Part shown: positions 1 to 64,000 of the stretch, in pieces
How the letters are laid out: each line of letters starts with the position of its first letter
Position numbering within the stretch: position 1 is the stretch's first letter
NCBI RefSeq assembly: GCF_027604915.1
Contig: NZ_JAJAQC010000010.1
Location: 62,001 to 126,000 of the forward strand
DNA length: 64,000 nucleotides
Direction of reading: 5' to 3'
Source of the DNA: Streptomonospora mangrovi
GTDB lineage: Bacteria > Actinomycetota > Actinomycetes > Streptosporangiales > Streptosporangiaceae
Translations under genes and position numbers: made by a program
The notes under the pieces: generated by a model
What the model was told of the DNA's origin: nothing
The model's input: the letters and a program-made list of their open reading frames with translations, nothing else
Databases searched by the model: none

Positions 1-430
1 GGCGGCGGCGGGAAAGGTTTGCTCCGCGCGGCGCGGACGGGGTGTCCGGGGCGCCGGAACGCCGCCGGGGCGGTGATCTGGTGGCCAGGTCGGGGCCAGG
101 GGAAAAGGGCGGCGCCACCGGGTTTCCGAGGGGGCCGATTCGGGGTGTCACGCATGCGCCAGGGTCCGAAATTCCACGGGATTGAAGCGTCGTCCGAGGT
201 AAAGGGGGTGCGGTATCGCGATAACCGGCGACGGGCCGCACCGGTTAGCGGAACTCCGGAACTTCCCCAGTGTCGGGAAATGACGCGAGTGGCAGATGTT
301 CCGCATGATCACATGGTAAAGCAGGAGCGGTTCCGAAACCCTACGGAATCCCGCTCTTGTTCCCTGAAGGCCGCTGCGGCCCCCTCAGCCGGTGCCCACT
401 TCGCCCGGAAATCACCTATTCAGGAGAGTC
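1..430. other. no gene recognised at left edge
   Basis: I see no coding region with a credible start, ribosome site and family match here. The stretch is somewhat less GC-rich around 150-420 and presumably holds the upstream region of the membrane-protein gene that starts at 431. No clear promoter or palindrome was found. Confidence 0.4.
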
Positions 431-1207
431 ATGACCACCAGTCTCATCGTGGTTTTCGTCATTCTCGGCGTACTGCTGGTCGCCGGGATCGTGGTGGCGC
501 GCAAGTTCGTCATCTCCCCCGACGACTCCGACGGCCCGGTCGGCAGCCTCATCGCGCCGTGCGTGCTGTCGATCTACCTCATCGCCCTGGCCATGGGCCT
601 GGTCATCGGGTGGGAGAACAACCGGGGCGCCGCCGACTCCGCCGTCGAGGAGGCCGGCCACGCCACCGCGCTGTACTGGGGCACCGCCGCCTTCCCCGAG
701 GAGGAGGGCGACGCCGTGCGCGAGGACCTGCGCGACTACGTCGACACCGTGATCGAGGAGGACTGGCCGGTCATGCGCGAGCAGCGCGAACTCGACCCCT
801 CCGGCTCGGCCGCCCTGGACCGCCTGCGCGTCAGCGTCAACGACCTCCCCGCCGACGACCCCGCCGCCGCACTGGAGCGCATGGAGGTCCGGCACAACGT
901 CACCGACCTCGTGCAGAGCCGGGTGGAGCGGTCCGACTCCGCCCAGGCCACCATCCCCGGGGTCATCCTGCTGGCCACGGCGATCAGCGGGCTGGCGGTG
1001 GTGGTGCTGCCGTTCGCCATGCGGGTGGGCCAGGCGCGCACGCGGATCTTCTGGTCGGTGGTCAACCTGGTGTTCATCGCGTCGAGCCTGGTCATCCTGC
1101 TCGCCCTCGACAACCCCTACAGCGGTCTCCTGGCCACCGACTCCGGCTCCTTCGAGGACGCGCTGGCCGGGTTCGACCGGATCGACGCCGCGCTGACCAC
1201 CCCCTGA
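431..1207 (+). CDS. DUF4239-like integral membrane protein
   Basis: A 258-residue membrane protein of unknown function. The ATG at 431 follows AGGAG at 422-426, so I prefer it to the in-frame start at 392. Hydrophobic segments lie at about residues 2-24 and 34-56, then an acidic soluble stretch of about 120 residues, then two more segments at about 180-200 and 212-232. This two-plus-two arrangement around a soluble middle resembles the DUF4239 (bestrophin-like) family. The gene stands alone and converges on the next gene across a strong hairpin. Family membership is by pattern only. Confidence 0.7.
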   Translation: MTTSLIVVFVILGVLLVAGIVVARKFVISPDDSDGPVGSLIAPCVLSIYLIALAMGLVIGWENNRGAADSAVEEAGHATALYWGTAAFPEEEGDAVREDLRDYVDTVIEEDWPVMREQRELDPSGSAALDRLRVSVNDLPADDPAAALERMEVRHNVTDLVQSRVERSDSAQATIPGVILLATAISGLAVVVLPFAMRVGQARTRIFWSVVNLVFIASSLVILLALDNPYSGLLATDSGSFEDALAGFDRIDAALTTP

Positions 1208-1218
1208 GCCGCCCGCGC

Positions 1219-1251
1219 GCCGGCCCGCCGCCCCTTGGGCGGCGGGCCGGC
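1219..1251. terminator. bidirectional hairpin terminator
   Basis: A perfect 15-bp GC stem (arms 1219-1233 and 1237-1251) with a 3-nt loop lies between the convergent stop codons at 1207 and 1257. It can terminate both genes. There is no clear T run, which is usual in actinomycetes. Confidence 0.7.
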
Positions 1252-1256
1252 CGGCA

Positions 1257-1967
1257 TCAGCGGCGGACGCCCGAGGCACCCACGGCGGCGGCCACGGCGA
1301 CCAGCACCACGAACACCATGATGTGCATGGGCTCGAACCCGTCCGGGCCTTGGCGCTCGTCGGTGCCGAACCGGGGCGCGCCGATCAACTGCGGCTCCTC
1401 CTCGGGCGGTGCGGCGGGCTCGGGCGGCGCCTCGGCGGCGGGCTCCTGCGGCGCGGCCGGCTCCGGCACGGCGGGCGGGGGCTCGGCGGGGTCCGGCGCG
1501 GCCGCCTCCTGCACGGGGGGTGCGGGGGTGTCGGGTTCGGCCGGCGGGGCCGGTTGGGCCGGGGGTGCGGGGTCGGGTGGCTCCGGGCGCGGGGGTTCGG
1601 GCTCCTCCGGCGGAGGAGGCGGGGGCTCCTCGGGCGGCGGCGGAGGCGGCTCCTCGGGGGGCTTCGGGCAGTCGTGGCCGGGGGGTCCGGGCGGGTGCGG
1701 CGGGTGGTCGGGCAGCGCCGGGGCCACCGGCAGGACCGGCGCGCCGGGCGGCTGCAACCAGTCCGGGGGGTCGGAGGTGACCGGCCCGCCGGGGACCTCG
1801 GTCAGACGGGCCGCCGACGCCTCGGGAACGGCCACCGCCTCGCCGGCGCCCGCCAGGGTCGCGGCGTGGGCGGCGCCGCCCGACAGGGCGAGTTCGGCGG
1901 TGAGCACGGCCAACACGCAGGCACCGGTACGGGCTCGGTACCGGCCTGTGTTGCGACGGGGGTTCAT
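1257..1967 (-). CDS. proline/glutamate-rich secreted protein with C-terminal membrane anchor
   Basis: A 236-residue cell-surface protein of unknown function. The start is the ATG at 1967, preceded by AAGGAG with good spacing; it opens MNPRRNTGRYRAR followed by a hydrophobic signal segment ending near AAHA (about residue 37). The middle is dominated by Pro-Glu-Pro repeats, including runs of EEPPPPP. One hydrophobic segment lies close to the C-terminus and ends in a short basic tail (GVRR). There is no LPXTG, so I infer a stalk-like protein spanning the wall and held by the C-terminal helix rather than by sortase. Low complexity makes family assignment impossible by eye. Confidence 0.65.
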   Translation of the reverse strand: MNPRRNTGRYRARTGACVLAVLTAELALSGGAAHAATLAGAGEAVAVPEASAARLTEVPGGPVTSDPPDWLQPPGAPVLPVAPALPDHPPHPPGPPGHDCPKPPEEPPPPPPEEPPPPPPEEPEPPRPEPPDPAPPAQPAPPAEPDTPAPPVQEAAAPDPAEPPPAVPEPAAPQEPAAEAPPEPAAPPEEEPQLIGAPRFGTDERQGPDGFEPMHIMVFVVLVAVAAAVGASGVRR

Positions 1968-2565
1968 GGGTGTCGCACTCCTTATCCGGTTGTCCGGGCC
2001 GGAAAACGCATGTCCACCTCTTCTAGCACGGCGCAGGCCCCGGCCACCGGGCCGATGGGGAAACGGGCGCGAAAGGCGGTCCGCCGGTGACCGGTTTTCG
2101 CGCTGGTGCGCCGGATATTGGTGTGGTGCCGAAATGCGCGGCCTGGGATAACCGCCGGTCACGGCGCCGCCGGATCGGCCATGAGCGGCGCGGTGCCGTC
2201 CGTTTCGCCACCGGAGGAGCGGTGTTTCCGATTGGCGCCCGCCGCGCAACCGGGCGGCCAGGTTCGCGCAATGGTAGGACCGTAATCCCAACCACCGGGC
2301 GTACGTTTCAGGAGCAAACCAGAAAAAACCGTTATTCCGACCAATGCCCTAAGAAGGGAAAACCGGTCAGTCGTGGCCCGGAGAACGCGGCGGATTCCCC
2401 CGGCCGAATCCCGCCCGCGCCCCCGCCCGCACCTTTTCCGCGCCCCCGCGCGCCTCTCCCGGCCCGTCCCGCCCAGGCCGCGCCCCGCCGGGCCCGCGCG
2501 CCCGCCGCGGCCGGGCCGCCACCCCGGCACGGTCGGCGCACCGGCGCGGGGGTAGGAAGGGAGCC
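1968..2565. other. intergenic region without recognised gene
   Basis: This 598-bp divergent spacer has no reading frame with protein-like composition. It contains an A-rich patch near 2318-2360 and is low-complexity GC from 2400 to 2510. It presumably holds promoters for both flanking genes; none can be placed with confidence. Confidence 0.4.
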
Positions 2566-3458
2566 ATGCAGCCATCGACACCATCGACCCCGCCCACCGC
2601 GACCCCCCGGGTCGCGGTCCTGGGCACCGGCACCATGGGCGCGCCCATGGCGCGCAACATCGCGGCGGCCGGCATGCCCGTCCGCGTCTGGAACCGCACC
2701 CGCGCCAAGGCCGAGCCGCTGGCCGGCGCCGGCGTGGAGGTCGCCGGCACCCTGGACGAGGCGGTCGCCGACGCCGACATCGTGGTGACCATGCTCTACG
2801 ACGGCGACACGGTCGAGGAGGTGATGTCGGCCATCGTGCCCCCGGCCCCGGGCGCGGTGTGGGCGCAGACCACCACGGTCGGCCTGGCCGCCACCAACCG
2901 GCTGGCCGCCCGGACTACCTCGACGCCCCCGTGCTGGGCACGCGCGCCCCGGCCGAGCAGGGCGCGCTGACCGTCCTGGCGGCCGGCCCCGAACGCGCCC
3001 GCCGGCGCGCCGAACCCGTCTTCTCCGCCATCGGCGCCCGCACCGTCGCCTTCGACCAGGTGGGCGCGGCCAGCCGGCTCAAGCTGGTCGCCAACAGTTG
3101 GGTCCTGGCCCTCACCTCGGCCACCGCCGAGGCGCTGTCGCTGGCCGAGGGCCTGGGGGTGGACGCCCGCGACTTCCTCGACGTGGTCTCGGGCGGCCCG
3201 CTGGACAGCGGCTACCTGCACGCCAAGGCCGGGGCCATCCTCAGCGGCGACTACACCACCAGCTTCTCCGTGGCCAACGCCGCCAAGGACGCCAACCTGG
3301 TGCTGGACGCCGCCGCGGCGGCCGGCGTGCACCTGGACCTGGCCGCCGCCTCGGCGCGCCGGTTCGCGCGCGCGGCCGCGGCCGGGCACGGCGACGCCGA
3401 CATGGCCGCCGGCTACCACGCCAGCTTCATCGCGCCCGAGGACTCCGCGGCGGACTGA
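2566..3458 (+). pseudogene. NAD(P)-dependent beta-hydroxyacid dehydrogenase, frame broken
   Basis: An oxidoreductase of the 3-hydroxyisobutyrate/6-phosphogluconate dehydrogenase-like family, split over two frames. Frame one starts at the ATG 2566 and contains the Rossmann motif VLGTGTMGAPMARNIA and the family pattern up to TNRLAA near 2910. The homologous sequence then resumes at 2913 in another frame with DYLDAPVLGTRAPAEQG and continues to 3458 with the second-domain Lys region (KLVANSWVLALT). About five residues normally found between these blocks are missing, so a small deletion that is not a multiple of three is likely. It could be a real inactivation or a sequencing or assembly indel; the next gene has the same problem. 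Confidence 0.75.
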
Positions 3459-3628
3459 CCGGGATGGCCGCATCCGGCCACGTGCAGCGGGTTTGAACCG
3501 GGTGCGGGCGGCGCCACGTGCGCACACGCCCCCGGACCGCCCCACCCTCCCCGCGCGGGCGCGCGCGTGGGGGTGCCCGGGGTGCGCCGAGCGTCATGGG
3601 GAAGTCACCGCCGGGTAAAGATCCGCCC

Positions 3629-4370
3629 ATGGCCTCTCTACGACCGGACTTCCGGAAGCAGTGCACGAGAACCGCGGCCGTACTCGCGCTGGCGGCGGTC
3701 GCCGTGACGGGGTGGGGACCCGCGGCCCACGCCGGCGCCGGGCGGCGCCCTGCCCGCCGCCGCCTCCCGGGATGAACCGATGCTCAGCATGGGCGACTCC
3801 GGCCCCGCCGTGCGCGAGGTCGAGCAGCGCCTGAAGGAGCTGGGCTACTGGCTCGGGCCGGTCGACGGCGAGTACGACGTCCGCACCGCCCAGGCGGTGA
3901 TGGCGCTCCAGAAGGTCGCCGGCATCGACCGCGACAGCGTGGTCGGCCCCGACACCCGGGCCGCCCTGGAGGAGGGGCCGCGGCCCCAGCCGTCCACGTC
4001 CGCGGGCGTGGTGATCGAGATCGACCTGGCCCGCCAGGTGCTGCTGATCGTGCGCGACGGCGAGGTGCGCAAGATCTTCAACACCTCCACCGGATCCGGC
4101 GAGACCTACTTCTCCCGGGGCCAGACCAACGTGGCCGTCACCCCCGAGGGCGAGTACAGCGTCTTCCGCCGCGTCGACGGCTGGGACGACGGCCCTCTTG
4201 GGGCCCTCTACCGCCCCGCCTACTTCAACGGGGGAATCGCCATCCACGGCTACTCCTCGGTCCCGGCCTACCCCGCCTCCCACGGCTGCGCCCGGGTCAG
4301 CCTGCCCGCCATGGACTGGCTGTGGGCCAACGGCCGCGTGGAGAACGGCGCCACCGTGGTGGTGCGGTAG
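3629..4370 (+). pseudogene. L,D-transpeptidase with peptidoglycan-binding domain, frameshifted after signal peptide
   Basis: A cell-wall L,D-transpeptidase (YkuD fold), which makes 3-3 cross-links in peptidoglycan. The signal peptide (MASLRPDFRKQ to AAHA) is encoded from the ATG at 3629, but that frame stops at 3775. The catalytic part reads in another frame, open from 3780, and its reading can be followed back to about 3745 (GGALPAAASRDEP). It has a PG_binding_1 domain (VREVEQRLKELGYW) and then the YkuD domain with IHGYSS and the SHGCARV motif carrying the catalytic Cys (codon 4287-4289). One base gained or lost in the GC run at 3737-3748 explains the break. Expressed from 3780 alone, the enzyme would not be exported. 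Confidence 0.75.
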
Positions 4371-4401
4371 CCCGTCCTCCCTCTCCTCCGGAAGGCCCGG
4401 A

Positions 4402-4428
4402 CCGCCGCCGCGTCCCGCGCGGCGGCGG
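4402..4428. terminator. hairpin terminator between convergent genes
   Basis: An 11-bp stem (4402-4412 with 4418-4428, loop of 5 nt) made of CCG/CGG repeats lies between the convergent stops at 4370 and 4439. Confidence 0.55.
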
Positions 4429-4438
4429 GGCGGCGGGC

Positions 4439-4783
4439 TCAGGCGGCCGCCAGGGCCAGCGACGCCACCACGGGGGCCGCGTAGACCAGCGGGAACGGCA
4501 CGTGGGAGTAGGACCGGGCGCGCAGCACCGTGATCACGGCGCCGGTGAAGTACAGCACCAGGCCGACTCCGGCCAGCAGGCCGACGACCGGGACGGCCAA
4601 GCCCACCACCAGGCCGACCGCGCCCGCCGCCTTGGCGGCGCCCAGCCAGGGGAGCCACGTGAGGGGGACCCCGTACTCGGCGATGGGGCCCACCACCCAC
4701 GGCGCGCGGATGAACACGGACACGGCCGAGAACGCCACGAAGGCGGCGGCGGCAAGGGTGACGGCGATGTAGGCGACGGACAC
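4439..4783 (-). CDS. DoxX-like small membrane protein
   Basis: A 114-residue protein with four predicted membrane helices, matching the DoxX-like family in size and pattern (helix, WLPWLGAAKAAGAVGL, two further helices). The GTG at 4783 is preceded by GAGGAG about 7 nt upstream and is preferred to the longer frame from 4900, whose extra residues look like spacer. The conserved Lys in helix 2 is present. Function is unknown; family members are linked to redox or quinone processes without a firm reaction. It is a single gene, divergent from the secreted beta-helix gene. Confidence 0.7.
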   Translation of the reverse strand: MSVAYIAVTLAAAAFVAFSAVSVFIRAPWVVGPIAEYGVPLTWLPWLGAAKAAGAVGLVVGLAVPVVGLLAGVGLVLYFTGAVITVLRARSYSHVPFPLVYAAPVVASLALAAA

Positions 4784-4987
4784 GGGGGTCTCCTCACTGG
4801 GGTGCTGCGGGGTGGTGCGCGCGGCCGGTTCGGGCCGCACACCACCTCGACCCGGCGCGGCACGCGAACGTGACATCGGGATCGATGTGGCGTGGGACAC
4901 TCTCGGGGCCCGCCGGTCGGTGAATCGTTTTTCCCGGCCTTTCGCCTGATGGGCGGGGTGGGCCGGAAGCAGCGGTGTGAAGGCGGG

Positions 4988-5040
4988 TTGCCACGGTGCG
5001 TGTCCGTTGCCATACTCCCGAGCATCGGTAAGCGCTTACC
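4988..5040 (+). promoter_or_regulatory. promoter with LacI-type operator upstream of the beta-helix gene
   Basis: A sigma-70-like promoter can be read: TTGCCA at 4988-4993, a 17-nt spacer, CATACT at 5011-5016. A perfect 14-bp palindrome, GGTAAGCGCTTACC (5027-5040), lies just downstream, where a bound repressor would block initiation. The AGCGCT core is typical of LacI-family operators for carbohydrate genes. Its core matches the two sites ahead of the pectate lyase gene at 56.7 kb. Confidence 0.65.
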
Positions 5041-5092
5041 TTTCCTCTCCGCGTGGCACACCTCCACCATCCCCCACCCACAGGAGACACCG

Positions 5093-6337
5093 ATGGGACC
5101 GCACAGCGCGCCCGCCCCACCCACCACACCCGCCGCACCCGCCTCCCCACGGCGGCGCCGGCGGCCGGGATCGCTTTCCGCCGGACTGGCCGCCGCCTCC
5201 GCCCTCCTCCTCGCCGCCGCCGGCGCGCCCGCCGCGATGTCGCAGGAGTCCGCCGCCCGGTCCGCCGACTCCGCCGCCACGGCGGCCGCCTGCGGCGACG
5301 GCTCCTTCCACGCGTCAGTGGTGCGCAGCGGCGGCACCTGGACCGCCTACGACGGCGCTGAAACGGTTTACAGCGGTACCAACCTGCTGGAGGCCATGCG
5401 CTCGGCCGTGCGCAGCCTCACCCCCGGGCGCACCTCCGTGGAGCGCGTGGTGGTGCGCGGCTCGGGCGAGGTGAGCGCCGGGCAGTCGCTCGACCTGCCC
5501 AGCTACACCTCCCTGGAGGTCTGCGGCACCGTCAACGTCGTGGGCACCCCCGGCGGCGACCACGCGGTGGTGCGCGCCCGCGACGTCCGGCACGTCTCGG
5601 TGCCCTACCTCAACGTCACCGGGGCGCCCTACTTCGGGATCTTCGTGCGCAACGGCGAGGACATCCACCTCGGCCAGATCGACCTGCGCCTCTCCGGCGG
5701 CCTGGGCATCCGCATCGACAACCACGCCGACCGCAGCCGGCCCACGCGCGACGTCACCATCGACAACGTCTACGTGTCGGGCACCGGCAACCACGGCGTG
5801 GAGACCTACGGGGTCGACGGCCTGGACATCGGCACCGTGACGGCCCGCAACACCGCCTACTCCGGCCTGCTGCTCAACCAGACCGTCAACGCCGAGGTCG
5901 GGCGGGTCGACGGCCAGGGCACCGGGACCGGCACCGGCTACGCGGCCTTCCGCATGGCCAACCGCAACGGCCGCGTCGGCGACTCCTACCCCACCAACAT
6001 CCGCGTCGGCGAGGTCGTGGCGCGCGGTGGCGGGCGCGGCGTGTTCTGCGTGTCGGAGAGCGGCGGCGCCGTGATCGACCGCGTGGACATCGCCGACACC
6101 GGCGGCAACGCGATCCTGGTGGAGAACTGCCACAACGTCACCATCGCCGCCCAGAGCGGGCGCGTGGAGGGGCCGGGCGACATCCGGATCGCCTCGCGCG
6201 CGGAGTTCCCGGTGTCCTCCGACATCACCGTGCAGAACCTCACGGTCGTGGACTCCGCCATCACCGAGCGGCCCTGCGGCAACAACATCACCGTCCGGAA
6301 CAACACCCTGGTGAACAGCTCGCAGAGCCTGTGCTGA
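5093..6337 (+). CDS. secreted right-handed beta-helix protein (pectate-lyase-like fold)
   Basis: A 414-residue exported protein. The ATG at 5093 follows CAGGAG; an Arg-rich N-region and a hydrophobic stretch (LSAGLAAASALLLAAAGAPAA) form a signal peptide of about 50 residues. The remainder is built of short beta-helix rungs (DVRHVSVPYLNVTG, DVTIDNVYVSG, NITVRNNTLVN), with four Cys at CGDGS, VCG, CVS and CHN. This is the parallel beta-helix fold of pectate lyases and polygalacturonase-like enzymes, but no classical PL1 or GH28 active-site motif is visible, so the substrate is unassigned. A LacI-type operator in the promoter suggests control by a sugar. It ends at a terminator shared with lnt. 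Confidence 0.75.
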   Translation: MGPHSAPAPPTTPAAPASPRRRRRPGSLSAGLAAASALLLAAAGAPAAMSQESAARSADSAATAAACGDGSFHASVVRSGGTWTAYDGAETVYSGTNLLEAMRSAVRSLTPGRTSVERVVVRGSGEVSAGQSLDLPSYTSLEVCGTVNVVGTPGGDHAVVRARDVRHVSVPYLNVTGAPYFGIFVRNGEDIHLGQIDLRLSGGLGIRIDNHADRSRPTRDVTIDNVYVSGTGNHGVETYGVDGLDIGTVTARNTAYSGLLLNQTVNAEVGRVDGQGTGTGTGYAAFRMANRNGRVGDSYPTNIRVGEVVARGGGRGVFCVSESGGAVIDRVDIADTGGNAILVENCHNVTIAAQSGRVEGPGDIRIASRAEFPVSSDITVQNLTVVDSAITERPCGNNITVRNNTLVNSSQSLC

Positions 6338-6351
6338 GCCCCGCCCCGACC

Positions 6352-6387
6352 CGGGCGGGAGGGTCCGCGCGCCGGCCCTCCCGCCCG
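6352..6387. terminator. bidirectional hairpin terminator
   Basis: A 12-bp perfect stem (6352-6363 with 6376-6387, loop of 12 nt) lies between the convergent stops at 6337 and 6405. Confidence 0.65.
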
Positions 6388-6404
6388 CCGGGCACCCCGC
6401 CGGG

Positions 6405-7994
6405 TCAGCCGCCGTGGCGCGGCGCCCGGGCGCGCGCGGCCATCACCAGCAGCCCCAGCAGCCCGGCCAGGCACAGCCACGAGAACAGGTCGCCGACGCG
6501 GCTGTAGACCGTGGGCACGTGCCCGGTCGGGACCTCCGCCACCATCACCTGCTCGGCGGTGTCGAAGTAGTCGGTCGCGGCGATGACGCGGCCCTGGTGG
6601 TCGACGGTGGTGGACTGCCCCCGGTTGACCGCGCGCACCAGGGAGTAGCCGCCCTCCACGGAGCGGAACACGGCCCGCTCCGCGTGCAGCTCGCGCAGCC
6701 CCTCCCACTCGTTGGAGGGCAGCAGCACGATGCCCGCGCCCTGGGCGCCCGCCTGCCGCAGCGTCTGCGGGAAGTCGACGTCGTAGCAGATGGCGGTGGC
6801 CAGCCGGCCGAACGGGGTGTCGGCCACCGGTGTGTCGCCCGGTCCGGCGTCGTAGGGCTCCAGGACCGGGATGGGGTGGGCCTTCTCGTAGGTCCAGGCG
6901 GTCTCGCCCTCCGGTGTCACCAGGACCGTCTCGTTGCGCATGTGGGGCTCCTCCTGGATGTACACCGACACCCCGATCTGCACGTAGACCCCGTGTTCGC
7001 GGGCGACGGCGGCGACCTGCTCCAGCAGCGCGCCCTTGTCCTCCTCGCGGGTGTGGGCGGCCGACTCCGACCACACCACGAGCCGGGCACCGGCCCGCGC
7101 CTCGCGCTCGGTGGCGCGCAGCAGCTCGGAGTGGATGGGCGCGAACACCTCGCGCACCCGGGCGCGGTCGGCGCCGACGATGGCCTCCAGGGAGTCGAAC
7201 TCGGTGAAGGCGGCGCCGACCTTGGTGTCCCACGACTCCTGGGCCAGGGTGACCGCGGCGATGCGCACGGTCGGCGACGACGGCGGGGCGAACGCCAGCC
7301 GCGCGCCGCCGAAGGTGAGGACGAGGGCGAGGACGGCGGTGTAGGCGACGACCAGGCGGCGGGTGCGCGGGGCGCCGAAACCGGTCTCCCAGACGTGCGC
7401 GGCCACGGCGGCGAACCAGGCGACGAGGAAGCTGACCCCGTACACCCCGGTCACCGACGCGATCTGGATGAGCGGGAGGCTGCCGTGCTGGGTGCCGCCG
7501 AGCACGCCGTAGATGGTGCCCAGGGGGCTCAGCGTGGCGGTGAGGAACTCCGCGGCGACCGTCGCCGCCGGGAACACCAGGGTGGCGGCCAGGGCGCCGC
7601 GGCGGGCCAGGCGGGGCGCGGCGAGCCGGTCCAGCACGAAGGGCGCGGCCTCGATGAGGGCGAGGGCGGCGGCCAGCAGCAGCATCGGCGGCGAGAACAC
7701 GTCGGCCTGCCAGAACCAGAACGCCAGGCCGAGTGCGGCGACGCCGAGCATCCAGGCCGCGCCCGCCACCGGGCCGCCGGTGCGGGTGAAGCGCAGCAGC
7801 GGGATCGCGTAAAGCCAGGCGGCGAGCGGGATGTCCCAGTTGGCGTGGACGGCGAACAGGGAGAGGGCGGTGCCGGCCGCCAGCCACAGGTGGCGGCGCG
7901 TCCGGGAGGGCCGCTCGGGCGGGGGCGGGGCGGCGGCGCCGGTGCCGGCGGTGCCGGCGGGTCGGCCGAGGGTGTCGGATGGCGGCGTGGGCAT
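6405..7994 (-). CDS. lnt: apolipoprotein N-acyltransferase
   Basis: A 529-residue membrane enzyme that transfers an acyl chain to the N-terminal Cys of lipoproteins. About six hydrophobic helices fill residues 35-240, then a nitrilase-like domain follows, then a C-terminal helix near the end (DLFSWLCLAGLLGLLVMAA). The catalytic triad is visible as E310 in VWSESAAH, K371 in EKAHPIP and C403 in ATAICYDVDFP. The ATG at 7994 has AAGGGATCC before it and is preferred to the in-frame GTG at 8009. No dolichol-phosphomannose synthase partner (Ppm1) lies next to it, unlike in mycobacteria. Confidence 0.88.
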   Translation of the reverse strand: MPTPPSDTLGRPAGTAGTGAAAPPPPERPSRTRRHLWLAAGTALSLFAVHANWDIPLAAWLYAIPLLRFTRTGGPVAGAAWMLGVAALGLAFWFWQADVFSPPMLLLAAALALIEAAPFVLDRLAAPRLARRGALAATLVFPAATVAAEFLTATLSPLGTIYGVLGGTQHGSLPLIQIASVTGVYGVSFLVAWFAAVAAHVWETGFGAPRTRRLVVAYTAVLALVLTFGGARLAFAPPSSPTVRIAAVTLAQESWDTKVGAAFTEFDSLEAIVGADRARVREVFAPIHSELLRATEREARAGARLVVWSESAAHTREEDKGALLEQVAAVAREHGVYVQIGVSVYIQEEPHMRNETVLVTPEGETAWTYEKAHPIPVLEPYDAGPGDTPVADTPFGRLATAICYDVDFPQTLRQAGAQGAGIVLLPSNEWEGLRELHAERAVFRSVEGGYSLVRAVNRGQSTTVDHQGRVIAATDYFDTAEQVMVAEVPTGHVPTVYSRVGDLFSWLCLAGLLGLLVMAARARAPRHGG

Positions 7995-8371
7995 GGTGGA
8001 TCCCTTCACGGGTGACGGGGGGTCGGCGGGGGAGCCGGGCCGGGCGGCGCGGACGCGCGGTGCCGGGGCCGGGCCGGCGAAGCGGGTGCCGCCGGCGGTC
8101 CGGGCGGTCCGGGCGGTCCGGGGTCCCGGGCGGCCCGAGGGTTCCGGCCGGTCCGGGCCGACGGCGCCGGCGGGCCGGCCGGCATCAGTCGGCGCCGGTC
8201 GGCACGGTGGCCAACGCTAGGAGCGGCGGGGCCGCCCCTCCCATGGGGGCGGCCACCCGGCCGCGCGGGGCGATCCGTAATCCACAGGTGCGGAAATCCG
8301 CAGTGCGGCGGCGCCGGGCGCCGGACTAGCCTCAGTCCTGACCTGCTCGGACTCCCGCTTCGGAGGCGGCC
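7995..8371. other. divergent intergenic region
   Basis: This stretch of 377 bp lies between lnt and the histidine kinase gene. From 8080 to 8170 it is made of GGTCCGGGC-type short imperfect repeats without coding character. The part next to the kinase (8275-8350) is less GC-rich and presumably carries its promoter. No other element was recognised. Confidence 0.4.
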
Positions 8372-9616
8372 ATGACCCCCGAACCCCGCGTGCGCCGCGG
8401 CGCGGCGCGCCAACTCGCGCGCTCCAGCGCGCTGGCCGCCGCCGGTGCCCTGCTGGGCGTGGCCACGGCCGTCGCCGAACTCTGGCTGGCGCTGCTGTGC
8501 GCGGCGGCGCTGCCGCTGGCCCCGCTGCTGCTGTGGCCGCCCGCGCGCCCCGCCCTGCCCGCCGCGCTGGGCCCCGTGGTCCGCGCGCTCACCCGGCTGG
8601 AGCTGTACCGGCTGGCCCGCTGCTACGACATCGAGATCCCCGGCCCCCACACCCTGCCCCGGTCCCTGGGCTACCTCGCGGCGCGCTGGCCGCTGGGCAT
8701 GCTCGGCGCGCTGGTGCTGGGGGTGTTCCCCGCCGGCGCCTACCTGGTGGTGTCACCGCTGGGCGCCCTCGACGGCAACAGCCCGGCCATCGTGGTGTTC
8801 GGGCTGATGTTCATGTACCTCAGCGTGCAGGGCACGGTCGGGCTGATCGGCATGGAGCGCTGGCTGGCCCGCACGGTCCTCGGCCCCACCCGCCAGGACC
8901 TGCTTGAGGAGCGCGTCGCCGAACTCACCGCCAGCCGCGCCGGCGTGGTCGAGGCCGTCGACGAGGAGCGCCGCCGCATCGAGCGCGACCTGCACGACGG
9001 CGTGCAGCAGCGGCTGGTGTCGCTGGCCATGCTGCTGGGCCGCGCCCAGCGCGGGCGCGACCCCGACCGCGCCGCCGCCCTGGTCCGCGACGCCCACCAG
9101 GAGGCGCGCCAGGCGCTGGACGAACTCCGCGAGGTCGCGTTCCGGGTCTACCCCATCGTGCTGGACGAGTTCGGTCTGGAGACCGCGCTGGCCTCCCTGG
9201 CCGACCGCTCCAGCCTGCCCCTGCACGTCGACTACACGCTCGCCCGGCAGCCCGCGCGCAGTGTGGCCACGGCCGTCTACTTCGCGGTCCGCGAGGCGGT
9301 CACCAACGCCGCCAAGCACGCCGGGGCCGACTCCGTGCGCGTCGAGGTCGGCGAGGAGCACGGCGTGCTCACCGTGCGGGTCACCGACAACGGCCGCGGC
9401 GGCGCCGACCCCCGGGGCACCGGCCTGTCCGGCCTGGCCCGGCGGGTGGCGGCCGTCGACGGCACCCTGCGCGTCGACAGCCCGCCGGGCGGCCCCACCG
9501 TGCTCACCGCGCGGCTGCCCGCCGACCCGCCCGCCGTGCCGCCCCGCCCGCCGGCGGGGGTGCCGGTCGCGGTGGCGGCGGGGGCGGGTGCGGGTGCGGC
9601 CGAGGGGAGCCCGTGA
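8372..9616 (+). CDS. sensor histidine kinase, NarL/DesK type
   Basis: A 414-residue membrane sensor kinase. Hydrophobic segments occupy about residues 20-60 and 100-165; the HisKA_3 dimerisation helix follows with the phospho-acceptor H208 in ERRRIERDLHDGVQQR. The HATPase domain has its N-box in FAVREAVTNAAKHA and a G-box in VTDNGRGG and GTGLSGLARRV. The last 40 residues are a Pro/Ala-rich tail. The ATG at 8372 has GGAGG upstream. Kinases of this class are usually followed by a LuxR-type response regulator, often with overlapping codons. Here the downstream ATG opens no such protein and an opposing gene begins instead, so the kinase is an orphan in this window. Confidence 0.85.
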   Translation: MTPEPRVRRGAARQLARSSALAAAGALLGVATAVAELWLALLCAAALPLAPLLLWPPARPALPAALGPVVRALTRLELYRLARCYDIEIPGPHTLPRSLGYLAARWPLGMLGALVLGVFPAGAYLVVSPLGALDGNSPAIVVFGLMFMYLSVQGTVGLIGMERWLARTVLGPTRQDLLEERVAELTASRAGVVEAVDEERRRIERDLHDGVQQRLVSLAMLLGRAQRGRDPDRAAALVRDAHQEARQALDELREVAFRVYPIVLDEFGLETALASLADRSSLPLHVDYTLARQPARSVATAVYFAVREAVTNAAKHAGADSVRVEVGEEHGVLTVRVTDNGRGGADPRGTGLSGLARRVAAVDGTLRVDSPPGGPTVLTARLPADPPAVPPRPPAGVPVAVAAGAGAGAAEGSP

Positions 9617-9636
9617 TGCGTCCGCCGGTCCCCGCC

Positions 9637-10110
9637 TCAGCCGCCGGCGCCGGCCTCCGGCGGCGGCACCTCGCCCTGGGCGAAGATCCCCACGAACGGG
9701 CGGCCGGGTTCGGGGTTGGTGTAGCGGGGGGTCACCACCCGCAGCACGATCCCGGCGCGGTCCTGCCGCGACTCCGCCGTGTAGGCGAACCCGTCGGCGT
9801 CGCGTGCCGACACCCTGGCGCCGCCCCGGCCGAGGGGGCGCAGCACCGCGTCCGCGCCGTGCGCCCGCCAGTGCTCGTGCAGCCGCTCCAGGGCCGCCGG
9901 CATGTGCTCGGCGCCGGTGGCCGCCGTCCACAGCGCCACCGCCACGAACACGTCGGGGCGGCCCTCGTCCGCGTCGGCGTCGACCGGCCCGGGTGCGTCG
10001 GGGCGGGCGCCGGCGAACTCCAGCGGCGCCCCCACCACGCCGGCCAGCGCCTCGCCGCGCGCCATCGCGCGCCGCGCGGCGTCGGGTTCGCGAACCGCTT
10101 CCAGTGCCAT
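9637..10110 (-). CDS. conserved protein of unknown function, next to DUF1023 hydrolase
   Basis: A 157-residue soluble protein with an acidic, charged composition and no signal peptide or membrane segment. GGGAG lies about 6 nt before the ATG at 10110. It follows the DUF1023 hydrolase gene on the same strand after 54 bp and is probably cotranscribed. I recognise no catalytic motif. Small partner genes beside DUF1023 hydrolases are common in actinomycetes, but I can assign no role. Its end approaches the kinase stop tail to tail. Confidence 0.55.
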   Translation of the reverse strand: MALEAVREPDAARRAMARGEALAGVVGAPLEFAGARPDAPGPVDADADEGRPDVFVAVALWTAATGAEHMPAALERLHEHWRAHGADAVLRPLGRGGARVSARDADGFAYTAESRQDRAGIVLRVVTPRYTNPEPGRPFVGIFAQGEVPPPEAGAGG

Positions 10111-10164
10111 GACCGCTCCCGTTCTACTCCGCCCGCCGGTGCCGCCGGTGCCGCCGGCCGCCGT

Positions 10165-11385
10165 TCACAGCCCTTTCCGCCCGCCGCGCCGGGCGTGCGG
10201 CCGCCGCGGCGGCCGGGGGCGGTCGCCGGCACCGGGCCGCCGGTGGGCCGCGTGCTCCTGGCGGCGCACCAGACCGTCCACGTGCCGCAGCACCCGCCAC
10301 GGGTCGCCGCCGGCCGGGCGCGGCTCGGCGGCCACCAGGTCGTCGGTGGCGCCGATGAACACCGCCACGGCGTTGTCCAGGCCCACCCCGGGCTCCAGGT
10401 AGTCGTGGTGCCCGTGCGGGTCGGTGGCCAGCCGCTTCAGCCCCGCCTCCGCGCTCGCGGGGTTGACCCCGTGCAGCGCGGGCGACAGGTAGGTGATCGA
10501 GTCGGCGTCGGAGGCCAGGCAGTACGCGTCGGCCACGTGCAGGTCCGCCACCCCCGCGATCCCCTTGCCCAGCCCGGGGCCGGCCCCCACGATCAGCGTG
10601 TCGGCCGCCACGTCGGCGTAGCGCGCGACGGTCTGCGCCGCCACCACCGAACCGTAGCTCAACCCGTACAGCACCACGGTGCTCTCGGATTCCTGGTGGG
10701 CCGCCTTGAGGCCGGCCAGGAAGCTGTGCAGCGGCGCGCGGGCGGCGTGGGCCAGGTCCAGCCGCGCCGCCTCGGGACCGAACCTGGGGGCGCGGGCGCC
10801 CTGCCACACCATGACCGCGTGGTCGGGCGCTCCCAGGGTGCCCGCCTTGGCGTCGGCCTCCATGTGCAGCCGGGTGATGCGCCGCAGGTTGCGCCCGATG
10901 TTGTGCAGGCCGGTGCCGGCGCCGGGGACCACCACCAGCTTCCTGGTGGCGGTGTCGGGGTTGTTCCGCGATATCGCGGTGAGGCCGTCGCCCGCGCCGG
11001 GCCGGCTCGGCGGCGTGAACCGCATCAGGAACATCCGCGCCATGGGGTCCTGGTCGTAGTCGGCCAGGGCAGCGCTCAGGGTCGCCACGTCCTTGTCGGT
11101 GTGCCGCTCCAGGTACTCCCGCAGCGCCGTGCGGTTGGCGGCGTCGCGCACCTCGGCGGGCAGGCCGTCGAGCGCGCCCAGCGCGGCGGGGTCCTCGCGC
11201 ACCAGGTGTTCGCGTTCGGCGTCGGACAGCCCTCGCCACCACGCCGCGTAGTGCGCGGGGGAGGGCAGTTGGGGGACCAGGTCGCTGCGGCGCGCCACGG
11301 CCGCAGGTGTGGGCGCGGTCCGCGTCCGCCCCAGCAGCCGTTTGAGGACGCCTGCGGGGCGCGGTTCTCCGCCGGGGTCAACCAT
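10165..11385 (-). CDS. alpha/beta hydrolase, DUF1023 family
   Basis: A 406-residue alpha/beta-hydrolase-fold protein. The family signature includes VVVPGAGTGLHNI, an AVMVWQGARAP block and the nucleophile elbow GLSYGSVVA (G-x-S-x-G). N-terminal residues 25-110 are helical and charged. The ATG at 11385 is preceded by GGAGGA, and the longer upstream frame is rejected. The C-terminus is a very basic Arg/Pro/His-rich tail of about 35 residues that may be disordered. Substrate is unknown; members are found widely in actinomycetes, often in multiple copies. It is cotranscribed with the small gene downstream. Confidence 0.75.
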   Translation of the reverse strand: MVDPGGEPRPAGVLKRLLGRTRTAPTPAAVARRSDLVPQLPSPAHYAAWWRGLSDAEREHLVREDPAALGALDGLPAEVRDAANRTALREYLERHTDKDVATLSAALADYDQDPMARMFLMRFTPPSRPGAGDGLTAISRNNPDTATRKLVVVPGAGTGLHNIGRNLRRITRLHMEADAKAGTLGAPDHAVMVWQGARAPRFGPEAARLDLAHAARAPLHSFLAGLKAAHQESESTVVLYGLSYGSVVAAQTVARYADVAADTLIVGAGPGLGKGIAGVADLHVADAYCLASDADSITYLSPALHGVNPASAEAGLKRLATDPHGHHDYLEPGVGLDNAVAVFIGATDDLVAAEPRPAGGDPWRVLRHVDGLVRRQEHAAHRRPGAGDRPRPPRRPHARRGGRKGL

Positions 11386-11468
11386 GGCTCGTGGTCCTCC
11401 TTGCGGGAAGCGGGTGCGCCGGGGACAGGGGCCGCGCGGGGCTGCGGCGACGTTACCACCCCCGCCTG

Positions 11469-12395
11469 TCACCGGAACGCGGCCCGGTAGGCGGTGGGCG
11501 TGGTGCCCACCTGGCGGCCGAAGTGGTAGCGCAGCGTCTCCACGGTGCCGAACCCCGTGGTGCGCGCGATCCGCTCCACCGGCAGGCCGGTGGTCTCCAG
11601 CAGCTCCCGAGCGCGCTGCACCCGGCGGTCCAGCAGCCAGCGCAGCGGCGTCGTGCCCGTCTGCGCCCGGAACCGCCGCGACAGGTGGCGGGGGCTCAGG
11701 GCGGCGTGGGCGGCGATCTCGGCCACGGTCAGCGGCTCGGCCAGGTGGTCCTGCATCCAGCGCAGCGTGGCGCCCAGGTCGGCGGTGTCGTCGACCGGGT
11801 CGCGGTGCTCGATGAACTGCGCCTGGCCGCCGGGGCGCTGCGGGGGCATCACGATCAGCCGCCCGGTCTCGGCGGCGGCGGCCGCGCCCCGGTCGCGGCG
11901 CACGATGTGCAGGCACAGGTCCAGGCCCGAGGCCACCCCCGCCGAGGTCAGCACCTGGCCGTCGTCCACGAACAGCACCGAGGGGTCGACCTCCACCTCG
12001 GGGTAGGCCCGGGCCAGGTCGCCGGCCAGCAGCCAGTGGGTGGCGGCCGGACGGCCGTCGAGCAGGCCCGCCGCCGCCAGCACGAACGCCCCGGTGCAGA
12101 TCGAGGCCACCCGCGCCCCGCGCTCCACCGCCTCGCGCAGCAGCTCCAGCACCGCGCGCGGCGGAGGGCTCGCGGGGTCGCCCCCCGGCACGACCACGGT
12201 GTCGGCGCGGTGCGCGTCGTCCAGGCCGTAGGGCGCGGAGAGCCGGAACGTCTCGCGTCCGGCGGCGGTGGCGGCGATGTCGGAGTCGGCGCAGACCCGC
12301 ACCTCATAGCCCGGGGCGAACGAGAACACCTGGCACGGAATGGTCAGGTCGAAGCCCACGATCCCGTCGAAGGCGAGTACGGCGACCACGTGCAT
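11469..12395 (-). CDS. GlxA-family transcriptional regulator (DJ-1/PfpI + AraC)
   Basis: A 308-residue regulator. Residues 1-190 form a DJ-1/PfpI (glutamine-amidotransferase-like) domain with VVVPGG and the Cys elbow ASICTGAFVLAAAG. Residues 210-305 carry two AraC helix-turn-helix motifs (LTVAEIAAHAALSPRHLSRR and VERIARTTGFGTVETLRYHF). Domain order and length are standard for GlxA. It is divergent from a gene encoding a free-standing DJ-1/PfpI protein, with 110 bp between the starts, so it probably controls that neighbour and itself. The inducer is unknown. Confidence 0.85.
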   Translation of the reverse strand: MHVVAVLAFDGIVGFDLTIPCQVFSFAPGYEVRVCADSDIAATAAGRETFRLSAPYGLDDAHRADTVVVPGGDPASPPPRAVLELLREAVERGARVASICTGAFVLAAAGLLDGRPAATHWLLAGDLARAYPEVEVDPSVLFVDDGQVLTSAGVASGLDLCLHIVRRDRGAAAAAETGRLIVMPPQRPGGQAQFIEHRDPVDDTADLGATLRWMQDHLAEPLTVAEIAAHAALSPRHLSRRFRAQTGTTPLRWLLDRRVQRARELLETTGLPVERIARTTGFGTVETLRYHFGRQVGTTPTAYRAAFR

Positions 12396-12505
12396 GGCCG
12401 AATCCTACGCATGGCGGTCCATCAGGCCGCTGTCCCCCCGGATCCGGCGTCGCGATACTCGGCGTGTCCGCAAGCACCCGATCGTGCTGTCTTCAGGAGG
12501 CCGCG

Positions 12506-13141
12506 ATGACCCTTCACGTGCAGGCCGTGCTCTACGACGGGGTGGAGGACCAGGACCTCCTCGGCCCGCTCGGGGCGCTGGAGGTCATGGAGGACGTCCA
12601 GACCACGTTCGTCGCCCTCGACGCGCCCGCCACCGTGACCACGTCCTTCGGCCTGGAGGTCCGGGTTCGGGCCGCGCTGGATGCGGCGCGGGCCGACGTC
12701 CTGGTGGTCCCCGGAGGCGGAGTCGGCGAGGGCTCGGCCGTGGACCGCCAGATCCGCGCCGGAGCGCTCCCAGCGGCCCTGGCGGCGGCGGCGCGCCCCG
12801 GCCTGGTGATGGCGGGGGTGTGCACCGGCACCCTGCTGCTGTCGGCGGCGGGCATCACGGCCGGACGCCCGTGCACCACCCACCACGCCGCCACGGAGGC
12901 GTTGCGCGCCGAGGGCGCCGAGGTGGTCCCCGGCCGCGTCGTGGACGACGGCGACCTGGTCACCTGCGGCGGCGTGACCTCGGGGATCGACCTCGGCCTG
13001 TGGCTGGTGGAGCGCCGGTACGGCCCCCAGGCGGCTCTCCTGGCCGAACAGGTCCTCGAACACGAGCGCCGGGGCACCGTGTGGCGCAGCGGGGCGGCCG
13101 GTGCCGCCGGGACCGGGAAGGGGGCGGCGGCTCTCACCTGA
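12506..13141 (+). CDS. DJ-1/PfpI family protein, isonitrile-hydratase-like
   Basis: A 211-residue single-domain DJ-1/PfpI protein. It has VLVVPGGG and the nucleophile elbow AGVCTGTLLLSAAG, and the Thr-His pair THHAATEALR seen in isonitrile hydratase (InhA)-like members. The ATG at 12506 follows CAGGAGG. Possible activities are isonitrile hydration or another glyoxalase or amidase-type reaction; the sequence alone does not decide. Divergent pairing with a GlxA regulator is the usual context. Confidence 0.78.
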   Translation: MTLHVQAVLYDGVEDQDLLGPLGALEVMEDVQTTFVALDAPATVTTSFGLEVRVRAALDAARADVLVVPGGGVGEGSAVDRQIRAGALPAALAAAARPGLVMAGVCTGTLLLSAAGITAGRPCTTHHAATEALRAEGAEVVPGRVVDDGDLVTCGGVTSGIDLGLWLVERRYGPQAALLAEQVLEHERRGTVWRSGAAGAAGTGKGAAALT

Positions 13142-13407
13142 GCCCGCCTGAGCGCCGGTCACCACAGCGGGTCGGTGAGGTCACGACGGACGGCGCCGGC
13201 CCCCGGGTGGCGCGGGTGCGCGGTCATCGGGACGCCGGGCGGGGCTGGTGCGCGCGCCGGGGGCGGCGGAGGGTGGCCTGGGGCGGGCGGTCACCGGTCC
13301 GCAGGCCGCCCGGGTGGTCGAGGCGGCGACGGGCGGCGACGGGCGGCGGGGCCTCGGGCGGGCGGTACCGGCTCGGCACGGCGGCGGCCCGTGAGACGAC
13401 AGCGGTG
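13142..13407. other. convergent intergenic region, no gene seen
   Basis: This 266-bp stretch is rich in GGCGGGC-type runs between the DJ-1 gene and the last ADP-ribosylglycohydrolase gene. It presumably contains the terminator of the 9-kb operon, but I did not find a clean long stem. Confidence 0.35.
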
Positions 13408-14778
13408 TCACGCGGCGGGGGCGGTGCGCAGGGCCAGGGTGCGCGCGGCGAGTTCGGCGAAGGTGATGCCGTCGAAGCCGGTGAGGCTGCTGGCGATCCG
13501 GCCGCGCAGCGGGGTGGTCCAGTACTCCGGCAGGGCCGAGGCACCCCTCAGCGCCCCGGCGGCAGATCCGACCGTGGCACCCACCGAATCGGTGTCCCAA
13601 CCGGCCGACACGGCCTTGGTGATGGAGTCGGCGAAGTCGCCTCCCCCGTGCACGAGCGCGGCGGCGACCACGGCGGCGTTGTTGACCGCGTGCACCCAGT
13701 GCAGGTGGCCGTGCGCCGCGTACAGCCCGTCCACGACCTCCTCGAAGTCGTCGGCGCCCGCCGCGAGCACCATCGCGTCGCGGACGGCCTCGGCCAGCCG
13801 CGACCTCGGCGGCACCACGCGCAGCGCCGTCTCCAGCGCGGCGGCGGGGGAGTCCGCCACCGGGGCCGTCGCGGCGAGCGCGGCGGCGAACATCGCGCCG
13901 TAGACCCCGTTGGCGGTGTGGCTGACCACGGCGTCGCGGTGCGCCATCATCGCGGCGGTGCCCGGATCGCCCGGGTTGGTCCACCCGAACACGTCGGCGC
14001 GGATCAGTGCGCCGATCCACTCCCGGAAGGGGTTGCGCACCCGCGCCGTCCGCGGCGGCACCACCCCCGTGAGCAGGTTGCGCACGGCCACCCGCTCGGC
14101 GGTGAAGATCCGGCCGGGCGGGAGTTCGTCCAGCCACATCTGGGCGACGTCCTCGCTGGTGAACCGGGGGCCGAAGCGCTCAAGCAGGGCCAGCCCCAGC
14201 ATCGGGAAGTTGAGGTCGTCGTCCTCGGGGGTGCCGTCGAGGGTTTCGGCCAGGCTCGTCGGGGCGCTGCGGCGGTTCCACGGCCAGCGCGCCGCGACGT
14301 CGTCGGGCAGGCCCTTGGCCGTGAACCAGCCCCGCACCGGCCAGTTGCCGGTCGTCTCGGCGATCTCGCGGATGCCCGCGCGCGGGATCTTCTCCACCGG
14401 CTTGCCGAGCACGCACCCGGCGGCCCGGCCCGTCCAGGCGCCCAGCACCCGGTCGGCGAGGTCGGCGCCCGGCGCGGCCACCGGACCCACCGGCCACTCC
14501 GGGCAGGCCGCGATGATGTCGGGGAGGTCGGTGGGCTCGTCCCCGGCCAGGGGGGAGGGCAGGGCCGAAAGCTCGTCCAGCAGATCCTCGGCCAGCGCGC
14601 GCACCTCGGGCGCGGCCGGTTCGGGCGAGGCGCCCGCCAGGGGCGGCGCGTCGTGCCCGCCGGCGGCGTACCAGCGCTTCCGCACCCGGGCGACGGCGTC
14701 GGGGTCGCGGCCGTCCTGGTCGGCCTGGCGCAGTTCGTGCCCGACGAGGTCTTCGGGATGGATCCAGGTCACGCGCAT
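13408..14778 (-). CDS. ADP-ribosylglycohydrolase family protein, long form (ARH no. 1)
   Basis: A 456-residue protein. After an N-terminal helical region of about 105 residues comes the ARH (DraG-like) all-alpha domain: RVLGAWTGRAAGCVLGKPVEK replaces the usual GDALG; the first metal motif is EDDDLN (D186-D188); the second is GWDTDSVGAT (D395, D397). These are the di-magnesium ligand positions of the family, so hydrolysis of an N- or O-ribosyl bond is plausible. The variant motifs place it in a different subgroup from the other three ARH genes. It is the most distal gene of the sugar-transport operon, separated from ARH no. 2 by 430 bp, so it may also have its own promoter. Confidence 0.85.
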   Translation of the reverse strand: MRVTWIHPEDLVGHELRQADQDGRDPDAVARVRKRWYAAGGHDAPPLAGASPEPAAPEVRALAEDLLDELSALPSPLAGDEPTDLPDIIAACPEWPVGPVAAPGADLADRVLGAWTGRAAGCVLGKPVEKIPRAGIREIAETTGNWPVRGWFTAKGLPDDVAARWPWNRRSAPTSLAETLDGTPEDDDLNFPMLGLALLERFGPRFTSEDVAQMWLDELPPGRIFTAERVAVRNLLTGVVPPRTARVRNPFREWIGALIRADVFGWTNPGDPGTAAMMAHRDAVVSHTANGVYGAMFAAALAATAPVADSPAAALETALRVVPPRSRLAEAVRDAMVLAAGADDFEEVVDGLYAAHGHLHWVHAVNNAAVVAAALVHGGGDFADSITKAVSAGWDTDSVGATVGSAAGALRGASALPEYWTTPLRGRIASSLTGFDGITFAELAARTLALRTAPAA

Positions 14779-15208
14779 GTGGCGGGTTCCTCCAGTGGTC
14801 GTCGTGTCGTCCCAACCGCTCCAATGGCGCGGCCCCGGCGGTCCGTCGCCGGTCGGCCCGCCGAGAGGCCGCGCGCCGACGGCCGCTGCCCGGCCAACGC
14901 GCGGCGCGTCCCCGCGCGTGCCCGGCGCGGGGTTTCCCCGCGACCGAGGACGGGGGTTCGCACCGTCCCAATCGCCGCCGCGCCGGGTTCCACCGCGAGC
15001 CGATGCCCGTGGCGGACGCGGCCGGCGCGACGGGCGGCCTGTCGGTGCGCGGGCGGTCGTGCGATGGTCCCCGGGCTGCTCCGCGCCCGCCGCCCGGCCG
15101 AGTCGGCGTCCGGCCGGTGCGCCCGCACCGGCCGCCCACCGGCGTTCACCGCGCCCGGCCTCGTGCGCGCGCCTCGGCCCGCTCTCCGCACCGGCATCCG
15201 CGTCCCCC
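14779..15208. other. gap inside the ARH operon
   Basis: 430 bp without recognisable coding sequence between two ARH genes, in an operon where the other genes overlap or nearly touch. It is very Arg/Ala/Pro-like in every frame. A promoter for ARH no. 1 or a remnant of a lost gene are both possible; neither can be shown. Confidence 0.4.
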
Positions 15209-16357
15209 TCAGGCGGCCGGCTGTTCCAGCTTTGCCAGGGCGGCGTCGGCGGCCTCTCGGCGGCGGCGGTCGGCGGTTCGGATGCGGAGGGCGACCTCCG
15301 CCAGGTCCAGGCCGGGGGTTTCGATGTCGGTGCGGCTGGCTTCGGCCACCTGGATGCGCCACTCCCGGGGGACCGCGTCGCGGCCGCCGAGTGCTCCGGC
15401 GAGGGCGCCGCCCATGCTGGCGATGGAGTCGGCGTCGCGCCCGTAGTTCACCCCGCCCAGCACGGTGTCGCGGTAGTCGCCCCCCGCGATCAGCAGGAAC
15501 GCCAGCGCCAGCGGCAACTCCTCGATGGAGTGCACCCGGCTGGGCCGACGAGCGCCCAGCCCCTGGTCGCGGTAGGTGTCGGCGACCGTGTCGAACGGCG
15601 CCACGGCCTCCCGCAGCGCCGCCGCCGACCCCCGCCACCCGCTGATGCCGCGCGCCCGCTCGCACACCGCCTCGATCGCCGCGCGCGTGCCGTCCTTGGC
15701 CAGCCCCAGCGCCGCCGCGACCACCGCCTCGGCGTCGGCACCCGGCCCCATGGCCGCCGCCACCGCCGCCGCGAACACCCCGGCGGCCTCCCGGCCGTAG
15801 CTGGACTGGTGCGCCCCGGCCAGGTCGATCGCCTCGGTGTAGGCGCCCTCCGGGTCGCCGGCGTTGACCACGCCCACCGGCGCCATGTACATCGCCGCGC
15901 CGCAGTTGACGATGTTGCCGGTGCCGGCCTCGCGCGGGTCCACGTGGCCGTAGTGCAGCCGCGCCACCAGCCACTTCTCGGCGAGGAAGACCCGTTGCAG
16001 CAGCAGCGCCTCCTCCTCCAGTTCGGGCACCCACCGCCGCTCACCCATCATCTCCGGCACCAGCAGGTCGGCGGCGGCGTAGGCGTCGAGGTGCCGTTCG
16101 GCCTTGGTGTAGACCCGGATCAGCGCCTGGGTCATCAAGGTGTCGTCGGTGATGTGGCCGTCGCCCTTGTGGTAGGGGGCGATGGGCCGCGCGTTGCGCC
16201 AGTCGGTGTTGAAGGGGCCGACGACTCCCTCCACGTAGCCGCCGTAGCGCTGCTGGATCTGCTCGACGGTCCAGCCCTCGGTCGCGCCGCCGAGCGCGTC
16301 ACCCACGGCGGCCCCGGCAATCGCGCCGACGGCCTTGTCCTGGAGGCGGGTCAGCAT
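15209..16357 (-). CDS. ADP-ribosylglycohydrolase family protein (ARH no. 2)
   Basis: A 382-residue ARH-fold hydrolase with all canonical motifs: AGAAVGDALGGATEGW at the N-terminus, HITDDTLMT (T70-D71-D72-T73) and NYGRDADSIASMGGALAGA (D308, D310). This is the full set of magnesium ligands, so an active enzyme is expected. The ATG at 16357 has AAGGAG ahead and starts 11 bp after the stop of ARH no. 3; the longer upstream frame is rejected. The family removes ADP-ribose from proteins or small molecules. The transporter context here suggests instead a ribosyl-type nutrient. Confidence 0.85.
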   Translation of the reverse strand: MLTRLQDKAVGAIAGAAVGDALGGATEGWTVEQIQQRYGGYVEGVVGPFNTDWRNARPIAPYHKGDGHITDDTLMTQALIRVYTKAERHLDAYAAADLLVPEMMGERRWVPELEEEALLLQRVFLAEKWLVARLHYGHVDPREAGTGNIVNCGAAMYMAPVGVVNAGDPEGAYTEAIDLAGAHQSSYGREAAGVFAAAVAAAMGPGADAEAVVAAALGLAKDGTRAAIEAVCERARGISGWRGSAAALREAVAPFDTVADTYRDQGLGARRPSRVHSIEELPLALAFLLIAGGDYRDTVLGGVNYGRDADSIASMGGALAGALGGRDAVPREWRIQVAEASRTDIETPGLDLAEVALRIRTADRRRREAADAALAKLEQPAA

Positions 16358-16368
16358 GGATGGCTCCT

Positions 16369-17529
16369 TCACGGGTTGCGGCGCGCTCCCGCGCCACGGT
16401 CGTCGTTGTCGCTCCGGTCGCCCCGGTCGCTTCGGGAGGAGGCGGCGAGCGCGTCGGCCACGCCGACGAGGTCGGTCCCGGCCAGTTCCGGCAGGCAGCA
16501 CCCGGCCAGCGGCGCCGCGCGCGCCCGCCACGCGGGCGCGATGGCCAGGTGGCCGCCCAGCGCCCCGGCGAGCGCGCCGGTGAGCGCGGGCGCGGAGTCG
16601 GCCAGCGGTGCCAGGCACGCCGCCGCGCTCACCGCCGGACCGAGCGCGCCCCCGGCGGCGCCGGTCAGTGCGAAGGCTGCGCCCAGCGTGGCCTGCGCCG
16701 CCGTGCCGTAGGAGTAGACGTGGTCGCAGCAGACCGCTTCGAGGGCCGGAACGAGGTCGAAGGGCTGGGCGGGCGCGGCACGCTCCACTTCGGCCAGCGC
16801 CTCACCGACGACCGCGTTGATCGCGCTGCCCGCCGGAAGGTGCGCCGTTCCGGCCGCCAGCGCCTCGGCCGGCCCCGCCCCGCCCACGGCCGCCGCGACG
16901 GCGGCGGCCATCGCGCGGGCGGCGCTGACGCCGTCGCCGGAGTTGGTGACCTCGGCGTCGGCCTGGGCGTCGTCGGCGGCGCCCTCGGGGTCGCCGGGGC
17001 GGGCCGCGCCGAACGCGACCGCGCGCACCGCCGCCGCGTCGTCGAAGAAGTGCGGGTTGTCGTGCCCGGTGTGCGGCGGGCGGGCGCCCCGCGCGAGGTT
17101 GTCCAGCGCCGTGCGCACCGAGATCCGCGCGCGCACGTCGGCGCGGCCGGCGAGGGCGGCGAACGCCTCGGCGCGGTCGGTGCCGATGCCCAGCGCCGTC
17201 CACGCCAGCCACTCGGCGTCGTCGGAGGGACCCATGGCCAGCGGCGCCACCGGCTGGTTCAGCGCGAAGGGCACCGGCAGCGTCGTGACGCGGTGCTCCT
17301 CGGCGAACAGGTCGAGTTCCCGGCCCAGGCGCCGGGTCCAGGGCGCCAGCAGGGCGGACCGGTGCCGCCCGGCCGGCCAGCCCACGGCGTCGCCGATCGC
17401 CAGTCCGGCGAACGCCCCGCGCACCCGGTCGGCGACCGAGCCGGGTGCGTCCGCGCCGGGTCCGCCGGTCCCGGTGGCGGCCTTCGGTTGTGTTCCGCCG
17501 CCGTGTGCCGGGTTGTCCCCCGTTGTCAC
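16369..17529 (-). CDS. ADP-ribosylglycohydrolase family protein with degenerate metal site (ARH no. 3)
   Basis: A 386-residue ARH-fold protein. GDAVG is present near residue 46. The first metal motif is altered to PSDDAEW (S102-D103-D104-A105 in place of TDDT), and in place of GRDAD the aligned stretch reads APLADSAPALTG, which keeps only one Asp (D311). Two or more magnesium contacts are therefore changed. It may be inactive, or may have another specificity or a scaffold role with its paralogues. The GTG start at 17529 has GGGGAGGA upstream. The extra C-terminal tail is Asp/Arg-rich. It follows ARH no. 4 after 102 bp. Confidence 0.8.
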   Translation of the reverse strand: MTTGDNPAHGGGTQPKAATGTGGPGADAPGSVADRVRGAFAGLAIGDAVGWPAGRHRSALLAPWTRRLGRELDLFAEEHRVTTLPVPFALNQPVAPLAMGPSDDAEWLAWTALGIGTDRAEAFAALAGRADVRARISVRTALDNLARGARPPHTGHDNPHFFDDAAAVRAVAFGAARPGDPEGAADDAQADAEVTNSGDGVSAARAMAAAVAAAVGGAGPAEALAAGTAHLPAGSAINAVVGEALAEVERAAPAQPFDLVPALEAVCCDHVYSYGTAAQATLGAAFALTGAAGGALGPAVSAAACLAPLADSAPALTGALAGALGGHLAIAPAWRARAAPLAGCCLPELAGTDLVGVADALAASSRSDRGDRSDNDDRGAGARRNP

Positions 17530-17631
17530 TGCCGATTCCTCCCCGCGTCGGGTGGGCCGCCGATCGGCGGTGCCCGGTCGCCTCCGCTGTTCCCGCTGGT
17601 ACGGCCGGCCCCTCGGGCGGCCGCACCAGCG

Positions 17632-18711
17632 CTATCCGCCGGGCGTCCGCCGCCCGGCGCCGCTTCGCTCTGCCTCGGCCGCGCGGTCGGCCGCCCCGGC
17701 CGCCACCAGGAGGTCGGCGACCTCGGTGACGTGGCGGCCCGCGACCGACGGCAGGCAACTGCCCGTCACCGGACCGATCGCCGCCGCCCACCGGCGCGGG
17801 ATCCCCGAAGCGCCGCGCCCCGCCCCCGCCAGGGCGCCGGCGATCGCCGCCGTGGTGTCGGCGTCGCGACCCATGTTGGCCGCCGTCACCACCGCCTCCT
17901 CCACCTCGCCGCCAGCGGCGAGGTAGGCGCCGAACGCCAGCGCGACCGCCTCCGGCGCCAGGTCGGTCCACGGGTAGTGGGCGGGCACCACGGCCGCGTG
18001 CAGGGCCGCGCCCAGCGCGGCGGTGTCGGGCGCCTCGTCGGCGGCGCGCACCGCGTGGGCCAGGGCGCGCCCGGTCCAGGAGTCGGCCGGCACCTGCTCC
18101 CGGGCCGCCGCGGCGACCTCGCGCGGTGCCGCGCCGGCCATCGCCGCCGCCACGCCCGCCGCCACCGCGCGGCCGCCCAGCAGCCCCTCGCCCGCGTGGC
18201 TGACCTGGCCCTCCAGCTCGATCAGCCGCGCGGCCTCGGCCGGGTCGCCCGCCGCGAACACCCCGTAGGGCGCCGCGCGCATCGCCAGCCCGTCGGACCA
18301 GCCGTGCAGGTGCCGCCGCCCGGTGTCGGGCGGCGCCAGCCCCCGGCGCAGCGCCTGGACGGTGCCCAGTTCGGAGAACCCCGCGCCGCGCATGGGCCCC
18401 TCGATGGTCAGCACGTCGCGCTCGTAGGCCGCCACCACGTGCTCGGGCCGCAGCCCGCGCCCGTGCTCGGCCAGCAGCAGCCCGATGAACACCGAGTACT
18501 CGGTGTCGTCGGTGCCCGCCGCCGTGCCGCGCTCGTCCACGGCCAACTCGGTCAGCCGCCCCCAGCGCTCCGCGATGGCCGCGGGCGTCATGTTCTCCGC
18601 CGGGCGGCCCAGCGCGTCGCCGCAGGCCAGGCCCAGCAGCGCGCCGCGCGCCCGGTCCCGCCAGGCCTCCGGCGCCGCGCCCGGGGCGCGGCCCGTGTCC
18701 TCACCCCTCAT
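17632..18711 (-). CDS. ADP-ribosylglycohydrolase family protein (ARH no. 4)
   Basis: A 359-residue ARH-fold hydrolase with intact motifs: LLGLACGDALGRPAEN, AGTDDTEYS (T67-D68-D69-T70) and NMGRDADTTAAIAGALAGA (D283, D285). Its start overlaps the end of the solute-binding protein gene by 11 bp, so translation of the two is probably coupled. This ties ARH function to sugar uptake more firmly than simple proximity. Substrate unknown; nucleoside- or ADP-ribose-like compounds are the natural guess from the family. Confidence 0.85.
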   Translation of the reverse strand: MRGEDTGRAPGAAPEAWRDRARGALLGLACGDALGRPAENMTPAAIAERWGRLTELAVDERGTAAGTDDTEYSVFIGLLLAEHGRGLRPEHVVAAYERDVLTIEGPMRGAGFSELGTVQALRRGLAPPDTGRRHLHGWSDGLAMRAAPYGVFAAGDPAEAARLIELEGQVSHAGEGLLGGRAVAAGVAAAMAGAAPREVAAAAREQVPADSWTGRALAHAVRAADEAPDTAALGAALHAAVVPAHYPWTDLAPEAVALAFGAYLAAGGEVEEAVVTAANMGRDADTTAAIAGALAGAGRGASGIPRRWAAAIGPVTGSCLPSVAGRHVTEVADLLVAAGAADRAAEAERSGAGRRTPGG

Positions 18712-20011
18712 CGGCGTACCTCGCCATCACCGCGTCGCCCTCCTCCTCCATGCGCCGCGCCAGCTCGTCCAGGCTGATCCGGTCGCCGAAGTACTCCTGC
18801 AACAGCGGCTCCGAAACCCGGTTCTTGAACTCGTCGAACCCGGGGACCTGGAGGTAGGGCGCCGAGCGGAGGTTGCCCGCCGCGTGCACGGCGACGTCCC
18901 ACTCGTTCTCGTTGGTCGTCAGCTCCGGCGAGGCCAGCGCCTCCTGGCTGGTGGGGGTCAGCCAGTCGCCCAGCGCGAGGTCCACCTGGTTGTCGGGCTC
19001 GGCCATGAACGCGACGAACGCGGCCGCGTCCGCCTCGTGCGGGCTCCCGGCGGCCACCGACAGCGTCTGGGAGGTGGCGCCCTGGTCGGGGACGTCGCCC
19101 ACCAGCGGCGGCAGCATCACCCAGTCGAACCCGTCGGGCGCCTGCTCCACGACCTGCTGGCGGGTGTAGACCCCGCCCTGGACCATGGCGTACTGCCCGG
19201 CGAAGAACGCGGGCAGCGGGTCGGAGCCGCTCATGCCCACCGCCTGCGGGTCGGCCGTGCGGTCGGTGTAGAGCTGGCGGTGGATGCGCTCCAGCACCTC
19301 GCGCTCGCGCGGCCCGACCTCCACGGTGACCGTCCCGTCCTCGGCGACGCGGAAGAACTCCCCGCCGAAGTTCAGCGCCAGGTTGAGCACCCGGTTGGTC
19401 GGGCTGCTCAGCGGCCAGGCCACCGCGTGCCGCTCGCCGGGCACGGTCAGCTCGCGGGCGGCCGCCTCGAACTCGTCCCAGGTCCAGGGCTCCTCGACCG
19501 TGGGGATCCGCACCCCCGACTCCCGCAGGATGTCGGCGTTGGCGATCAGCACCTGCGGCTCCTGGAGCAGCGGCACGCCCACCACGCGGCCGTCGATGGT
19601 GACGGTGTCCCACGCGGCGTCGCCGATGTCGGCGCGCACGTCCGCGGGCAGGTCGTCGCCCAGGTCGGCCAGGTAGTTGCGGTACTCGAAGCTGGTCAGC
19701 GTGGGCGACTCGTTGTGGATGATGTCGGGCGGGTCGCCGCCCTCGAACGCCGTGACCAGTTGGTCGTTGACGTTGTCCCAGCTCCCCTGCACGTACTCCA
19801 CCGGCGCGTCGGGGTGCTCCCGGTTCCACTCCTGGACCAGCCGCCGGTTGGCCTCGATCGACTGCGTCTGCCAGGCCAGGCTGAGGTAGCGCATCGGCTC
19901 CTCGCCCGGGTCGCCCTGGGCGCAGCCGGTGACCAGCACCGCCGCGGCCAGTCCCGCCGCCGCCAGGGCCGTGCCCCGCCGCCGGCCTCGCCCGCCCCTG
20001 CCCACGGTCAT
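18701..20011 (-). CDS. ABC transporter solute-binding lipoprotein (sugar type)
   Basis: A 436-residue extracellular binding protein of the sugar (family 1, MalE-like) type. The signal ends in the lipobox LVTGC with the lipidated Cys at about residue 30. Typical elements are the substrate-cleft regions YVQGSWDNVNDQ and PPDIIHNE, the EEPWTWDEFEAAARELT block and LPAFFAGQYAMVQGG. The ATG at 20011 overlaps the stop of the upstream permease gene (ATGA), so the much longer open frame is rejected. It delivers an unidentified saccharide to the two permeases encoded upstream. Confidence 0.9.
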   Translation of the reverse strand: MTVGRGGRGRRRGTALAAAGLAAAVLVTGCAQGDPGEEPMRYLSLAWQTQSIEANRRLVQEWNREHPDAPVEYVQGSWDNVNDQLVTAFEGGDPPDIIHNESPTLTSFEYRNYLADLGDDLPADVRADIGDAAWDTVTIDGRVVGVPLLQEPQVLIANADILRESGVRIPTVEEPWTWDEFEAAARELTVPGERHAVAWPLSSPTNRVLNLALNFGGEFFRVAEDGTVTVEVGPREREVLERIHRQLYTDRTADPQAVGMSGSDPLPAFFAGQYAMVQGGVYTRQQVVEQAPDGFDWVMLPPLVGDVPDQGATSQTLSVAAGSPHEADAAAFVAFMAEPDNQVDLALGDWLTPTSQEALASPELTTNENEWDVAVHAAGNLRSAPYLQVPGFDEFKNRVSEPLLQEYFGDRISLDELARRMEEEGDAVMARYADEG

Positions 20012-20862
20012 CCCTTCACCGCCCCGTCGACCAGCCCGCCGCGGAAGCGGCGCTGGATGAACGCGAAGAACACCAGGCTGGGCACCGCCGCCATCAGCGA
20101 CGCCGCAGCCAGCGGCCCCAGCCGCGCCACGCCCTCGGGCCCGGTGAACGCCACCAGCACCAGCGGCAGCGTCTGCACCCCGGGGTCCTTCAGCAGGATC
20201 AGCGCGAACAGGAACTCGTTCCAGGAGGAGACGAACCCGAACATCAGCGCGGCGGCCACGCCCGGCGCCGCCAGCGGCGCCACCACCGACACCAGCGTGC
20301 GCCAGCGGCCCGCGCCGTCGACCGCCGCGGCCTCCTCCAGCACCCGGGGGATGCCGCGCAGGTAGCCCCGCAGCATCCACAGCACGAACGGCAGGCACCA
20401 GGTGGCGTGCACCAGCACCAGCCCCGCCAGGGAGTCCACCAGCCCGAACCGCCGCAGGATCATGAACAGCGCGATGATCACCAGGATGAACGGGAACACC
20501 TGGCTGACCAGCACCCAACCCATCACCACCCGGTTGACCGCCGACTTGTAGCGCGCCAGCACGTAGGCGGCCGGCAGCGCCAGCAGCACCGTCAGCACCG
20601 CCGAGCACAGCGCCACGCCCAGGCTGCGCCGCGCCGCGCCCACCAGGTCCTGCTCGCCGAACGCGGCGGCGAAGTTGGCCAGGGTGGGCTCCAGCGGGAT
20701 CCACGTGGGGTCCAGCAGCGCCATCTCCTGCGGCGTCTTCAGCGCCGTGGACGCCAGCCACACCAGCGGGAACGCCAGGAAGACCAGGTAGCACACCAGC
20801 GCCGCGTACTGGCCGGTGCGGGCCGCCGCCCGGCGCGCCCGGGCCGCGCTCACCGCAGCCAT
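20008..20862 (-). CDS. sugar ABC transporter permease, MalG type
   Basis: A 284-residue inner-membrane permease with six helices and the cytoplasmic EAA loop (EEAAAVDGAGRWRTLVSVV), which docks the ATPase. The ATG at 20862 has GGGAGG at good distance and is preferred to the GTG at 20898. The gene ends by a 4-bp overlap with the binding-protein gene. No ATPase gene is present in the operon. In actinomycetes such CUT1 systems commonly share an MsiK-type ATPase encoded elsewhere. Confidence 0.9.
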   Translation of the reverse strand: MAAVSAARARRAAARTGQYAALVCYLVFLAFPLVWLASTALKTPQEMALLDPTWIPLEPTLANFAAAFGEQDLVGAARRSLGVALCSAVLTVLLALPAAYVLARYKSAVNRVVMGWVLVSQVFPFILVIIALFMILRRFGLVDSLAGLVLVHATWCLPFVLWMLRGYLRGIPRVLEEAAAVDGAGRWRTLVSVVAPLAAPGVAAALMFGFVSSWNEFLFALILLKDPGVQTLPLVLVAFTGPEGVARLGPLAAASLMAAVPSLVFFAFIQRRFRGGLVDGAVKG

Positions 20863-20911
20863 CGCCGGCCTCCCGTCCCTCGCCGCAGCGCGGCGCACGC
20901 GCGGGGTCGCC

Positions 20912-21850
20912 TCATGCCTCGGCCTCCTTCAACTGGCGGCGCAGGTAGAACCCGAGCACCGCGAGGACCACGATCACGATCGCCACGCCCATCGCCGAGG
21001 CGTAGCCGAAGAACCCGTAGCGGAACGCCTCCTCGTAGGCGTAGAGCATGGGCAGCCGCGTCATGCCGCCCGGCCCGCCCTGCGTCAGCACGTACACCAG
21101 CGCGAACTCGTTCATGTTCCACACGAAGTTCAGCGACATGATCGCCACGGTCACGGAGCGCAGTTGCGGCAGGGTGACGCCGGTGAAGCGGCGCCAGGGC
21201 CCGGCGCCGTCGACCCGCGCGGCCTCGCCGAGGTCGCGGGACACGTTCTGCAACCCGGCCAGCAGCACGATGGTGGTCTGCGGCATCCCCGTCCACACGC
21301 CCACGACCACCACGGCGGGCAGCGCCCAGCCGAAGTCGTTCAGCCAGTCGATGTTCTGCGAGATCAGGCCGAGGTCGGTGAGCGCGGCGTTGAGCACCCC
21401 GGCGTCGGGGTGGTACACCAGCCGCCACATCAGCCCGATGATCACCGGCGGCATCGCCCACGGGAACAGCGCCAGCGTGCGGGCCAGCCAGCGCAGCCGC
21501 AGGTTCTGGTTGAGCAGCAGCGCCAGGCCCATGCCCGCCGCGTACTGGAGCAGCGTCACCGTGACCGCCCACACCAGGCCGATCCGGAACGACGACCAGA
21601 ACTGCACGTCGTCGAGCAGGTGCCCGAAGTTCTCCAGGAACACCAACGATGTGTCGACGTCGCGGCCGGCGCGGGCGTCGGTGAACGCCAGGAACATCCC
21701 GTAGACCAGCGGCGCGATGCTGAACAGCACCACCGGCATCAGGGCCGGCAGCAGCAGCGCGTAGGCCGACCGGTCGGGCCGCCGGGCGCGCGGACGGGGC
21801 CGGGGCGGCGCCGCTTCGGTGGGGGGTGGGGACGCCGAGGTGAGCGTCAT
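20912..21850 (-). CDS. sugar ABC transporter permease, MalF type
   Basis: A 312-residue permease with a Pro/Arg-rich cytoplasmic N-terminus and six helices. The EAA loop reads LGEAARVDGAGPWRRFTGVT. The ATG at 21850 overlaps the TGA of lacI (ATGA), which shows that regulator and transporter are cotranscribed. It partners the MalG-type permease encoded 49 bp downstream. Confidence 0.9.
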   Translation of the reverse strand: MTLTSASPPPTEAAPPRPRPRARRPDRSAYALLLPALMPVVLFSIAPLVYGMFLAFTDARAGRDVDTSLVFLENFGHLLDDVQFWSSFRIGLVWAVTVTLLQYAAGMGLALLLNQNLRLRWLARTLALFPWAMPPVIIGLMWRLVYHPDAGVLNAALTDLGLISQNIDWLNDFGWALPAVVVVGVWTGMPQTTIVLLAGLQNVSRDLGEAARVDGAGPWRRFTGVTLPQLRSVTVAIMSLNFVWNMNEFALVYVLTQGGPGGMTRLPMLYAYEEAFRYGFFGYASAMGVAIVIVVLAVLGFYLRRQLKEAEA

Positions 21851-22881
21851 TGGTCGCCTCCTGTGGTCGAGGCGCGCACGACCAGGCGCGGCGCCACGGT
21901 GACGGTCCGCGCGGAGCCCGCGGCCGGGGCCGCGGGGGGAGCGCCGCGCAGGCGGTCGAGCAGCAGTCCGGCGGCGCGCCGGCCGCGTTCGGCCGAGCCC
22001 AGGCAGACGCTGGTCAGGGTGGGCCACGACACCGCCGCCAGTTCGGTGTCGTCCATGCCGACCACGGCGACGTCGTCGGGCACGCGCAGCCCGGCGGCGC
22101 GCAGGGTGTCCAGCGCGCCCAGGGCGATCAGGTCGTTGGCGCACAGCAGCGCGTCGGGCGGGCCGTGGGGGTGGGCGAGCAGGCGGCGGGCGCCCTCGGC
22201 GCCGGTCTCGCGGCGGAACCCGCCCACGTGCACCAGGCCCTCGTCCACGGGGCGGCCGGCCTCGGCCATGCCGTCGCGGAAGGCGGCGTCGCGGCGTTCG
22301 CCGGGCACCGTGTCCAGCGGGCCGTTGACGAACCCGATGCGGCGGCGCCCGATGTCGAGCAGGTGGCGCAGGGCCAGGCGGACGCCGGTGCGGGAGTCGG
22401 CGCGCACGTTGTCCACGGGGGTGCCGGGCGGCACGGAGCCGATGACGACCACGGGGGCGGCGGCCTGGGCGAGGGCGCCGAGCAGGTCGGGAGTGACCCG
22501 GATGGGGCTGATGACCAGCCCGTCGGCGTGCCGGCGGCCCAGCCCGCGCAGCACCTCGATCTCCTCGCCGGGGTCGCCGCCGGTGGAGTGCACGACCAGG
22601 CGGAAGCCGTCGGCGCGCAGGACCGGCTGGATCTCGCGCAGCATGGCCAGGTAGACGGGGTTGCCGATGTCCTCCACGGCGAACGCCACCTGGTCGGTGC
22701 GGTTGGACTTCAGCGAGCGCGCGACCGCGTTGGGGACGTAGCCCAGGCGCTCGGCCTCGGCCAGCACCCGGCGGCGGGTGGAGTCGCGCACCGGCTGGCC
22801 GTTGAAGACCCGCGACACCGAGGCGATGGAGACACCGGCGGCCTCGGCGATCGTGGTGATCGTCGGGACGGGCTTTGCCAT
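21847..22881 (-). CDS. LacI-family transcriptional repressor
   Basis: A 344-residue regulator. The N-terminal HTH (TITTIAEAAGVSIASVSRVF) and hinge helix (PNAVARSLKS) are standard; residues 65-330 form the periplasmic-binding-protein-like sensor with VVGMDDTELAAVSWPTLTSV. The ATG at 22881 is preceded by GGAGGG. As first gene of the operon it represses itself and the transporter/ARH genes through the palindrome at 22910-22927. Effector unknown, presumably the transported saccharide or a breakdown product. Confidence 0.9.
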   Translation of the reverse strand: MAKPVPTITTIAEAAGVSIASVSRVFNGQPVRDSTRRRVLAEAERLGYVPNAVARSLKSNRTDQVAFAVEDIGNPVYLAMLREIQPVLRADGFRLVVHSTGGDPGEEIEVLRGLGRRHADGLVISPIRVTPDLLGALAQAAAPVVVIGSVPPGTPVDNVRADSRTGVRLALRHLLDIGRRRIGFVNGPLDTVPGERRDAAFRDGMAEAGRPVDEGLVHVGGFRRETGAEGARRLLAHPHGPPDALLCANDLIALGALDTLRAAGLRVPDDVAVVGMDDTELAAVSWPTLTSVCLGSAERGRRAAGLLLDRLRGAPPAAPAAGSARTVTVAPRLVVRASTTGGDQ

Positions 22882-22909
22882 GCGCCCTCCCTGAGCTGCG
22901 CTGATGAGA

Positions 22910-22927
22910 ACTGTAAACGTTTACAGT
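22910..22927 (-). promoter_or_regulatory. LacI autoregulatory operator
   Basis: A perfect 18-bp palindrome, ACTGTAAACGTTTACAGT, centred about 38 bp before the lacI start. The central CG with flanking A/T tracts is typical for LacI-family sites. It differs from the AAGCGCTT-core operators at 5027 and 56678, so a different repressor probably serves those. Confidence 0.75.
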
Positions 22928-23458
22928 GGGGGGTGGTGTGAATCCGTGTGAAGTCCTGGTGGATGTGAGGCATCCAACACCACGGCTCGGCGGGCCGTCA
23001 AGTGGGGGCCGTTCGGTACCGAGCGCGCTCGCGCGGCGGCCCTCCGTCGCGACCGGCGGGAGGGGAGGGCGGGGCGGCGGGCGCGGGCCGGGGTGCGGAC
23101 GGGGGTGCGGGCGCGGGCGCGCGGGATGCCGGGGGCGGCACGGGCGGGCGGGCCGGCGGGGTCGGCGGACACCGCGCAAAAACGGTTCCGGAGCCGGTTC
23201 GCAGACGGCGGCGGGAAAGCGGTGAAAGCACGACGGAGAACCGCTCCGGAAATCGGCGGGGAACCACTTCCCCGACCGTGGAAAACGGCACCGAGGCGCC
23301 GTTTCGGAGCGGGGGGAAACGGCGCTGGAAAAACATGGCCAGGTATCCGGGAAAACGGTGCGGGATTCCCCGCGCGCGTTCACGCGGCCGCGCGCCGGCC
23401 CGCCCTCCGGAGCGCTTGGCCGCCGGGTGCGGGCACGCGTCCGGGTTCACGGGCCGCC
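22928..23458. other. intergenic region upstream of lacI
   Basis: This stretch separates the ARH/transport operon from the LPMO gene. It is simple GC-rich sequence at 23030-23160 and somewhat less GC-rich at 23160-23330. No gene or RNA was recognised. Confidence 0.4.
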
Positions 23459-23488
23459 CGGGTACCGGCCGGTCGGGGCCGGTACCCG
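23459..23488 (-). terminator. hairpin terminator after the LPMO gene
   Basis: A perfect 12-bp stem (23459-23470 with 23477-23488, loop of 6 nt) containing GGTACC in both arms lies 18 bp past the stop of the minus-strand LPMO gene. Confidence 0.6.
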
Positions 23489-23505
23489 AGGGGGGTCGGT
23501 GCGGG

Positions 23506-24030
23506 TCAGGCGGCGCCGACGTTGACGTCGATGCAGGCGTAGAACGCGTTCGCGGTGTCGGCGACGTTCCACACCGCCAGGATCTTCTGCTGGCCGCTGT
23601 ATCCGCCCAGGTCCACGCGGTGGGTGACCGTGGCCGGCGGCCGGGCGCCGCCGTCGTCGAACGAGGCGATCCGGGTGCCGCCGATGAAGTACTCCCAGGT
23701 GGAGGTGGCGTGCTGGGCGGTCAGGGTCCAGGTGAAGTCCACGGTCCGGCCGACCGGGGTGACCTGCCAGCCCTTGCTGTCGTCGTTGAGTTCGGCGAAC
23801 CGGGTGTTGCCGCCGTGGCAGTTGGTCAGGCCCTTGGGGCCTTCGACGCTGTGCGGCTCCCACTGGATCTGGCCGCACTCCACCACGCCGGCCGCGCACT
23901 GCGCCTGGCGGCTGGGCGGCGAGGAGACGTAGCCGTGGGCGTTGGCGGTGCCGGCGGGCATCAGCGCGAACAGCAGCGGGGTGGCCAGCACCACCGCCGC
24001 GGTGGAGAGGGACGCCTTCTTCAGGTTCAT
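23506..24030 (-). CDS. secreted lytic polysaccharide monooxygenase, AA10
   Basis: A 174-residue secreted copper enzyme for oxidative cleavage of chitin or cellulose. The signal peptide ends in GTANA, leaving H32 as the new N-terminus (HGYVSSPPSRQ), which forms the copper histidine brace with H107 in TAQHATSTWEYF. Cys residues at 45, 52, 71 and near the C-terminus, and the terminal FYACIDV strand, fit a single-domain AA10. There is no binding module. The ATG at 24030 is chosen because the signal peptide begins there (MNLKKASLS). Chitin-active enzymes with this short form are common in actinomycetes. Confidence 0.9.
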   Translation of the reverse strand: MNLKKASLSTAAVVLATPLLFALMPAGTANAHGYVSSPPSRQAQCAAGVVECGQIQWEPHSVEGPKGLTNCHGGNTRFAELNDDSKGWQVTPVGRTVDFTWTLTAQHATSTWEYFIGGTRIASFDDGGARPPATVTHRVDLGGYSGQQKILAVWNVADTANAFYACIDVNVGAA

Positions 24031-24875
24031 GGAAGACCTTCGTTTCTCGCGGCGCGCCGCGGGGGCCGGTGCGGGCGGCCCGGTGTCGGGGTCGCGGGCG
24101 TCGCGGTAGCGGGGATGGGTCGTGCGGGTGCGGGTGCGGAGGCCGGCCCGGCAGGGGCGCGGCCCCGCGGAAGCGAAAAGCGCCGGAGGGAAACCGCGCG
24201 CCTTTGCGAATTCCCCTCGATGGCGGCGAAGGCCGGGGGCGGCCGCGCCGCCCGGCCGGGAATTCCGCCGCCCGCCGACCCGGGCGAACGGTATTCTCGA
24301 CCGCGGAGCGATTTCGACGGTAAACAACCCCCCACAGGGCGTCAAGGCGGGCGGCGCGCTTCGCTCTCCCCGGTGAATCCCCAGGCCACGCGGTCGGCGA
24401 TGTATTTTCCGGCACTGAAAGACGGCCGGTCTTATTCCGCGTCGTTTCCCCCCGCGCGTTCAACCTGCGCCGTCACCGCGTTGGTCCCCGCACCGGTCTA
24501 GACCGGACTCTCTCACCGGTGCCCACTCCGCAGCGTCGGGGTGCGGATACGAGAAGTAAGGGAGTTATGTCTTCCGAGTAACACTTTCCTCAGGCTGGTC
24601 CAGCGGGTACACAATAAGGACACGATTGCTGTCGGCGGCACCGCGGCCGGGCGGGCGGATACCCGCCCGTCCCGCCGAGCCGCCGACCGCGCCCGCGCGT
24701 CCCGGTCTCCGCGCCCACCACCGCACCGCACCGCACCGTTCCGCCCGCCGCCCCTGCCCCACACCGAGGTGGCGCGCGGGCCTGGCGCGCGTGCGCCGCC
24801 GCGGCCGGCGTGGGCGTTCGGCACGCCTCCGGTCCGGCAGTGGGGCCGAAGAGGGCGCCCCCAGAAAGGAATGAC
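24031..24875. other. long divergent intergenic region
   Basis: This stretch of 845 bp lies between the LPMO and GAF-ANTAR genes. The part from about 24170 to 24620 is less GC-rich, with two GGAATTC/GAATTCC-like blocks near 24208 and 24260 and A/T patches near 24400-24440 and 24550-24620. It is likely regulatory; no small gene with protein-like composition and no confident promoter was found. Confidence 0.4.
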
Positions 24876-25649
24876 GTGAGCGGAACCATGGTCGAGCAGG
24901 GCGACGTCGGCGACCCCCGCCCCGAGGCCGTGCTCCCGGCCGACGGCGGCGAGGACCTCGCCGTCGCCCGCGCGTTCGCCGACTTCGCCCGCGACGTGCT
25001 GGAGAAGGACTCCGTCCCGGCCACGCTGGAGGAGATCACCGCCCTGGCGGTGGCCGAGATCGACGGCGCCGACTACGCCGGGGTCACCCTCTACGACCGC
25101 CGCAGCCGCGAACTCTCCACGCACGCCCCCACCGACCCCCTGGTCGAACGCGTGGACCGCATCCAGTACCGCACCGGGCAGGGCCCCTGCCTCGACGCCA
25201 TCTGGGTGCGCGAGGTGTTCTGCCTCGACTCCGTCGAGGAGGAGACCCGCTGGCCGGAGTTCGTCGCCGAGGTCGGCGGCATGGGCATCAAGAGCGTCAT
25301 CTCCTTCCAACTCTTCACGCACAGCGACGTGCTCGGCGGGCTCAACGTCTACTCCGCCACGCCCAACGCCTTCGACGTCACCGCCCAGGAGGTCGGCGAG
25401 ATCCTGGCCGCGCACGCCGCCGTGGCCCTGGCCAACGCCCGCGCCCAGCACCACCTCTCCCGCGCCATCCGCACCCGCCAGCGCATCGGCGAGGCCACCG
25501 GGATCCTGGTGGAGCGCTACAAGCTGACCGACCGCCAGGCGTTCGCGCTGCTGGCCAAGGCGTCGCAGAACCTCAACGTCAAGCTCAGCGCGCTGGCCGA
25601 GGAACTCGTGCAGACGGGCAGCTTCCCCGAGCCCCGCGAACTCCGCTGA
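24876..25649 (+). CDS. GAF-ANTAR domain transcription antitermination regulator
   Basis: A 257-residue protein with a GAF sensor domain (about residues 45-175, with YRTGQGPCLDAIW) followed by an ANTAR RNA-binding domain (about 190-245: IGEATGILVERYKLTDRQAF and LNVKLSALAEELV). ANTAR proteins bind paired hairpins in nascent RNA and prevent termination; such actinomycete members respond to unknown signals. The GTG at 24876 has AGAAAGGA upstream; the ATG at 24888 is an alternative. It stands alone and ends at a strong hairpin. Confidence 0.85.
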   Translation: MSGTMVEQGDVGDPRPEAVLPADGGEDLAVARAFADFARDVLEKDSVPATLEEITALAVAEIDGADYAGVTLYDRRSRELSTHAPTDPLVERVDRIQYRTGQGPCLDAIWVREVFCLDSVEEETRWPEFVAEVGGMGIKSVISFQLFTHSDVLGGLNVYSATPNAFDVTAQEVGEILAAHAAVALANARAQHHLSRAIRTRQRIGEATGILVERYKLTDRQAFALLAKASQNLNVKLSALAEELVQTGSFPEPRELR

Positions 25650-25653
25650 GGCG

Positions 25654-25690
25654 GGGCGCGCGGGGCGGCGCAGGGCCGCCCCGCGCGCCC
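25654..25690. terminator. strong bidirectional hairpin terminator
   Basis: A perfect 16-bp GC stem (25654-25669 with 25675-25690, loop of 5 nt) lies between convergent stops at 25649 and 25690 and touches the stop codon of the minus-strand gene. Confidence 0.7.
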
Positions 25691-26811
25691 TACCCGGTGG
25701 GCGCGGCGACCTCGACGCGGCGCTCGGCCGCCTTGGGCGCCCAGAACTCCAGCAGGGCCGCCCCCTCGGCGCAGACCGCCTCCTCCTCGGCGGCGGTGAG
25801 CGCCCGCACGGGCGTGACCGCCAGGGTCGCGGCTCCCCGTTCGAGCGCGATCCGCCAGCCCGCCGCCACCATGCCGTCGACCAGGACCGTGCCGGGGTCC
25901 ACGCCGTTCTTGGCGTTGAACCCGTGGTCGCGCAGCCGCACCGCCACCAGCCGCGAGGTGTCGGCGTGGGAGCGCAGCACGTTGTCGTACTCGTAGCAGA
26001 ACCGCACCGGCGCCGGGGTGTCGGGATCGGGGAGCGGGACGTCGGGCAGGTCGAACAGCTCCCGCCCGTCGGGACCGATGTAGACCCGCAACCCGCCGCG
26101 CAGCCCGTCCACCTCCTCGGCCAGCCGGGTCAGCCCCGACCAGTGCTGCACGTCGCGCACCGACGCCGGGCCGAAGGCGGCGAGGTAGCGCAGCACCAGC
26201 CGCGCGACCGAGGGCTCGGGTGCCAGGGCGCGGCCCGGCCACGTCTCGATGGGGGTGTGCGCGGCGGCGCCGCTGCGGCCCCACTGCCCGCGCGGGGGCA
26301 CCTGCACCAGCGCCACCCGGGTGCGGACCAGGTTGGCCAGCGCCTGGGGCTCGCGCTCGCCCCAGCCGGATCGCCGCCCGTGCTCGGCCAGCGCCCGGCC
26401 CAGGGCGCTGAAGGTCAGCGGTCGCTCGGCCAGCGCGGCGCGGCCGGCCCGCTCGACCTCGGCGGGGTCCAGGCCCTCGACCTGGCGGCCGTAGGCGGAC
26501 CGGAAGCCGCGGTCCTGCATCGGCTGCACCGCCGGCCGCAGCCACTGCGCGTCCTCGGCGGTGACCAGGTGGATGGTGGAGCGCATCAGCGCCAGCCGCA
26601 CGATGTCCCCCTCGCCCAGCAGGCGGGACGCCTCCTCGGGGGAGAACCCGGCCAGCCGCGACCACAGCCCCACGTACCAGGTGTGCGGGGTCTGCGCCTG
26701 GAGGCCGACCAGGTGCTCCAGCAGGTCGGACACGGTGCGGTCGGCGCGGCGCAGCAGGTGCTGGCGGTCGAGGGTGGCGCGGTTGAGCTGCCGCAGGGTG
26801 AGCACGGTCAT
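25690..26811 (-). CDS. winged-helix DNA-binding protein, AlkZ-like (HTH_42)
   Basis: A 373-residue protein of the HTH_42 superfamily that includes the DNA glycosylases AlkZ and YcaQ. The catalytic-type Q-x-Q motif is visible near the N-terminus in LVGLQAQTPHTWYVGLWSR, followed by the RSTIHLV strand. This suggests repair of alkylated or cross-linked bases, but many actinomycete members are uncharacterised and the motif alone does not prove activity. The ATG at 26811 begins MTVLTLRQLNR, a typical family start. Confidence 0.75.
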   Translation of the reverse strand: MTVLTLRQLNRATLDRQHLLRRADRTVSDLLEHLVGLQAQTPHTWYVGLWSRLAGFSPEEASRLLGEGDIVRLALMRSTIHLVTAEDAQWLRPAVQPMQDRGFRSAYGRQVEGLDPAEVERAGRAALAERPLTFSALGRALAEHGRRSGWGEREPQALANLVRTRVALVQVPPRGQWGRSGAAAHTPIETWPGRALAPEPSVARLVLRYLAAFGPASVRDVQHWSGLTRLAEEVDGLRGGLRVYIGPDGRELFDLPDVPLPDPDTPAPVRFCYEYDNVLRSHADTSRLVAVRLRDHGFNAKNGVDPGTVLVDGMVAAGWRIALERGAATLAVTPVRALTAAEEEAVCAEGAALLEFWAPKAAERRVEVAAPTG

Positions 26812-26935
26812 GCGGTCTCCACGGGTGGGACGGCGCCCGGACGGGGCAGGGCCGTCGCGCCGCGGCTGGCGTAGGGCACCATCCTGGCACCGCGCCGCGG
26901 TGCGGGCGGGGGCGGCCCGCCCCGGTCGGGGCCGG

Positions 26936-28036
26936 TCAGCCGGGCCCGCCGTCCGCGGCCTCGGCCGGGTCGCAGTGCTCGGGGTGGGTGCGCAGCATCT
27001 TCAGCACGGCTTTCTCGACGGCGCCCTGCGTGGCGAGTTCGCCGAAGTCGGTGTCGCGGCCCAGGCCGGGCAGCGCGGAGGCGACGGTAACGCCCTGGTC
27101 GAACAGCCGGAACACGCGGGGGTCGATGTAGGAGGCGCGCGCGACGGCGGTGGTGTTGCCCAGGTAGGCGGCGACCTCGCCGGTGACGTGGGCGGCCAGG
27201 CGGCGGCGCGCGGTCGGGGTGGCGGGCTGGGTGGCCACGGCCAGGCCCACGGCCGCCAGGACGGAGGCGTGCCAGGTGCGGAAGTCCTTGACGGTGAAGT
27301 CCTCGCCGCTGATCTCGCGCAGGTAGTCGTTGACGTCCTCGCTGCGGATCTCGCGCCAGTCGCCGCCGTCCCGGTAGGCCAGCAGCGTCTCGCCCGGGCG
27401 CCGCCGCCGCTGGAGCACGGCGATGAGCCGCTCGACGTCGGGCTCGGCCAGCTCCACCGTCCGGTGCTTGCCGCCCTTGGCGGGGTAGGAGAACACCAGC
27501 AGCCCCCGGCGGCGGCGCACGTGCTCGCGCAGCAGGCTGGCCACCCCGTAGGTGTCGTGCTCCTCGGCGTAGGCGCGGTTTCCGGCGCGGAACAGGCCCA
27601 GGTCGACCAGCCGCACCGCCGCCGCCAGCACCCGCTCGCGGGCCAGGCCGCCGCGCTGGAGGTGGGCGGCGACGGCGCCTCGGATGTCGGGCAGCCGCTC
27701 GGCGAAGTCCAGCATCCGGTCGTACTTGGTCTCCTCGCGGATGCGCTGCCACTCCCGGTGGTAGATGTACTGGCGGCGCCCGGCCTCGTCGGTGCCCACG
27801 GCCTGGAGATGGCCGTCGGCGGACGGGCAGATCCACACGTCGCGCCAGGCCGGGGGGATGGCCAGCTCCTTGCAGCGCCGGATCTCGTCGGGGTCGGTGA
27901 GGGTGCGGCCCCGGGGGTCGTGGAAGCTGTACCCGCGTCCCCGGCGCACCCGGGTGATGCCGGGGGCGGCCGGGTCGCCGCGCCGCAGCCCGCAGCGCCG
28001 GGCGGCCTCGCCGATGTCGTCCTCCGCGTAGCGCAT
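26936..28036 (-). CDS. DNA topoisomerase IB
   Basis: A 366-residue type IB topoisomerase of the poxvirus/bacterial class that relaxes DNA through a 3-prime phosphotyrosine. The N-terminal domain includes GYSFHDPRGRTLTD and IPPAWRDVWICPS; the catalytic domain has the Arg/Lys residues in YPAKGGKHRTVEL and the HA-type FRTWHASVLAA block; the nucleophile is Y303 in ARASYIDPRV. The ATG at 28036 (MRYAEDD) follows GAGG. It is a single gene; bacteria carrying it also have TopA and gyrase. Confidence 0.9.
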   Translation of the reverse strand: MRYAEDDIGEAARRCGLRRGDPAAPGITRVRRGRGYSFHDPRGRTLTDPDEIRRCKELAIPPAWRDVWICPSADGHLQAVGTDEAGRRQYIYHREWQRIREETKYDRMLDFAERLPDIRGAVAAHLQRGGLARERVLAAAVRLVDLGLFRAGNRAYAEEHDTYGVASLLREHVRRRRGLLVFSYPAKGGKHRTVELAEPDVERLIAVLQRRRRPGETLLAYRDGGDWREIRSEDVNDYLREISGEDFTVKDFRTWHASVLAAVGLAVATQPATPTARRRLAAHVTGEVAAYLGNTTAVARASYIDPRVFRLFDQGVTVASALPGLGRDTDFGELATQGAVEKAVLKMLRTHPEHCDPAEAADGGPG

Positions 28037-28150
28037 TCCGGCCTCACTACCCGGCCGCGCCCGCAAATCACGCCGCCCGAAACCGCGCCGCCGCACCGGG
28101 GGACCGGAGGCGGCGGCGCGGACGCGCGGACCAGGGGCGGGGACGGGGTG

Positions 28151-28999
28151 CTACGCCCAGGCGCCTTCGGCGGCCACCCGGGTGGCCCACGCGGTGAAGT
28201 CGGTCGCCTCGCGTCCCAGCAACCGGCGCACGCCGTCGGCGGGTTCGGCCAGGCGACCCGTGCGGAGCAGGGCGTAGAGCGCGTCGAACGCCGCCACCCC
28301 CTCAGGCGGCATGCCCTCGGCCGCGAGTTCGGCGCGGTATGCCTCGGGGGTGAGTTCGACGTAGTCGACGCCGCGGCCGGAGGCCCGGGCCACGGTCCGC
28401 ACGGCTTCGGCGAAGGTGAGGCCCCGGGGTCCCGACAGCTCGTAGCGCCGCCCGGCGTGGCCCTCGCCGGTGAGGACGGCCACGGCCGCCTCCGCCACGT
28501 CCTCGACGTCCACGAAGGGCTCGGGGACGTCGCCGACGGGCAGCGCCAGCCGCCCGGCCAGCACCGGGGCGTGCCACAGGTCCTCGGTGAAGTTCTGCGC
28601 GAAGTTGTTGGCCGCCAGGATGGTCCACTCGGCGCCGGAGGCGGCGACGGCGGCCTCGGCGGCGGCCATACCGGCGCCGAACGCCTTGCCCACGAGGTCC
28701 ATGCCCCGCCCGGAGAGGACCACGAAGCGGCGCACCCCGGCGTCGGTCGCCTGCGCGACGAACGGCGCGACGGGCGCGGGGTCCTCGGGCGCGACGAGGT
28801 AGACGGCGGAGGCGCCGTCGAGGGCGGGACCCCAGGTGGCGGGGGCGGCCCAGTCGAACTTCACCTCGCCGGAACGGGACGCGGCGCGCACGCGGGCGCC
28901 CTGGGCGCGCAGCCGCGCGGCGACGCGGCGGCCGGTCTTGCCGGTACCGCCCAGGACCAGGAAGGAGGGGTGGGGGTGGGTGGTGGTGTCGGTGCTCAT
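28151..28999 (-). CDS. NmrA-like NAD(P)-binding SDR protein
   Basis: A 282-residue atypical short-chain dehydrogenase-like protein. The nucleotide-binding motif FLVLGGTGKTGRRVA is at residues 13-27; VVLSGRGMD and the NNFAQNF region correspond to NmrA/quinone-oxidoreductase-like members. Catalytic Tyr-x-x-x-Lys is not obvious, which is usual in this subgroup. It may reduce a quinone or sense NADP(H). It is divergent from an AraC-type regulator (261 bp between starts), which probably controls it. Confidence 0.8.
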   Translation of the reverse strand: MSTDTTTHPHPSFLVLGGTGKTGRRVAARLRAQGARVRAASRSGEVKFDWAAPATWGPALDGASAVYLVAPEDPAPVAPFVAQATDAGVRRFVVLSGRGMDLVGKAFGAGMAAAEAAVAASGAEWTILAANNFAQNFTEDLWHAPVLAGRLALPVGDVPEPFVDVEDVAEAAVAVLTGEGHAGRRYELSGPRGLTFAEAVRTVARASGRGVDYVELTPEAYRAELAAEGMPPEGVAAFDALYALLRTGRLAEPADGVRRLLGREATDFTAWATRVAAEGAWA

Positions 29000-29259
29000 G
29001 CTGAAGAGTCAACCGCCGGGAGCACGGCGCGGCCATGGCCGCGCGTGCGCGGCACATAGGAGATCGTCCGCCAGCGAGTGATTCGCGGGGGTGGCGGGAC
29101 GGCGGGTGGCGGGGACGGGCGGTCATCGGTTGGCGCACCGGCGGTTGCGGGGCGCGACGGAGCGGCGACGGCGGCGGGTGCGGCCTCGCGCCTGGACGCC
29201 GTACCGCTCCGCCCCACCTCAGCGCCTCGACGTCCCCTCCCCGCTCTAGGGTGTGGGCC

Positions 29260-30201
29260 ATGGACGTGTTCGACGACCTGCTGCACGGCGTGCGCGGGCA
29301 AGGGGCGGTGTTCGGGCGGTCGGTGCTGTGGCCCCCGTGGGCGCTGCGGTTCGCCGACGGCGCCGACCTCACCCTGTGCGCGCCCCTGCGCGGCGAGGGG
29401 TGGATCGTCCCAGGCGGCGGCGCGCGGGCGCGCCGGGTGCGCCTGGGCGAGACCGCGATCGTGCGCGGTCCCGACCCGTTCGTCTTCACCGACGACCCCG
29501 ACCGCGCCGGGACACCCGTCCGCGAGGCCGCTCCGGTCGGCGGCGGGGACGCGCCGCCGGCCGCGCCCGCCGAGCTGTCCGGCTCCACCGTGCTGCTCGT
29601 GGCCTCCTACCGGGTCCCCGAGCCGGTGCGCCGCCGCCTGGTGCGCGCGCTGCCCCCGGCCCTCGTCGTGCCCGACGAGCACGACTGCTCCGCCCTGGCC
29701 CCCTACCTGGAGGCGCAGATCGGTGCGCCCCGCCCCGGGCGGCAGATCGTGCTGGACCGGCTGCTGGACTGGCTGCTCGTCTGCACGCTGCGCGACTGGT
29801 TCGACCTGCCCGAGGCGCGGCCCCCGGCCTGGTACCGCGCGCTGACCGACGACGCGGTCGGCCCGGCGCTGCGCGCGATGCACGCCGCCCCCGCGCGCAC
29901 CTGGACGACGGCCGACCTCGCCGCCGAGGCCGGGGTCTCCCGCACCACCTTCGCCAAGCGGTTCCGCGAGCTGATGGGCGAGCCCCCGGCGGGCTACCTC
30001 ACCGAGTGGCGCATGGACCTGGCGGCCGGACTGCTGGCCGAGCCCGGCGTGACGGTCGCGGCGGTGGCCCGGCGCGTGGGCTACGCCGACCCGTTCGGGT
30101 TCAGCGCGGCGTTCAAGCGGGTGCGCGGGGTGTCGCCCAGCGCCTACCGAGCCGCCCTGGCCGGAGCCGCCGACGAACGCCGCGAGACGCCCGTGGGCTG
30201 A
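29260..30201 (+). CDS. AraC-family transcriptional regulator with cupin-like N-terminus
   Basis: A 313-residue regulator. Residues 1-190 match the cupin_6/AraC-binding-like domain paired with oxidoreductases (FGRSVLWPPWALRF, GEGWIVPGG). Residues 208-300 hold the two HTH motifs (WTTADLAAEAGVSRTTFAKR and VAAVARRVGYADPFGFSAAF). The ATG at 29260 gives a standard family start (MDVFDDLLHGVR). It is divergent from the NmrA-like gene, the usual target arrangement in actinomycetes. Confidence 0.85.
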   Translation: MDVFDDLLHGVRGQGAVFGRSVLWPPWALRFADGADLTLCAPLRGEGWIVPGGGARARRVRLGETAIVRGPDPFVFTDDPDRAGTPVREAAPVGGGDAPPAAPAELSGSTVLLVASYRVPEPVRRRLVRALPPALVVPDEHDCSALAPYLEAQIGAPRPGRQIVLDRLLDWLLVCTLRDWFDLPEARPPAWYRALTDDAVGPALRAMHAAPARTWTTADLAAEAGVSRTTFAKRFRELMGEPPAGYLTEWRMDLAAGLLAEPGVTVAAVARRVGYADPFGFSAAFKRVRGVSPSAYRAALAGAADERRETPVG

Positions 30202-30434
30202 GCCTCGGGGGCGCGCGGGCCGCCCGGTGCGGGGCGGGGGAGCGGCCGGGTTCCTCCCGGCGGCCGGGTTGGGCCGCTGCCCCCACCGATCCCCTCACCA
30301 GGCCCGCCACCTGCGCGTTCCCGCGCCCAAGGCCGACCGGGCGGCCCCGACGGTCACCCCCGGGTGGTGTACGCTGCCGCTCCGGCGCCGGGGAATCCTC
30401 CGGCGCAGGGCCAGGCACCACGGAGGTTGCACGA

Positions 30435-31274
30435 ATGGTCGCGGAGGCGCTTCCGACCGGTCCCGCCGAGCCCGCCGGTCCCGCCGTGCGCGCGGCGCGC
30501 GCGGCCGACTGGTTCTCGCTGCCCCAACTGCTGCGGTTCGCCTGGCTGGAGGGGCTGTCCTGCCTCTTCGCGGTGTGCCTGTTCGCGGGGCTGGCGCTGT
30601 CGTCGGTGGTGCCGCTGCCCATCGCCCGCTACGACGCGCTGCTGATCTACGGGATCGTGCTGACGTTCGTCTTCTGGGCGGTGCGCCTGGAGACCGGCAC
30701 CGAGGCGCTGGCCATCGCCGGGTTCCACGTCGTGGGTCTGGTGTTCGAGCTGGTCAAGGTGCACATGGGGTCGTGGAGCTACCCCGAGGACGCCCTCACC
30801 AAGATCGCCGGGGTGCCCCTCTACAGCGGGTTCCTCTACGCGGCGGTCGGCAGCTACGTCTGCCACGCGTGGCGGCGCCTGGACCTGGAGTTCGTGGGCT
30901 ACCGCCGGATCGCCACCGCCGTCGTGGCCGCCGCGATCTACGCCAACTTCCTCACCCACCACTTCCTGCCGGACTTCCGGGTGCTGCTGGCCCTGGCGAT
31001 GGTCGCCGCCACGTGGGGCGTGATGGTGGGGTTCACGGTCGGCGCGGTGCGCTACCGGATGCCGCTCGCGCTGTCGTTCGTGCTCATCGGGTTCTTCCTG
31101 TGGGTGGCCGAGAACATCGCGACCCTGCTGGGCGCCTGGCAGTACCCCCACCAGGCCGACGTGTGGCACCTGGTGCACCCCGCCAAGTTCGGCGCGTGGG
31201 CGCTGCTGGTGACGGTGGCCTGCGTGCTGGTGGCGTCGTGGCGCAACGGCCGACGCGAGACGCCGCAGGTGTGA
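30435..31274 (+). CDS. DUF817 family integral membrane protein
   Basis: A 279-residue membrane protein with about eight helices. It carries patterns I associate with DUF817: FAWLEGLSCLFAV, FELVKVHMGSWSYPE, FSYPxEA-like YPEDALTKIAGVPLYSGF, ANFLTHHF and WVAENIATLLGAWQYP. The ATG at 30435 follows GGAGG at 30422-30426. The many conserved Trp, His and Glu residues within helices hint at a transporter or membrane enzyme, but function is unknown. Confidence 0.8.
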   Translation: MVAEALPTGPAEPAGPAVRAARAADWFSLPQLLRFAWLEGLSCLFAVCLFAGLALSSVVPLPIARYDALLIYGIVLTFVFWAVRLETGTEALAIAGFHVVGLVFELVKVHMGSWSYPEDALTKIAGVPLYSGFLYAAVGSYVCHAWRRLDLEFVGYRRIATAVVAAAIYANFLTHHFLPDFRVLLALAMVAATWGVMVGFTVGAVRYRMPLALSFVLIGFFLWVAENIATLLGAWQYPHQADVWHLVHPAKFGAWALLVTVACVLVASWRNGRRETPQV

Positions 31275-31345
31275 GCCGCGCGGAGGGGTGAGCAGGCGCC
31301 GGGGGCGGACACCGAAGGGGCGAGCCGCGCGGCGGGCGCGGCGCC

Positions 31346-32287
31346 TCAGCCGTCCCCGGTGGCGCGCCCGGCCGCCGGAGTCTCCCGGTCGGCCGACCCG
31401 CCCCGCTCCCCGCGCCCGGCCCGTCCGGCGGGCTCGCCGGTGTCGGGGTCGACGGTGGCGAGCAGGAACACGCCGCGCATCGCCACCAGCCCCGCCGCGG
31501 CGGCGACCGCCACACCCCACACGCCGCCCTGGTAGGTCTCGCCGAGGAACGTCAGCCCGATGACCACCGACGACAGCGGGTTGGCCAGGTTGATCACCGC
31601 CAGCGGCGCCCCCACCGCGCTGCCCCGGTAGGCGGCCTGCGACAGCAGAGCCCCCGCCGCCGCCAGCGCCGCGATGCCGACCGGCGCCGGGTGCGCCACC
31701 GCCGCGAGCAGCCCCTGGGCGGCGGCGGTGTCGGTGAGGGCCTTGGTCATCGCCGAGCCACCGGCGAACGCCACCCCGGCCGCCGCCGCGTACAGCCCGC
31801 TGCGCGCCATCGGCCACCGGACGAACCGCCCCGCCGTGGCGAGGGCGGCCACGGCCGCCAGCACCGCGCCCAGCGTGACCAGCGCGCCGACCGCGTCCAG
31901 CGGCCGACCTTCGCCCGAGGACGCCGCCGCCACCAGCAGCACGCTCAGCCCCGCGATGGTCAGCAGGGCGCCCCACCACTCGCGCCGCGACACCCGGCGC
32001 GCGGCCCAGCGGGCGGCCCAGGGCAGCGCGAACACCAGGGCCAGGGTGCCCAGGGGCTGCACCACGATCAGGGTGCCGTAGGCCAGCGCGACGACGTGCA
32101 GCGCGGCGCCCGCGCCGTTCAGCGCGACCGCGAACCACCACAGCCGCTGCCGCATGAGGACGCCGATCATCCGCCGGTCCATGGGTCCGCCCAGCCGCGC
32201 GGCCAGGCGACGCTGGGTGGCGGCGCCCGTGCCGTAGCAGACGGCCGAGGCCAGGGCCACGGCGGCGGCGATCCACACGCCGGTCAT
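31346..32287 (-). CDS. DMT-superfamily transporter (EamA-like)
   Basis: A 313-residue protein with about ten membrane helices in two repeats of five, and a short hydrophilic tail (about 30 residues, Arg/Gly-rich). The second repeat contains [23 protein letters not shown], typical of this drug/metabolite family. The ATG at 32287 has GGAGG just upstream, and the longer frame is rejected. Substrate unknown. It is divergent from rnhA. Confidence 0.75.
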
Positions 32288-32492
32288 CGCGGCCTCCGGC
32301 GGCGGATGCGGGAGAGGGGCGCTGTCGGGACGGTCTCTGGCGGGGGAGGAGGAAAGGGCGGAACACGCATGCGGTTCCCCTGCCCAGCACGGGCCGGGCC
32401 ATCCGCGCCGGCGGCGCGGCCCCGGGGCGCCGCCCGGGCGCGGCCGGCTCCGGCGGGCACGGAAGCCCCGGTCAGGCGATAGATTTCCGGGC

Positions 32493-32993
32493 GTGCGAAC
32501 AAGCGAGGAGCAGGGCGCGGTCGGCGCGGCGGACGCGGACCCGGACGCGCCGACGAGCGCGGTGGTCATCTACACCGACGGCGCGTGCTCGGGCAACCCC
32601 GGGCCCGGCGGGTGGGGAGCGGTGCTGCGCTACGGCGGGCACGACAAGGAGATGTACGGCGGTGAGGCGAAGACCACCAACAACCGCATGGAGTTGATGG
32701 CCGCCATCATGGCCCTGGAGGCGCTCAAGCGCCCGCTGCCGGTGTGCCTGCACACCGACAGCACCTATGTGCGCAACGGCATCACGTCGTGGATCCACGG
32801 CTGGAAGCGCTCGGGCTGGCTCACCCGCGACAAGAAGCCGGTGAAGAACGCCGACCTGTGGCAGCGCCTCGACGCGATCGCGGCCCGCCACGACATCGAG
32901 TGGCGCTGGGTGCGCGGCCACAACGGCGACGCGGGCAACGAGCGCGCCGACGCCCTGGCCTGCCGGGGCCGCGACGAGGCCCGCCGGGGCTGA
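32493..32993 (+). CDS. rnhA: ribonuclease HI
   Basis: A 166-residue enzyme that cuts the RNA strand of RNA-DNA hybrids. The four catalytic acids are visible: D29 in [16 protein letters not shown]67 in NNRMELMA, D89 in HTDSTYV and D153 in ERADALA, with the His of the flexible loop at 143 ([10 protein letters not shown]). A basic handle region ([17 protein letters not shown]) is present. The GTG at 32493 adds a short non-conserved lead of about 23 residues before the fold. Single gene. Confidence 0.92.
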
Positions 32994-33186
32994 GGGGCGG
33001 GGACCGGACGGCCCGAGCCGACGCCGCCCGGCCGGGCGGCCGTGCCGGGAGAGGTCGGGGCGTCGGGGATGCCGGGGGTTCTCGCGGGATGCCGGGGATG
33101 CCGGGAGATCTCGCGGGACGCTGCGGGCGCTGCGCCGTGCTGACGCCGGTGCCGACGCGCGCCGGCCTCCGCTAGGGTGCTCCGTC

Positions 33187-33912
33187 ATGGGTTCCCGACG
33201 ACGCCGCGTCATCGCCGCCGCCGTGCTGATCCCGGCGGGGCTGCTGGTGCTCCTCAACGTCGCCGAATGGGGAGACGTCGGCCTGACGGCGGGCGGTGTC
33301 GGCGGGCTGGTGGCGATGGCGGCCACGGTGGGCCTGGTCCTGGCCGCGCTGCGCGGGGTCGACCGCCGCGCGGGCGCGGTCGCGGTCTTCGTGCTCGCGT
33401 GGGGCGCGGTCGTCCTGGCCTCGGCCCTCGGCGAGACGGCGGTCGCACTCACCGCGAACGAACTGGCGGCGCGCGCCGAGACCGTGCAGCCCTGGGAGGA
33501 CGCCGAGGGTTCCGCCGACGCGGCTTACGGCGCGGGCGGCACGGGCGGTGCGGACGGCCTGGACCCGGCTGATGGGGCGGCGGGCGCTCCGGCCGGAGAG
33601 TCGGGCGGAGGGTTGAACGAAGGCGCCGACACCACCCCGCCGCCCTCGGGCTACGCCGAGCCGACCTCCTCCCCGGGCGAAGCCCCCTTCCCGCCGCCCT
33701 CGGGCGCCCCGGCCGACACCGCGACAGCCGGCATCGAGGTCGGGATGGCGTTCGTCCCCGCCCCGCAACCCGGCGGATCCGTGCTGCCCTACGGAACCGC
33801 CGCCATCACGCTCATGCTGGGTTGGATCCCCGCCCTGGCCGGAACCGTGGCCTACCACCGCACCCGCCCGCAGGCGGCGGGCGGGACAGATTCGGTCCCC
33901 GGCCACTCGTAG
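33187..33912 (+). CDS. membrane protein of unknown function with disordered linker
   Basis: A 241-residue protein: three N-terminal hydrophobic helices (about residues 8-25, 32-55, 62-85), a long Gly/Pro/Asp-rich stretch (about 95-185), and one C-terminal helix (about 198-220). It begins MGSRRRR, with positive charges that would stay inside. An antisense frame covers nearly the same bases but is Arg/Gly-rich without hydrophobic pattern, so the plus strand is preferred. No family recognised; there are no close partners. Confidence 0.55.
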   Translation: MGSRRRRVIAAAVLIPAGLLVLLNVAEWGDVGLTAGGVGGLVAMAATVGLVLAALRGVDRRAGAVAVFVLAWGAVVLASALGETAVALTANELAARAETVQPWEDAEGSADAAYGAGGTGGADGLDPADGAAGAPAGESGGGLNEGADTTPPPSGYAEPTSSPGEAPFPPPSGAPADTATAGIEVGMAFVPAPQPGGSVLPYGTAAITLMLGWIPALAGTVAYHRTRPQAAGGTDSVPGHS

Positions 33913-33957
33913 ACCGCCCCGCGAACCGGTGACCGCCCGGCCTGCCAGGGGCGTGGG

Positions 33958-34554
33958 CTAAGCCGTGCCCTCGACGTCCGGCAAGCCGTCCGTCCCGTTG
34001 CCGTCCTTGTGCGCCTCCGCCTCGACCACCGCCTCGGCCTTCGCCTCTCGGGCGAGGAGGCGGCGCTTGCGTGCCACGACGAGGGCCACCGCCGGGACCA
34101 CGGCGGCGCAGGCGACCGCGCGCATCCACGGCTGGTCGAGGACGTGGCCGGTGAGGTGGTCCAGCGAGAGCCGTCCCGCCCCTGACGCCGCGATCGACAG
34201 CGCGGTCAGCGCGATCAGCGCCGGGTACTCCAGCCCGCCCTCGGTGTTGAAGAACCCGTTGGGCGCGTGCAGTTCGGCCGCGACCGCCATGGTCCCCGCC
34301 ACCGCCGCGCCCGCTGCGGGCGTGCCCAGGCCCAGGACCAGCGCGGCGCCGCCCGCCGCCTCGCTCGCCCCCGCGGTGAGCGCCATCGGGCGGCCCGGCC
34401 GGTACCCCATGCCGTGGAACGCCTGCGCGGTGCCCTCGGGGCCGCCGCCGTTGAACCAGCCGAAGAGCTTCTGCGTGCCGTGGGCGAAGACCGTCGCCCC
34501 GATACCGGCGCGCACCGCCAGTGCCGCCGCATCGCCGATCGTGACGCGTCCCAT
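33958..34554 (-). CDS. DoxX family membrane protein
   Basis: A 198-residue DoxX protein: AVRAGIGATVFAHGTQKLFGWFNGGG is the diagnostic first helix and loop, followed by three further helices and LHAPNGFFNTEGGLEYPALI. The C-terminal 35 residues are charged (Glu/Lys-rich) and cytoplasmic. The ATG at 34554 has GGGGGA upstream. The role is unclear; in mycobacteria DoxX works with superoxide dismutase and a thiosulfate-related protein, neither of which is nearby. Confidence 0.85.
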   Translation of the reverse strand: MGRVTIGDAAALAVRAGIGATVFAHGTQKLFGWFNGGGPEGTAQAFHGMGYRPGRPMALTAGASEAAGGAALVLGLGTPAAGAAVAGTMAVAAELHAPNGFFNTEGGLEYPALIALTALSIAASGAGRLSLDHLTGHVLDQPWMRAVACAAVVPAVALVVARKRRLLAREAKAEAVVEAEAHKDGNGTDGLPDVEGTA

Positions 34555-34765
34555 CTGTGTCCCCCTGGAGTTGATCCGGCCCTGGCGGCACACCGCGCGC
34601 GCCTGCACGGCGACCCCGGCCCAGCCCCGGTCCCGGCCCGGCTCCGGCCTCGCTCGGCTCCGGTGCGGCGGTGTGCTGCCGGACGCCCCTACCCCGGGGG
34701 CGGCCGTTGAAAGGCCGCCGACCACGGTGATCACCGGCGCGGCGGGAGGGAGGACGACGCGCCCG

Positions 34766-35986
34766 CTACCCCCGGGCGCCCACGTCCTCGGCGGTTCCGC
34801 CCGCGCTCCCGTCCTCGTGTCCGCCCTCGCCCCGGCCCGCACCCTCCTGGCCCTCGGCGCCGTCCTGGGGCGGTGCGTAGCCGGGCTGGGGCAGCATCAG
34901 CGGCAGCGGCGGGTTCTCGTAGTGCTCGGGCTTGTAGCGGCGCAGCAGGTCCTCGCCGTCGCGCTCCCAACTGAAGTTCGGCTTGTTCAGCAGGGTGCGG
35001 AACACCCGGTCGGCCTTCGCGGTGTCGCGCGCCGCCAGGCGCCGGATCGGTACCGGCGGGACGGTCTCGTCGCGCACGTACATGCTGATGACGTCGCGGT
35101 ACCGGCGCTTCACCACCAGGTCGGGGTCGGCGAACGCCTCCTCGGCCAGCCCGAAGTCGGCGTAGACGCCCAGCCCCTCCTCCGGGTCGTAGATCAGCCC
35201 GGTGGTCTCGGCCTCCGCCCACTCCTCCACGTGCAGGTCGGCCCGGCTGCCGGCCTCGCCCACGAAGTCGTCCCACTCCGGGGAGCCGGGCTCGCGGGTG
35301 CGCTCGTAGTGGTGCCGGTCCAGCTCCTCCATCCGCTCGGCCAGCTCCTCGGCCGGGACCACGATCTCGTCGGACCCGAACAGCTCGATGAACGAGTCCC
35401 GGTGCTCGGCCTGGAGCCGCCACCCCTCGGCCAGCTTCTCCGGGTTGCGGAACACCTGCTCGGGATGCTCCCAGGCGAGTTCCTCGGCGATGACGTAGAC
35501 GTCGGCGGCGTCCTCGGCGGCGAAGGCGACCGGCTCGCCGCTGATCATCCAGTCCTCGCCCACGGGCACCAGCCGCGTCATCAGGAACTCGCCCACCCCG
35601 ACGGGCGCCGTGCCCTCCGCGCCGAGGTTGGAGTGCATGCGGTAGACCTGTTCGTCGACCAGGTTGAACGTCACCAGCGCGCCGTCCTCGCGCGCGTCGA
35701 CCCGGAAGACGCCCTCCACGGGGTCGCGCCAGGCCAGCAGCATCTCCCGGTCCTCGTCGCTGAGGTCGGTGCGCGCCGCGACGAACCGGTCGAGCACGGT
35801 CCCGCCGCCCGCCAGCTCGTGCTCCAGCAGGAAGGAGTCGATCAGTTGGGAGGCCACCACGCCGTCCTCGGCGGTCTCGTCCGACGCCTCGGCGAGCGCC
35901 GCCTCCCGTTCGGCGGCGAACCGCGGCTCCAGCCCGAACTCCAGCAGCCGCACCTTGAGATCGCCCGCCCGCGCAATGCGGTCCAT
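34766..35986 (-). CDS. conserved protein of unknown function, acidic
   Basis: A 406-residue soluble, strongly acidic protein with no signal peptide or membrane segment. The ATG at 35986 follows GAAGGAGG, a strong site, and opens MDRIARAGDLKVRLLEFG; the open frame upstream overlaps the opposite gene and is not used. Codon positions and charged but varied composition support a real gene. I recognise no domain. The last 40 residues are Gly/Glu/Pro-rich and probably unstructured. It is divergent from an APH-like kinase gene. Confidence 0.65.
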   Translation of the reverse strand: MDRIARAGDLKVRLLEFGLEPRFAAEREAALAEASDETAEDGVVASQLIDSFLLEHELAGGGTVLDRFVAARTDLSDEDREMLLAWRDPVEGVFRVDAREDGALVTFNLVDEQVYRMHSNLGAEGTAPVGVGEFLMTRLVPVGEDWMISGEPVAFAAEDAADVYVIAEELAWEHPEQVFRNPEKLAEGWRLQAEHRDSFIELFGSDEIVVPAEELAERMEELDRHHYERTREPGSPEWDDFVGEAGSRADLHVEEWAEAETTGLIYDPEEGLGVYADFGLAEEAFADPDLVVKRRYRDVISMYVRDETVPPVPIRRLAARDTAKADRVFRTLLNKPNFSWERDGEDLLRRYKPEHYENPPLPLMLPQPGYAPPQDGAEGQEGAGRGEGGHEDGSAGGTAEDVGARG

Positions 35987-36250
35987 CCGTCCTCCTTCGC
36001 GCTTTCCGTGCCCATCAAGGGTCCCAGACCCCGGAGGGACCCGCCCCCGCCGGAGGGATCGCCTCGGCCGCACCCGCGGCCCCGAACCACCGACCCGCCC
36101 CCGTCGGGCCCGCACCTTCGGCCCGCCGTCCCCGCCCCCGGACCGCCTCGGCCGCCGGGGGTTGGCGCACCTCCCGCGCGGGAACCGGGTCTTCGACGGC
36201 GCACCCGGAAACCGGTCCGGGCGCCGCGCACCCGGGGAGGGACCGACCGC

Positions 36251-37309
36251 GTGGACTCCGCCCTTGCCCGCCAGGGCCGACGCATCGCCTACCTGGCCCG
36301 AACCGCCCCCACCCTCGTCGGCCTGCCCGCCGCCCCGCCCGCCTCGGCGCGCGTCGAGGTCGCACCGCTGGGCTCCGGCGAGAGCTACACGGCCTGGCGG
36401 GTGGCGGTGCCTCCGCTCGGCGACGGCGACGGCGGCGGCGGCGCGGCGGCCGCGCCCGAGCCCGTCGTGGTGCGCATCCTGCGCCGCCCCCTCACCGAGC
36501 TGCCGCGCGCCATGGGCGAGGAGTTCGCCGCGCTCAAGGCGGCGCCGCCGGGGCTCGGCCCCCGCCCCCTGCGCCTCCAACTGGACGCCGACGTGCTCGG
36601 CGCGCCCTACATGGTGACCACCCTGGTGCCGGGCCGGGTGCTCGACCACCGCGAGTGGGACACCGCCCTGCTCACCGCGCACGCCCGCCGGCTGGCCGCC
36701 CTGCACGCCCGCTCCTACGACGCCTGCGGCGGGATCGTGGCGGCCGAGGGGGACCGCTCCGACCGCCTGCGGCTCACCGACCGCCTCCAGGGCAGCCTGC
36801 GGTGGTGGCGCGGCACCTGCCCCGAGGTGTTCGCCGACCCCGACGTCGCCCGCCTGCTGCCGCGCGTGGTCGCCCACGTCGAGCGGGCCGCGCCCGCGTT
36901 CGACCGGCTGCGCCGCTTCGCGCTCGTCCACGGCGACCTGGTGCCGGGCAACATCCTGGTCGAGGGCGGCACCCCCCGGTACGTCGACTGGGAGTGGGCC
37001 GAGTTCGGCGACCCCGCCCAGGACCTCGCCTACCTGGGCGGACCCGTGGCCGCACCGCCGTGGTACGTCCCGCTGGGCCAGGACCGGGTGGAGGCGCTGC
37101 TGCGCGCCTACGCCGAGGCCGCCGAAGCCGCCGGCCGTCCGCTCGACCTGCCCGACCTGCGCGTCCGCCGCGACGCCTGGGAGGTGTTCGAGCGGTTCAC
37201 CACGTCGCTGTACCACCGCAGCCTGCGAGGCACCCCCGCCGACGCCGACGGCCGCCGCACCCGCGCCGCGCACGAGATCACCGCCGCCTTGGACGCCCGC
37301 CTGCGCTGA
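36251..37309 (+). CDS. aminoglycoside-phosphotransferase-like (APH) family kinase
   Basis: A 352-residue APH/choline-kinase-fold protein. Visible motifs are the nucleotide-loop region LGSGESYTAWRV, the catalytic Brenner motif VHGDLVPGNILV (H227, D229) and the metal motif YVDWEWAEFGDPAQDLAYL. The GTG at 36251 has GGGAGGG upstream. Substrate cannot be read from the sequence; such proteins phosphorylate antibiotics, sugars, choline or homoserine. A Gly/Ala-rich insertion follows the N-lobe strand (residues 55-72). Confidence 0.75.
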   Translation: MDSALARQGRRIAYLARTAPTLVGLPAAPPASARVEVAPLGSGESYTAWRVAVPPLGDGDGGGGAAAAPEPVVVRILRRPLTELPRAMGEEFAALKAAPPGLGPRPLRLQLDADVLGAPYMVTTLVPGRVLDHREWDTALLTAHARRLAALHARSYDACGGIVAAEGDRSDRLRLTDRLQGSLRWWRGTCPEVFADPDVARLLPRVVAHVERAAPAFDRLRRFALVHGDLVPGNILVEGGTPRYVDWEWAEFGDPAQDLAYLGGPVAAPPWYVPLGQDRVEALLRAYAEAAEAAGRPLDLPDLRVRRDAWEVFERFTTSLYHRSLRGTPADADGRRTRAAHEITAALDARLR

Positions 37310-37372
37310 CCCCCGCCTCCGCTTCCCGACCCGTCCGCGCGGCCGGCGGCCCGTGGCGGGCCGGCGCCCAGG

Positions 37373-38665
37373 TCACGGCCGGCCGGGCTCGGCGTCCAGC
37401 CGCCACAGCGTGTGGCCGGCGGGGTCGCGGATCTCCACGTTCCACCCGTCGGTGATGTCGGCCTCGACCTCCAGGTGGTCGCCGCCTTGGCGGGCGTGGG
37501 CGCGGAACACGTAGCGGGTGTTGTCCAGGGCGACGGTCTCGGTGGCGGCGGTGGTCAGCCAGGGGTGCCTGCGGCGCAGGCCGATCAGCTCCTGGTGGGC
37601 GCGGTACACCCCGCGCCCCCACGGCGCCAGTTCGCCGGGGGAGTCGGGGAACGCGGGCCGCACGGCGTCGTCGCCGCCCACGCGCTCCTCCTTGACCCCG
37701 GTGAACCCCTGCTCGTCGCCGTAGTACACGCAGGGCACCCCGCCGACGCACATCAGCAGGGCCAGCGCCGCCACCGCGCCGTCGGCCCCCAGCGTGTCGG
37801 CGACGCGGGTGACGTCGTGGTTGCCCACGAAGGTGGTCGGCGTGAAGGACTCCAGGAACCCGTTGTGGCGCTTGAGCGCCCAGTCCAGCTCGAAGAGGTT
37901 GCGCTCCCGCAGGCTGGACCACAGCGCCTTCCACAGTTCGTACTGGGTGACCGAGTCCAGGTGCGACTCGGCGACGAACGCGGCGTAGTCGCCGTGGATG
38001 ACCTCGCCGAGGAACCACGCGCGGGGGTGGTCGCGGCGCACCCGGTCGCACACCTTTGCCCAGAACCCGGGCTCGACGGAGTAGGCGGCGTCCAGCCGCC
38101 AGCCGTCGGCGCCGCGCGCCAGCCAGTACCCCAGCACGTCGGCGGCGAAGTCGGCGGTGCGCGGCCGGGAGTGGTCCAGGCGGACCAGTTCGCCGTGCCC
38201 CTCGAACACGCGCGGGCGCGGCCCACCGGGGGCGTCCCAGTCGAGGTCGAACAGCTCGGCCTCGGGGGAGTCCGGCCCGGCGGCCAGGGCGCGCGCCAGC
38301 GCGGGGTGGCCGGCGCCGACGTGGCTGAAGACCCCGTCGAGGACGACGCGCAGGCCCCGGGCGCGGCAGGCCGCCACGAGGGCGTCGAAGTCGGCGAGCG
38401 TGCCCAGGCGGGGGTCGATCCGGTAGTGGTCCAGGGTGTCGTAGCCGTGGGTGGCGGAGTGGAAGACCGGGCCGAGCAGGAGCCCGGAGGCGCCGAGTTC
38501 CACGGCGTAGTCCAGCCAGTCCAGCAGGGCGCGCAGCCGGGGCGCGGGCGCCGGGTCGGCGGTGCGGATCGGGGCGCCGGCGAACCCCAGCGGGTAGACG
38601 TGCCACCAGATGGCGTGGTGGACCCAGGAGGTGTCCGGGGCGTCGGGGGAGCGGTGGGCGTCCAT
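37373..38665 (-). CDS. GH13 alpha-amylase-family glycoside hydrolase
   Basis: A 430-residue intracellular (no signal peptide) alpha-amylase-family enzyme. All four GH13 regions are present: VVLDGVFSHVG (region I), GWRLDAAYS with nucleophile D192 (II), FLGEVIHGD with acid/base E221 (III) and FVGNHDVTR with D284 (IV). A C-terminal beta domain (DITDGWNVEIRDPAG) follows. The ATG at 38665 begins MDAHRSPD; the long upstream frame runs antisense to the catalase gene and is rejected. Likely substrates are maltodextrins or related alpha-glucans. Confidence 0.87.
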   Translation of the reverse strand: MDAHRSPDAPDTSWVHHAIWWHVYPLGFAGAPIRTADPAPAPRLRALLDWLDYAVELGASGLLLGPVFHSATHGYDTLDHYRIDPRLGTLADFDALVAACRARGLRVVLDGVFSHVGAGHPALARALAAGPDSPEAELFDLDWDAPGGPRPRVFEGHGELVRLDHSRPRTADFAADVLGYWLARGADGWRLDAAYSVEPGFWAKVCDRVRRDHPRAWFLGEVIHGDYAAFVAESHLDSVTQYELWKALWSSLRERNLFELDWALKRHNGFLESFTPTTFVGNHDVTRVADTLGADGAVAALALLMCVGGVPCVYYGDEQGFTGVKEERVGGDDAVRPAFPDSPGELAPWGRGVYRAHQELIGLRRRHPWLTTAATETVALDNTRYVFRAHARQGGDHLEVEADITDGWNVEIRDPAGHTLWRLDAEPGRP

Positions 38666-38793
38666 GGGGCCAGGGTAGTGACCGCCCGCGACCCGTCTCC
38701 GGGCGCCGGGGCGCCCGAACACCGGAGCCCCGGGCACGCGGCGGGCCGCCCCTCGCTCCGGCCGCCGGCGGGCGCCGGCCCCGGCCGCCCCCG

Positions 38794-40458
38794 CTAGTGG
38801 CGGGCGGCCTCGAAGCGCTCGTTGGGCACGCAGTGGGTCATCTGGATGCCGCTGACGTCGCGGGCGCCGTTCTTGCCGAGGTTGGCCAGGCGCTCGCGGT
38901 CCTCGTCGGTCAAGGTCTGGCTCTGGAGCGGCTCCAGGTGGGCCACGTCCTGCGGCGAGATGCCCAGGCCCTCCCCGACGCGCAGCCCCAGGTCGTCCTC
39001 GACCAGCAGGAAGTGCCACACCATCCGCTCCTGGATGGGCCGGTCGCACTGCGCGAGCTGGTTGACGAGGTTCTTCACCAGGTCGTCGCGCTCCCACTGC
39101 TCCATGAGGCAGTAGCGCTGGCCCGCCTGCTTGTAGTCGGCGGTGAGCGGGATGCGCTTGCGGGTCAGCCGGCCGTGGATGACCGGCCCCTGCTCGTCGT
39201 GCGTGGGGTACTGCGCCTCGCGCAGCCCGCCGGTGATGGACGGCTCGTAGTTGACGTGCGGGTTCTCCCCGCCGGAGTCCTGGCGGTGGGCCATGTAGCC
39301 GTCGCGCTGGTTGGTGTGCACCCGGGCGTTGCGGGCGTTGTTCACCGGCAGTTGCAGGTAGTTGGGCCCCACCCGGTAGCGCTGGGTGTCGCTGTAGGAG
39401 AACGTCCGCCCGACGAGCATCTTGTCGTCGGAGAAGTCCAGGCCGTCGACCAGCACACCGGTGCCGAACGCGATCTGCTCGTTCTCGGTGAAGTTGTCGG
39501 AGACGTTGCGGTTGAGCACCATGCGGCCGACCGGCTTGGGCGGGAAGTCCTGCTCCGGCCAGGTCTTGGTGTCGTCCAGCGGGTCGAAGTCCAGCTCGGG
39601 GTGGTCCCCGTCGCTCATCATCTGGACCAGTAGCTCCCACTCGGGGTAGTCGCCCCGGTCGATGGCCTCGTGCAGGTCCTTGGTGGCGTGGCCCAGTTCG
39701 TGGGCCTGCACGGCGGCGGCGTCCTCCTCGGTCATGCTGCGCACGCCCTGGCGGGGCATCCAGGTGTACTTGACCAGCACGGTCTCGCCCTCGGCGTTCA
39801 CCCACTTGTAGGTGTTCACGCCGAACCCCTGCATGTGCCGGTAGTCCGAGGGGATGCCGCGCGGGCTGAACAGGTTGACGAGCATGTGCATGCACTCAGG
39901 CGTCTGCGACATGAAGTCGAAGATCCGGTTGGGCTCCTGGCGGAAGGTCACCGGGTCGGGCTTGAGCGCGTGGATGACGTCGGGGAACTTCACGGCGTCG
40001 CGGATGAAGAACACCGCGAGATTGTTGCCGACGAGGTCCCAGTTCCCCTCGTCGGTGTAGAACTTCACCGCGAAGCCCCGAGGGTCGCGGGCGCACTCGG
40101 AGGAGTCGCGGCCGCCGATCACCGTGGAGAACCGCAGGGCGACGTCGGTGCGCCGGCCCTCCTCCTGGAACAGCTTGGCGCGGGTGTAGCGGGAGATCGG
40201 CTCGTCGCCCCACTTGCCGTAGGACTCGAAGAAGCCGAACGCGGTCGCGCCGCGCGCGTGCACCACCCGCTCGGGGATGCGCTCCCGGTCGAAGTGGCTG
40301 ATCTTCTCCAGGAAGTGGTAGTTCTCCAGGGTCGCCGGGCCCCGGGCGCCCACGGTGCGCTGGTTCTGGTTGTCGTAGATCGGGTGGCCCTGGCGGTCGG
40401 TCAGGTACCGCCGGTCGTCACCGCTGTCGCTGGAGCCCTGGCTGGCTACGTCGGTCAT
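38794..40458 (-). CDS. katA: monofunctional heme catalase, clade with long C-terminus
   Basis: A 554-residue catalase decomposing hydrogen peroxide. The active-site His is H67 in [25 protein letters not shown] contains the catalytic Asn region; the heme-ligand Tyr is in the [17 protein letters not shown] motif. Length and motifs fit the typical tetrameric catalase. The start ([10 protein letters not shown]) is at 40458. It is divergent from the copper ATPase gene with 207 bp between starts. The specific katA name is by similarity only. Confidence 0.92.
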
Positions 40459-40603
40459 GGCGCGAGATCCCTCGGTCGGTCGTGTGCGTTCTTCGGGTTC
40501 TCTGGGCCGCTAACCCGTGATCACGCCCGTAACCACGTGCGCGTTTCCGGTGGCCGCGCGCTCCGGCGCGGCGGCGGACGCCCGGTTGACGCGGCGGGTA
40601 GAT

Positions 40604-40634
40604 TTGACAGCGATATACCCCCTGGGGGTATATA
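40604..40634 (+). promoter_or_regulatory. copper ATPase promoter with embedded CsoR-like operator
   Basis: TTGACA (40604-40609), a 19-nt spacer and TATATA (40629-40634) form a promoter. The 21-bp palindrome at 40613-40633, with arms ATATACCCCC and GGGGGTATAT around a central T, occupies the spacer and the -10 box. TACCCCC/GGGGGTA palindromes are typical of CsoR-type copper repressors. The long spacer is also reminiscent of MerR-type promoters. Confidence 0.7.
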
Positions 40635-40665
40635 TACGGGCAGACGAACCGCAGAGGAGGACGCC

Positions 40666-42846
40666 GTGAACCCCCACGCCGACCATTCGGGGCACCGTCC
40701 GCCGGGCGCCGCCGGACCGCACGCGCGGCACGGCCGCGACCACGGCGGCACCGGCCCCGCCGACCACACCGCCGACCCCGCCGCCACGCCCGGCACCGGA
40801 CGGCCCGGCCACGGCGAGCACGCCGGGCACCCGGGCCAGGCCGACCACGGGCACCACGGACACCACGGCGGCCACGCCGGCCACGGCGACCACGCCGCGC
40901 AGTTCCGCTCCCGCTTCTGGTGGAACCTCGCCCTGGCCGTGCCGGTGGTCCTGACCAGCCACATGATCGCGGACTGGTTCGGCTACACCGTGCCCGCCGC
41001 GCTGACGTGGGTGCCGCCGGTGCTGGGCGCGGTCGTGTTCGGCTACGGCGGCTGGCCCTTCCTCAGCGGCGCCGTGGGCGAGCTGCGCGAGCGCCGCCCG
41101 GGCATGATGACCCTGGTCGCGCTGGCCATCACCGTCGCCTTCGCCGCCAGCCTGATGAGCACGCTGGGCCTGGCGTCCATGGCGCTGGACTTCTGGTGGG
41201 AGCTGGTGCTGCTGGTGGCGATCATGCTGCTGGGCCACTGGCTGGAGATGCGCGCACTGGGCCAGGCGTCGGGCGCGCTGGAGGCGCTGGCCGACCTGCT
41301 GCCCGACACCGCAGAGCGCGTCGGCGCCGACGGCGCGGTCGAGCAGGTGCCCGCCGCCGAGCTGCGCGTGGGCGACACCGTGCTGGTGCGCTCGGGCGGC
41401 CGGGTGCCCGCCGACGCCTCGGTGGTGGCCGGGCGCGCCGCCATGGACGAGTCCATGATCACCGGGGAGTCGCGCCCGGTGGCCCGCGCCGAGGGCGACC
41501 GGGTGACCGCCGGGACGGTGGCCACCGACTCCGCGATCCGGGTGCGGGTGGAGGCCGTGGGCGAGGACACCACGCTGGCCGGCATCCGGCGGCTGGTGGG
41601 CGAGGCGCAGGCGTCGCGGTCGCGCGCCCAGGCGCTGGCCGACCGCGCGGCGGCCCTGCTGTTCTGGTTCGCCCTGGCCGCGGCGGCGGTGACCTTCGCC
41701 GTGTGGGCGCTGAGCGGCGACCTCACGGTCGCCGTGGAGCGCACCGTCACCGTCCTGGTGATCGCCTGCCCCCACGCCCTGGGCCTGGCCATCCCGCTGG
41801 TCATCGCGATCTCCACGGGCAAGGCCGCCCGGTCGGGGATCCTGGTCAAGGACCGGCTGGCCCTGGAGCGCATGCGGGTGGTGGACACCGTCCTGTTCGA
41901 CAAGACCGGCACGCTGACCAAGGGCGCCCCGGCCTTGACCGGCGTCGCGGCGGCCGAGGGGCACGACTCCGACCGCGTGCTGGCGCTGGCCGGCGCGGCG
42001 GAGGCCGACTCCGAGCACCCGCTGGCCCGCGCGGTGGTGCGGGCGGCGCGCGAGCGCGGCCCGGTGCCCGCCGCCTCGGCGTTCGGCTCGCTCACCGGGC
42101 GCGGCGTGCGCGCCGAGGTCGCCGGATCGGTGGTGCACGTGGGCGGGCCGGGCCTGCTGGCCGAGCTGGGGGCCGCCGAGCCCGAGTCCCTGGCCGGGCG
42201 CACCGCCGCGTGGCGCGCCGAGGGCGCCACGGTGCTCTACGCGGTGGCCGACGGCGCGGTGGTGGGCGCCCTGGGCATGGCCGACGAGGTCCGCCCCGAG
42301 TCCGCCGGCGCGGTGCGGGCGCTGCACGACCGGGGCGTGCGCGTGGCCATGGTCACCGGCGACGCCCGCAGCGTGGCCGACGCGGTCGCCGCGCGCCTGG
42401 GCATCGACGAGGTGTTTGCCGAGGTGCTGCCCGACCAGAAGGACCGGGTGGTGCGCGGCCTCCAGGAGCGGGGCCGGCGGGTGGCCATGGTGGGCGACGG
42501 CGTCAACGACGCGCCCGCGCTGGCGCGCGCCGACGTGGGTGTGGCCATCGGCGCCGGCACCGACGTCGCCGTGGAGTCGGCCGGGGTGGTGCTGGCCTCC
42601 GACGACCCGCGCGCGGTGGTCGCGGTGCGCACCCTGTCGGCGGCGGGCTACCGCAAGATGTGGCAGAACCTGGTGTGGGCCGCCGGGTACAACGTCGCCT
42701 CGGTGCCCCTGGCCGCGGGCGTGCTGGCGCCGGTGGGGTTCGTCCTGCCGCCGGCGGTGGGCGCGGTCGTGATGAGCCTGTCCACGATCGTGGTGGCGCT
42801 CAACGCCCAACTGCTGCGCCGGGTCGACCTCGCGCCGCCGGCCTGA
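40666..42846 (+). CDS. copper-transporting P1B-type ATPase, CopB-like
   Basis: A 726-residue heavy-metal ATPase for copper efflux. The first 80 residues are His/Gly-rich (repeated GHHGHH, HAGHGDHA) and likely bind copper. The core has the TGES actuator motif, the transmembrane C368-P369-H370 motif (CPH rather than CPC, diagnostic for the CopB/P1B-3 group), the phosphorylated D412 in DKTGTLT, EHPLARAV (HP motif) and MVGDGVNDAPAL. The GTG at 40666 follows AGAGGAGG. No CsoR or copper chaperone gene is adjacent. It is regulated through the palindrome over its promoter. Confidence 0.92.
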   Translation: MNPHADHSGHRPPGAAGPHARHGRDHGGTGPADHTADPAATPGTGRPGHGEHAGHPGQADHGHHGHHGGHAGHGDHAAQFRSRFWWNLALAVPVVLTSHMIADWFGYTVPAALTWVPPVLGAVVFGYGGWPFLSGAVGELRERRPGMMTLVALAITVAFAASLMSTLGLASMALDFWWELVLLVAIMLLGHWLEMRALGQASGALEALADLLPDTAERVGADGAVEQVPAAELRVGDTVLVRSGGRVPADASVVAGRAAMDESMITGESRPVARAEGDRVTAGTVATDSAIRVRVEAVGEDTTLAGIRRLVGEAQASRSRAQALADRAAALLFWFALAAAAVTFAVWALSGDLTVAVERTVTVLVIACPHALGLAIPLVIAISTGKAARSGILVKDRLALERMRVVDTVLFDKTGTLTKGAPALTGVAAAEGHDSDRVLALAGAAEADSEHPLARAVVRAARERGPVPAASAFGSLTGRGVRAEVAGSVVHVGGPGLLAELGAAEPESLAGRTAAWRAEGATVLYAVADGAVVGALGMADEVRPESAGAVRALHDRGVRVAMVTGDARSVADAVAARLGIDEVFAEVLPDQKDRVVRGLQERGRRVAMVGDGVNDAPALARADVGVAIGAGTDVAVESAGVVLASDDPRAVVAVRTLSAAGYRKMWQNLVWAAGYNVASVPLAAGVLAPVGFVLPPAVGAVVMSLSTIVVALNAQLLRRVDLAPPA

Positions 42847-42869
42847 GGGGCGGGGCGCCGGCGGCGCGG

Positions 42870-43205
42870 TCAGCGACGCATGGTCCAGCGGATGACGAGC
42901 GGGATGACGGTGGCCGCCGCGCCCAGGATGAGCAGCACGAACATGGGGGTGCGCATGCTGTTGTGCATCTCGATGCAGGCGTCGCGCACCGGGTTGCCGA
43001 ACAGCCAGTCGCCGACCGAGGGCTCGGCGTCGTAGGCGGGGCTGAACACCGAACCGCAGGAGGTGTCGGCGACCGACACGGGCAGCAGGCCCAGGCCGAG
43101 TCCGGCGACGAGCCCCACCACGCCCAGGACCGCGACGACGACGAACGCGTCGGGGCCGCCGCGCGCGGGAGCGGGGGAGGGGTGGGCGGGGGGCGGGCTG
43201 GTCAA
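42870..43205 (-). CDS. small membrane protein, unknown function
   Basis: A 111-residue protein with two hydrophobic helices (about residues 20-40 and 85-105) joined by an extracytoplasmic loop with two Cys (TSCGSVF and DACIEMH) that could form a disulfide. I choose the TTG at 43205 because GGGAGA precedes it at good spacing; the longer frame upstream is Pro/Arg-rich and implausible. No family recognised. It converges on the copper ATPase gene. Confidence 0.5.
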   Translation of the reverse strand: MTSPPPAHPSPAPARGGPDAFVVVAVLGVVGLVAGLGLGLLPVSVADTSCGSVFSPAYDAEPSVGDWLFGNPVRDACIEMHNSMRTPMFVLLILGAAATVIPLVIRWTMRR

Positions 43206-43404
43206 CGCGGTCTCCCGATGTCCGGGGAACTGGGGGCGCGGGGAGTCTACCCGGCGCCGCCCCGCCGGAACCGGGACCGCGCCCACCAGGGCCGGTGTCG
43301 GCCGCCGCGCGCGCGGGCGGGGCGGCTGGGGCGGTCGGGGCGGGACGCCCGCGCCGGGGCCAGGTCCGGCGCGCACCGTCCGGGCGCGCCGCGCGCGGGC
43401 CGCG

Positions 43405-44376
43405 TCAGGACGCCGCGCGGCTGCCGGTCGCGCGGTGGCGCGAGGGCGTGGTCCCGTACCGCTCCACGAACGCGTGGCGCAGCGCCTCGGCCGAGCCGAA
43501 CCCGCAGCGGGCCGCCACCCGCCCGATCGGCAGCGCGGTGGTGGCCAGCAGGTGCGCGGCGGCCTCGGCGCGGGCCCGGCGCACGTAGCGGCCGGGCGGC
43601 TGCCCGAGGTGGCTGAGGAACAGCCGGGTGAGGTGGCGCGCGCTCACGCCCGCCACGGCGGCCAGCGCCTCCGTGCCGAGGTCGCCGGCGATGTCGGCGG
43701 CGACGTGCTCGGTGACGCGGCGCACCACGTCGGGGCCGGCGGGGGCGGGCGCGGTGAACATGCTGATCTGCGCCTGGTTGCCCGGCCGCTGGAGGTAGGT
43801 CACCAGCGCGCGGGCCACCTGCCGCCCGAGCTGGGGGCCGTGGTCCTCCTCGATGAAGGCGATCATCAGGTCCAGGGCGCTGGTGACCCCGGCGGAGGTG
43901 GCCACGTTGCCGTCGCGGATGTAGATGGGGTCGGCGTCGACGGCGACGCCGGGGTGGTCGGCGGCCAGTTCGGGGGCGAAGCGCCAGTGGGTGGTGGCGC
44001 GGCGGCCGTCGAGCAGGCCGGCCGCGGCCAGGACGCTGGCGCCGGTGCAGACCGAGGCCACCCGGCGGCTCTCGCGCGCCAGGCGGCGGACGTGGCCGGT
44101 CAGCACGGGGTCGGCGGCGGCGCGGCGGTGCCCCCAGCCGCCGGAGACGATCAGGGTGTCCAGCGGGCCGACGACCGACCCCAGCGGCAGGTGCGCGTTC
44201 AGGACCAGGCCCGGCGGGCACACGACGGGCCGGCCGCCGGGGCTGGCGAGGGAGATCCGGTAGGGCGTGGCGGTGCGGCTGATGCGGTTGGCCGTCTCCA
44301 GGCTGGTGGTGATGCACGCGATGTCCAGGAGTTCGGCGTCGTCGTAGCCGACCACCACGACGGGGCGCGCTCTCAT
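43405..44376 (-). CDS. GlxA-family transcriptional regulator (DJ-1/PfpI + AraC)
   Basis: A 323-residue regulator with an N-terminal DJ-1/PfpI domain (LDTLIVSGGWG and Cys elbow ASVCTGASVLAAAG) and a C-terminal AraC domain (LAAVAGVSARHLTRLFLSHL and IGRVAARCGFGSAEALRHAF). Same architecture as the regulator at 11469-12395 but clearly a different paralogue. It is divergent from a membrane-protein gene (96 bp between starts), which may be its target. Inducer unknown. Confidence 0.85.
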   Translation of the reverse strand: MRARPVVVVGYDDAELLDIACITTSLETANRISRTATPYRISLASPGGRPVVCPPGLVLNAHLPLGSVVGPLDTLIVSGGWGHRRAAADPVLTGHVRRLARESRRVASVCTGASVLAAAGLLDGRRATTHWRFAPELAADHPGVAVDADPIYIRDGNVATSAGVTSALDLMIAFIEEDHGPQLGRQVARALVTYLQRPGNQAQISMFTAPAPAGPDVVRRVTEHVAADIAGDLGTEALAAVAGVSARHLTRLFLSHLGQPPGRYVRRARAEAAAHLLATTALPIGRVAARCGFGSAEALRHAFVERYGTTPSRHRATGSRAAS

Positions 44377-44472
44377 GTCCCGAGCATAGGCGGAGCGGAC
44401 CGGTTTGCCACGTTTTCGGACAGGGTTCGCCGGGCGCTCGTGCCGGCCGGGTGCGGCCGCCATAGTCGAGGC

Positions 44473-45132
44473 ATGAACGATACCCACCCCCCGTATCCCG
44501 CACCCGACGGCGGCGGGCAGCCGCCCGCCGCCGGACCGGCCCCCTCCCCGTCCGGTCGGCCCGCCGTGCCCTCCGCGCCCGCCCCGCGCGGCCGGGCGCG
44601 CCGCCTGGCGGCGGCGGTCGGCGGCCGCTGGCCCACCTACCTGGGCGTGGCGATCGCGGTCGTCTCCACCGAGGAGGATCCCTCCAACGCGGCCATGATC
44701 GCCTTCCTGGCCGCGCTGACCTACCTGGCCACCGCCGTGGCCGGCCGGCCCCTCGCCGTCTGGCCGATCCTGGTGGCGCTGCTGCTCCTGGCGCGCGGCG
44801 CCGAGTTCCTTGGGGTGGACCACCTGTGGGTCACCGGCCCGCTGGCCGTGGCCGTGGCGGTCGCGGGCCTGATCAACGGCCGGCTGCTGGAGCCCGGCCT
44901 GTACCGGTGGCAGTTGCCGCAGATGGCGGCCGTGGCGGCGGTGGTGCTGGCCGCCGAGTACGCCGGCCTGTCCTTCGCCGGCTACCTGGTGGCGGCGGTG
45001 CTGCTGGGCCACGCGGCCTGGGACGTGGTGCACTGGCGCGCCGACCGGGTGGTCCACCGCCCGCTGGCGGAGTTCTGCGCCGTGCTGGACTTCCTGCTGG
45101 CCGTGGGGCTGGTCGTGCTGCTGGCGGTGTGA
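44473..45132 (+). CDS. multi-pass membrane protein, unknown function
   Basis: A 219-residue protein with a Pro-rich cytoplasmic lead of about 45 residues and five to six hydrophobic helices after residue 52. The motif VVSTEEDPSNAAMIAFLAALTY in the first helix-loop and HAAWDVVHWRAD near the end are distinctive but I cannot tie them to a named family. The ATG at 44473 opens MNDTHPPYPAPDGG. It is divergent from the second GlxA regulator. Confidence 0.6.
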   Translation: MNDTHPPYPAPDGGGQPPAAGPAPSPSGRPAVPSAPAPRGRARRLAAAVGGRWPTYLGVAIAVVSTEEDPSNAAMIAFLAALTYLATAVAGRPLAVWPILVALLLLARGAEFLGVDHLWVTGPLAVAVAVAGLINGRLLEPGLYRWQLPQMAAVAAVVLAAEYAGLSFAGYLVAAVLLGHAAWDVVHWRADRVVHRPLAEFCAVLDFLLAVGLVVLLAV

Positions 45133-45161
45133 GGCGCGCGGACGCCCGGTGGGCGCGGGGG

Positions 45162-46076
45162 TCAGCGCCCCTCGGCGGCCGGGACCCGCGCGGGCGCGGG
45201 CACCGCGCAGTCGGAGGGCTCCCCGTCGGCGCGGGCGTCGTCGCGGCGGCGCTCCAGCATCACGGTGTCGCGCCAGACGCCGTGGTGGCGCCCGATGCGC
45301 TCGCGCACGCCCAGGGTGCGGAACCCGGCGCTGTGGTGCAGGGCGAGGCTGGCCTTGTTCTCCGGGAAGATCGCGGTCTGGAGGGTCCACAGGCCGCCGG
45401 CGTCGGCGGCGGTGACCTGGCGGTGCAGCAGGACCTTGCCCACGCCCCGGCCGCGCGCGGCGGCCGCGACGTAGACGGAGGTCTCGGCCACGCCCGCGTA
45501 GACGGCGCGGGTGGAGACCGGGGTGGCGGCGGCCCAGCCCGCGATCTCGCCGTCGACCTCGGCGACCCAGCGGTGGCCGGGCAGCCACTTGGCGTCGAGG
45601 GCGTCGGCCGAGGGGGTCTCGGTCTCGAAGGTGGCGTTGCCGGTGGCGATGCCCTCGGCGTAGATCGCCAGCACGGCGGGGAAGTCGGCGGCCGCCATGG
45701 CCCGCACCGCGACGTCGGCGGGCAGGTCGGTCGGGCAGCACGGCCGGGCGGCGAGCAGGCCCATCACGGCGTCGGCGGCGTGCGGCAGGCCGGTGCAGCA
45801 GGCGGGGTTGATCATGACGCGGGTGGAGGTGCCCTGCTTGGTCAGGGTGACGAACCCGGCGTCGGCGAGCCGGCGCAGGTGGTGGGAGACCGTGGGCTGG
45901 CGCAGTCCGAGGGCGTCGGCGAGTTCGCCCACCGTGACCGCGCCGGGGGCGGCGGCGATGGTGTGCAGCAGCCGCACGCGGGCGGGTTCGGCCAGGCAGG
46001 CGAACCAGGCGGCGTAGGTCTCGGCGTCGGCGGCGGGCAGGGTCGGCAGCGGGTCGGTGCGGGTCGGTGCGCTCAT
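45162..46076 (-). CDS. ArsR regulator fused to ArsN1-like N-acetyltransferase
   Basis: A 304-residue two-domain protein. Residues 15-115 are an ArsR winged helix (VGELADALGLRQPTVSHHLR) with two vicinal Cys pairs, C93-C94 (NPACCTG) and C113-C114 (RPCCPTD), suitable for As(III). Residues 124-285 form a GNAT domain of the phosphinothricin/arsinothricin acetyltransferase type (IYAEGIATGNATFETE, AARGRGVGKVLLHRQV, NKASLALHHSAGFRTLGV). Family knowledge: ArsN1 acetylates arsinothricin or phosphinothricin. The fusion implies that the sensor and the detoxifying enzyme are made together. The start at 46076 is preferred over 46094. It is divergent from the flavoprotein gene. Confidence 0.85.
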   Translation of the reverse strand: MSAPTRTDPLPTLPAADAETYAAWFACLAEPARVRLLHTIAAAPGAVTVGELADALGLRQPTVSHHLRRLADAGFVTLTKQGTSTRVMINPACCTGLPHAADAVMGLLAARPCCPTDLPADVAVRAMAAADFPAVLAIYAEGIATGNATFETETPSADALDAKWLPGHRWVAEVDGEIAGWAAATPVSTRAVYAGVAETSVYVAAAARGRGVGKVLLHRQVTAADAGGLWTLQTAIFPENKASLALHHSAGFRTLGVRERIGRHHGVWRDTVMLERRRDDARADGEPSDCAVPAPARVPAAEGR

Positions 46077-46085
46077 GACCCCATT

Positions 46086-46156
46086 ATCGATCACAATCTA
46101 TGGTTGCGTCCATTGATTCCGGTCGATAGAGTGCCAGTCAATCGACGGACATCGAT
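46086..46156. promoter_or_regulatory. three ArsR-type inverted sites in divergent promoter region
   Basis: Three inverted repeats with the same geometry, a 5-bp arm, 6-bp spacer and 5-bp arm, lie between the ArsR-ArsN start and the flavoprotein start. They are ATCGA-N6-TCTAT (46086-46101), ATTGA-N6-TCGAT (46112-46127) and the perfect ATCGA-N6-TCGAT (46141-46156). They are probably bound by the fused ArsR to control both directions. Confidence 0.6.
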
Positions 46157-46169
46157 GAAAGGGTGCGTC

Positions 46170-47513
46170 ATGGTCGAGGAACACCCGGTCGTGGTGATCG
46201 GCGCGGGCCCGGTGGGGCTGGCCGCGGCGGCGGAACTGGCGGAGCGCGGCCTGCCCGCGCTCGTGCTGGAGAAGGGCGCCGCGGCGGGGGCGGCCGTGCG
46301 GGAGTGGGGCCACGTGCGGCTGTTCTCCTCCTGGCGCGACCTGGTCGCCCCGGCGGCCGAGCGGCTGCTCGCCCCGACCGGATGGACCCGGCCCGACGCC
46401 GGCGCCTACCCCACCGGCGCGGAGTGGGCCGCGGCCTACCTGGAGCCGCTGGCCGCCGCGCTGGGCGAGCGGGTGCGCTTCGGCGCCGAGGTGGCCGGCG
46501 TCAGCCGGCGCGGCCGCGACCGGGTCGTGGACGCCGGGCGCGCCGACGCACCCTTCACGGTGCGGGTGCGCACCGCCGGCGGCGAGGAGCGGCTGGCCGC
46601 GCGCGCCGTGGTCGACGCCTCGGGCACGTGGGGCTCACCCAACCCGCTGGGCGCCGACGGCCTGCCCGCCCTCGGCGAGGCCGAGGCCGCCGACCGCCTC
46701 ACCTACCGCGTCCCCGACCTGGCCGAGGAGCAGGTGCGCCAACGCCACGCCGGGCGGCGCACCGCCGTGGTCGGCAGCGGGCACTCCGCGCTGACCGCCC
46801 TGGTCGCGCTGGCCGGACTCGCCGCCGAGGCGCCCGGCACCCGCGTGGTGTGGGTGCTGCGCCGGGGCGCGGTCGGCGACGCCTTCGGCGGCGGAGCCGC
46901 CGACCAACTCGCCGCGCGCGGCGCCCTGGGGCGGCGCGCCCAGGAGGCGGTGGACGCCGGGCACGTCGAGGTGGTCACCGGGTTCCGCACCGCCGGGGTC
47001 CGCCGCGAGGGCGGCGGCGTGGTGCTCACCGACGAGGACGGCCGCGCCCTGGCGCCCGTCGACCGGGTCGTCGCCCTGACCGGGTTCCGGCCCGACCTGG
47101 CGCCGCTGGCGGAGATCCGGCTCGGCCTGGACCCCGCCCTTGAGGCGCCGGCGGCCCTGGCGCCGCTGATCGACCCCAACACGCACTCCTGCGGCACCGT
47201 CTACCCCCACGGCGCCGCCGAACTGGCCCACCCCGAGCCCGGGTTCTACCTGGCCGGCATGAAGTCCTACGGCCGCGCCCCCACGTTCCTCGCCCTGACC
47301 GGGTTCGAGCAGGTGCGCAGCATCGCCGCCGCGCTCGCGGGCGACCACGAGGCGGCCGCGCGGGTGGAGCTGGTCCTGCCCGAGACCGGCGTGTGCAAGG
47401 GGCCGGGGCTCGACGACGCCGACGCCCAAGCCGGAGACGACGGCGGCTGCTGCGGTGCGCCCGAACCGGTCGCGGTGGCGCCGGTCCGCGCGGTCCTGCC
47501 CGTCCTGCGGTAG
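46170..47513 (+). CDS. FAD/NAD(P)-dependent oxidoreductase of the arsenic island
   Basis: A 447-residue two-dinucleotide-binding flavoprotein: FAD motif VVIGAGPVGLAAAAELAERG at the N-terminus, EWGHVRLFSSWRDL, and a second Rossmann motif AVVGSGHSALTALVAL near residue 205. The C-terminal tail is Cys-containing (GVCKGP and GGCCGAP). It resembles flavin monooxygenase or thioredoxin-reductase-like proteins seen in actinomycete ars clusters (ArsO-like); the reaction is unknown. The ATG at 46170 follows AAAGGG; 46155 is an alternative. Its TAG overlaps the GTG of the MFS gene by one base, so the two are coupled. Confidence 0.8.
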   Translation: MVEEHPVVVIGAGPVGLAAAAELAERGLPALVLEKGAAAGAAVREWGHVRLFSSWRDLVAPAAERLLAPTGWTRPDAGAYPTGAEWAAAYLEPLAAALGERVRFGAEVAGVSRRGRDRVVDAGRADAPFTVRVRTAGGEERLAARAVVDASGTWGSPNPLGADGLPALGEAEAADRLTYRVPDLAEEQVRQRHAGRRTAVVGSGHSALTALVALAGLAAEAPGTRVVWVLRRGAVGDAFGGGAADQLAARGALGRRAQEAVDAGHVEVVTGFRTAGVRREGGGVVLTDEDGRALAPVDRVVALTGFRPDLAPLAEIRLGLDPALEAPAALAPLIDPNTHSCGTVYPHGAAELAHPEPGFYLAGMKSYGRAPTFLALTGFEQVRSIAAALAGDHEAAARVELVLPETGVCKGPGLDDADAQAGDDGGCCGAPEPVAVAPVRAVLPVLR

Positions 47514-48733
47514 TGGCGGGCGGCACCGACCCCCAGGCCGGTCCCGCTCCGGGGTCGCGCCGCGCGCTGGTGGCGCTGTGCGTCACGGTGACCACCAGCT
47601 ACGGCGTGCTCCTGTACGCCTTCCCGGTGCTGGCCCCCGCCATCAGCGCCGACACCGGCTGGTCGCCGGCCACGGTCACCGCCGCCTACTCCGCCGCCCA
47701 GGTCGTCTCGGCGCTGGCGCAGGCCGGGGTCGGGCGGTGGCTGGAGCGGGCGGGGCCGCGCGCGGTCATGACCGCCGCCGCCGCGCTGGCCGTGCCGGCG
47801 GTCGCGGGGATCGCCCTGGCGCCCGGCCTGCCCGCGTTCTTCCTGGCGTGGCTGGCGGCGGGCGCGGCCACCTCGGGCCTGTTCTACCCGCCGGCGTTCG
47901 CCGCGCTGACCGCCTGGTTCGGCTCGGGGCGGGTGCGGGCGCTGACGGCGCTGACCCTGGCCGCCGGGCTCTCCAGCACGGTGTTCGCCCCGCTCACCGC
48001 CGCCCTGGAGGCAGCGCTGGGCTGGCGCGGCGCCTACGGGGTGCTGGCTTTGGTGCTGCTGTGCGTGGTGCTGCCGCTGCACGCGCTGGCGCTCACCCCG
48101 CCCTGGCGGGGCGGGGCCGGCGGAGCGGCGGGGGCCGGGCGCGCGGTCGCGCTGCGCAGGGTCGTGGCCGACCGGGCGTTCCTGGCGCTGACCGCCGCGC
48201 TGACCCTGGGCGCGTTCGGGGTCTACGCGGTGGTGGTCAACATCGTGCCGCTGCTCCAGGAGCGCGGGTTCGGCACCACCGTGGCGGCGTGGGCACTGGG
48301 GATCGGCGGCATCGGCCAGGTGCTGGGCCGCCTGGCCTACGCGCCGCTGGAGCGGCGCGCCGGGGTCGTCGGGCGGGCGGTCGCGGTGCTGGCGGCGTGC
48401 GCCGCGACGACCGCGCTGCTGGCGGCGGTGCCGGGGCCGCTCGCGCTCGTGCTGGCGGTGTCGCTGCTGGCGGGGGTGGCGCGCGGCATCTTCACCCTGC
48501 TCCAGGCCACGGCCGTGGCCGACCGGTGGGGCACCGCCCGCTACGCCGCGCTCAACGGGATCCTGCACAGCCCGCTGATGCTGGCCATCGCCCTGGCCCC
48601 CTGGGCGGGCGCCGCCCTGGCCGGGGCGCTGGGCGGCTACCCCGCGATGTTCGCGGTGCTGGCCGCGATCGGCGCGGCCGGGGCGCTGCTCGCCCCGCTG
48701 ACCCGCCCGGCCGACCCGGAGCGTCCGGCCTGA
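47513..48733 (+). CDS. MFS transporter of the arsenic island
   Basis: A 406-residue major facilitator with twelve helices. The GTG at 47513 shares its first base with the preceding stop. The first helix TTSYGVLLYAFPVLAPAIS and the loop 2-3 region WLERAGPRAVMTAAA fit a drug-efflux type. Its coupling to a flavoprotein and position beside the ArsR-ArsN fusion suggests export of an oxidised or conjugated arsenical, or of a related toxin. This is inference; the family carries many substrates. Confidence 0.8.
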   Translation: MAGGTDPQAGPAPGSRRALVALCVTVTTSYGVLLYAFPVLAPAISADTGWSPATVTAAYSAAQVVSALAQAGVGRWLERAGPRAVMTAAAALAVPAVAGIALAPGLPAFFLAWLAAGAATSGLFYPPAFAALTAWFGSGRVRALTALTLAAGLSSTVFAPLTAALEAALGWRGAYGVLALVLLCVVLPLHALALTPPWRGGAGGAAGAGRAVALRRVVADRAFLALTAALTLGAFGVYAVVVNIVPLLQERGFGTTVAAWALGIGGIGQVLGRLAYAPLERRAGVVGRAVAVLAACAATTALLAAVPGPLALVLAVSLLAGVARGIFTLLQATAVADRWGTARYAALNGILHSPLMLAIALAPWAGAALAGALGGYPAMFAVLAAIGAAGALLAPLTRPADPERPA

Positions 48734-48751
48734 GCCGGCGCGGCGCCGGCT
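48733..48751 (+). terminator. short palindrome at end of MFS gene
   Basis: AGCCGGCGC-G-GCGCCGGCT, 9-bp arms with a 1-nt centre, starts at the MFS stop codon. It may be a weak terminator or attenuator before the next gene at 48811. Confidence 0.35.
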
Positions 48752-48810
48752 GCACCCGGGCGCGCTTGCCGCGCCGCAAACCCCACCACTCACCCTCACA
48801 AGGAGTCGCC

Positions 48811-49863
48811 ATGCCCGACCACCCCCTGATCGTCATCGGCGCCGGCCAGTCCGGGCTCGCCACCGCCCACGCCGCCGCGCGGCTAGGCGTGCGCGCCCTG
48901 GTGCTGGAGGCCGCCGCCGAGGTCGGCGGCTCCTGGCCGCACTACTACGACAGCCTGGAGCTGTTCTCACCGGCGCGGTTCTCCGCGCTGCCCGGCCGGC
49001 CGCTGCCGGGCGACGGCGACCGCTACCCGCTGCGCGACGAGATCACGGCCTACCTGCGCGGCTACGCCGCCGACCTGGCCGCCGACATCCGCCGCGGCAG
49101 CCGGGTGGAGCGCGTGGCGGCCGGTCCGGACGGGCTCGCGGTCACCACGGCCGACGGCAGGGTGCGCACCGCCGCCGCCGTCGTGGCCGCCACCGGCGGG
49201 TTCTCCCGGCCCCACCGGCCCGCCCTGCCCGGTCTGGACGGCTTCACCGGCACCGTGCTGCACGCCGCCGACTACCGGCGGCCCGCGCCCTTCGCCGGGC
49301 AGCGGGTGGTGGTGGTCGGCGGCGGCAACTCCGGCGTGCAGATCGCCGCCGAACTCGCGGCCGTGGCCCGGGTCAGCCTGGCCACCCGCGCGCCGGTGGC
49401 GTGGGCCGGCCGGTACCTGCTGGGGCGCGACCTGCACTGGTGGTTCGTGCGCAGCGGCCTGGACGCCGTGCCGCTGCGCCGCGTGTGGGAGCGCGGGCCG
49501 ACCCTGGTCAACGACGACGGCCGCTACCGGGCCGCGTTCGCCACGGGCAACCCCGACCGGCGGGAGATGTTCGCGCGGCTGGCCGGCGGCAAGGTGGAGT
49601 GGGCCGACGGCGCCGTGGAGGAGATCGACACCCTCCTGCTGGCCACCGGCTACCGGCCCGCCCTGGACTACCTGGCGGGCACCGGCGCGCTCGACGCCCA
49701 GGGGCGCCCGCTGCACCGGGGCGGGGTGTCGGCCACCGTGCCCGGCCTGGGGTATGTGGGGCTGGAGTTCCAGCGCGGGTTCGGGTCGGCCACGCTGCGC
49801 GGGGTGGGCCGCGACGCCCGCCACGTGCTGCGTCGGCTGCGCGTGGGCGCGGGGCGGAGGTGA
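48811..49863 (+). CDS. flavin-dependent monooxygenase, ArsO-like
   Basis: A 350-residue flavoprotein of the ArsO/flavin-containing-monooxygenase type. FAD motif LIVIGAGQSGLATAHAAARLG at residues 6-26, GSWPHYYDSLELFSPAR, and the NADPH motif VVVVGGGNSGVQIAAEL near residue 168; the ATGYRPALDYL strand closes the fold. AAGGAG precedes the ATG at 48811. It follows the MFS gene after 77 bp on the same strand. ArsO-type proteins are known companions of ars operons; the substrate has not been firmly defined. Confidence 0.82.
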   Translation: MPDHPLIVIGAGQSGLATAHAAARLGVRALVLEAAAEVGGSWPHYYDSLELFSPARFSALPGRPLPGDGDRYPLRDEITAYLRGYAADLAADIRRGSRVERVAAGPDGLAVTTADGRVRTAAAVVAATGGFSRPHRPALPGLDGFTGTVLHAADYRRPAPFAGQRVVVVGGGNSGVQIAAELAAVARVSLATRAPVAWAGRYLLGRDLHWWFVRSGLDAVPLRRVWERGPTLVNDDGRYRAAFATGNPDRREMFARLAGGKVEWADGAVEEIDTLLLATGYRPALDYLAGTGALDAQGRPLHRGGVSATVPGLGYVGLEFQRGFGSATLRGVGRDARHVLRRLRVGAGRR

Positions 49864-49920
49864 ATGCCGGGGCCGGACACCCGGGGTGCGGGGCCGGCCC
49901 CGGCGCCCTCCCTCCCTGGA

Positions 49921-50343
49921 CTACCGGCCGGCGCCGGCCGTGAGTTCGGCGATGAGGCCCTCGACGCGCGCGCGGATCTCGTCGCGGATGGGGCGCACGG
50001 CGGCCACGCCCCGGCCGGCGGGGTCGGGCAGCTCCCAGTCGAGGTAGCGCTTGCCGGGGAAGACCGGGCAGGCGTCGCCGCAGCCCATGGTCACGCAGAC
50101 GTCGGAGGACTCCACGGCCTCGGGGGTCAGCCGCTTGGGTGTCTGGGCGGAGATGTCGATGCCGACCTCGGCCATGGCCTCGACCACGGCGGGGTTGACC
50201 TCGTCGGCGGGCGCCGACCCGGCCGAGCGCACCTCGACGCGGTCCCCGGCCAGGTGCGCCAGCCAGGCGGCGGCCATCTGGGAGCGGCCGGCGTTGTGGA
50301 CGCACACGAACAGGACGGAGGGGACGGGCGGTGCGGCGGTCAT
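49921..50343 (-). CDS. arsC: arsenate reductase, low-molecular-weight-phosphatase type
   Basis: A 140-residue arsenate reductase. The P-loop CX5R is C14-VHNAG-R20, and the shuttle cysteines C88 and C92 lie in TMGCGDACPVFPG; the DWELPDP motif carries the general acid. This is the thioredoxin- or mycothiol-coupled class. The ATG at 50343 (MTAAPPVPSVLFVC) is preferred over the longer frame because the divergent operators lie directly upstream. It is divergent from arsR-acr3 with 75 bp between starts. Confidence 0.92.
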   Translation of the reverse strand: MTAAPPVPSVLFVCVHNAGRSQMAAAWLAHLAGDRVEVRSAGSAPADEVNPAVVEAMAEVGIDISAQTPKRLTPEAVESSDVCVTMGCGDACPVFPGKRYLDWELPDPAGRGVAAVRPIRDEIRARVEGLIAELTAGAGR

Positions 50344-50385
50344 GGGCGGTGCCTTTCGGACGCTTCCGGACGGCGGGCCGATCGG

Positions 50386-50441
50386 CATCAGTTCCCGCTG
50401 ATGTGACAGTATCAGTCCATGCTGATGTCAGTCGACACTGA
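50386..50441. promoter_or_regulatory. three ArsR-type operators between arsC and arsR
   Basis: Three inverted repeats with 6-bp spacers: CATCAG-N6-CTGATG (50386-50403), ATCAG-N6-CTGAT (50411-50426) and TCAG-N6-CTGA (50428-50441). The second and third overlap the start codon of arsR. They should allow ArsR to block arsC, itself and acr3. Confidence 0.7.
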
Positions 50442-50724
50442 TGTGATCCGCGCGCTGGGCGACCCCCTGCGGCTGCGGATCGTCTCCCTGCTGGCGCGCG
50501 AGACCCTGTGCACCACCCACCTCATGGCCGAGACCGGGGCGCGCCAGACCAACCTGTCCAACCACCTGCGCGTGCTGCGCGAGGCCGGCCTGGTCGAGAC
50601 CGAGCCGTGCGGCCGGTTCACCTACTACCGGCTGCGGCCCGAGGCGCTGGAGGCGCTCGCCGGCGGCTTCGCCGACCTCGCCGCCGCCGCGCGCGCCGGC
50701 GACCGGCCGCGGCGGGCCTGCTGA
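50419..50724 (+). CDS. arsR: ArsR-family arsenic repressor
   Basis: A 101-residue winged-helix repressor: DPLRLRIVSLLARETLCTTHLM, recognition helix region ARQTNLSNHLRVLREAGLVE and wing GRFTYYRL. Cys are at 31, 64 and 101; the classical ELCVCDL pair is not present, so the As(III) site is atypical (C31 with C64 or C101 are candidates). Start at ATG 50419 or 50425; both lie inside the operator cluster. Its TGA overlaps the ATG of acr3 (TGATG), so the repressor and the pump are coupled. Confidence 0.87.
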   Translation: MLMSVDTDVIRALGDPLRLRIVSLLARETLCTTHLMAETGARQTNLSNHLRVLREAGLVETEPCGRFTYYRLRPEALEALAGGFADLAAAARAGDRPRRAC

Positions 50725-51833
50725 TGGCCCGCGCGCAGGAGGCCGCGACCACGGGGGGCGCCGAGGGAGCCGAGGGCGCCGTCGCGGCGCGGCTCTCGCG
50801 GCTGGACCGCTACCTGCCGGTGTGGATCGGCCTGGCCATGGCGGCGGGCCTGCTGCTGGGCCGGTGGGTGCCGGGGCTGTCGGCGGCGCTGGAGGCGGTG
50901 GAGGTCGGCGGGATCTCCGTGCCTATCGCGCTGGGGCTGCTGCTGATGATGTACCCGGTGCTGGCCAAGGTCCGCTACGACCGCCTGGGCGCCGTCACCC
51001 GCGACACCCGCCTGCTGGCCGCCTCCCTGGTGCTCAACTGGGTGGTGGGGCCGGCGCTGATGTTCGCGCTGGCCTGGGTCTTCCTGCCCGACCTGCCGGA
51101 GTTCCGCACCGGGCTGATCATCGTCGGGCTGGCCCGCTGCATCGCGATGGTGGTCATCTGGAACGACCTCGCCTGCGGCGACCGCGAGGCCGCCGCCGTG
51201 CTGGTGGCCCTCAACTCCCTGTTCCAGGTAGTGGCCTTCGGCGCGCTGGGCTGGTTCTACCTCGACCTGCTGCCGGGGTGGCTGGGGCTGGACACCAGCG
51301 GCATCGACGTCTCGCCGTGGGAGATCGCGGCCATGGTGGCGGTGTTCCTCGGCGTTCCGCTGGCCGCCGGGTACCTCACCCGCGCCCTGGGCGAGCGCAC
51401 GCGCGGCCGCGCCTGGTACGAGCAGCGGTTCCTGCCGCGCGTGGGACCGCTGGCGCTGTACGGGCTGCTGTTCACCATCGTGCTGCTGTTCGCCCTCCAG
51501 GGCGAGGCCATCACCTCCCAGCCCCTGGACGTCGCGCGCATCGCGCTGCCGCTGCTGGCCTACTTCGTGCTGATGTGGGGGGTGTCGGTGCTGCTGGGGC
51601 GCGGGATCGGGCTGGGCTACCAGCGCTCGGCCACGCTGGCGTTCACGGCGGCCGGCAACAACTTCGAGCTGGCCATCGCGGTGGCGATCGGCGTGTTCGG
51701 CGCGGCGTCGGGCCAGGCCCTGGCGGGCGTGGTCGGTCCCCTCATCGAGGTCCCGGTCCTGATCGGCCTGGTCTACGTCTCGCTGTGGACCCGCCGCTTC
51801 TTCCCGCCGGAGCCGGCCCCGACGGGCCCCTAG
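50724..51833 (+). CDS. acr3: arsenite efflux permease Acr3
   Basis: A 369-residue arsenite/H+ antiporter with ten helices (bile acid/arsenite/riboflavin transporter fold). The conserved Cys is C139 in GLARCIAMVVIWNDLACGD, and the second signature is TAAGNNFELAIAVAI. The first 25 residues are Ala/Glu-rich and cytoplasmic. The ATG overlaps the arsR stop. Together with arsC it forms a complete arsenate/arsenite resistance unit. Confidence 0.92.
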   Translation: MARAQEAATTGGAEGAEGAVAARLSRLDRYLPVWIGLAMAAGLLLGRWVPGLSAALEAVEVGGISVPIALGLLLMMYPVLAKVRYDRLGAVTRDTRLLAASLVLNWVVGPALMFALAWVFLPDLPEFRTGLIIVGLARCIAMVVIWNDLACGDREAAAVLVALNSLFQVVAFGALGWFYLDLLPGWLGLDTSGIDVSPWEIAAMVAVFLGVPLAAGYLTRALGERTRGRAWYEQRFLPRVGPLALYGLLFTIVLLFALQGEAITSQPLDVARIALPLLAYFVLMWGVSVLLGRGIGLGYQRSATLAFTAAGNNFELAIAVAIGVFGAASGQALAGVVGPLIEVPVLIGLVYVSLWTRRFFPPEPAPTGP

Positions 51834-51902
51834 GAGCGCGCGTGCGCCGGGGCTGGCAGCATGAGGGCACAGCGGGAGACTTCCGACCATCAGGAGGAGA
51901 AC

Positions 51903-52115
51903 GTGGCCAACTACTCGCCTGAGTACCCGGTGCTCGCGGCCCAGGACGCCCTCGACCAGGGCCTGCCAGTCCACGTAGCGGCCCTGCACGAGTCCTTCCG
52001 CCACCTGTGGGGCCAGGTGATAGCCGACATCGAGTCCCGAGGCTGGCGCCTGGAACACTGGACAGTCTCCGCCGGAACCGAAACCTTCGCCTACCCCGTC
52101 TTCCGCCGCCCCTAG
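51903..52115 (+). CDS. small protein of unknown function
   Basis: A 70-residue protein starting at GTG 51903 behind AGGAGGAG. Sequence is soluble and aromatic-rich toward the end (HLWGQVIADIESRGWRLEHW). No domain recognised. It lies just before the leader of CRISPR array 1, on the same strand. Confidence 0.55.
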   Translation: MANYSPEYPVLAAQDALDQGLPVHVAALHESFRHLWGQVIADIESRGWRLEHWTVSAGTETFAYPVFRRP

Positions 52116-52158
52116 GCGGAGACCAGGAAAACGCGTAACACGAGACCGCCCACGAGGG

Positions 52159-52257
52159 CGAGACCAGCGAACGCCGCCACTCCTGTCCGTTATGTCCGTC
52201 TCTGAAGAAGTGGCCAAAAAGGCTGGCGCCAGCCCATAAACGCCCAGTTCAATAAGC
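52159..52257 (+). promoter_or_regulatory. CRISPR array 1 leader
   Basis: A 99-bp block directly before the first repeat. It is closely similar to the 99 bp before array 2, including the shared GAAGAAGTGGCCAAAAAGGC and a GCCAGCCCATAAACGCCC stretch. The shared, less GC-rich block fixes the orientation: leader at the left, transcription rightward. Confidence 0.75.
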
Positions 52258-52713
52258 GTGCTCCCCGCGCACGCGGGGATGGTCCCTGGCGGACGGCGGC
52301 TCCGAGGTCGTGATCCTCGTGCTCCCCGCGCACGCGGGGATGGTCCCTCGGTGGGCACGGGTGCTCCCGGCGGGAGTTCGTGCTCCCCGCGCACGCGGGG
52401 ATGGTCCCCGCGACAGCGTGCGGCGGGGCGAGGACACCAAGTGCTCCCCGCGCACGCGGGGATGGTCCCTGGAACACCCGGTACGCGGCCGTGTCGTCGG
52501 GGTGCTCCCCGCGCACGCGGGGATGGTCCCGAACCGCCCCTGCCGGATCGCTTCTGGTGGGCGTGCTCCCCGCGCACGCGGGGATGGTCCCGACACCGCG
52601 CGAGCCATCGCCGCCGGCCGCCCGTGCTCCTCGCGCACGCGGGGATGGTCCTGGGGGTCTTTCGAGAACGGAATGGGGGTCTCTGTGCTCCCCGCGCACG
52701 CGGGGATGGTCCC
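52258..52713 (+). CRISPR. CRISPR array 1, type I-E-like, 8 repeats / 7 spacers
   Basis: Eight 29-bp repeats begin at 52258, 52319, 52380, 52441, 52502, 52563, 52624 and 52685, an exact 61-bp period, so all seven spacers are 32 bp. The repeat begins GTGCTCCCCGCG and ends GGGGATGGTCCC, with a CCCCGCG/CGCGGGG hairpin typical of I-E. Repeat 7 has two changes (CTCCTCG and a final T), in keeping with decay at the end away from the leader. The sequence after the last repeat resembles spacer 4 (see findings). No cas gene is in the window. Confidence 0.95.
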
Positions 52714-52775
52714 CCGAGCACCCGGTTCGCGGCCCCCGCGCACCAGCCATCCGCCCGGGAGGCGCCGCCCGGGAA

Positions 52776-53585
52776 TCAGAACTGGTCCGCCCCCGCCACC
52801 TGCCCGATGGGGAAGGTGTGGCGCGAGGCCGCGCAGACGGTCTCCAGCGCGTGCACCGGCACGTTCTCGGTGCTCACACTGACGCGCAGGATCTGCACGA
52901 CCCACTCACCTGCGACGTCGAGCAGGTCGGCCTCGTAGGGGGTCGGCGGCCGGGCGGTCAGCGTCTCCGTGGCATGGGCGAAAGCGTGGCCCAACTCCTC
53001 GATCGCGGCCTGGAGGGTAGGCAGCACGAACCCCTCCCCGGCGAGGCGCGTGCCCTCGGCCACGTCCACACGGAAAAAGCTCGTCGCGATCCGCACCGGT
53101 ACGTCGTCGGCCCAGAACATCTTCCGCCGGGCCACGACGGCCTCACCCGGTTCCACGCGCAGCGCGGCGGCGACGTGTTCGCTCGCGGGTTCGCGCCCGA
53201 CGAACAGCATCTCCCGCCGGGGCGTGAGGCCCTGCCGGTCCGCCTCGGTGAGGTAGAGCGACTTCGACCCGCGCACCGCCGGAGGGGTGGGCAGCGCGCG
53301 TTCCACGAGCACCCGAGGACGCGGCCCCACCGGCCCCGCCGGGGCACGGTGCTCGCCCGCCCCGGCCTTCTTCATCTGCGAGACCCGCCCCGGCGTCACC
53401 CCCAGCCGACGGGCGATCTCGTCCTGCCGCATGCCGGAGTCCTGCGCCTCAACGATGGCCCCGCGCCGGATCCGGGACAGCTCCACACTCTGCCCTTGCA
53501 GACTCCCCATGGCCGCCGAAGCAGCCCGCGCCCGCTCCACCGGATCCGGTATCGCGGCGATGCCATGCAGTGTCCGTGCGTCCAT
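52776..53585 (-). CDS. transcriptional regulator: HTH + UTRA domain
   Basis: A 269-residue regulator. The N-terminus lacks a GntR winged helix; instead residues 48-74 hold a Cro/sigma-like HTH (MRQDEIARRLGVTPGRVSQM). Residues about 105-262 are a UTRA ligand-binding domain (FFRVDVAEGTRLAGEGFVLP and LTARPPTPYEADLL). The ATG at 53585 follows GGGGAGG. It lies 20 bp downstream of the GntR-UTRA gene on the same strand and is probably cotranscribed. Ligand unknown. Confidence 0.75.
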   Translation of the reverse strand: MDARTLHGIAAIPDPVERARAASAAMGSLQGQSVELSRIRRGAIVEAQDSGMRQDEIARRLGVTPGRVSQMKKAGAGEHRAPAGPVGPRPRVLVERALPTPPAVRGSKSLYLTEADRQGLTPRREMLFVGREPASEHVAAALRVEPGEAVVARRKMFWADDVPVRIATSFFRVDVAEGTRLAGEGFVLPTLQAAIEELGHAFAHATETLTARPPTPYEADLLDVAGEWVVQILRVSVSTENVPVHALETVCAASRHTFPIGQVAGADQF

Positions 53586-53605
53586 TGCCTCCCCGCCCGT
53601 CCGTA

Positions 53606-54355
53606 CTAACCCTGCTCGACCGGGATCGTGTACGCCAGTTCGTACCGGTCCGTCGGCACGACGATGTCGGCCGTCTCCACCGGCCGCTCCTCGGTGAAGT
53701 AGGTCCGCTGGATCACCATCACCACGGTGCCGCGACCGAGGCCGAGCCGGTCGGACTCCTCGGCGGTGGAGGGGCGCGCGGTCACGATCTCGGTGGCGTG
53801 GGCGATGTGCTGACCGATCTCCCGCATCCGCTCGACCACGCCCCGGCCTGCGTGCGGGCCGTCCTCGGGCAGCACCACGGCGGTGCCGCGCGTGATCTCC
53901 AGTGGCTCGTAGGAGGTGCTGAGCATGACGGGCTCCTCGTCGCCGGTGAACACGTAGCGGGTCCGCATCACCTCGGCGCCGGGGGCGACCGCCAGGCGCT
54001 CGGCGATCCCCTCGGGAGCGGCGATGGTCTCCGATGCCGACTCCCACCCGCCGCGCACCGCCTGGGCGTGCATGTCCGCCCGGAAGGGCGAGCCGCCGCG
54101 GCTCTCCCGGTACCAGTTCCGCGTCAGCCGCCGCAGCGGCGGACGCGGCCGGACGTAGCTGCCCGATCCCGCGCGGGCGACGACGTAGCCCTCGGCGACC
54201 AGGGCGGCCACCGCGTCGGCCGCCACCCGGAGCCCCACATCGAACTCGGTGGCGAGTGCCTGCCGCGACGGCAACCGGTCACCCGGTTCGTACTCGCCCG
54301 AGACGATGCGCCGTCGCAGCTCGTCGGCGATGCGCTGATAGGTCGGGCGGGCCAC
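53606..54355 (-). CDS. GntR-family regulator with UTRA domain
   Basis: A 249-residue regulator: winged helix at residues 1-70 (TYQRIADELRRRIVSGEYEP, LPSRQALATEFDVG) and UTRA domain at about 85-245 (EEPVMLSTSYEPLEITRGTA, TARPSTAEESDRLGLG). The GTG at 54355 has GGGAG ahead and starts exactly at the family consensus; the frame upstream to 54403 is not needed. Two palindromes in its upstream region are likely operators. Ligand unknown. Confidence 0.85.
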   Translation of the reverse strand: MARPTYQRIADELRRRIVSGEYEPGDRLPSRQALATEFDVGLRVAADAVAALVAEGYVVARAGSGSYVRPRPPLRRLTRNWYRESRGGSPFRADMHAQAVRGGWESASETIAAPEGIAERLAVAPGAEVMRTRYVFTGDEEPVMLSTSYEPLEITRGTAVVLPEDGPHAGRGVVERMREIGQHIAHATEIVTARPSTAEESDRLGLGRGTVVMVIQRTYFTEERPVETADIVVPTDRYELAYTIPVEQG

Positions 54356-54404
54356 GGGCGCACTCCCATTCTCACGATGCGATTCGCACGAACAGCTTGA
54401 CAAC

Positions 54405-54454
54405 CGGCACGTGCCGAATCAAGCTGCACGTACAGGTTAAGAGTCTGTACGTGC
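54405..54454. promoter_or_regulatory. GntR-type operators between gntR and the ATPase gene
   Basis: A perfect 12-bp palindrome CGGCACGTGCCG (54405-54416) and a perfect inverted repeat with 10-bp arms, GCACGTACAG and CTGTACGTGC (54426-54435 and 54445-54454, 9-nt spacer). Both contain GCACGT half-sites, which suggests one regulator for both directions. Confidence 0.6.
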
Positions 54455-54476
54455 TAATCCTGTCGTAAGGCGGGCT

Positions 54477-54842
54477 ATGGACGAATCCCTAACTCTCCCC
54501 GCAACCCCGGCGATGGTGACAGTGGCGCGCCACGGCGTTGCCGCGCTGCTGGCCGGATTCGACCACTCCGACGACGCCGAACTGATCACCACGGAACTCG
54601 TGGCCTCGGCCGTGCGCGCGAGCGCGGGTGACATCACCGTCCACGTGATCGGCACCGAGGACATGACCCGGATCGAGGTGACCGACCAGCGTGGAAGCCA
54701 TCCGCGCTTGGTCGACGCCGTGACGGAGGCAAGCCGCGAGGCCCCGGACGGCCTCGGCCTGGTGTCCGCGATCGCGGCGTCCATGGGGTCCGTCCGCCGC
54801 CGCTCAGGCGACTGCACGACGTGGGCCGAACTGCGGCCCTGA
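54477..54842 (+). CDS. small HATPase-type ATP-binding protein (anti-sigma-kinase-like)
   Basis: A 121-residue protein of the RsbW/SpoIIAB-like HATPase_c_2 type common in actinomycetes. The N-box is ELITTELVASAVRAS, where the usual Asn (ELVTNAVRH) is Ser or Ala, so magnesium-ATP binding may be weakened. The G-box region is DGLGLVSAIAASMGSV and the end TTWAELRP is family-typical. It is divergent from gntR and first in a set of three plus-strand genes before CRISPR array 2. Confidence 0.75.
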   Translation: MDESLTLPATPAMVTVARHGVAALLAGFDHSDDAELITTELVASAVRASAGDITVHVIGTEDMTRIEVTDQRGSHPRLVDAVTEASREAPDGLGLVSAIAASMGSVRRRSGDCTTWAELRP

Positions 54843-54902
54843 CGTTTCCGCCCTCCCACCGCCGGTGCCTTCGACCCCGGCCCGACCCCTCAGGGGGACC
54901 AT

Positions 54903-55292
54903 ATGCATCTGCTGTCCCGTGGCAAGCACGCCGCCCCCGCCGTGTGGCGCCGCCTGCGCCGCGCGGCCCGGGTCCGGCCCTACCTGCCCGATTCCGCCGC
55001 GCGGGCCGCCGAACCGACCGCTCCCGCCGCCGTGGCGACCGCGCCGATCGAATGGTGCTTCCCGTGTCCTGCCTGCGGCGCTCCCGTCCCGCCGACCCGC
55101 ATCGGCTGCCCGAACTGCGGTCCGCCCGACACTGAGCCGATCGCCCAAACCGAGCCTGCCGCAATGGTCGGGTGCGGGCGGGCTGACATGACAGACCTCG
55201 CCGAGGCGGTGCGCCTCCTCCTGGCGCTGGGACCGGACCTTGCCCACTCCGCGCCCGCGCGCGAAACGGCCGGGGCGGGGGTGGCACGGTGA
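54903..55292 (+). CDS. small zinc-ribbon protein, unknown function
   Basis: A 129-residue protein with a basic N-terminus and one four-Cys zinc ribbon (CPACGAPVPPTRIGCPNC, about residues 55-72). The ATG at 54903 follows AGGGGGACC. Its TGA overlaps the next start (GTGATG). No family recognised beyond the ribbon. Confidence 0.6.
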   Translation: MHLLSRGKHAAPAVWRRLRRAARVRPYLPDSAARAAEPTAPAAVATAPIEWCFPCPACGAPVPPTRIGCPNCGPPDTEPIAQTEPAAMVGCGRADMTDLAEAVRLLLALGPDLAHSAPARETAGAGVAR

Positions 55293-55648
55293 TGGCCGAT
55301 GACCGCCGCCCAGACGCCGCCGGGGGCGGCCATCCCGCATCCAGCTTCGACCCAGGCCACGGCCGGCACCTCGCCGCCGAAGCGCTTCGCCGTTCCTACA
55401 CTCCGCGACTTCTCGGTCCCGCCGCCTACGCGGCATTCACGGAGTTGACCATGCAGCACACAGACTGGCTGATCAGCTACGACGGCGACAACTCCGGCCG
55501 TGTCCGCTACCAGGCCGCCCACCTCGCCCGCTCGATCATCCTGGCCGTACCCAGCGTGAGCCTCCTCGGCCGCCTGATCGCGACGGCCGATGACGCCGCC
55601 GCCGAGGGCATCGCGGGCACCAGCGAGGAACGGGGGCGAGACGAATGA
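55289..55648 (+). CDS. protein of unknown function before CRISPR array 2
   Basis: A 119-residue soluble, helical protein (GTG at 55289 or ATG at 55292, overlapping the previous stop). Contains HTDWLISYDGDNSGRVRYQAA and LARSIILAVPSVSLLGRL. No domain recognised. The last few codons and the stop lie inside the block homologous to the CRISPR leader, so leader and gene overlap. Confidence 0.6.
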   Translation: MMADDRRPDAAGGGHPASSFDPGHGRHLAAEALRRSYTPRLLGPAAYAAFTELTMQHTDWLISYDGDNSGRVRYQAAHLARSIILAVPSVSLLGRLIATADDAAAEGIAGTSEERGRDE

Positions 55649-55734
55649 ACGCCGCCACCTTGTCCAATTTGTCCATTTTCGAAGAAGTGGCCAAAAAGGC
55701 TAGCGCCAGCCCATAAACGCCCTGTTCAATAAGT
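55636..55734 (+). promoter_or_regulatory. CRISPR array 2 leader
   Basis: A 99-bp block before the first repeat of array 2, homologous over its whole length to 52159-52257. The most conserved part is the 60 bp next to the repeat. Confidence 0.75.
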
Positions 55735-56365
55735 GTGCCCCCCGCGCACGCGGGGATGGTCCCACGTCGGCATCGCGCCAGGAGCGCACCGTGTCGTGCC
55801 CCCCGCGCACGCGGGGATGGTCCCTCCGCGCCGAAGAAGTCCACCGTGCCGCCGGTGTGCCCCCCGCGCACGCGGGGATGGTCCCCGCCGCGAGCACCCG
55901 CCCCCGGTTGTCGCTTTGTGCCCCCCGCGGACGCGGGGATGGTCCCGCCCCCTCCACCAGCCCCGACCACACCAACTCGTGCCCCCCGCGCACGCGGGGA
56001 TGGTCCCCCCAACCTCTCCCCGTTGTGGACGTTGAGGTTGGTGCTCCCCGCGCACGCGGGGATGGTCCCAACGTGGCCCGCATGGGCGCCGACGCGCTGG
56101 CGTGCTCCCCGCGCACGCGGGGATGGTTCCTACCTCGGCACGGTCTGGGAGACCAAGTGGAAGTGCTCCCGCGTACGCGGGGATGGTCCCAGAGCCAGCT
56201 CCGCGCCCGCGTCGATCCGCCGGTGCTCCCCGCGCACGCGGGGATGGTCCCGTCGGCGGGATCGTCGGATCGATTTTCGAGGGGTGCTCCCCGCGCACGC
56301 GGGGATGGTCCCACCCCCATACCACCCCCCTCCATGATCGCGATGTGCTCCCCGCGCATGCGGGG
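55735..56365 (+). CRISPR. CRISPR array 2, type I-E-like, 11 repeats / 10 spacers
   Basis: Repeats begin at 55735, 55796, 55857, 55918, 55979, 56041, 56102, 56163, 56223, 56284 and 56345; spacers are 32 bp, except that spacer 5 is 33 bp. The first five repeats start GTGCCCCCC; the following ones start GTGCTCCCC as in array 1. Single changes occur in repeat 4 (GCGGACG) and repeat 7 (GGTTCC); repeat 8 lacks one C (28 bp) and has GTACG. The last repeat is degenerate after CGGGG, marking the old end. Leader and orientation are as in array 1. Confidence 0.95.
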
Positions 56366-56669
56366 CTCCCGGCCTTGCGGCTGAGCCCGGTAGCGGGGCC
56401 AGTGTCGGTCGGCGCCTTGAACCTGTCGGTGGACTGCTCGGCTTCACTTCTCTCCACAACGATTTTCACCCATTGATAAACGCCGGTAATCAATTACCGG
56501 TCGCGGTCGATCAACCGGGCAGGTGCCCGCATCCGGTGGCGCCGCAGGCGTACGTTTGGCACGGGCGATTGGCACGCCTACACGAGCCGCGCAGGGGGGT
56601 GACCTGGAGTTCAGGTGCGAAGGCGGCACGCCACGGCGACGTGAACACAGAATGTGCCTTCGTTCGCTA
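56366..56669. other. spacer between CRISPR array 2 and the pectate lyase promoter
   Basis: About 300 bp, less GC-rich than most of the window. No gene is supported; open frames here only extend the pectate lyase frame upstream without a ribosome site. Confidence 0.45.
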
Positions 56670-56714
56670 TTGACTTGGAAAGCGCTTTCTTTATCCTCAG
56701 GGAAAGCGCTTCCC
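56670..56714 (+). promoter_or_regulatory. pectate lyase promoter with two LacI-type operators
   Basis: TTGACT (56670-56675), 16-nt spacer, TATCCT (56692-56697). A perfect palindrome GAAAGCGCTTTC (56678-56689) fills the spacer, and a second, near-perfect site GGGAAAGCGCTTCCC (56700-56714) lies at the likely transcription start. Their centres are 24 bp apart. A LacI-family repressor binding both would shut the promoter. Confidence 0.75.
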
Positions 56715-56744
56715 AAGGCTTCGGCCTACTACGAAGGGCGGAAA

Positions 56745-59465
56745 GTGAAACGATCAATGATGAGTCGACTCGCGTCGGCGCTGGTCACGGTGGCCGTGGT
56801 GGCGGCGGGTCTGGCCCTGCCGATATCTCCGGCATCGGCGCAGACCGGTGAGGCCACGGGTTACGCGGCCCAGAACGGCGGGACCACCGGCGGCGCGGGC
56901 GGGCAGACGGTCCGGGCCACGACCGGAACCCAGATCCACGAGGCCCTGTGCGAGCGGCCCAGCACCAGTACTCCGGTCATCATCGAGGTGGAAGGGACCA
57001 TCAACCACGGCAACACCTCCAAGGTGTCGGGCGATGGTTGCGAAACGGCCGACGACGTGATCGAGCTCAAGAAGATCAGCAACGTCACGATCGTCGGCGT
57101 CGGCGGTGGAGCCGTGTTCGACCAGTTGGGCATCCACATCCGGGAGTCCAGCAACATCATCATCCAGAACGTCACCGTCCGGAACGTCAAGAAGTCCGGC
57201 TCGCCCACCTCCAACGGCGGCGACGCCATCGGGATGGAGAGCGGCGTCCGCAACGTCTGGGTCGACCACGTCACCTTGGAGGCGGCCGGCGGGGAGTCGG
57301 AGGGCTACGACGGCCTCTTCGACATGAAGAACAACACCCAGTACGTCACCCTCTCCTACAGCATTCTTCGCAACTCCGGTCGCGGTGGCCTGGTCGGGTC
57401 CAGCGAGAGCGACCGTTCCAACGGCTTCGTCACCTTCCACCACAACCTGTACGAGAACATCGACTCCCGCACCCCCCTGCTGCGTGGGGGTATCGGGCAC
57501 ATGTACAACAACCACTACGTGGGCATTCAGACGTCCGGCATCAACTCGCGGGCCGGGGCGAGCGCGAAGGTGGAGAACAACTACTTCAAAGACTCCAAGG
57601 ACGTCCTGGGCACCTTCTACACCGATGAGAGGGGCTCCTGGGAGGTAAGCGGCAACATCTTCGACAACGTGACGTGGTCGAGCGAGGGCGACGAGAACTA
57701 TCCCGCCGGACCTGACCCGCAGTCCAACACCACGGTGAACATTCCGTACTCCTACGAGCTCGACGACGCCGGCTGCGTGCCGGAGGTGGTGGCCCAGACC
57801 GCGGGCGCGGGGCAGGGCAACCGGGTCTCGGACGGCAACTGCGAAGCGGAGGACCCGAGCGACCCGGATCCGAATGAGCCGGATCCGAACGACCCCGATC
57901 CGAATGAGCCGGATCCGAATGACCCTGACCCGACCGATCCTCCCGACGGGACCAACCTCAGCCTCGGGGCCGGCGCCGACGGCTCCAGCAAGGCCAGCGG
58001 GACCAGCTACGGAAACGTCATCGACGGCGACATGAGCACCTACTGGTCACCGAGCGGCTCGACCGGTCGCATTTCGGTCAAGTGGGGCTCCGACGCAACC
58101 GTGTCCACGATCAACATCCGCGAGGCAAGCGGATCTGAAGGCAACATCGGCTCTTGGCGGGTCGTCGACCACGCCACGGGCGCTGTCCTGGCCACCGGCA
58201 GCGGCGCGGGTGTCATCACCTTCGACGCGACGTCCCTGCGGAAGATCAATTTCGAGATCACCAGTTCGAGCGGCACACCGCGCGTCGCCGAGTTCGAGAC
58301 CTACGCCGACTCGCCTCCGGACGGCGGAGGCGACACGCCACCGGACAACGGAGGCGACACGCCACCGGACAACGGAGGCGACACCCCACCTCCTTCCGGC
58401 GACGAGCTCTTCGTCGCTCCGGGCGGTAGCGACGGCGCATCCGGCACCGAGTCCGATCCGACGACGCTCACCTCGGCGATCGACCGGATCGAGCCCGGCG
58501 GATCGATCTACATGCGCGGCGGTAGCTACGACTTCTCCGAGACGGTTCACATCGAGCCGGGGAACGACGGCCTGTCGGGCGACCGCAACGAGCTGTTCGC
58601 CTACCCCGGTGAGACTCCCGTGCTGAACTTCTCGGCCCAGAGCGAAGACTCCTCCAACCGGGGAATCGCCATCGGCGGCGACTGGTGGCACATCAACGGC
58701 ATCATCGTCGAGCGGGCCGGGGACAACGGGATCCTGCTGGGCGGGAGCGACAACATCATCGAGCGGGTCACCACCCGGCACAACCGCGACACCGGGCTGC
58801 AACTGTCGCGGTACACCGCCGGTGCTCCCAGGGCGGAGTGGCCCTCGAACAACCTGATCGTCAGCTCGGTGTCGCATGACAACGTCGACTCCGACGGTGA
58901 GGACGCCGACGGCTTCGCCCCGAAGCTCACCGTCGGGGAGGGCAACGTCTTCCGCTACACCGTGGCCCACAACAACATCGACGACGGCTACGACCTCTTC
59001 ACCAAGGACGACACGGGCGCCATCGGTGCGGTGACCATCGAGGACTCCCTCGCCTTCGAGAACGGGACCCTCAGCGACGGCTCCCAGGCCGGAAGCGGCG
59101 ACCGCAACGGCTACAAGCTCGGCGGCGAGGACATCGGGGTCGACCACGTCATCCGGGGCAACATCGCCTACGACAACGGCAAGCACGGGTTCACCTACAA
59201 CAGGAACACCGGCTCGATGACGATTTCGGCCAACGTCAGCATCGACAATGAGGAGCGCAACTTCAACTTCGACGGCGGCTCCTCGGTGTTCCGGGACAAC
59301 ACCTCGTGCGACAGCGGATCGAACGACAGGATCATCGGCGACGCTGACAGCTCGAACCAGTTCTGGTCCGGCTCCAACGGCTCCCGATGCTCTTCCTACA
59401 CCGGTGCCCTGGACTGGTCCTTCGACGCGGACGGCCGCCTCGTCGTGACCTTCGGCGGCAACTAG
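56745..59465 (+). CDS. secreted bifunctional pectate lyase: PL1 - carbohydrate-binding-like module - PL9
   Basis: A 906-residue exported enzyme. Signal peptide 1-32 (ends PISPASA). PL1 domain, about 33-370: WVDH (172-175), DGLFDMKNN and the catalytic R242-T-P-L-L-R247. Linker 372-402 of DPNEP/DPNDP repeats. A beta-sandwich module of F5/8-type-C or CBM-like look (about 403-520, VIDGDMSTYWSPSG). Second linker 524-552 (GGDTPPDN repeats). PL9 domain from 553 to near the end, with calcium/catalytic motif DADGFAPKLTVGEGN (D722, K727) and NNIDDGYDLFTK. The GTG at 56745 follows AAGGG. Both lyase motifs look intact. Expression is under two LacI-type operators. Confidence 0.9.
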   Translation: MKRSMMSRLASALVTVAVVAAGLALPISPASAQTGEATGYAAQNGGTTGGAGGQTVRATTGTQIHEALCERPSTSTPVIIEVEGTINHGNTSKVSGDGCETADDVIELKKISNVTIVGVGGGAVFDQLGIHIRESSNIIIQNVTVRNVKKSGSPTSNGGDAIGMESGVRNVWVDHVTLEAAGGESEGYDGLFDMKNNTQYVTLSYSILRNSGRGGLVGSSESDRSNGFVTFHHNLYENIDSRTPLLRGGIGHMYNNHYVGIQTSGINSRAGASAKVENNYFKDSKDVLGTFYTDERGSWEVSGNIFDNVTWSSEGDENYPAGPDPQSNTTVNIPYSYELDDAGCVPEVVAQTAGAGQGNRVSDGNCEAEDPSDPDPNEPDPNDPDPNEPDPNDPDPTDPPDGTNLSLGAGADGSSKASGTSYGNVIDGDMSTYWSPSGSTGRISVKWGSDATVSTINIREASGSEGNIGSWRVVDHATGAVLATGSGAGVITFDATSLRKINFEITSSSGTPRVAEFETYADSPPDGGGDTPPDNGGDTPPDNGGDTPPPSGDELFVAPGGSDGASGTESDPTTLTSAIDRIEPGGSIYMRGGSYDFSETVHIEPGNDGLSGDRNELFAYPGETPVLNFSAQSEDSSNRGIAIGGDWWHINGIIVERAGDNGILLGGSDNIIERVTTRHNRDTGLQLSRYTAGAPRAEWPSNNLIVSSVSHDNVDSDGEDADGFAPKLTVGEGNVFRYTVAHNNIDDGYDLFTKDDTGAIGAVTIEDSLAFENGTLSDGSQAGSGDRNGYKLGGEDIGVDHVIRGNIAYDNGKHGFTYNRNTGSMTISANVSIDNEERNFNFDGGSSVFRDNTSCDSGSNDRIIGDADSSNQFWSGSNGSRCSSYTGALDWSFDADGRLVVTFGGN

Positions 59466-59520
59466 GGCTACTGGTAACCGATCAACCGATCCGCGGGCGC
59501 TGACGCGGCCGGCTGGATGA

Positions 59521-59617
59521 CGGTCGGCCCGGCCGAACGAACCGGTCGGGCCGGCCGTTCCAGGTGAGTGCCGGGCACGAAGGCCCCGGACGGACGCAGG
59601 CACGTCCGGCCGGGGCC
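59521..59617 (+). terminator. tandem hairpin terminators after pectate lyase
   Basis: First stem: 14 bp with two G-T pairs (59521-59534 with 59544-59557, loop of 9 nt). Second stem: GGCCCCGG with CCGGGGCC plus an inner 6-bp stem after one mismatch (59582-59617). They lie between the lyase gene and the opposing tRNA gene. Confidence 0.6.
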
Positions 59618-59765
59618 GCTGTCGTGTTCGGGAAGGAATCCGAGGTGCGCGCAGGACGTGGCGCGGCATGGCGAGACGTGCCGCACCAGGCGATGACGGT
59701 CGGATTGACTGTCGGAAACGGGGCCGGGCGACACCTAGACGGGCGTCGCCGCAGGTCAGGCAGGG

Positions 59766-59838
59766 TGGCCCCAGCAGGATTCGAACCTGCGACACCCACT
59801 TTAGGAGAGTGGTGCTCTGTCCCCTGAGCTATGAGGCC
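59766..59838 (-). tRNA. tRNA-Arg (anticodon CCU)
   Basis: A 73-nt cloverleaf on the minus strand: acceptor GGCCTCA pairs with TGGGGCC (one G-T pair) and the discriminator is A. The anticodon stem CCACT/AGTGG encloses the loop CTCCTAA, giving anticodon CCT, which reads AGG. The T-arm contains GTTCGAATC. The 3-prime CCA is not encoded (CCC follows). It faces the pectate lyase gene. Confidence 0.92.
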
Positions 59839-59842
59839 GGAA

Positions 59843-60182
59843 CAGTCATCAAGGGTAGCGGAGAACCGCGGGGGCCGTGGTGTCGGCGGGTTGCGGCGGG
59901 CGAGGGCGTCGGTTGAGTACTCTGCTGCCGGTATGGTTGCCACCGCTGCCCGGTGATCTTGCTCACCGATGGGTGCCGCGGTTGCGGCTACGGGCCTGGC
60001 GCGGAGGGTGTTTTGGCTCATTTTGGGCGAGCGTACCGCTGGTGACCGGCTGTTTCGAGGCGGTGCCGGTGGGTGCGGAGCGGGCGGCGTACCCCCTGGC
60101 CGATCGGGACCGTCCCATAGTGGACATGTAGTAACTTGCGGTTCGGCCACGTGAACCACCGGACACTCAGCGGAGGACCCTC
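59843..60182. other. divergent intergenic region, tRNA to peptidase
   Basis: About 340 bp between the tRNA gene and the M15 peptidase gene, with no coding signal. It includes TACTCTG and GTTTTGGCTCATTTTGGG patches that may belong to promoters; none can be fixed. Confidence 0.35.
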
Positions 60183-61295
60183 GTGCCGTTCACCCTCGAT
60201 TCCACGCGGTCCGTGCGCCGCGTGCCGCGAATCGGGTCCTTCTCACCGCTGATGCTATCCCCGCGTGCTCAGCGGCACGGCGGCATGTCCGCGCTCCTGG
60301 TCCTCCTTGTCGCGCTCCTCCTGGTCCCCAGCGGTTCCGCCTCCGCCGACTCCGACCTCGACCAGCTCAAGCAGCAGGCCGACGACGCCAAGGAGGAGTT
60401 GGAGGACGCCACCGAGGAGTACACCAAGCGCCAGGACGACCTGGAGGACGCCCAGGACGAGCTGATCTCCACGCTGCACGACCTCCAGCAGACCGAGCTG
60501 CGGCTGTCGGACATGCGGGTGCCGCTGGCCCAGCTCGGCAGCACGCTCTACCAGCAGCCCGACGGCGGGATCCTCGGGGTGATGACCTCGGGCAACCTCG
60601 ACCAGGACCTCCAGGTGGAGTCGCACGTCCTCAAGCTCGCCGACGACAAGGAGGCGCTGCTGGAGGAGGCCAACTCGCTCCGCGACCGCCAGGCCGACCT
60701 CGCGAGCAAGGCGCAGGACCTCCAGGCCGAGACGCAGTTGGAGCGCGTGGAGCTGGAGGACGACCTGGCCGCGCTGCGCGAGCAGTCCGAGGAGAGCACC
60801 CGGGAGCTGACGGAGGAGCTGGAGGACCGCGGCCTGGACCCCGACGCCTACATGGCCGGGGTCGAGTGCGACCCCACCGCCGGCCAGGACGCGTCGGGCT
60901 ACCCCAACGGCCTGCTGCCCCAGGGCGCGCTGTGCGAGCTGCACGAGGGCGGCCACTTCCTGCGCGCCGACGCCGCCGTGGACTTCCTGGAGATGAACCA
61001 GGCCTACACCGCCGAGTTCGGCACCCCCATCTGCCTCACCAGCTCCTACCGCGACCTGCCCAACCAGCACCGCGTCTACCAGGAGCAGCCGCCCGGCAAC
61101 GCCGCCGTGCCCGGCACCAGCAACCACGGCTGGGGCCTGGCGGTGGACATGTGCGGCGGCGTGCAGACGGAGGGCACCCCGCAGTTCGCGTGGCTGGAGG
61201 CGAACTCCACCCAGTGGGGCTGGTTCCACCCGCAGTGGGCCTATTCCAGCCCCTATGAGCCCTGGCACTGGGAGTACGACGCGCCCCACGGGTAG
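60183..61295 (+). CDS. D-alanyl-D-alanine carboxypeptidase, M15/VanY type, with coiled coil
   Basis: A 370-residue exported zinc peptidase of peptidoglycan. The GTG at 60183 has GGAGGA upstream. A membrane/signal segment lies at about 35-55; residues 57-215 form a long Glu/Lys/Leu coiled coil; the VanY domain is at about 250-368 with SSYRDLPNQHRVY, the zinc motif SNHGWGLAVDM and EPWHWEYD. The order coiled coil followed by peptidase resembles wall hydrolases whose coiled coil controls access. Not linked to vanRS or resistance genes here, so probably housekeeping. Confidence 0.87.
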   Translation: MPFTLDSTRSVRRVPRIGSFSPLMLSPRAQRHGGMSALLVLLVALLLVPSGSASADSDLDQLKQQADDAKEELEDATEEYTKRQDDLEDAQDELISTLHDLQQTELRLSDMRVPLAQLGSTLYQQPDGGILGVMTSGNLDQDLQVESHVLKLADDKEALLEEANSLRDRQADLASKAQDLQAETQLERVELEDDLAALREQSEESTRELTEELEDRGLDPDAYMAGVECDPTAGQDASGYPNGLLPQGALCELHEGGHFLRADAAVDFLEMNQAYTAEFGTPICLTSSYRDLPNQHRVYQEQPPGNAAVPGTSNHGWGLAVDMCGGVQTEGTPQFAWLEANSTQWGWFHPQWAYSSPYEPWHWEYDAPHG

Positions 61296-61408
61296 CTCCC
61301 GGTCGCCGTGAGGTCGATCCGCTCGCACCGCGCGCCGCCTCGCGCCCGGCCTCGAGGGACCCGGCCGGACGCGGGCGGACGCGGACTCCGACGCGGGCGC
61401 CGGAGGGA

Positions 61409-61867
61409 TCAGGACGCGGACGATGCGGACGGCGCAGACGGCGCGGACTCCGACGCGGTCGCCGGCACGGTCTCGGGGGTGACCTCGGAGGTGCAGTAGG
61501 CGCAGCGCGACGCCGCCTTGCTGATCTCGCTGCGGCAGTGCGGGCACTCGCGGTTGACGGCCTCCTCCTTCGCGGCGAAGCGCTCCAGGACCTTGGTCAT
61601 GGGCAGGACGACGAAGAAGTACACGATGGCCGCGGTGAGCAGGAAGCTGACCGCGGCGTCGATGAACTGGCCGTACAGGAACCGGCTGCCGTTGACCTCG
61701 AAGTACAGCTCGCCGAAGGTCGGAACCCCGCCGAAGACGCCGATCAGGGGCGTGATGAAGCCCTCGGTGAAGGCGGTGACCAGATCGGCGAACACCGCGC
61801 CGATCACCACCGCCACCGCGAGTTGCACGAGGTTGCCCTGCATCAGGAACTGCCGGAAACCGTTCAT
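61409..61867 (-). CDS. mscL: large-conductance mechanosensitive channel with zinc-ribbon tail
   Basis: A 152-residue MscL. Residues 1-95 are the channel (FLMQGNLVQLAVAVVIGAVF, two helices, periplasmic loop). The cytoplasmic helix is followed by a four-Cys zinc ribbon (C108, C111, C122, C125: CPHC and CAYC) and a Ser/Ala/Pro-rich tail. Typical MscL ends with the cytoplasmic helix bundle; the ribbon variant is seen in some actinomycetes and its role is unknown. Confidence 0.9.
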   Translation of the reverse strand: MNGFRQFLMQGNLVQLAVAVVIGAVFADLVTAFTEGFITPLIGVFGGVPTFGELYFEVNGSRFLYGQFIDAAVSFLLTAAIVYFFVVLPMTKVLERFAAKEEAVNRECPHCRSEISKAASRCAYCTSEVTPETVPATASESAPSAPSASSAS

Positions 61868-61968
61868 CTCTCCTCATAGAACGCAGTGGGTCGGTTTTCG
61901 CAGGTGTCCACGTGCCCGAACGCGGCGCCGTGGAACGCCGGACAGCATTCACCACCCCGGGTGAGAGG

Positions 61969-62649
61969 TCAACCGCGGATGGTGATGGACAGGAGGTCGC
62001 CGGCGGCGTGCCCGGCCAGCGCGCGGGCCTCGTGGGGCGGGACGGCCAGCAGGACCAGCGCGCCCGGGGGTCCGCCCGCTCCGCCACCCGAGCCCGCCCC
62101 GGAGTCTGGCCTTGGGCCGGGCACGGCGATGACGGGGCGGTCCTCGACGACGGTCACGGCGGGGGCCGCGGCCGGGCCGCCGAACCGCGCGCCGTCGAAC
62201 CCGGCGGCGGCGGGATCGGGCGCGGCCGCGAGGACGTCGACCCGGCTGCCGGGGCGCAGGAGGTCCACTACACCGGGGTCGGGTACGCGCAGCGGCGCCG
62301 CCACCATGCCGGGGCCGTGCCCCCGCGCCGGGGGATCGGCCAGCCGCGCCCGGGTGATGACCTCGCCGCGGCCGACGGGACCGGAGAGCGACCGCCCCAC
62401 GGCGCTGCGGGCGGGACTCAGGGCGCCCTCGGGAACGGCGTGGACGGGCAGCGTGCGCACGGCCAGATCGCCCGCTGAGATGGGCTCCAGGGCGGTGAGC
62501 GGCCGTGCCGCCACCCAGACCTCGGCGGTGGGCGCGGGAGGCGGGCGTAGCAGCAGCACGGCCCCTGTGAGGGCCAGCGCCGCGCAGGCGGTGCCGAGCG
62601 GTCGGCGCCACCGCGCGAGGAGGCGGAGGGCCCGCCACAGGGCGCTCAC
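61969..62649 (-). CDS. SAF-domain protein, CpaB/RcpC-like
   Basis: A 226-residue protein with one N-terminal membrane helix (about residues 18-36) and an extracytoplasmic SAF domain (WVAARPLTALEPISAGDLAV, VGRSLSGPVGRGEVITRARL). A second half with VDVLAAAPDPAAA and VVEDRPVIAVPG corresponds to RcpC/CpaB, a component of Flp-type pilus assembly. No tad/flp genes are nearby; isolated SAF proteins beside mscL and fmdB-like genes look like a fixed actinomycete arrangement. The GTG at 62649 is preferred. Confidence 0.75.
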   Translation of the reverse strand: MSALWRALRLLARWRRPLGTACAALALTGAVLLLRPPPAPTAEVWVAARPLTALEPISAGDLAVRTLPVHAVPEGALSPARSAVGRSLSGPVGRGEVITRARLADPPARGHGPGMVAAPLRVPDPGVVDLLRPGSRVDVLAAAPDPAAAGFDGARFGGPAAAPAVTVVEDRPVIAVPGPRPDSGAGSGGGAGGPPGALVLLAVPPHEARALAGHAAGDLLSITIRG

Positions 62650-63222
62650 GGCGCCGTTCCCGGGCGAACGGGGGTGCCCGCTCCTGGCGGATCGTCGGCG
62701 GGCGCGCGTGAGCGGTGAATGGCGCGGAGGCAGACGAGGCGGGCGAGGTGGGGGCGCGGGCGGTGGAGGTCGGGGAGGCGGCGGCCGGGCGGGTGCGTGG
62801 TGTCCATGGCAGCACGGTAGGCCGGGACCGGGGTGGCGTGTCGCCGTTGTCCACAGGGCCGACAGGACGGCGGTGGAAGGTCCCACCAATCGAAGGAACG
62901 GCCACCGCGAGATAGGCGTGGCTCCCGGCACACGGAAACGGAAGCGCGCCTCATCGCGCGCTCGGACGCGGGGCGGAAAGGGCGGGCGGTGCCCTGCGGA
63001 GATCGGGCGGGGGACCGGCGGTGGCCGGTCGGCCGGGCCGGGAACGGCCGGTGGAGTCGACAGGACCCACGCTTGGCGGGGCGCGCGGCGCGCCGGGTGC
63101 GTGGTGTCGGCGGTTCACCGCCCGGCCCCGAGGGCGGCTTGCTCCCAGGAGGGGCCTGGACCCCCAGCGTGCGGCGGGCCGCATCGGGGCGGCTTCGGGG
63201 TCGCTCTAGGGCGGCGCGGCGG
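62650..63222. other. intergenic region without recognised gene
   Basis: About 570 bp between the SAF gene and the FmdB-type gene on the same strand. One small minus-strand frame starting near 62810 (MDTTHPPGRR) has no family match, and its Arg/Pro/His composition looks like noise. Probably promoter plus spacer. Confidence 0.4.
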
Positions 63223-63244
63223 CGGGCGGGCCGGGGCCCGCCCG
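63223..63244 (-). terminator. possible hairpin terminator after the FmdB-type gene
   Basis: 10-bp perfect arms CGGGCGGGCC and GGCCCGCCCG around GG, about 85 bp beyond the stop at 63328. Moderate support only. Confidence 0.4.
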
Positions 63245-63327
63245 GGTGCGAGAGTACGGTGCGCCGCGCGGCGCCGTGCCCGGTGGCCCGGAGTCCGGTG
63301 GCCCCTCAGGGCGCGGACTGGCGGCGG

Positions 63328-63681
63328 CTACTTGGCGGCGGTCGCGGCGGCGCTGGAGGAGTCGGCCTTGGCGGTCGAGGAGGAGTCGGAGCCCGAGGAC
63401 GCCGAGCCGGAGTCCGAACCCGTGGACTCGCTCTTGGCGCCGCCCGAGGAGTCGTCCTTGCCACCGTTCTTGCTCGCCCCCGCCATCACCGAGCGGTTGG
63501 ACGAGGAGTTGCTGTCGGTGCGGTAGAAGCCGGAGCCCTTGAAGACGATGCCCACGGCGGAGTACACCTTGCGCAGCCGCCCCTGGCACTCGGGGCAGAC
63601 GGTCAGCGCGTCGTCGCTGAAGCTCTGCACGGCCTCCAACTGGGAGCCGCACTCGGTGCATGCGTACTGGTACGTCGGCAC
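63328..63681 (-). CDS. FmdB-family zinc-ribbon protein
   Basis: A 117-residue putative regulatory protein. Residues 1-45 are the FmdB/CxxC zinc ribbon (VPTYQYACTECG, C8-C11 and C29-C32) with the typical VFKGSGFYRTD at 47-56. The remainder is a Ser/Gly/Asp/Ala-rich disordered tail. The GTG at 63681 follows AAGGAGG. In actinomycetes this small gene commonly precedes the SAF/mscL genes on the same strand, as here. Confidence 0.88.
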   Translation of the reverse strand: MPTYQYACTECGSQLEAVQSFSDDALTVCPECQGRLRKVYSAVGIVFKGSGFYRTDSNSSSNRSVMAGASKNGGKDDSSGGAKSESTGSDSGSASSGSDSSSTAKADSSSAAATAAK

Positions 63682-64000
63682 TGGGGTCCTCCTTGCTGGC
63701 ACTCTCACCCGTCGACTGCCAAATATTACGCGGTCGGGCAGCACAGCCGCGACATCGGGGGCGGAGCGCCTTCACGGTGGCGCTGCCGATACCGTGCAAC
63801 GCCGCCCGCCGCCCCGGTGTTCCACCCGCTGATCGGCTCCGGAGTCCGGCCCGCCGCCGTCACCGCGCTGACCCCCGCCCGCGCGGGCCGTGCACTCGCT
63901 CCGCCGCCGACCTCACCGCCCCCGCCGGCCGACCCCTACTTCTGGATCCCGGTTGCCGCGCCGGCCGCACCCCTGCGCGGCCGCGCCCCCGCAATTGCCT
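63682..64000. other. right edge, no gene seen
   Basis: About 320 bp upstream of the FmdB-type gene to the window edge. No coding region or RNA recognised. An adjacent gene may begin outside the window. Confidence 0.4.

Follow-up and report, generated by a model that had tools for sequence, protein, structure and literature searches.

Actinomycete CUT1 oligosaccharide operons combine a LacI regulator, a solute-binding protein (SBP) and MalF and MalG permeases with a glycosidase and rely on a shared ATPase, MsiK. Genes of the ARH/DraG type are commonly taken as evidence of ADP-ribosylation metabolism. In S. coelicolor, two papers file SCO2028-2031 as ADP-ribosylation hydrolases, "uncharacterized DraG/ARH homologues", and remark on the apparently many hydrolases and few transferases of this organism (PMC9411070, PMC5087735). 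For E. coli, a further paper describes yegU as predicted to encode an ADP-ribosylglycohydrolase, with neighbours for a putative sugar kinase and a putative nucleoside symporter (PMC10819704).

Here, we analyzed a 64,000-nucleotide stretch of Streptomonospora mangrovi DNA (the window), which carries eight minus-strand genes at 13408-22881 with Pfam domains far above cut-offs: lacI, malF, malG, an SBP gene and four PF03747 genes (Table 1). All four ARH proteins exceed the gathering cut-off of PF03747 (ADP_ribosyl_GH), which is 26.2 bits. This is the gene order given in a preliminary description of the locus, and the 11-bp overlap that it gave for the SBP and ARH4 genes agrees with the coordinates as well. 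It had also described the first four genes as fused by overlapping codons, which holds for LacI/MalF and MalG/SBP (4 bp each) but not for MalF/MalG, since these are separated by 13 bp. Further along, ARH4 and ARH3 are 102 bp apart, ARH3 and ARH2 11 bp, and ARH2 and ARH1 430 bp; in relatives beyond the group to which the window belongs, ARH2 and ARH1 overlap by 4 bp or nearly abut. Given the 430-bp gap, ARH1 may be on a separate transcript; a scan of this gap found no promoter- or terminator-like site. Elsewhere, the genome holds a single additional PF03747 gene, which lies on a different contig and is joined to a VWA domain; a cluster of four is therefore no background trait of this genome.

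Table 1. Features of the ARH operon, with positions counted from the first nucleotide of the window.
Feature	Position	Strand	Evidence and remarks
LacI-type operator CTGTAAACGTTTACAG	22911..22926	.	Perfect palindrome, ~30 bp upstream of lacI
lacI, LacI-family regulator	21847..22881	-	PF00356 41.8 bits, PF13377 114.8 bits; operon's first gene
MalF-type CUT1 permease	20912..21850	-	PF00528 92.3 bits
MalG-type CUT1 permease	20008..20898	-	PF00528 73.4 bits; GTG start, ATG at 20862 possible
SBP, lipoprotein-like, CUT1 class (SBP_bac_1)	18701..20011	-	PF01547 127.4 bits; lipobox-like LVTGC
ARH4	17632..18711	-	PF03747 180.6 bits; TDDT and DADTT motifs
ARH3	16369..17529	-	PF03747 87.4 bits; first Asp of DxD(T/S) replaced
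ARH2	15209..16357	-	PF03747 160.7 bits; TDDT and DADS motifs
ARH2/ARH1 gap	14779..15208	-	430 bp, 82% G+C
ARH1	13408..14778	-	PF03747 165.7 bits, domain from residue 113; ~110-aa N-terminal extension; EDDD and DTDS

The SBP, which matches only SBP_bac_1 and SBP_bac_8 in Pfam, and the MalF/MalG-type permeases together make up a predicted CUT1 sugar ABC importer. Where they are named, the best solved relatives of the SBP bind sugars, polyols or sugar derivatives, and an arabino-oligosaccharide SBP (6rjy) is among the closer ones. The preliminary description had noted that the operon has neither a kinase nor an ATPase of its own. This is true of the cluster, but relatives carry a kinase in the operon, alphaproteobacterial loci carry UgpC, and three UgpC-like ATPase genes (E 1e-60 or better) lie elsewhere in the window's own genome. 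The best of these three combines ABC_tran and OB_MalK domains and is 59% identical to Ensifer UgpC; no permease or SBP gene was called in the short flanks seen around it.

From its HTH, its ligand domain and a palindromic candidate operator with a central CG, we predict LacI to be a local regulator; the protein attained no NCBIfam cut-off. The operator CTGTAAACGTTTACAG is the sole exact site in the 6.36-Mb genome, with none at one or two mismatches and one other at three; its reversed control pattern gave three sites per strand at three or fewer mismatches. Resembling sites lie upstream of lacI in all 10 same-order relatives tested. A genome-wide pattern scan found no such site before the unlinked CoA-transferase and ribokinase of this genome. 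We rejected the same operator ahead of ARH4 in loci without a local LacI (only 2 of 43).

The metal motifs noted in the preliminary description are present in ARH4, in ARH2 and, in variant form, in ARH1. In ARH3, another residue stands in place of the first Asp of DxD(T/S) in all 11 aligned members, so that a metal aspartate is lost. Invariant residues comprise T67-D68-D69-T70, D283, D285 and T286 in ARH4 (10 aligned sequences) and D186-D188, D395, D397 and S398 in ARH1 (14 sequences), and ARH2 is the most conserved of the four, with a mean column identity of 73% (12 sequences). Pairwise identity among the four is 27-34% (matches >200 residues). The tree sets ARH1 apart on one side of a branch with 100/100 support, and likewise ARH2; ARH3 and ARH4 come apart if L050:8959 and L052:10379, named ARH4 by best hit, are reassigned to ARH3. 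Recent tandem duplication of one ARH was rejected on the basis of this low identity and the separate clades. Judged from alignments and tree, the paralogues are old, separate clades, with ARH3 probably the sister clade of ARH4; these two join with weak support (89/50), and the tree program flags long branches. With clades this old and the ARH3 metal site altered, the earlier proposal that the paralogues share steps or substrates is plausible.

A search for conserved lacI-malFG-SBP-ARH neighbourhoods, which had been suggested as a check, showed that at least 12 of 100 genomes, counting the window's own, keep this order (the contig of L047 ends within ARH1). Genes in relatives' loci were called by a simple script and named by best BLAST hit to proteins of the window, L038 or L039, so an apparently absent gene may simply have escaped calling. 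A pattern search gave 593 matches, 381 of them confirmed as relatives; the best 80 of these make up the named loci, well over half of which are Streptomyces. ARH2 adjoins ARH1 in all 80, which were chosen for ARH1, and a ribokinase and/or CoA-transferase follows them in 75 of the 79 of these best 80 loci with a visible right flank. Among the 65 complete loci in the same best 80, 40 have no SBP alongside, all titled Streptomyces, and ARH4/ARH3 (53 loci) and a glycosidase-like protein (12 loci) are mutually exclusive. Outside these 65, two exceptions carry the glycosidase-like protein together with ARH4 (L098, left end cut) or with ARH4 and ARH3 (L038). The predicted model of this protein matches GH29 and other glycosidase barrels, the model being mediocre (pLDDT 67.8; query TM 0.27-0.38 among the 50 matches listed). 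ARH4-ARH3 pairs with LacI and a transporter and without ARH2 and ARH1 also occur, in L050 and L052.

In relatives, the operon extends into genes for a ribokinase-type kinase, a CoA-transferase of class III and a lyase of the CitE type. Such a kinase neighbours the ARHs in Deinococcus, in numerous actinomycetes and, among the 11 alphaproteobacterial plasmids read, on one; of the 79 named loci complete on the right (from the best 80 of 381), 27 showed none. Three of eight scanned module kinases pass TIGR02152 (cut-off 299.65; L043 314.5, L046 308.5, L040 308.0), and five miss it: L149 (290.8), L145 (279.4), L039 (272.9, with its N terminus apparently lost through the gene call), the L053 fusion (261.3) and L147 (189.6). 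A second ribokinase model, NF008353 (cut-off 341), was attained by none of the eight, and no other sugar-kinase model came near the ribokinase score in them. Away from the operon, the window's own genome encodes a ribokinase, scoring 305.8 on TIGR02152, and a transferase-lyase pair.

The CoA-transferase was present in 16 of 16 genomes with ARH2 versus 10 of 84 without it (Fisher 4e-12, relatedness ignored), and in 8 of the 16 it lies away from the ARH genes. One genome (L150) has ribokinase, transferase and lyase together without ARHs. On the RipC model (cut-off 375), the lyases scored 173.9 (L039), 95.4 (Ensifer) and 153.8 (the window genome's unlinked copy), and on the succinate-glutarate CoA-transferase model (cut-off 750), the transferases scored 237.7 (L039) and 273.3 (Ensifer). 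The neighbours of transferase homologues gave no answer as to the identity of the acid, with settings that differ (TRAP DctM and GntR; cyclase, MmgE/PrpD and other importers); many of these identities (GntR, DctM, cyclase, MmgE) come from Pfam in one or two loci and from likeness elsewhere. The cyclase and MmgE/PrpD-type setting surrounds the transferase in 2 of the 16 ARH2 genomes (G062 and G063) and in several of the 10 ARH2-free ones. No MaoC-type hydratase was recognised, by inspection, among recurring neighbour genes, and the data select none of the bacillithiol-, methanopterin-, HMG- and apiose-type substrates that we considered.

Of 20 alphaproteobacterial plasmid records that carry a relative of ARH2, we also read 11. 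All 11 carry LacI-MalF-MalG-SBP-ARH2 and UgpC, and ARH1 is present on 10, the transferase on 7, the lyase on 6 and ribokinase on 1. In several phyla, ARH genes are linked with those for sugar import, for a kinase of the ribokinase type and for the transferase-lyase pair.

Together, these findings make it moderately probable that the locus is an inducible glycoside-catabolism operon with ARH-fold furanosidases. Counting against this reading are the five kinases below the TIGR02152 cut-off, the single genomic occurrence of the operator, the ARH-free kinase-transferase-lyase group of L150, the transferases in ARH2-free genomes or in the other setting, the loci that lack an adjacent SBP, the ARH4-ARH3 pairs that occur without ARH2 and ARH1, the mediocre model of the glycosidase-like protein and the gap before ARH1. 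The imported compound would release LacI, and a MalK/MsiK-type ATPase from elsewhere in the genome would power uptake. In the cytoplasm, ARH2, ARH1 and ARH4 would act as Mg-dependent furanosidases that cut a ribosyl conjugate, with the altered ARH3 as a putative partner or variant in this step. Freed ribose would be phosphorylated by ribokinase. The companion CoA-transferase and CitE-type lyase suggest a substrate with an acid part; the acid aglycone would be activated by the former and then cleaved by the latter. A fuller picture, which remains tentative when all of its parts are taken jointly, is that of a widespread, undescribed catabolic pathway common to actinomycetes and rhizobia and partly to Deinococcus, in which ARH-fold furanosidases act on a hydroxy-dicarboxylic acid conjugated to ribose, the sugar then going to ribokinase and the acid to the CoA-transferase and CitE-type lyase. 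SCO2028-2031, half of the eight S. coelicolor "DraG/ARH homologues", would then be enzymes of this pathway, unrelated to ADP-ribosylation, and ARH4/ARH3 would be interchangeable with a new TIM-barrel glycosidase. Judged from the listings of full-text searches, which cover few subscription journals, no paper describes this operon type.

It is unlikely that the ARHs are genuine ADP-ribosyl hydrolases (with protein, nucleic acid or antibiotic targets) whose place in a sugar-transporter operon is incidental. All four match PF03747, their best solved relatives are DraG, MJ1187, ARH3, Tri1-type entries and similar, and SCO2028-2031 have been filed accordingly, but the DraG and Tri1 cut-offs are missed widely (best ARH scores of 69.8 bits versus 337.05 for TIGR02662 and 45.2 versus 490 for NF041672, with no match of ARH3 to either at E 0.001). 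The linkage seen in several phyla also argues against this role, as does a report in which SCO2028 and SCO2030 had no detectable activity on U-alpha-ADPr, one substrate only (PMC13036486).

A similarly low probability attaches to an operon for the salvage of nucleosides or ADP-ribose, which would mirror E. coli yegTUV but with an ABC importer. The preliminary description had proposed import and degradation of a ribosylated nutrient such as these; the conserved unit bears out the general idea, and the kinase beside the ARHs in relatives makes a ribosylated substrate plausible, but a nucleoside or ADP-ribose is not favoured. The ribokinase-type kinase and the setting of yegU would fit salvage, but the SBP matches only SBP_bac_1 and SBP_bac_8 in Pfam, and no nucleosidase, phosphorylase or deaminase was recognised, by inspection, among recurring genes. 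We know of no role for the CoA-transferase and CitE-type lyase in base or ribose degradation. Quite improbable, in our view, is a furanoside pathway built not on ribose but on arabinose, apiose, fructose or some further furanose, with a kinase that would act on it or serve a different purpose. The loci and plasmids where no kinase was found, the five kinases below the ribokinase cut-off and the likeness to 6rjy agree with it, but three operon kinases pass the ribokinase equivalog and no rival model scores near.

By synteny read in Streptomyces sp. CCM_MD2014, SCO2028-2031 are the predicted counterparts of the four ARH paralogues; the order there is gltB, an unnamed gene, ARH4-3-2-1, CoA-transferase, lyase, lgt, an unnamed gene, trpA, trpB and trpC; SCO2038 is reported as trpX of trpCXBA (PMC5036795). 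Because these ARH-labelled enzymes probably dismantle an imported ribose compound, some labels as ADP-ribosylation erasers may be wrong. Their conserved association with sugar uptake, with a kinase of the ribokinase type and with an acid-cleaving pair offers a direct, testable alternative for whole ARH subfamilies, and could explain the apparent excess of hydrolases over transferases in S. coelicolor. A furanosidase role, if true, would extend the known furanosidases by one more fold, and the predicted substrate would be what keeps several ARH paralogues in so many soil genomes.

Compared with actinomycete CUT1 oligosaccharide operons, the locus has the same LacI with adjacent operator, a CUT1 importer lacking an ATPase of its own, and UgpC/MalK-type ATPase genes elsewhere, but ARH-fold proteins take the place of a classical glycoside hydrolase. 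It shares with the ADP-ribosylglycohydrolase superfamily (PF03747; DraG, ARH1/ARH3, Tri1) the fold family and the aspartate metal motifs of ARH4, ARH2 and variant ARH1; it differs in its scores below the DraG and Tri1 cut-offs, the metal aspartate missing from ARH3, the sugar-importer operon, and the kinase and CoA-transferase/lyase partners in relatives. In itaconate/citramalate degradation (RipC/Ccl) and class-III CoA-transferases, the likeness lies in a lyase resembling RipC (173.9 bits) and a transferase resembling the CaiB family, whereas the scores here fall below the equivalog cut-offs (375 and 750). The SCO2028-SCO2031-type Streptomyces layout, unlike the window, has no adjoining LacI or transporter. 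The analogy with E. coli yegTUV drawn in the preliminary description is a loose one: an ARH homologue adjoins a transporter and a sugar kinase there too (PMC10819704), but YegT is a predicted nucleoside:H+ symporter (MFS), a transporter type that Pfam did not find in this operon, and yegTUV has the GntR-type GgaR and one ARH, compared to a CUT1 ABC importer, LacI and four ARHs here.

The four ADP-ribosylglycohydrolase-family (ARH; PF03747) genes of the window form part of an eight-gene operon transcribed in the order lacI, malF, malG, a lipoprotein-like solute-binding protein (SBP) gene, ARH4, ARH3, ARH2 and ARH1. Overlaps of 4 bp join lacI to malF and malG to the SBP gene, malF and malG are 13 bp apart, and the SBP gene overlaps ARH4 by 11 bp, followed by gaps of 102 bp (ARH4/ARH3), 11 bp (ARH3/ARH2) and 430 bp (ARH2/ARH1). 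Consensus scans, a weak test in a high-G+C actinomycete, found no promoter- or terminator-like sites. The preliminary description of a four-ARH sugar-transport operon was right, and understated, as the operon is one end of a conserved, probably catabolic module. It had suggested looking for conserved lacI-malFG-SBP-ARH neighbourhoods, and our PF03747 search of 100 genomes (own included), from which we took 20 stretches, 19 of them belonging to 18 relatives and the other surrounding the fifth ARH of the own genome, found such neighbourhoods: the same eight-gene order occurs in 11 relatives, one with ARH1 cut by a contig end, and, with the own genome counted, in at least 12 of the 100. In two further loci (L050 and L052), LacI, an SBP-like gene and MalF/MalG accompany an ARH4-ARH3 pair, without ARH2 or ARH1, and another locus (L049) has ARH4-ARH3 together with ARH1.

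Coordinates of the operon and of features observed in and around related loci
Feature	Location	Strand	Remarks
Eight-gene operon, lacI to ARH1	window 22881 to 13408	-	
Palindrome	window 22911-22926		upstream of lacI
Small AA10-type lytic polysaccharide mono-oxygenase (PF03067)	window 23506-24030	-	adjoins operon upstream; look-alike in equivalent position in sister genome (L036)
Divergent DJ-1/PfpI pair	window 11469-12395; 12506-13141	-; +	one with AraC-type HTH; lies downstream of ARH1, at the position that kinase, CoA-transferase and lyase occupy in other lineages
Fifth PF03747 gene, own genome's only other	L054:9512-11740 (G000:C15)	-	742 residues; N-terminal VWA domain, C-terminal ARH domain
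Gfo/Idh/MocA oxidoreductase and DUF6807 gene	L038:743-2847; L044:11599-13616; L064		divergent beside operon, G028 and Nocardiopsis trehalosi
Kinase-CoA-transferase-lyase trio	L150:6171-9132 (G035)		no ARH gene called alongside
Second cluster around CoA-transferase homologues	L061:8079-12335		also L152, L153, L158, L160
Esterase genes (PF00756)	L111:14228-16378; L088:16936-19308		the two scanned with Pfam
Similar gene	L115:14262-16358		

Downstream of the ARH genes, a class-III CoA-transferase continues the operon in six of the 11 same-order relatives, preceded by a ribokinase-type kinase in five and followed by an HpcH/CitE-type lyase in five. The window's own group (G000, which is its genome, and G003, G012, G047 and G060) has the operon without this tail, and all five genomes carry the transferase-lyase pair elsewhere, the own copies being 70% and 57% identical, respectively, to those of a relative's locus (L039). 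A divergent GntR-type gene lies beside each of the five unlinked pairs, as does a TRAP DctM-type permease in the four genomes where the contig continues (by Pfam, DctM in L056 and L058 and GntR in L058 only). Across the 100 genomes, with E-values up to 1e-70 for ARH2 and up to 1e-120 for the transferase, we found ARH2 in 16 and the transferase in 26, the latter in 16/16 ARH2 genomes versus 10/84 others; in four congeners without ARH2, the best match was 34-41% identical, with no comparably close transferase. Among the 16, the transferase lies beside the ARH genes in eight, in a separate transferase-lyase pair in six (the own genome, G003, G008, G012, G047 and G060), and in two (G062 and G063) in a different context, near a cyclase-like and a MmgE/PrpD-like gene. 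A close ribokinase is present in 11/11 genomes searched, with or without the ARH operon, and this copy is therefore of a general kind. The second cluster in the table often includes a CitE lyase, a PF04199 cyclase and MmgE/PrpD, with varying importers (identities by Pfam in L061 and by likeness in the other four loci).

An ARH1-profile scan of genome contigs yielded at least 593 pattern matches, with at least 381 relatives confirmed among them, and we analysed the best 80. ARH1 is present in all 80 by construction and ARH2 adjoins it in every one. The numbers of loci in which the other genes were called are 58 for ARH4, 55 for ARH3, 52 for the kinase, 70 for the transferase, 67 for the lyase, 29 for the SBP, 27 for LacI and 14 for a glycosidase-like protein. 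Among the matches listed, a transporter is present in Nocardiopsis trehalosi, Marinitenerispora, Nonomuraea, Actinoallomurus, Micromonospora, Asanoa, Cellulomonas, Promicromonospora, Microbacterium and others. The common Streptomyces type within these best 80, ARH4-(ARH3)-ARH2-ARH1-(kinase)-transferase-lyase, has no transporter and, in the one genome checked (Streptomyces sp. CCM_MD2014), is flanked by gltB on one side and lgt-trpA-trpB on the other. LacI, MalF, MalG, SBP and ARH2 stand in the same order on 11/11 sampled alphaproteobacterial plasmids (from 20 records with an ARH2 relative), all with their own UgpC ATPase; a 700-residue ARH1 is found on 10, the transferase on seven, the lyase on six and the kinase on one, and several module genes are in pieces on one plasmid. 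Identity to actinomycete counterparts is 47% for the Ensifer transferase, 32% for the Ensifer lyase and 39% for the Agrobacterium kinase. By annotation, related arrangements occur in Deinococcus aetherius (LacI-MalFG-SBP-hypothetical-ARH-ribokinase-ARH), Mycolicibacterium arabiense (LacI-ARH-SBP-MalFG-ribokinase-UgpC) and Enterobacter hormaechei (LacI-ARH-SBP).

All four ARH proteins exceed the PF03747 cut-off and fall far short of the curated DraG and Tri1 cut-offs; their solved relatives include DraG, MJ1187, ARH3 and Tri1-type entries. Both metal motifs are retained in ARH4 and ARH2, ARH1 has EDDD replacing TDDT plus DTDS, and ARH3 keeps DD, with the first Asp of the second motif lost in 11/11 aligned members. 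In an 80-row tree, whose long branches call for caution, ARH1 and ARH2 form distinct groups (100/100 support), ARH3 and ARH4 separate once two best-hit-named rows are corrected, ARHa of an Ensifer plasmid (L144) groups with ARH2, and 700-residue Ensifer, Deinococcus and Enterobacter proteins group with ARH1. This grouping rules out recent duplication as the origin of the cluster, which is therefore a set of old paralogues. Loci lacking ARH4 and ARH3 have a 629-717-residue protein after ARH1 or the kinase, in which Pfam recognises only a C-terminal FGE-sulfatase domain. Its AlphaFold model (pLDDT 67.8, pTM 0.63) shows a beta domain after a region resembling a barrel, and among the Foldseek matches listed, alpha-L-fucosidases (GH29) were best, with alpha-galactosidase and amylase-type enzymes near behind (best E 5e-9; query TM 0.27-0.38). 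Among the 65 loci with both flanks visible (from the best 80 of at least 381), 12 carry this protein and lack both ARH4 and ARH3, and 53 have ARH4 and/or ARH3 without it; both kinds occur together in two loci outside this set (L098 and L038). Read most simply, ARH4/ARH3 and the modelled barrel protein would perform an equivalent step, a glycosidic cleavage. The esterases beside some modules are probably secreted, hinting that the extracellular substrate is esterified.

The SBP belongs to the CUT1 sugar class, and its profile matched 73 PDB sequences, of which the best 60, where specifically named, are binders of sugars, polyols or sugar derivatives or maltose-binding-protein fusions, with Lmo0181 first and an arabino-oligosaccharide binder included. 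From the observed gene content, conservation, co-occurrence and mutual exclusion, we infer enzymatic roles and a substrate class. Since LacI control, a sugar importer, a ribosyl-bond-cutting family, a ribokinase-type kinase and an acid-handling pair occur together, the most economical explanation is that the CUT1 importer would bring in a ribosyl or other furanosyl conjugate, which ARH-fold furanosidases would cleave in the cytoplasm. The transferase-lyase pair could activate and split an acid, sugar and acid presumably deriving from one compound, and the importer's ATPase would be supplied from elsewhere in the genome; the own genome has three UgpC-like genes, and the short flanks around one of them contain no permease or SBP gene. 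The ribosylated nutrient proposed in the preliminary description is the best current reading, and its nucleoside or ADP-ribose is not favoured.

Several findings weaken the furanosyl-conjugate model. Only 3/8 of the ARH-module kinases scanned score above the cut-off of TIGR02152, a ribokinase model, which weakens the ribose step. Lyase and transferase scores are under every equivalog cut-off, and kinase, transferase and lyase also stand without ARH genes in L150, either as a remnant or as a free-standing unit. Nor did we find an operator common to the window operon and the unlinked transferase and ribokinase genes.

The perfect palindrome CTGTAAACGTTTACAG has its one exact copy in the own genome at lacI; no further site appears when 1 or 2 mismatches are allowed, and a single one when 3 are allowed (the reversed pattern, as a control, gave three sites on each strand with up to 3 mismatches). 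Upstream of lacI, GTAAACGTTTAC-type sites occur in 10/10 same-order relatives tested (L036-L044 and L047), paired 24-35 bp apart in most; in the ARH4-less group, several loci carry GGAAACGTTTCC in its place, and no such site was seen before lacI in L051 or in five plasmid loci tested.

Two papers count SCO2028-2031 (PMC9411070) or SCO2028-2030 (PMC5087735) among the Streptomyces coelicolor DraG/ARH homologues as uncharacterised ADP-ribosylation hydrolases, and a 2026 paper reports no detectable activity of SCO2028 and SCO2030 on one ADP-ribosylated base (PMC13036486). As trpX is SCO2038, within trpCXBA (PMC5036795), the module gene order allows SCO numbers to be assigned: by synteny, not S. 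coelicolor sequence, SCO2028-2031 should correspond to ARH4, ARH3, ARH2 and ARH1, with the transferase and lyase at SCO2032-2033. Escherichia coli yegTUV has no clear function, with one study tying it to glycogen and ADP-glucose (PMC10819704). New here is a proposed CUT1 glycoside operon in which ARH-fold proteins occupy the place of the glycosidases.
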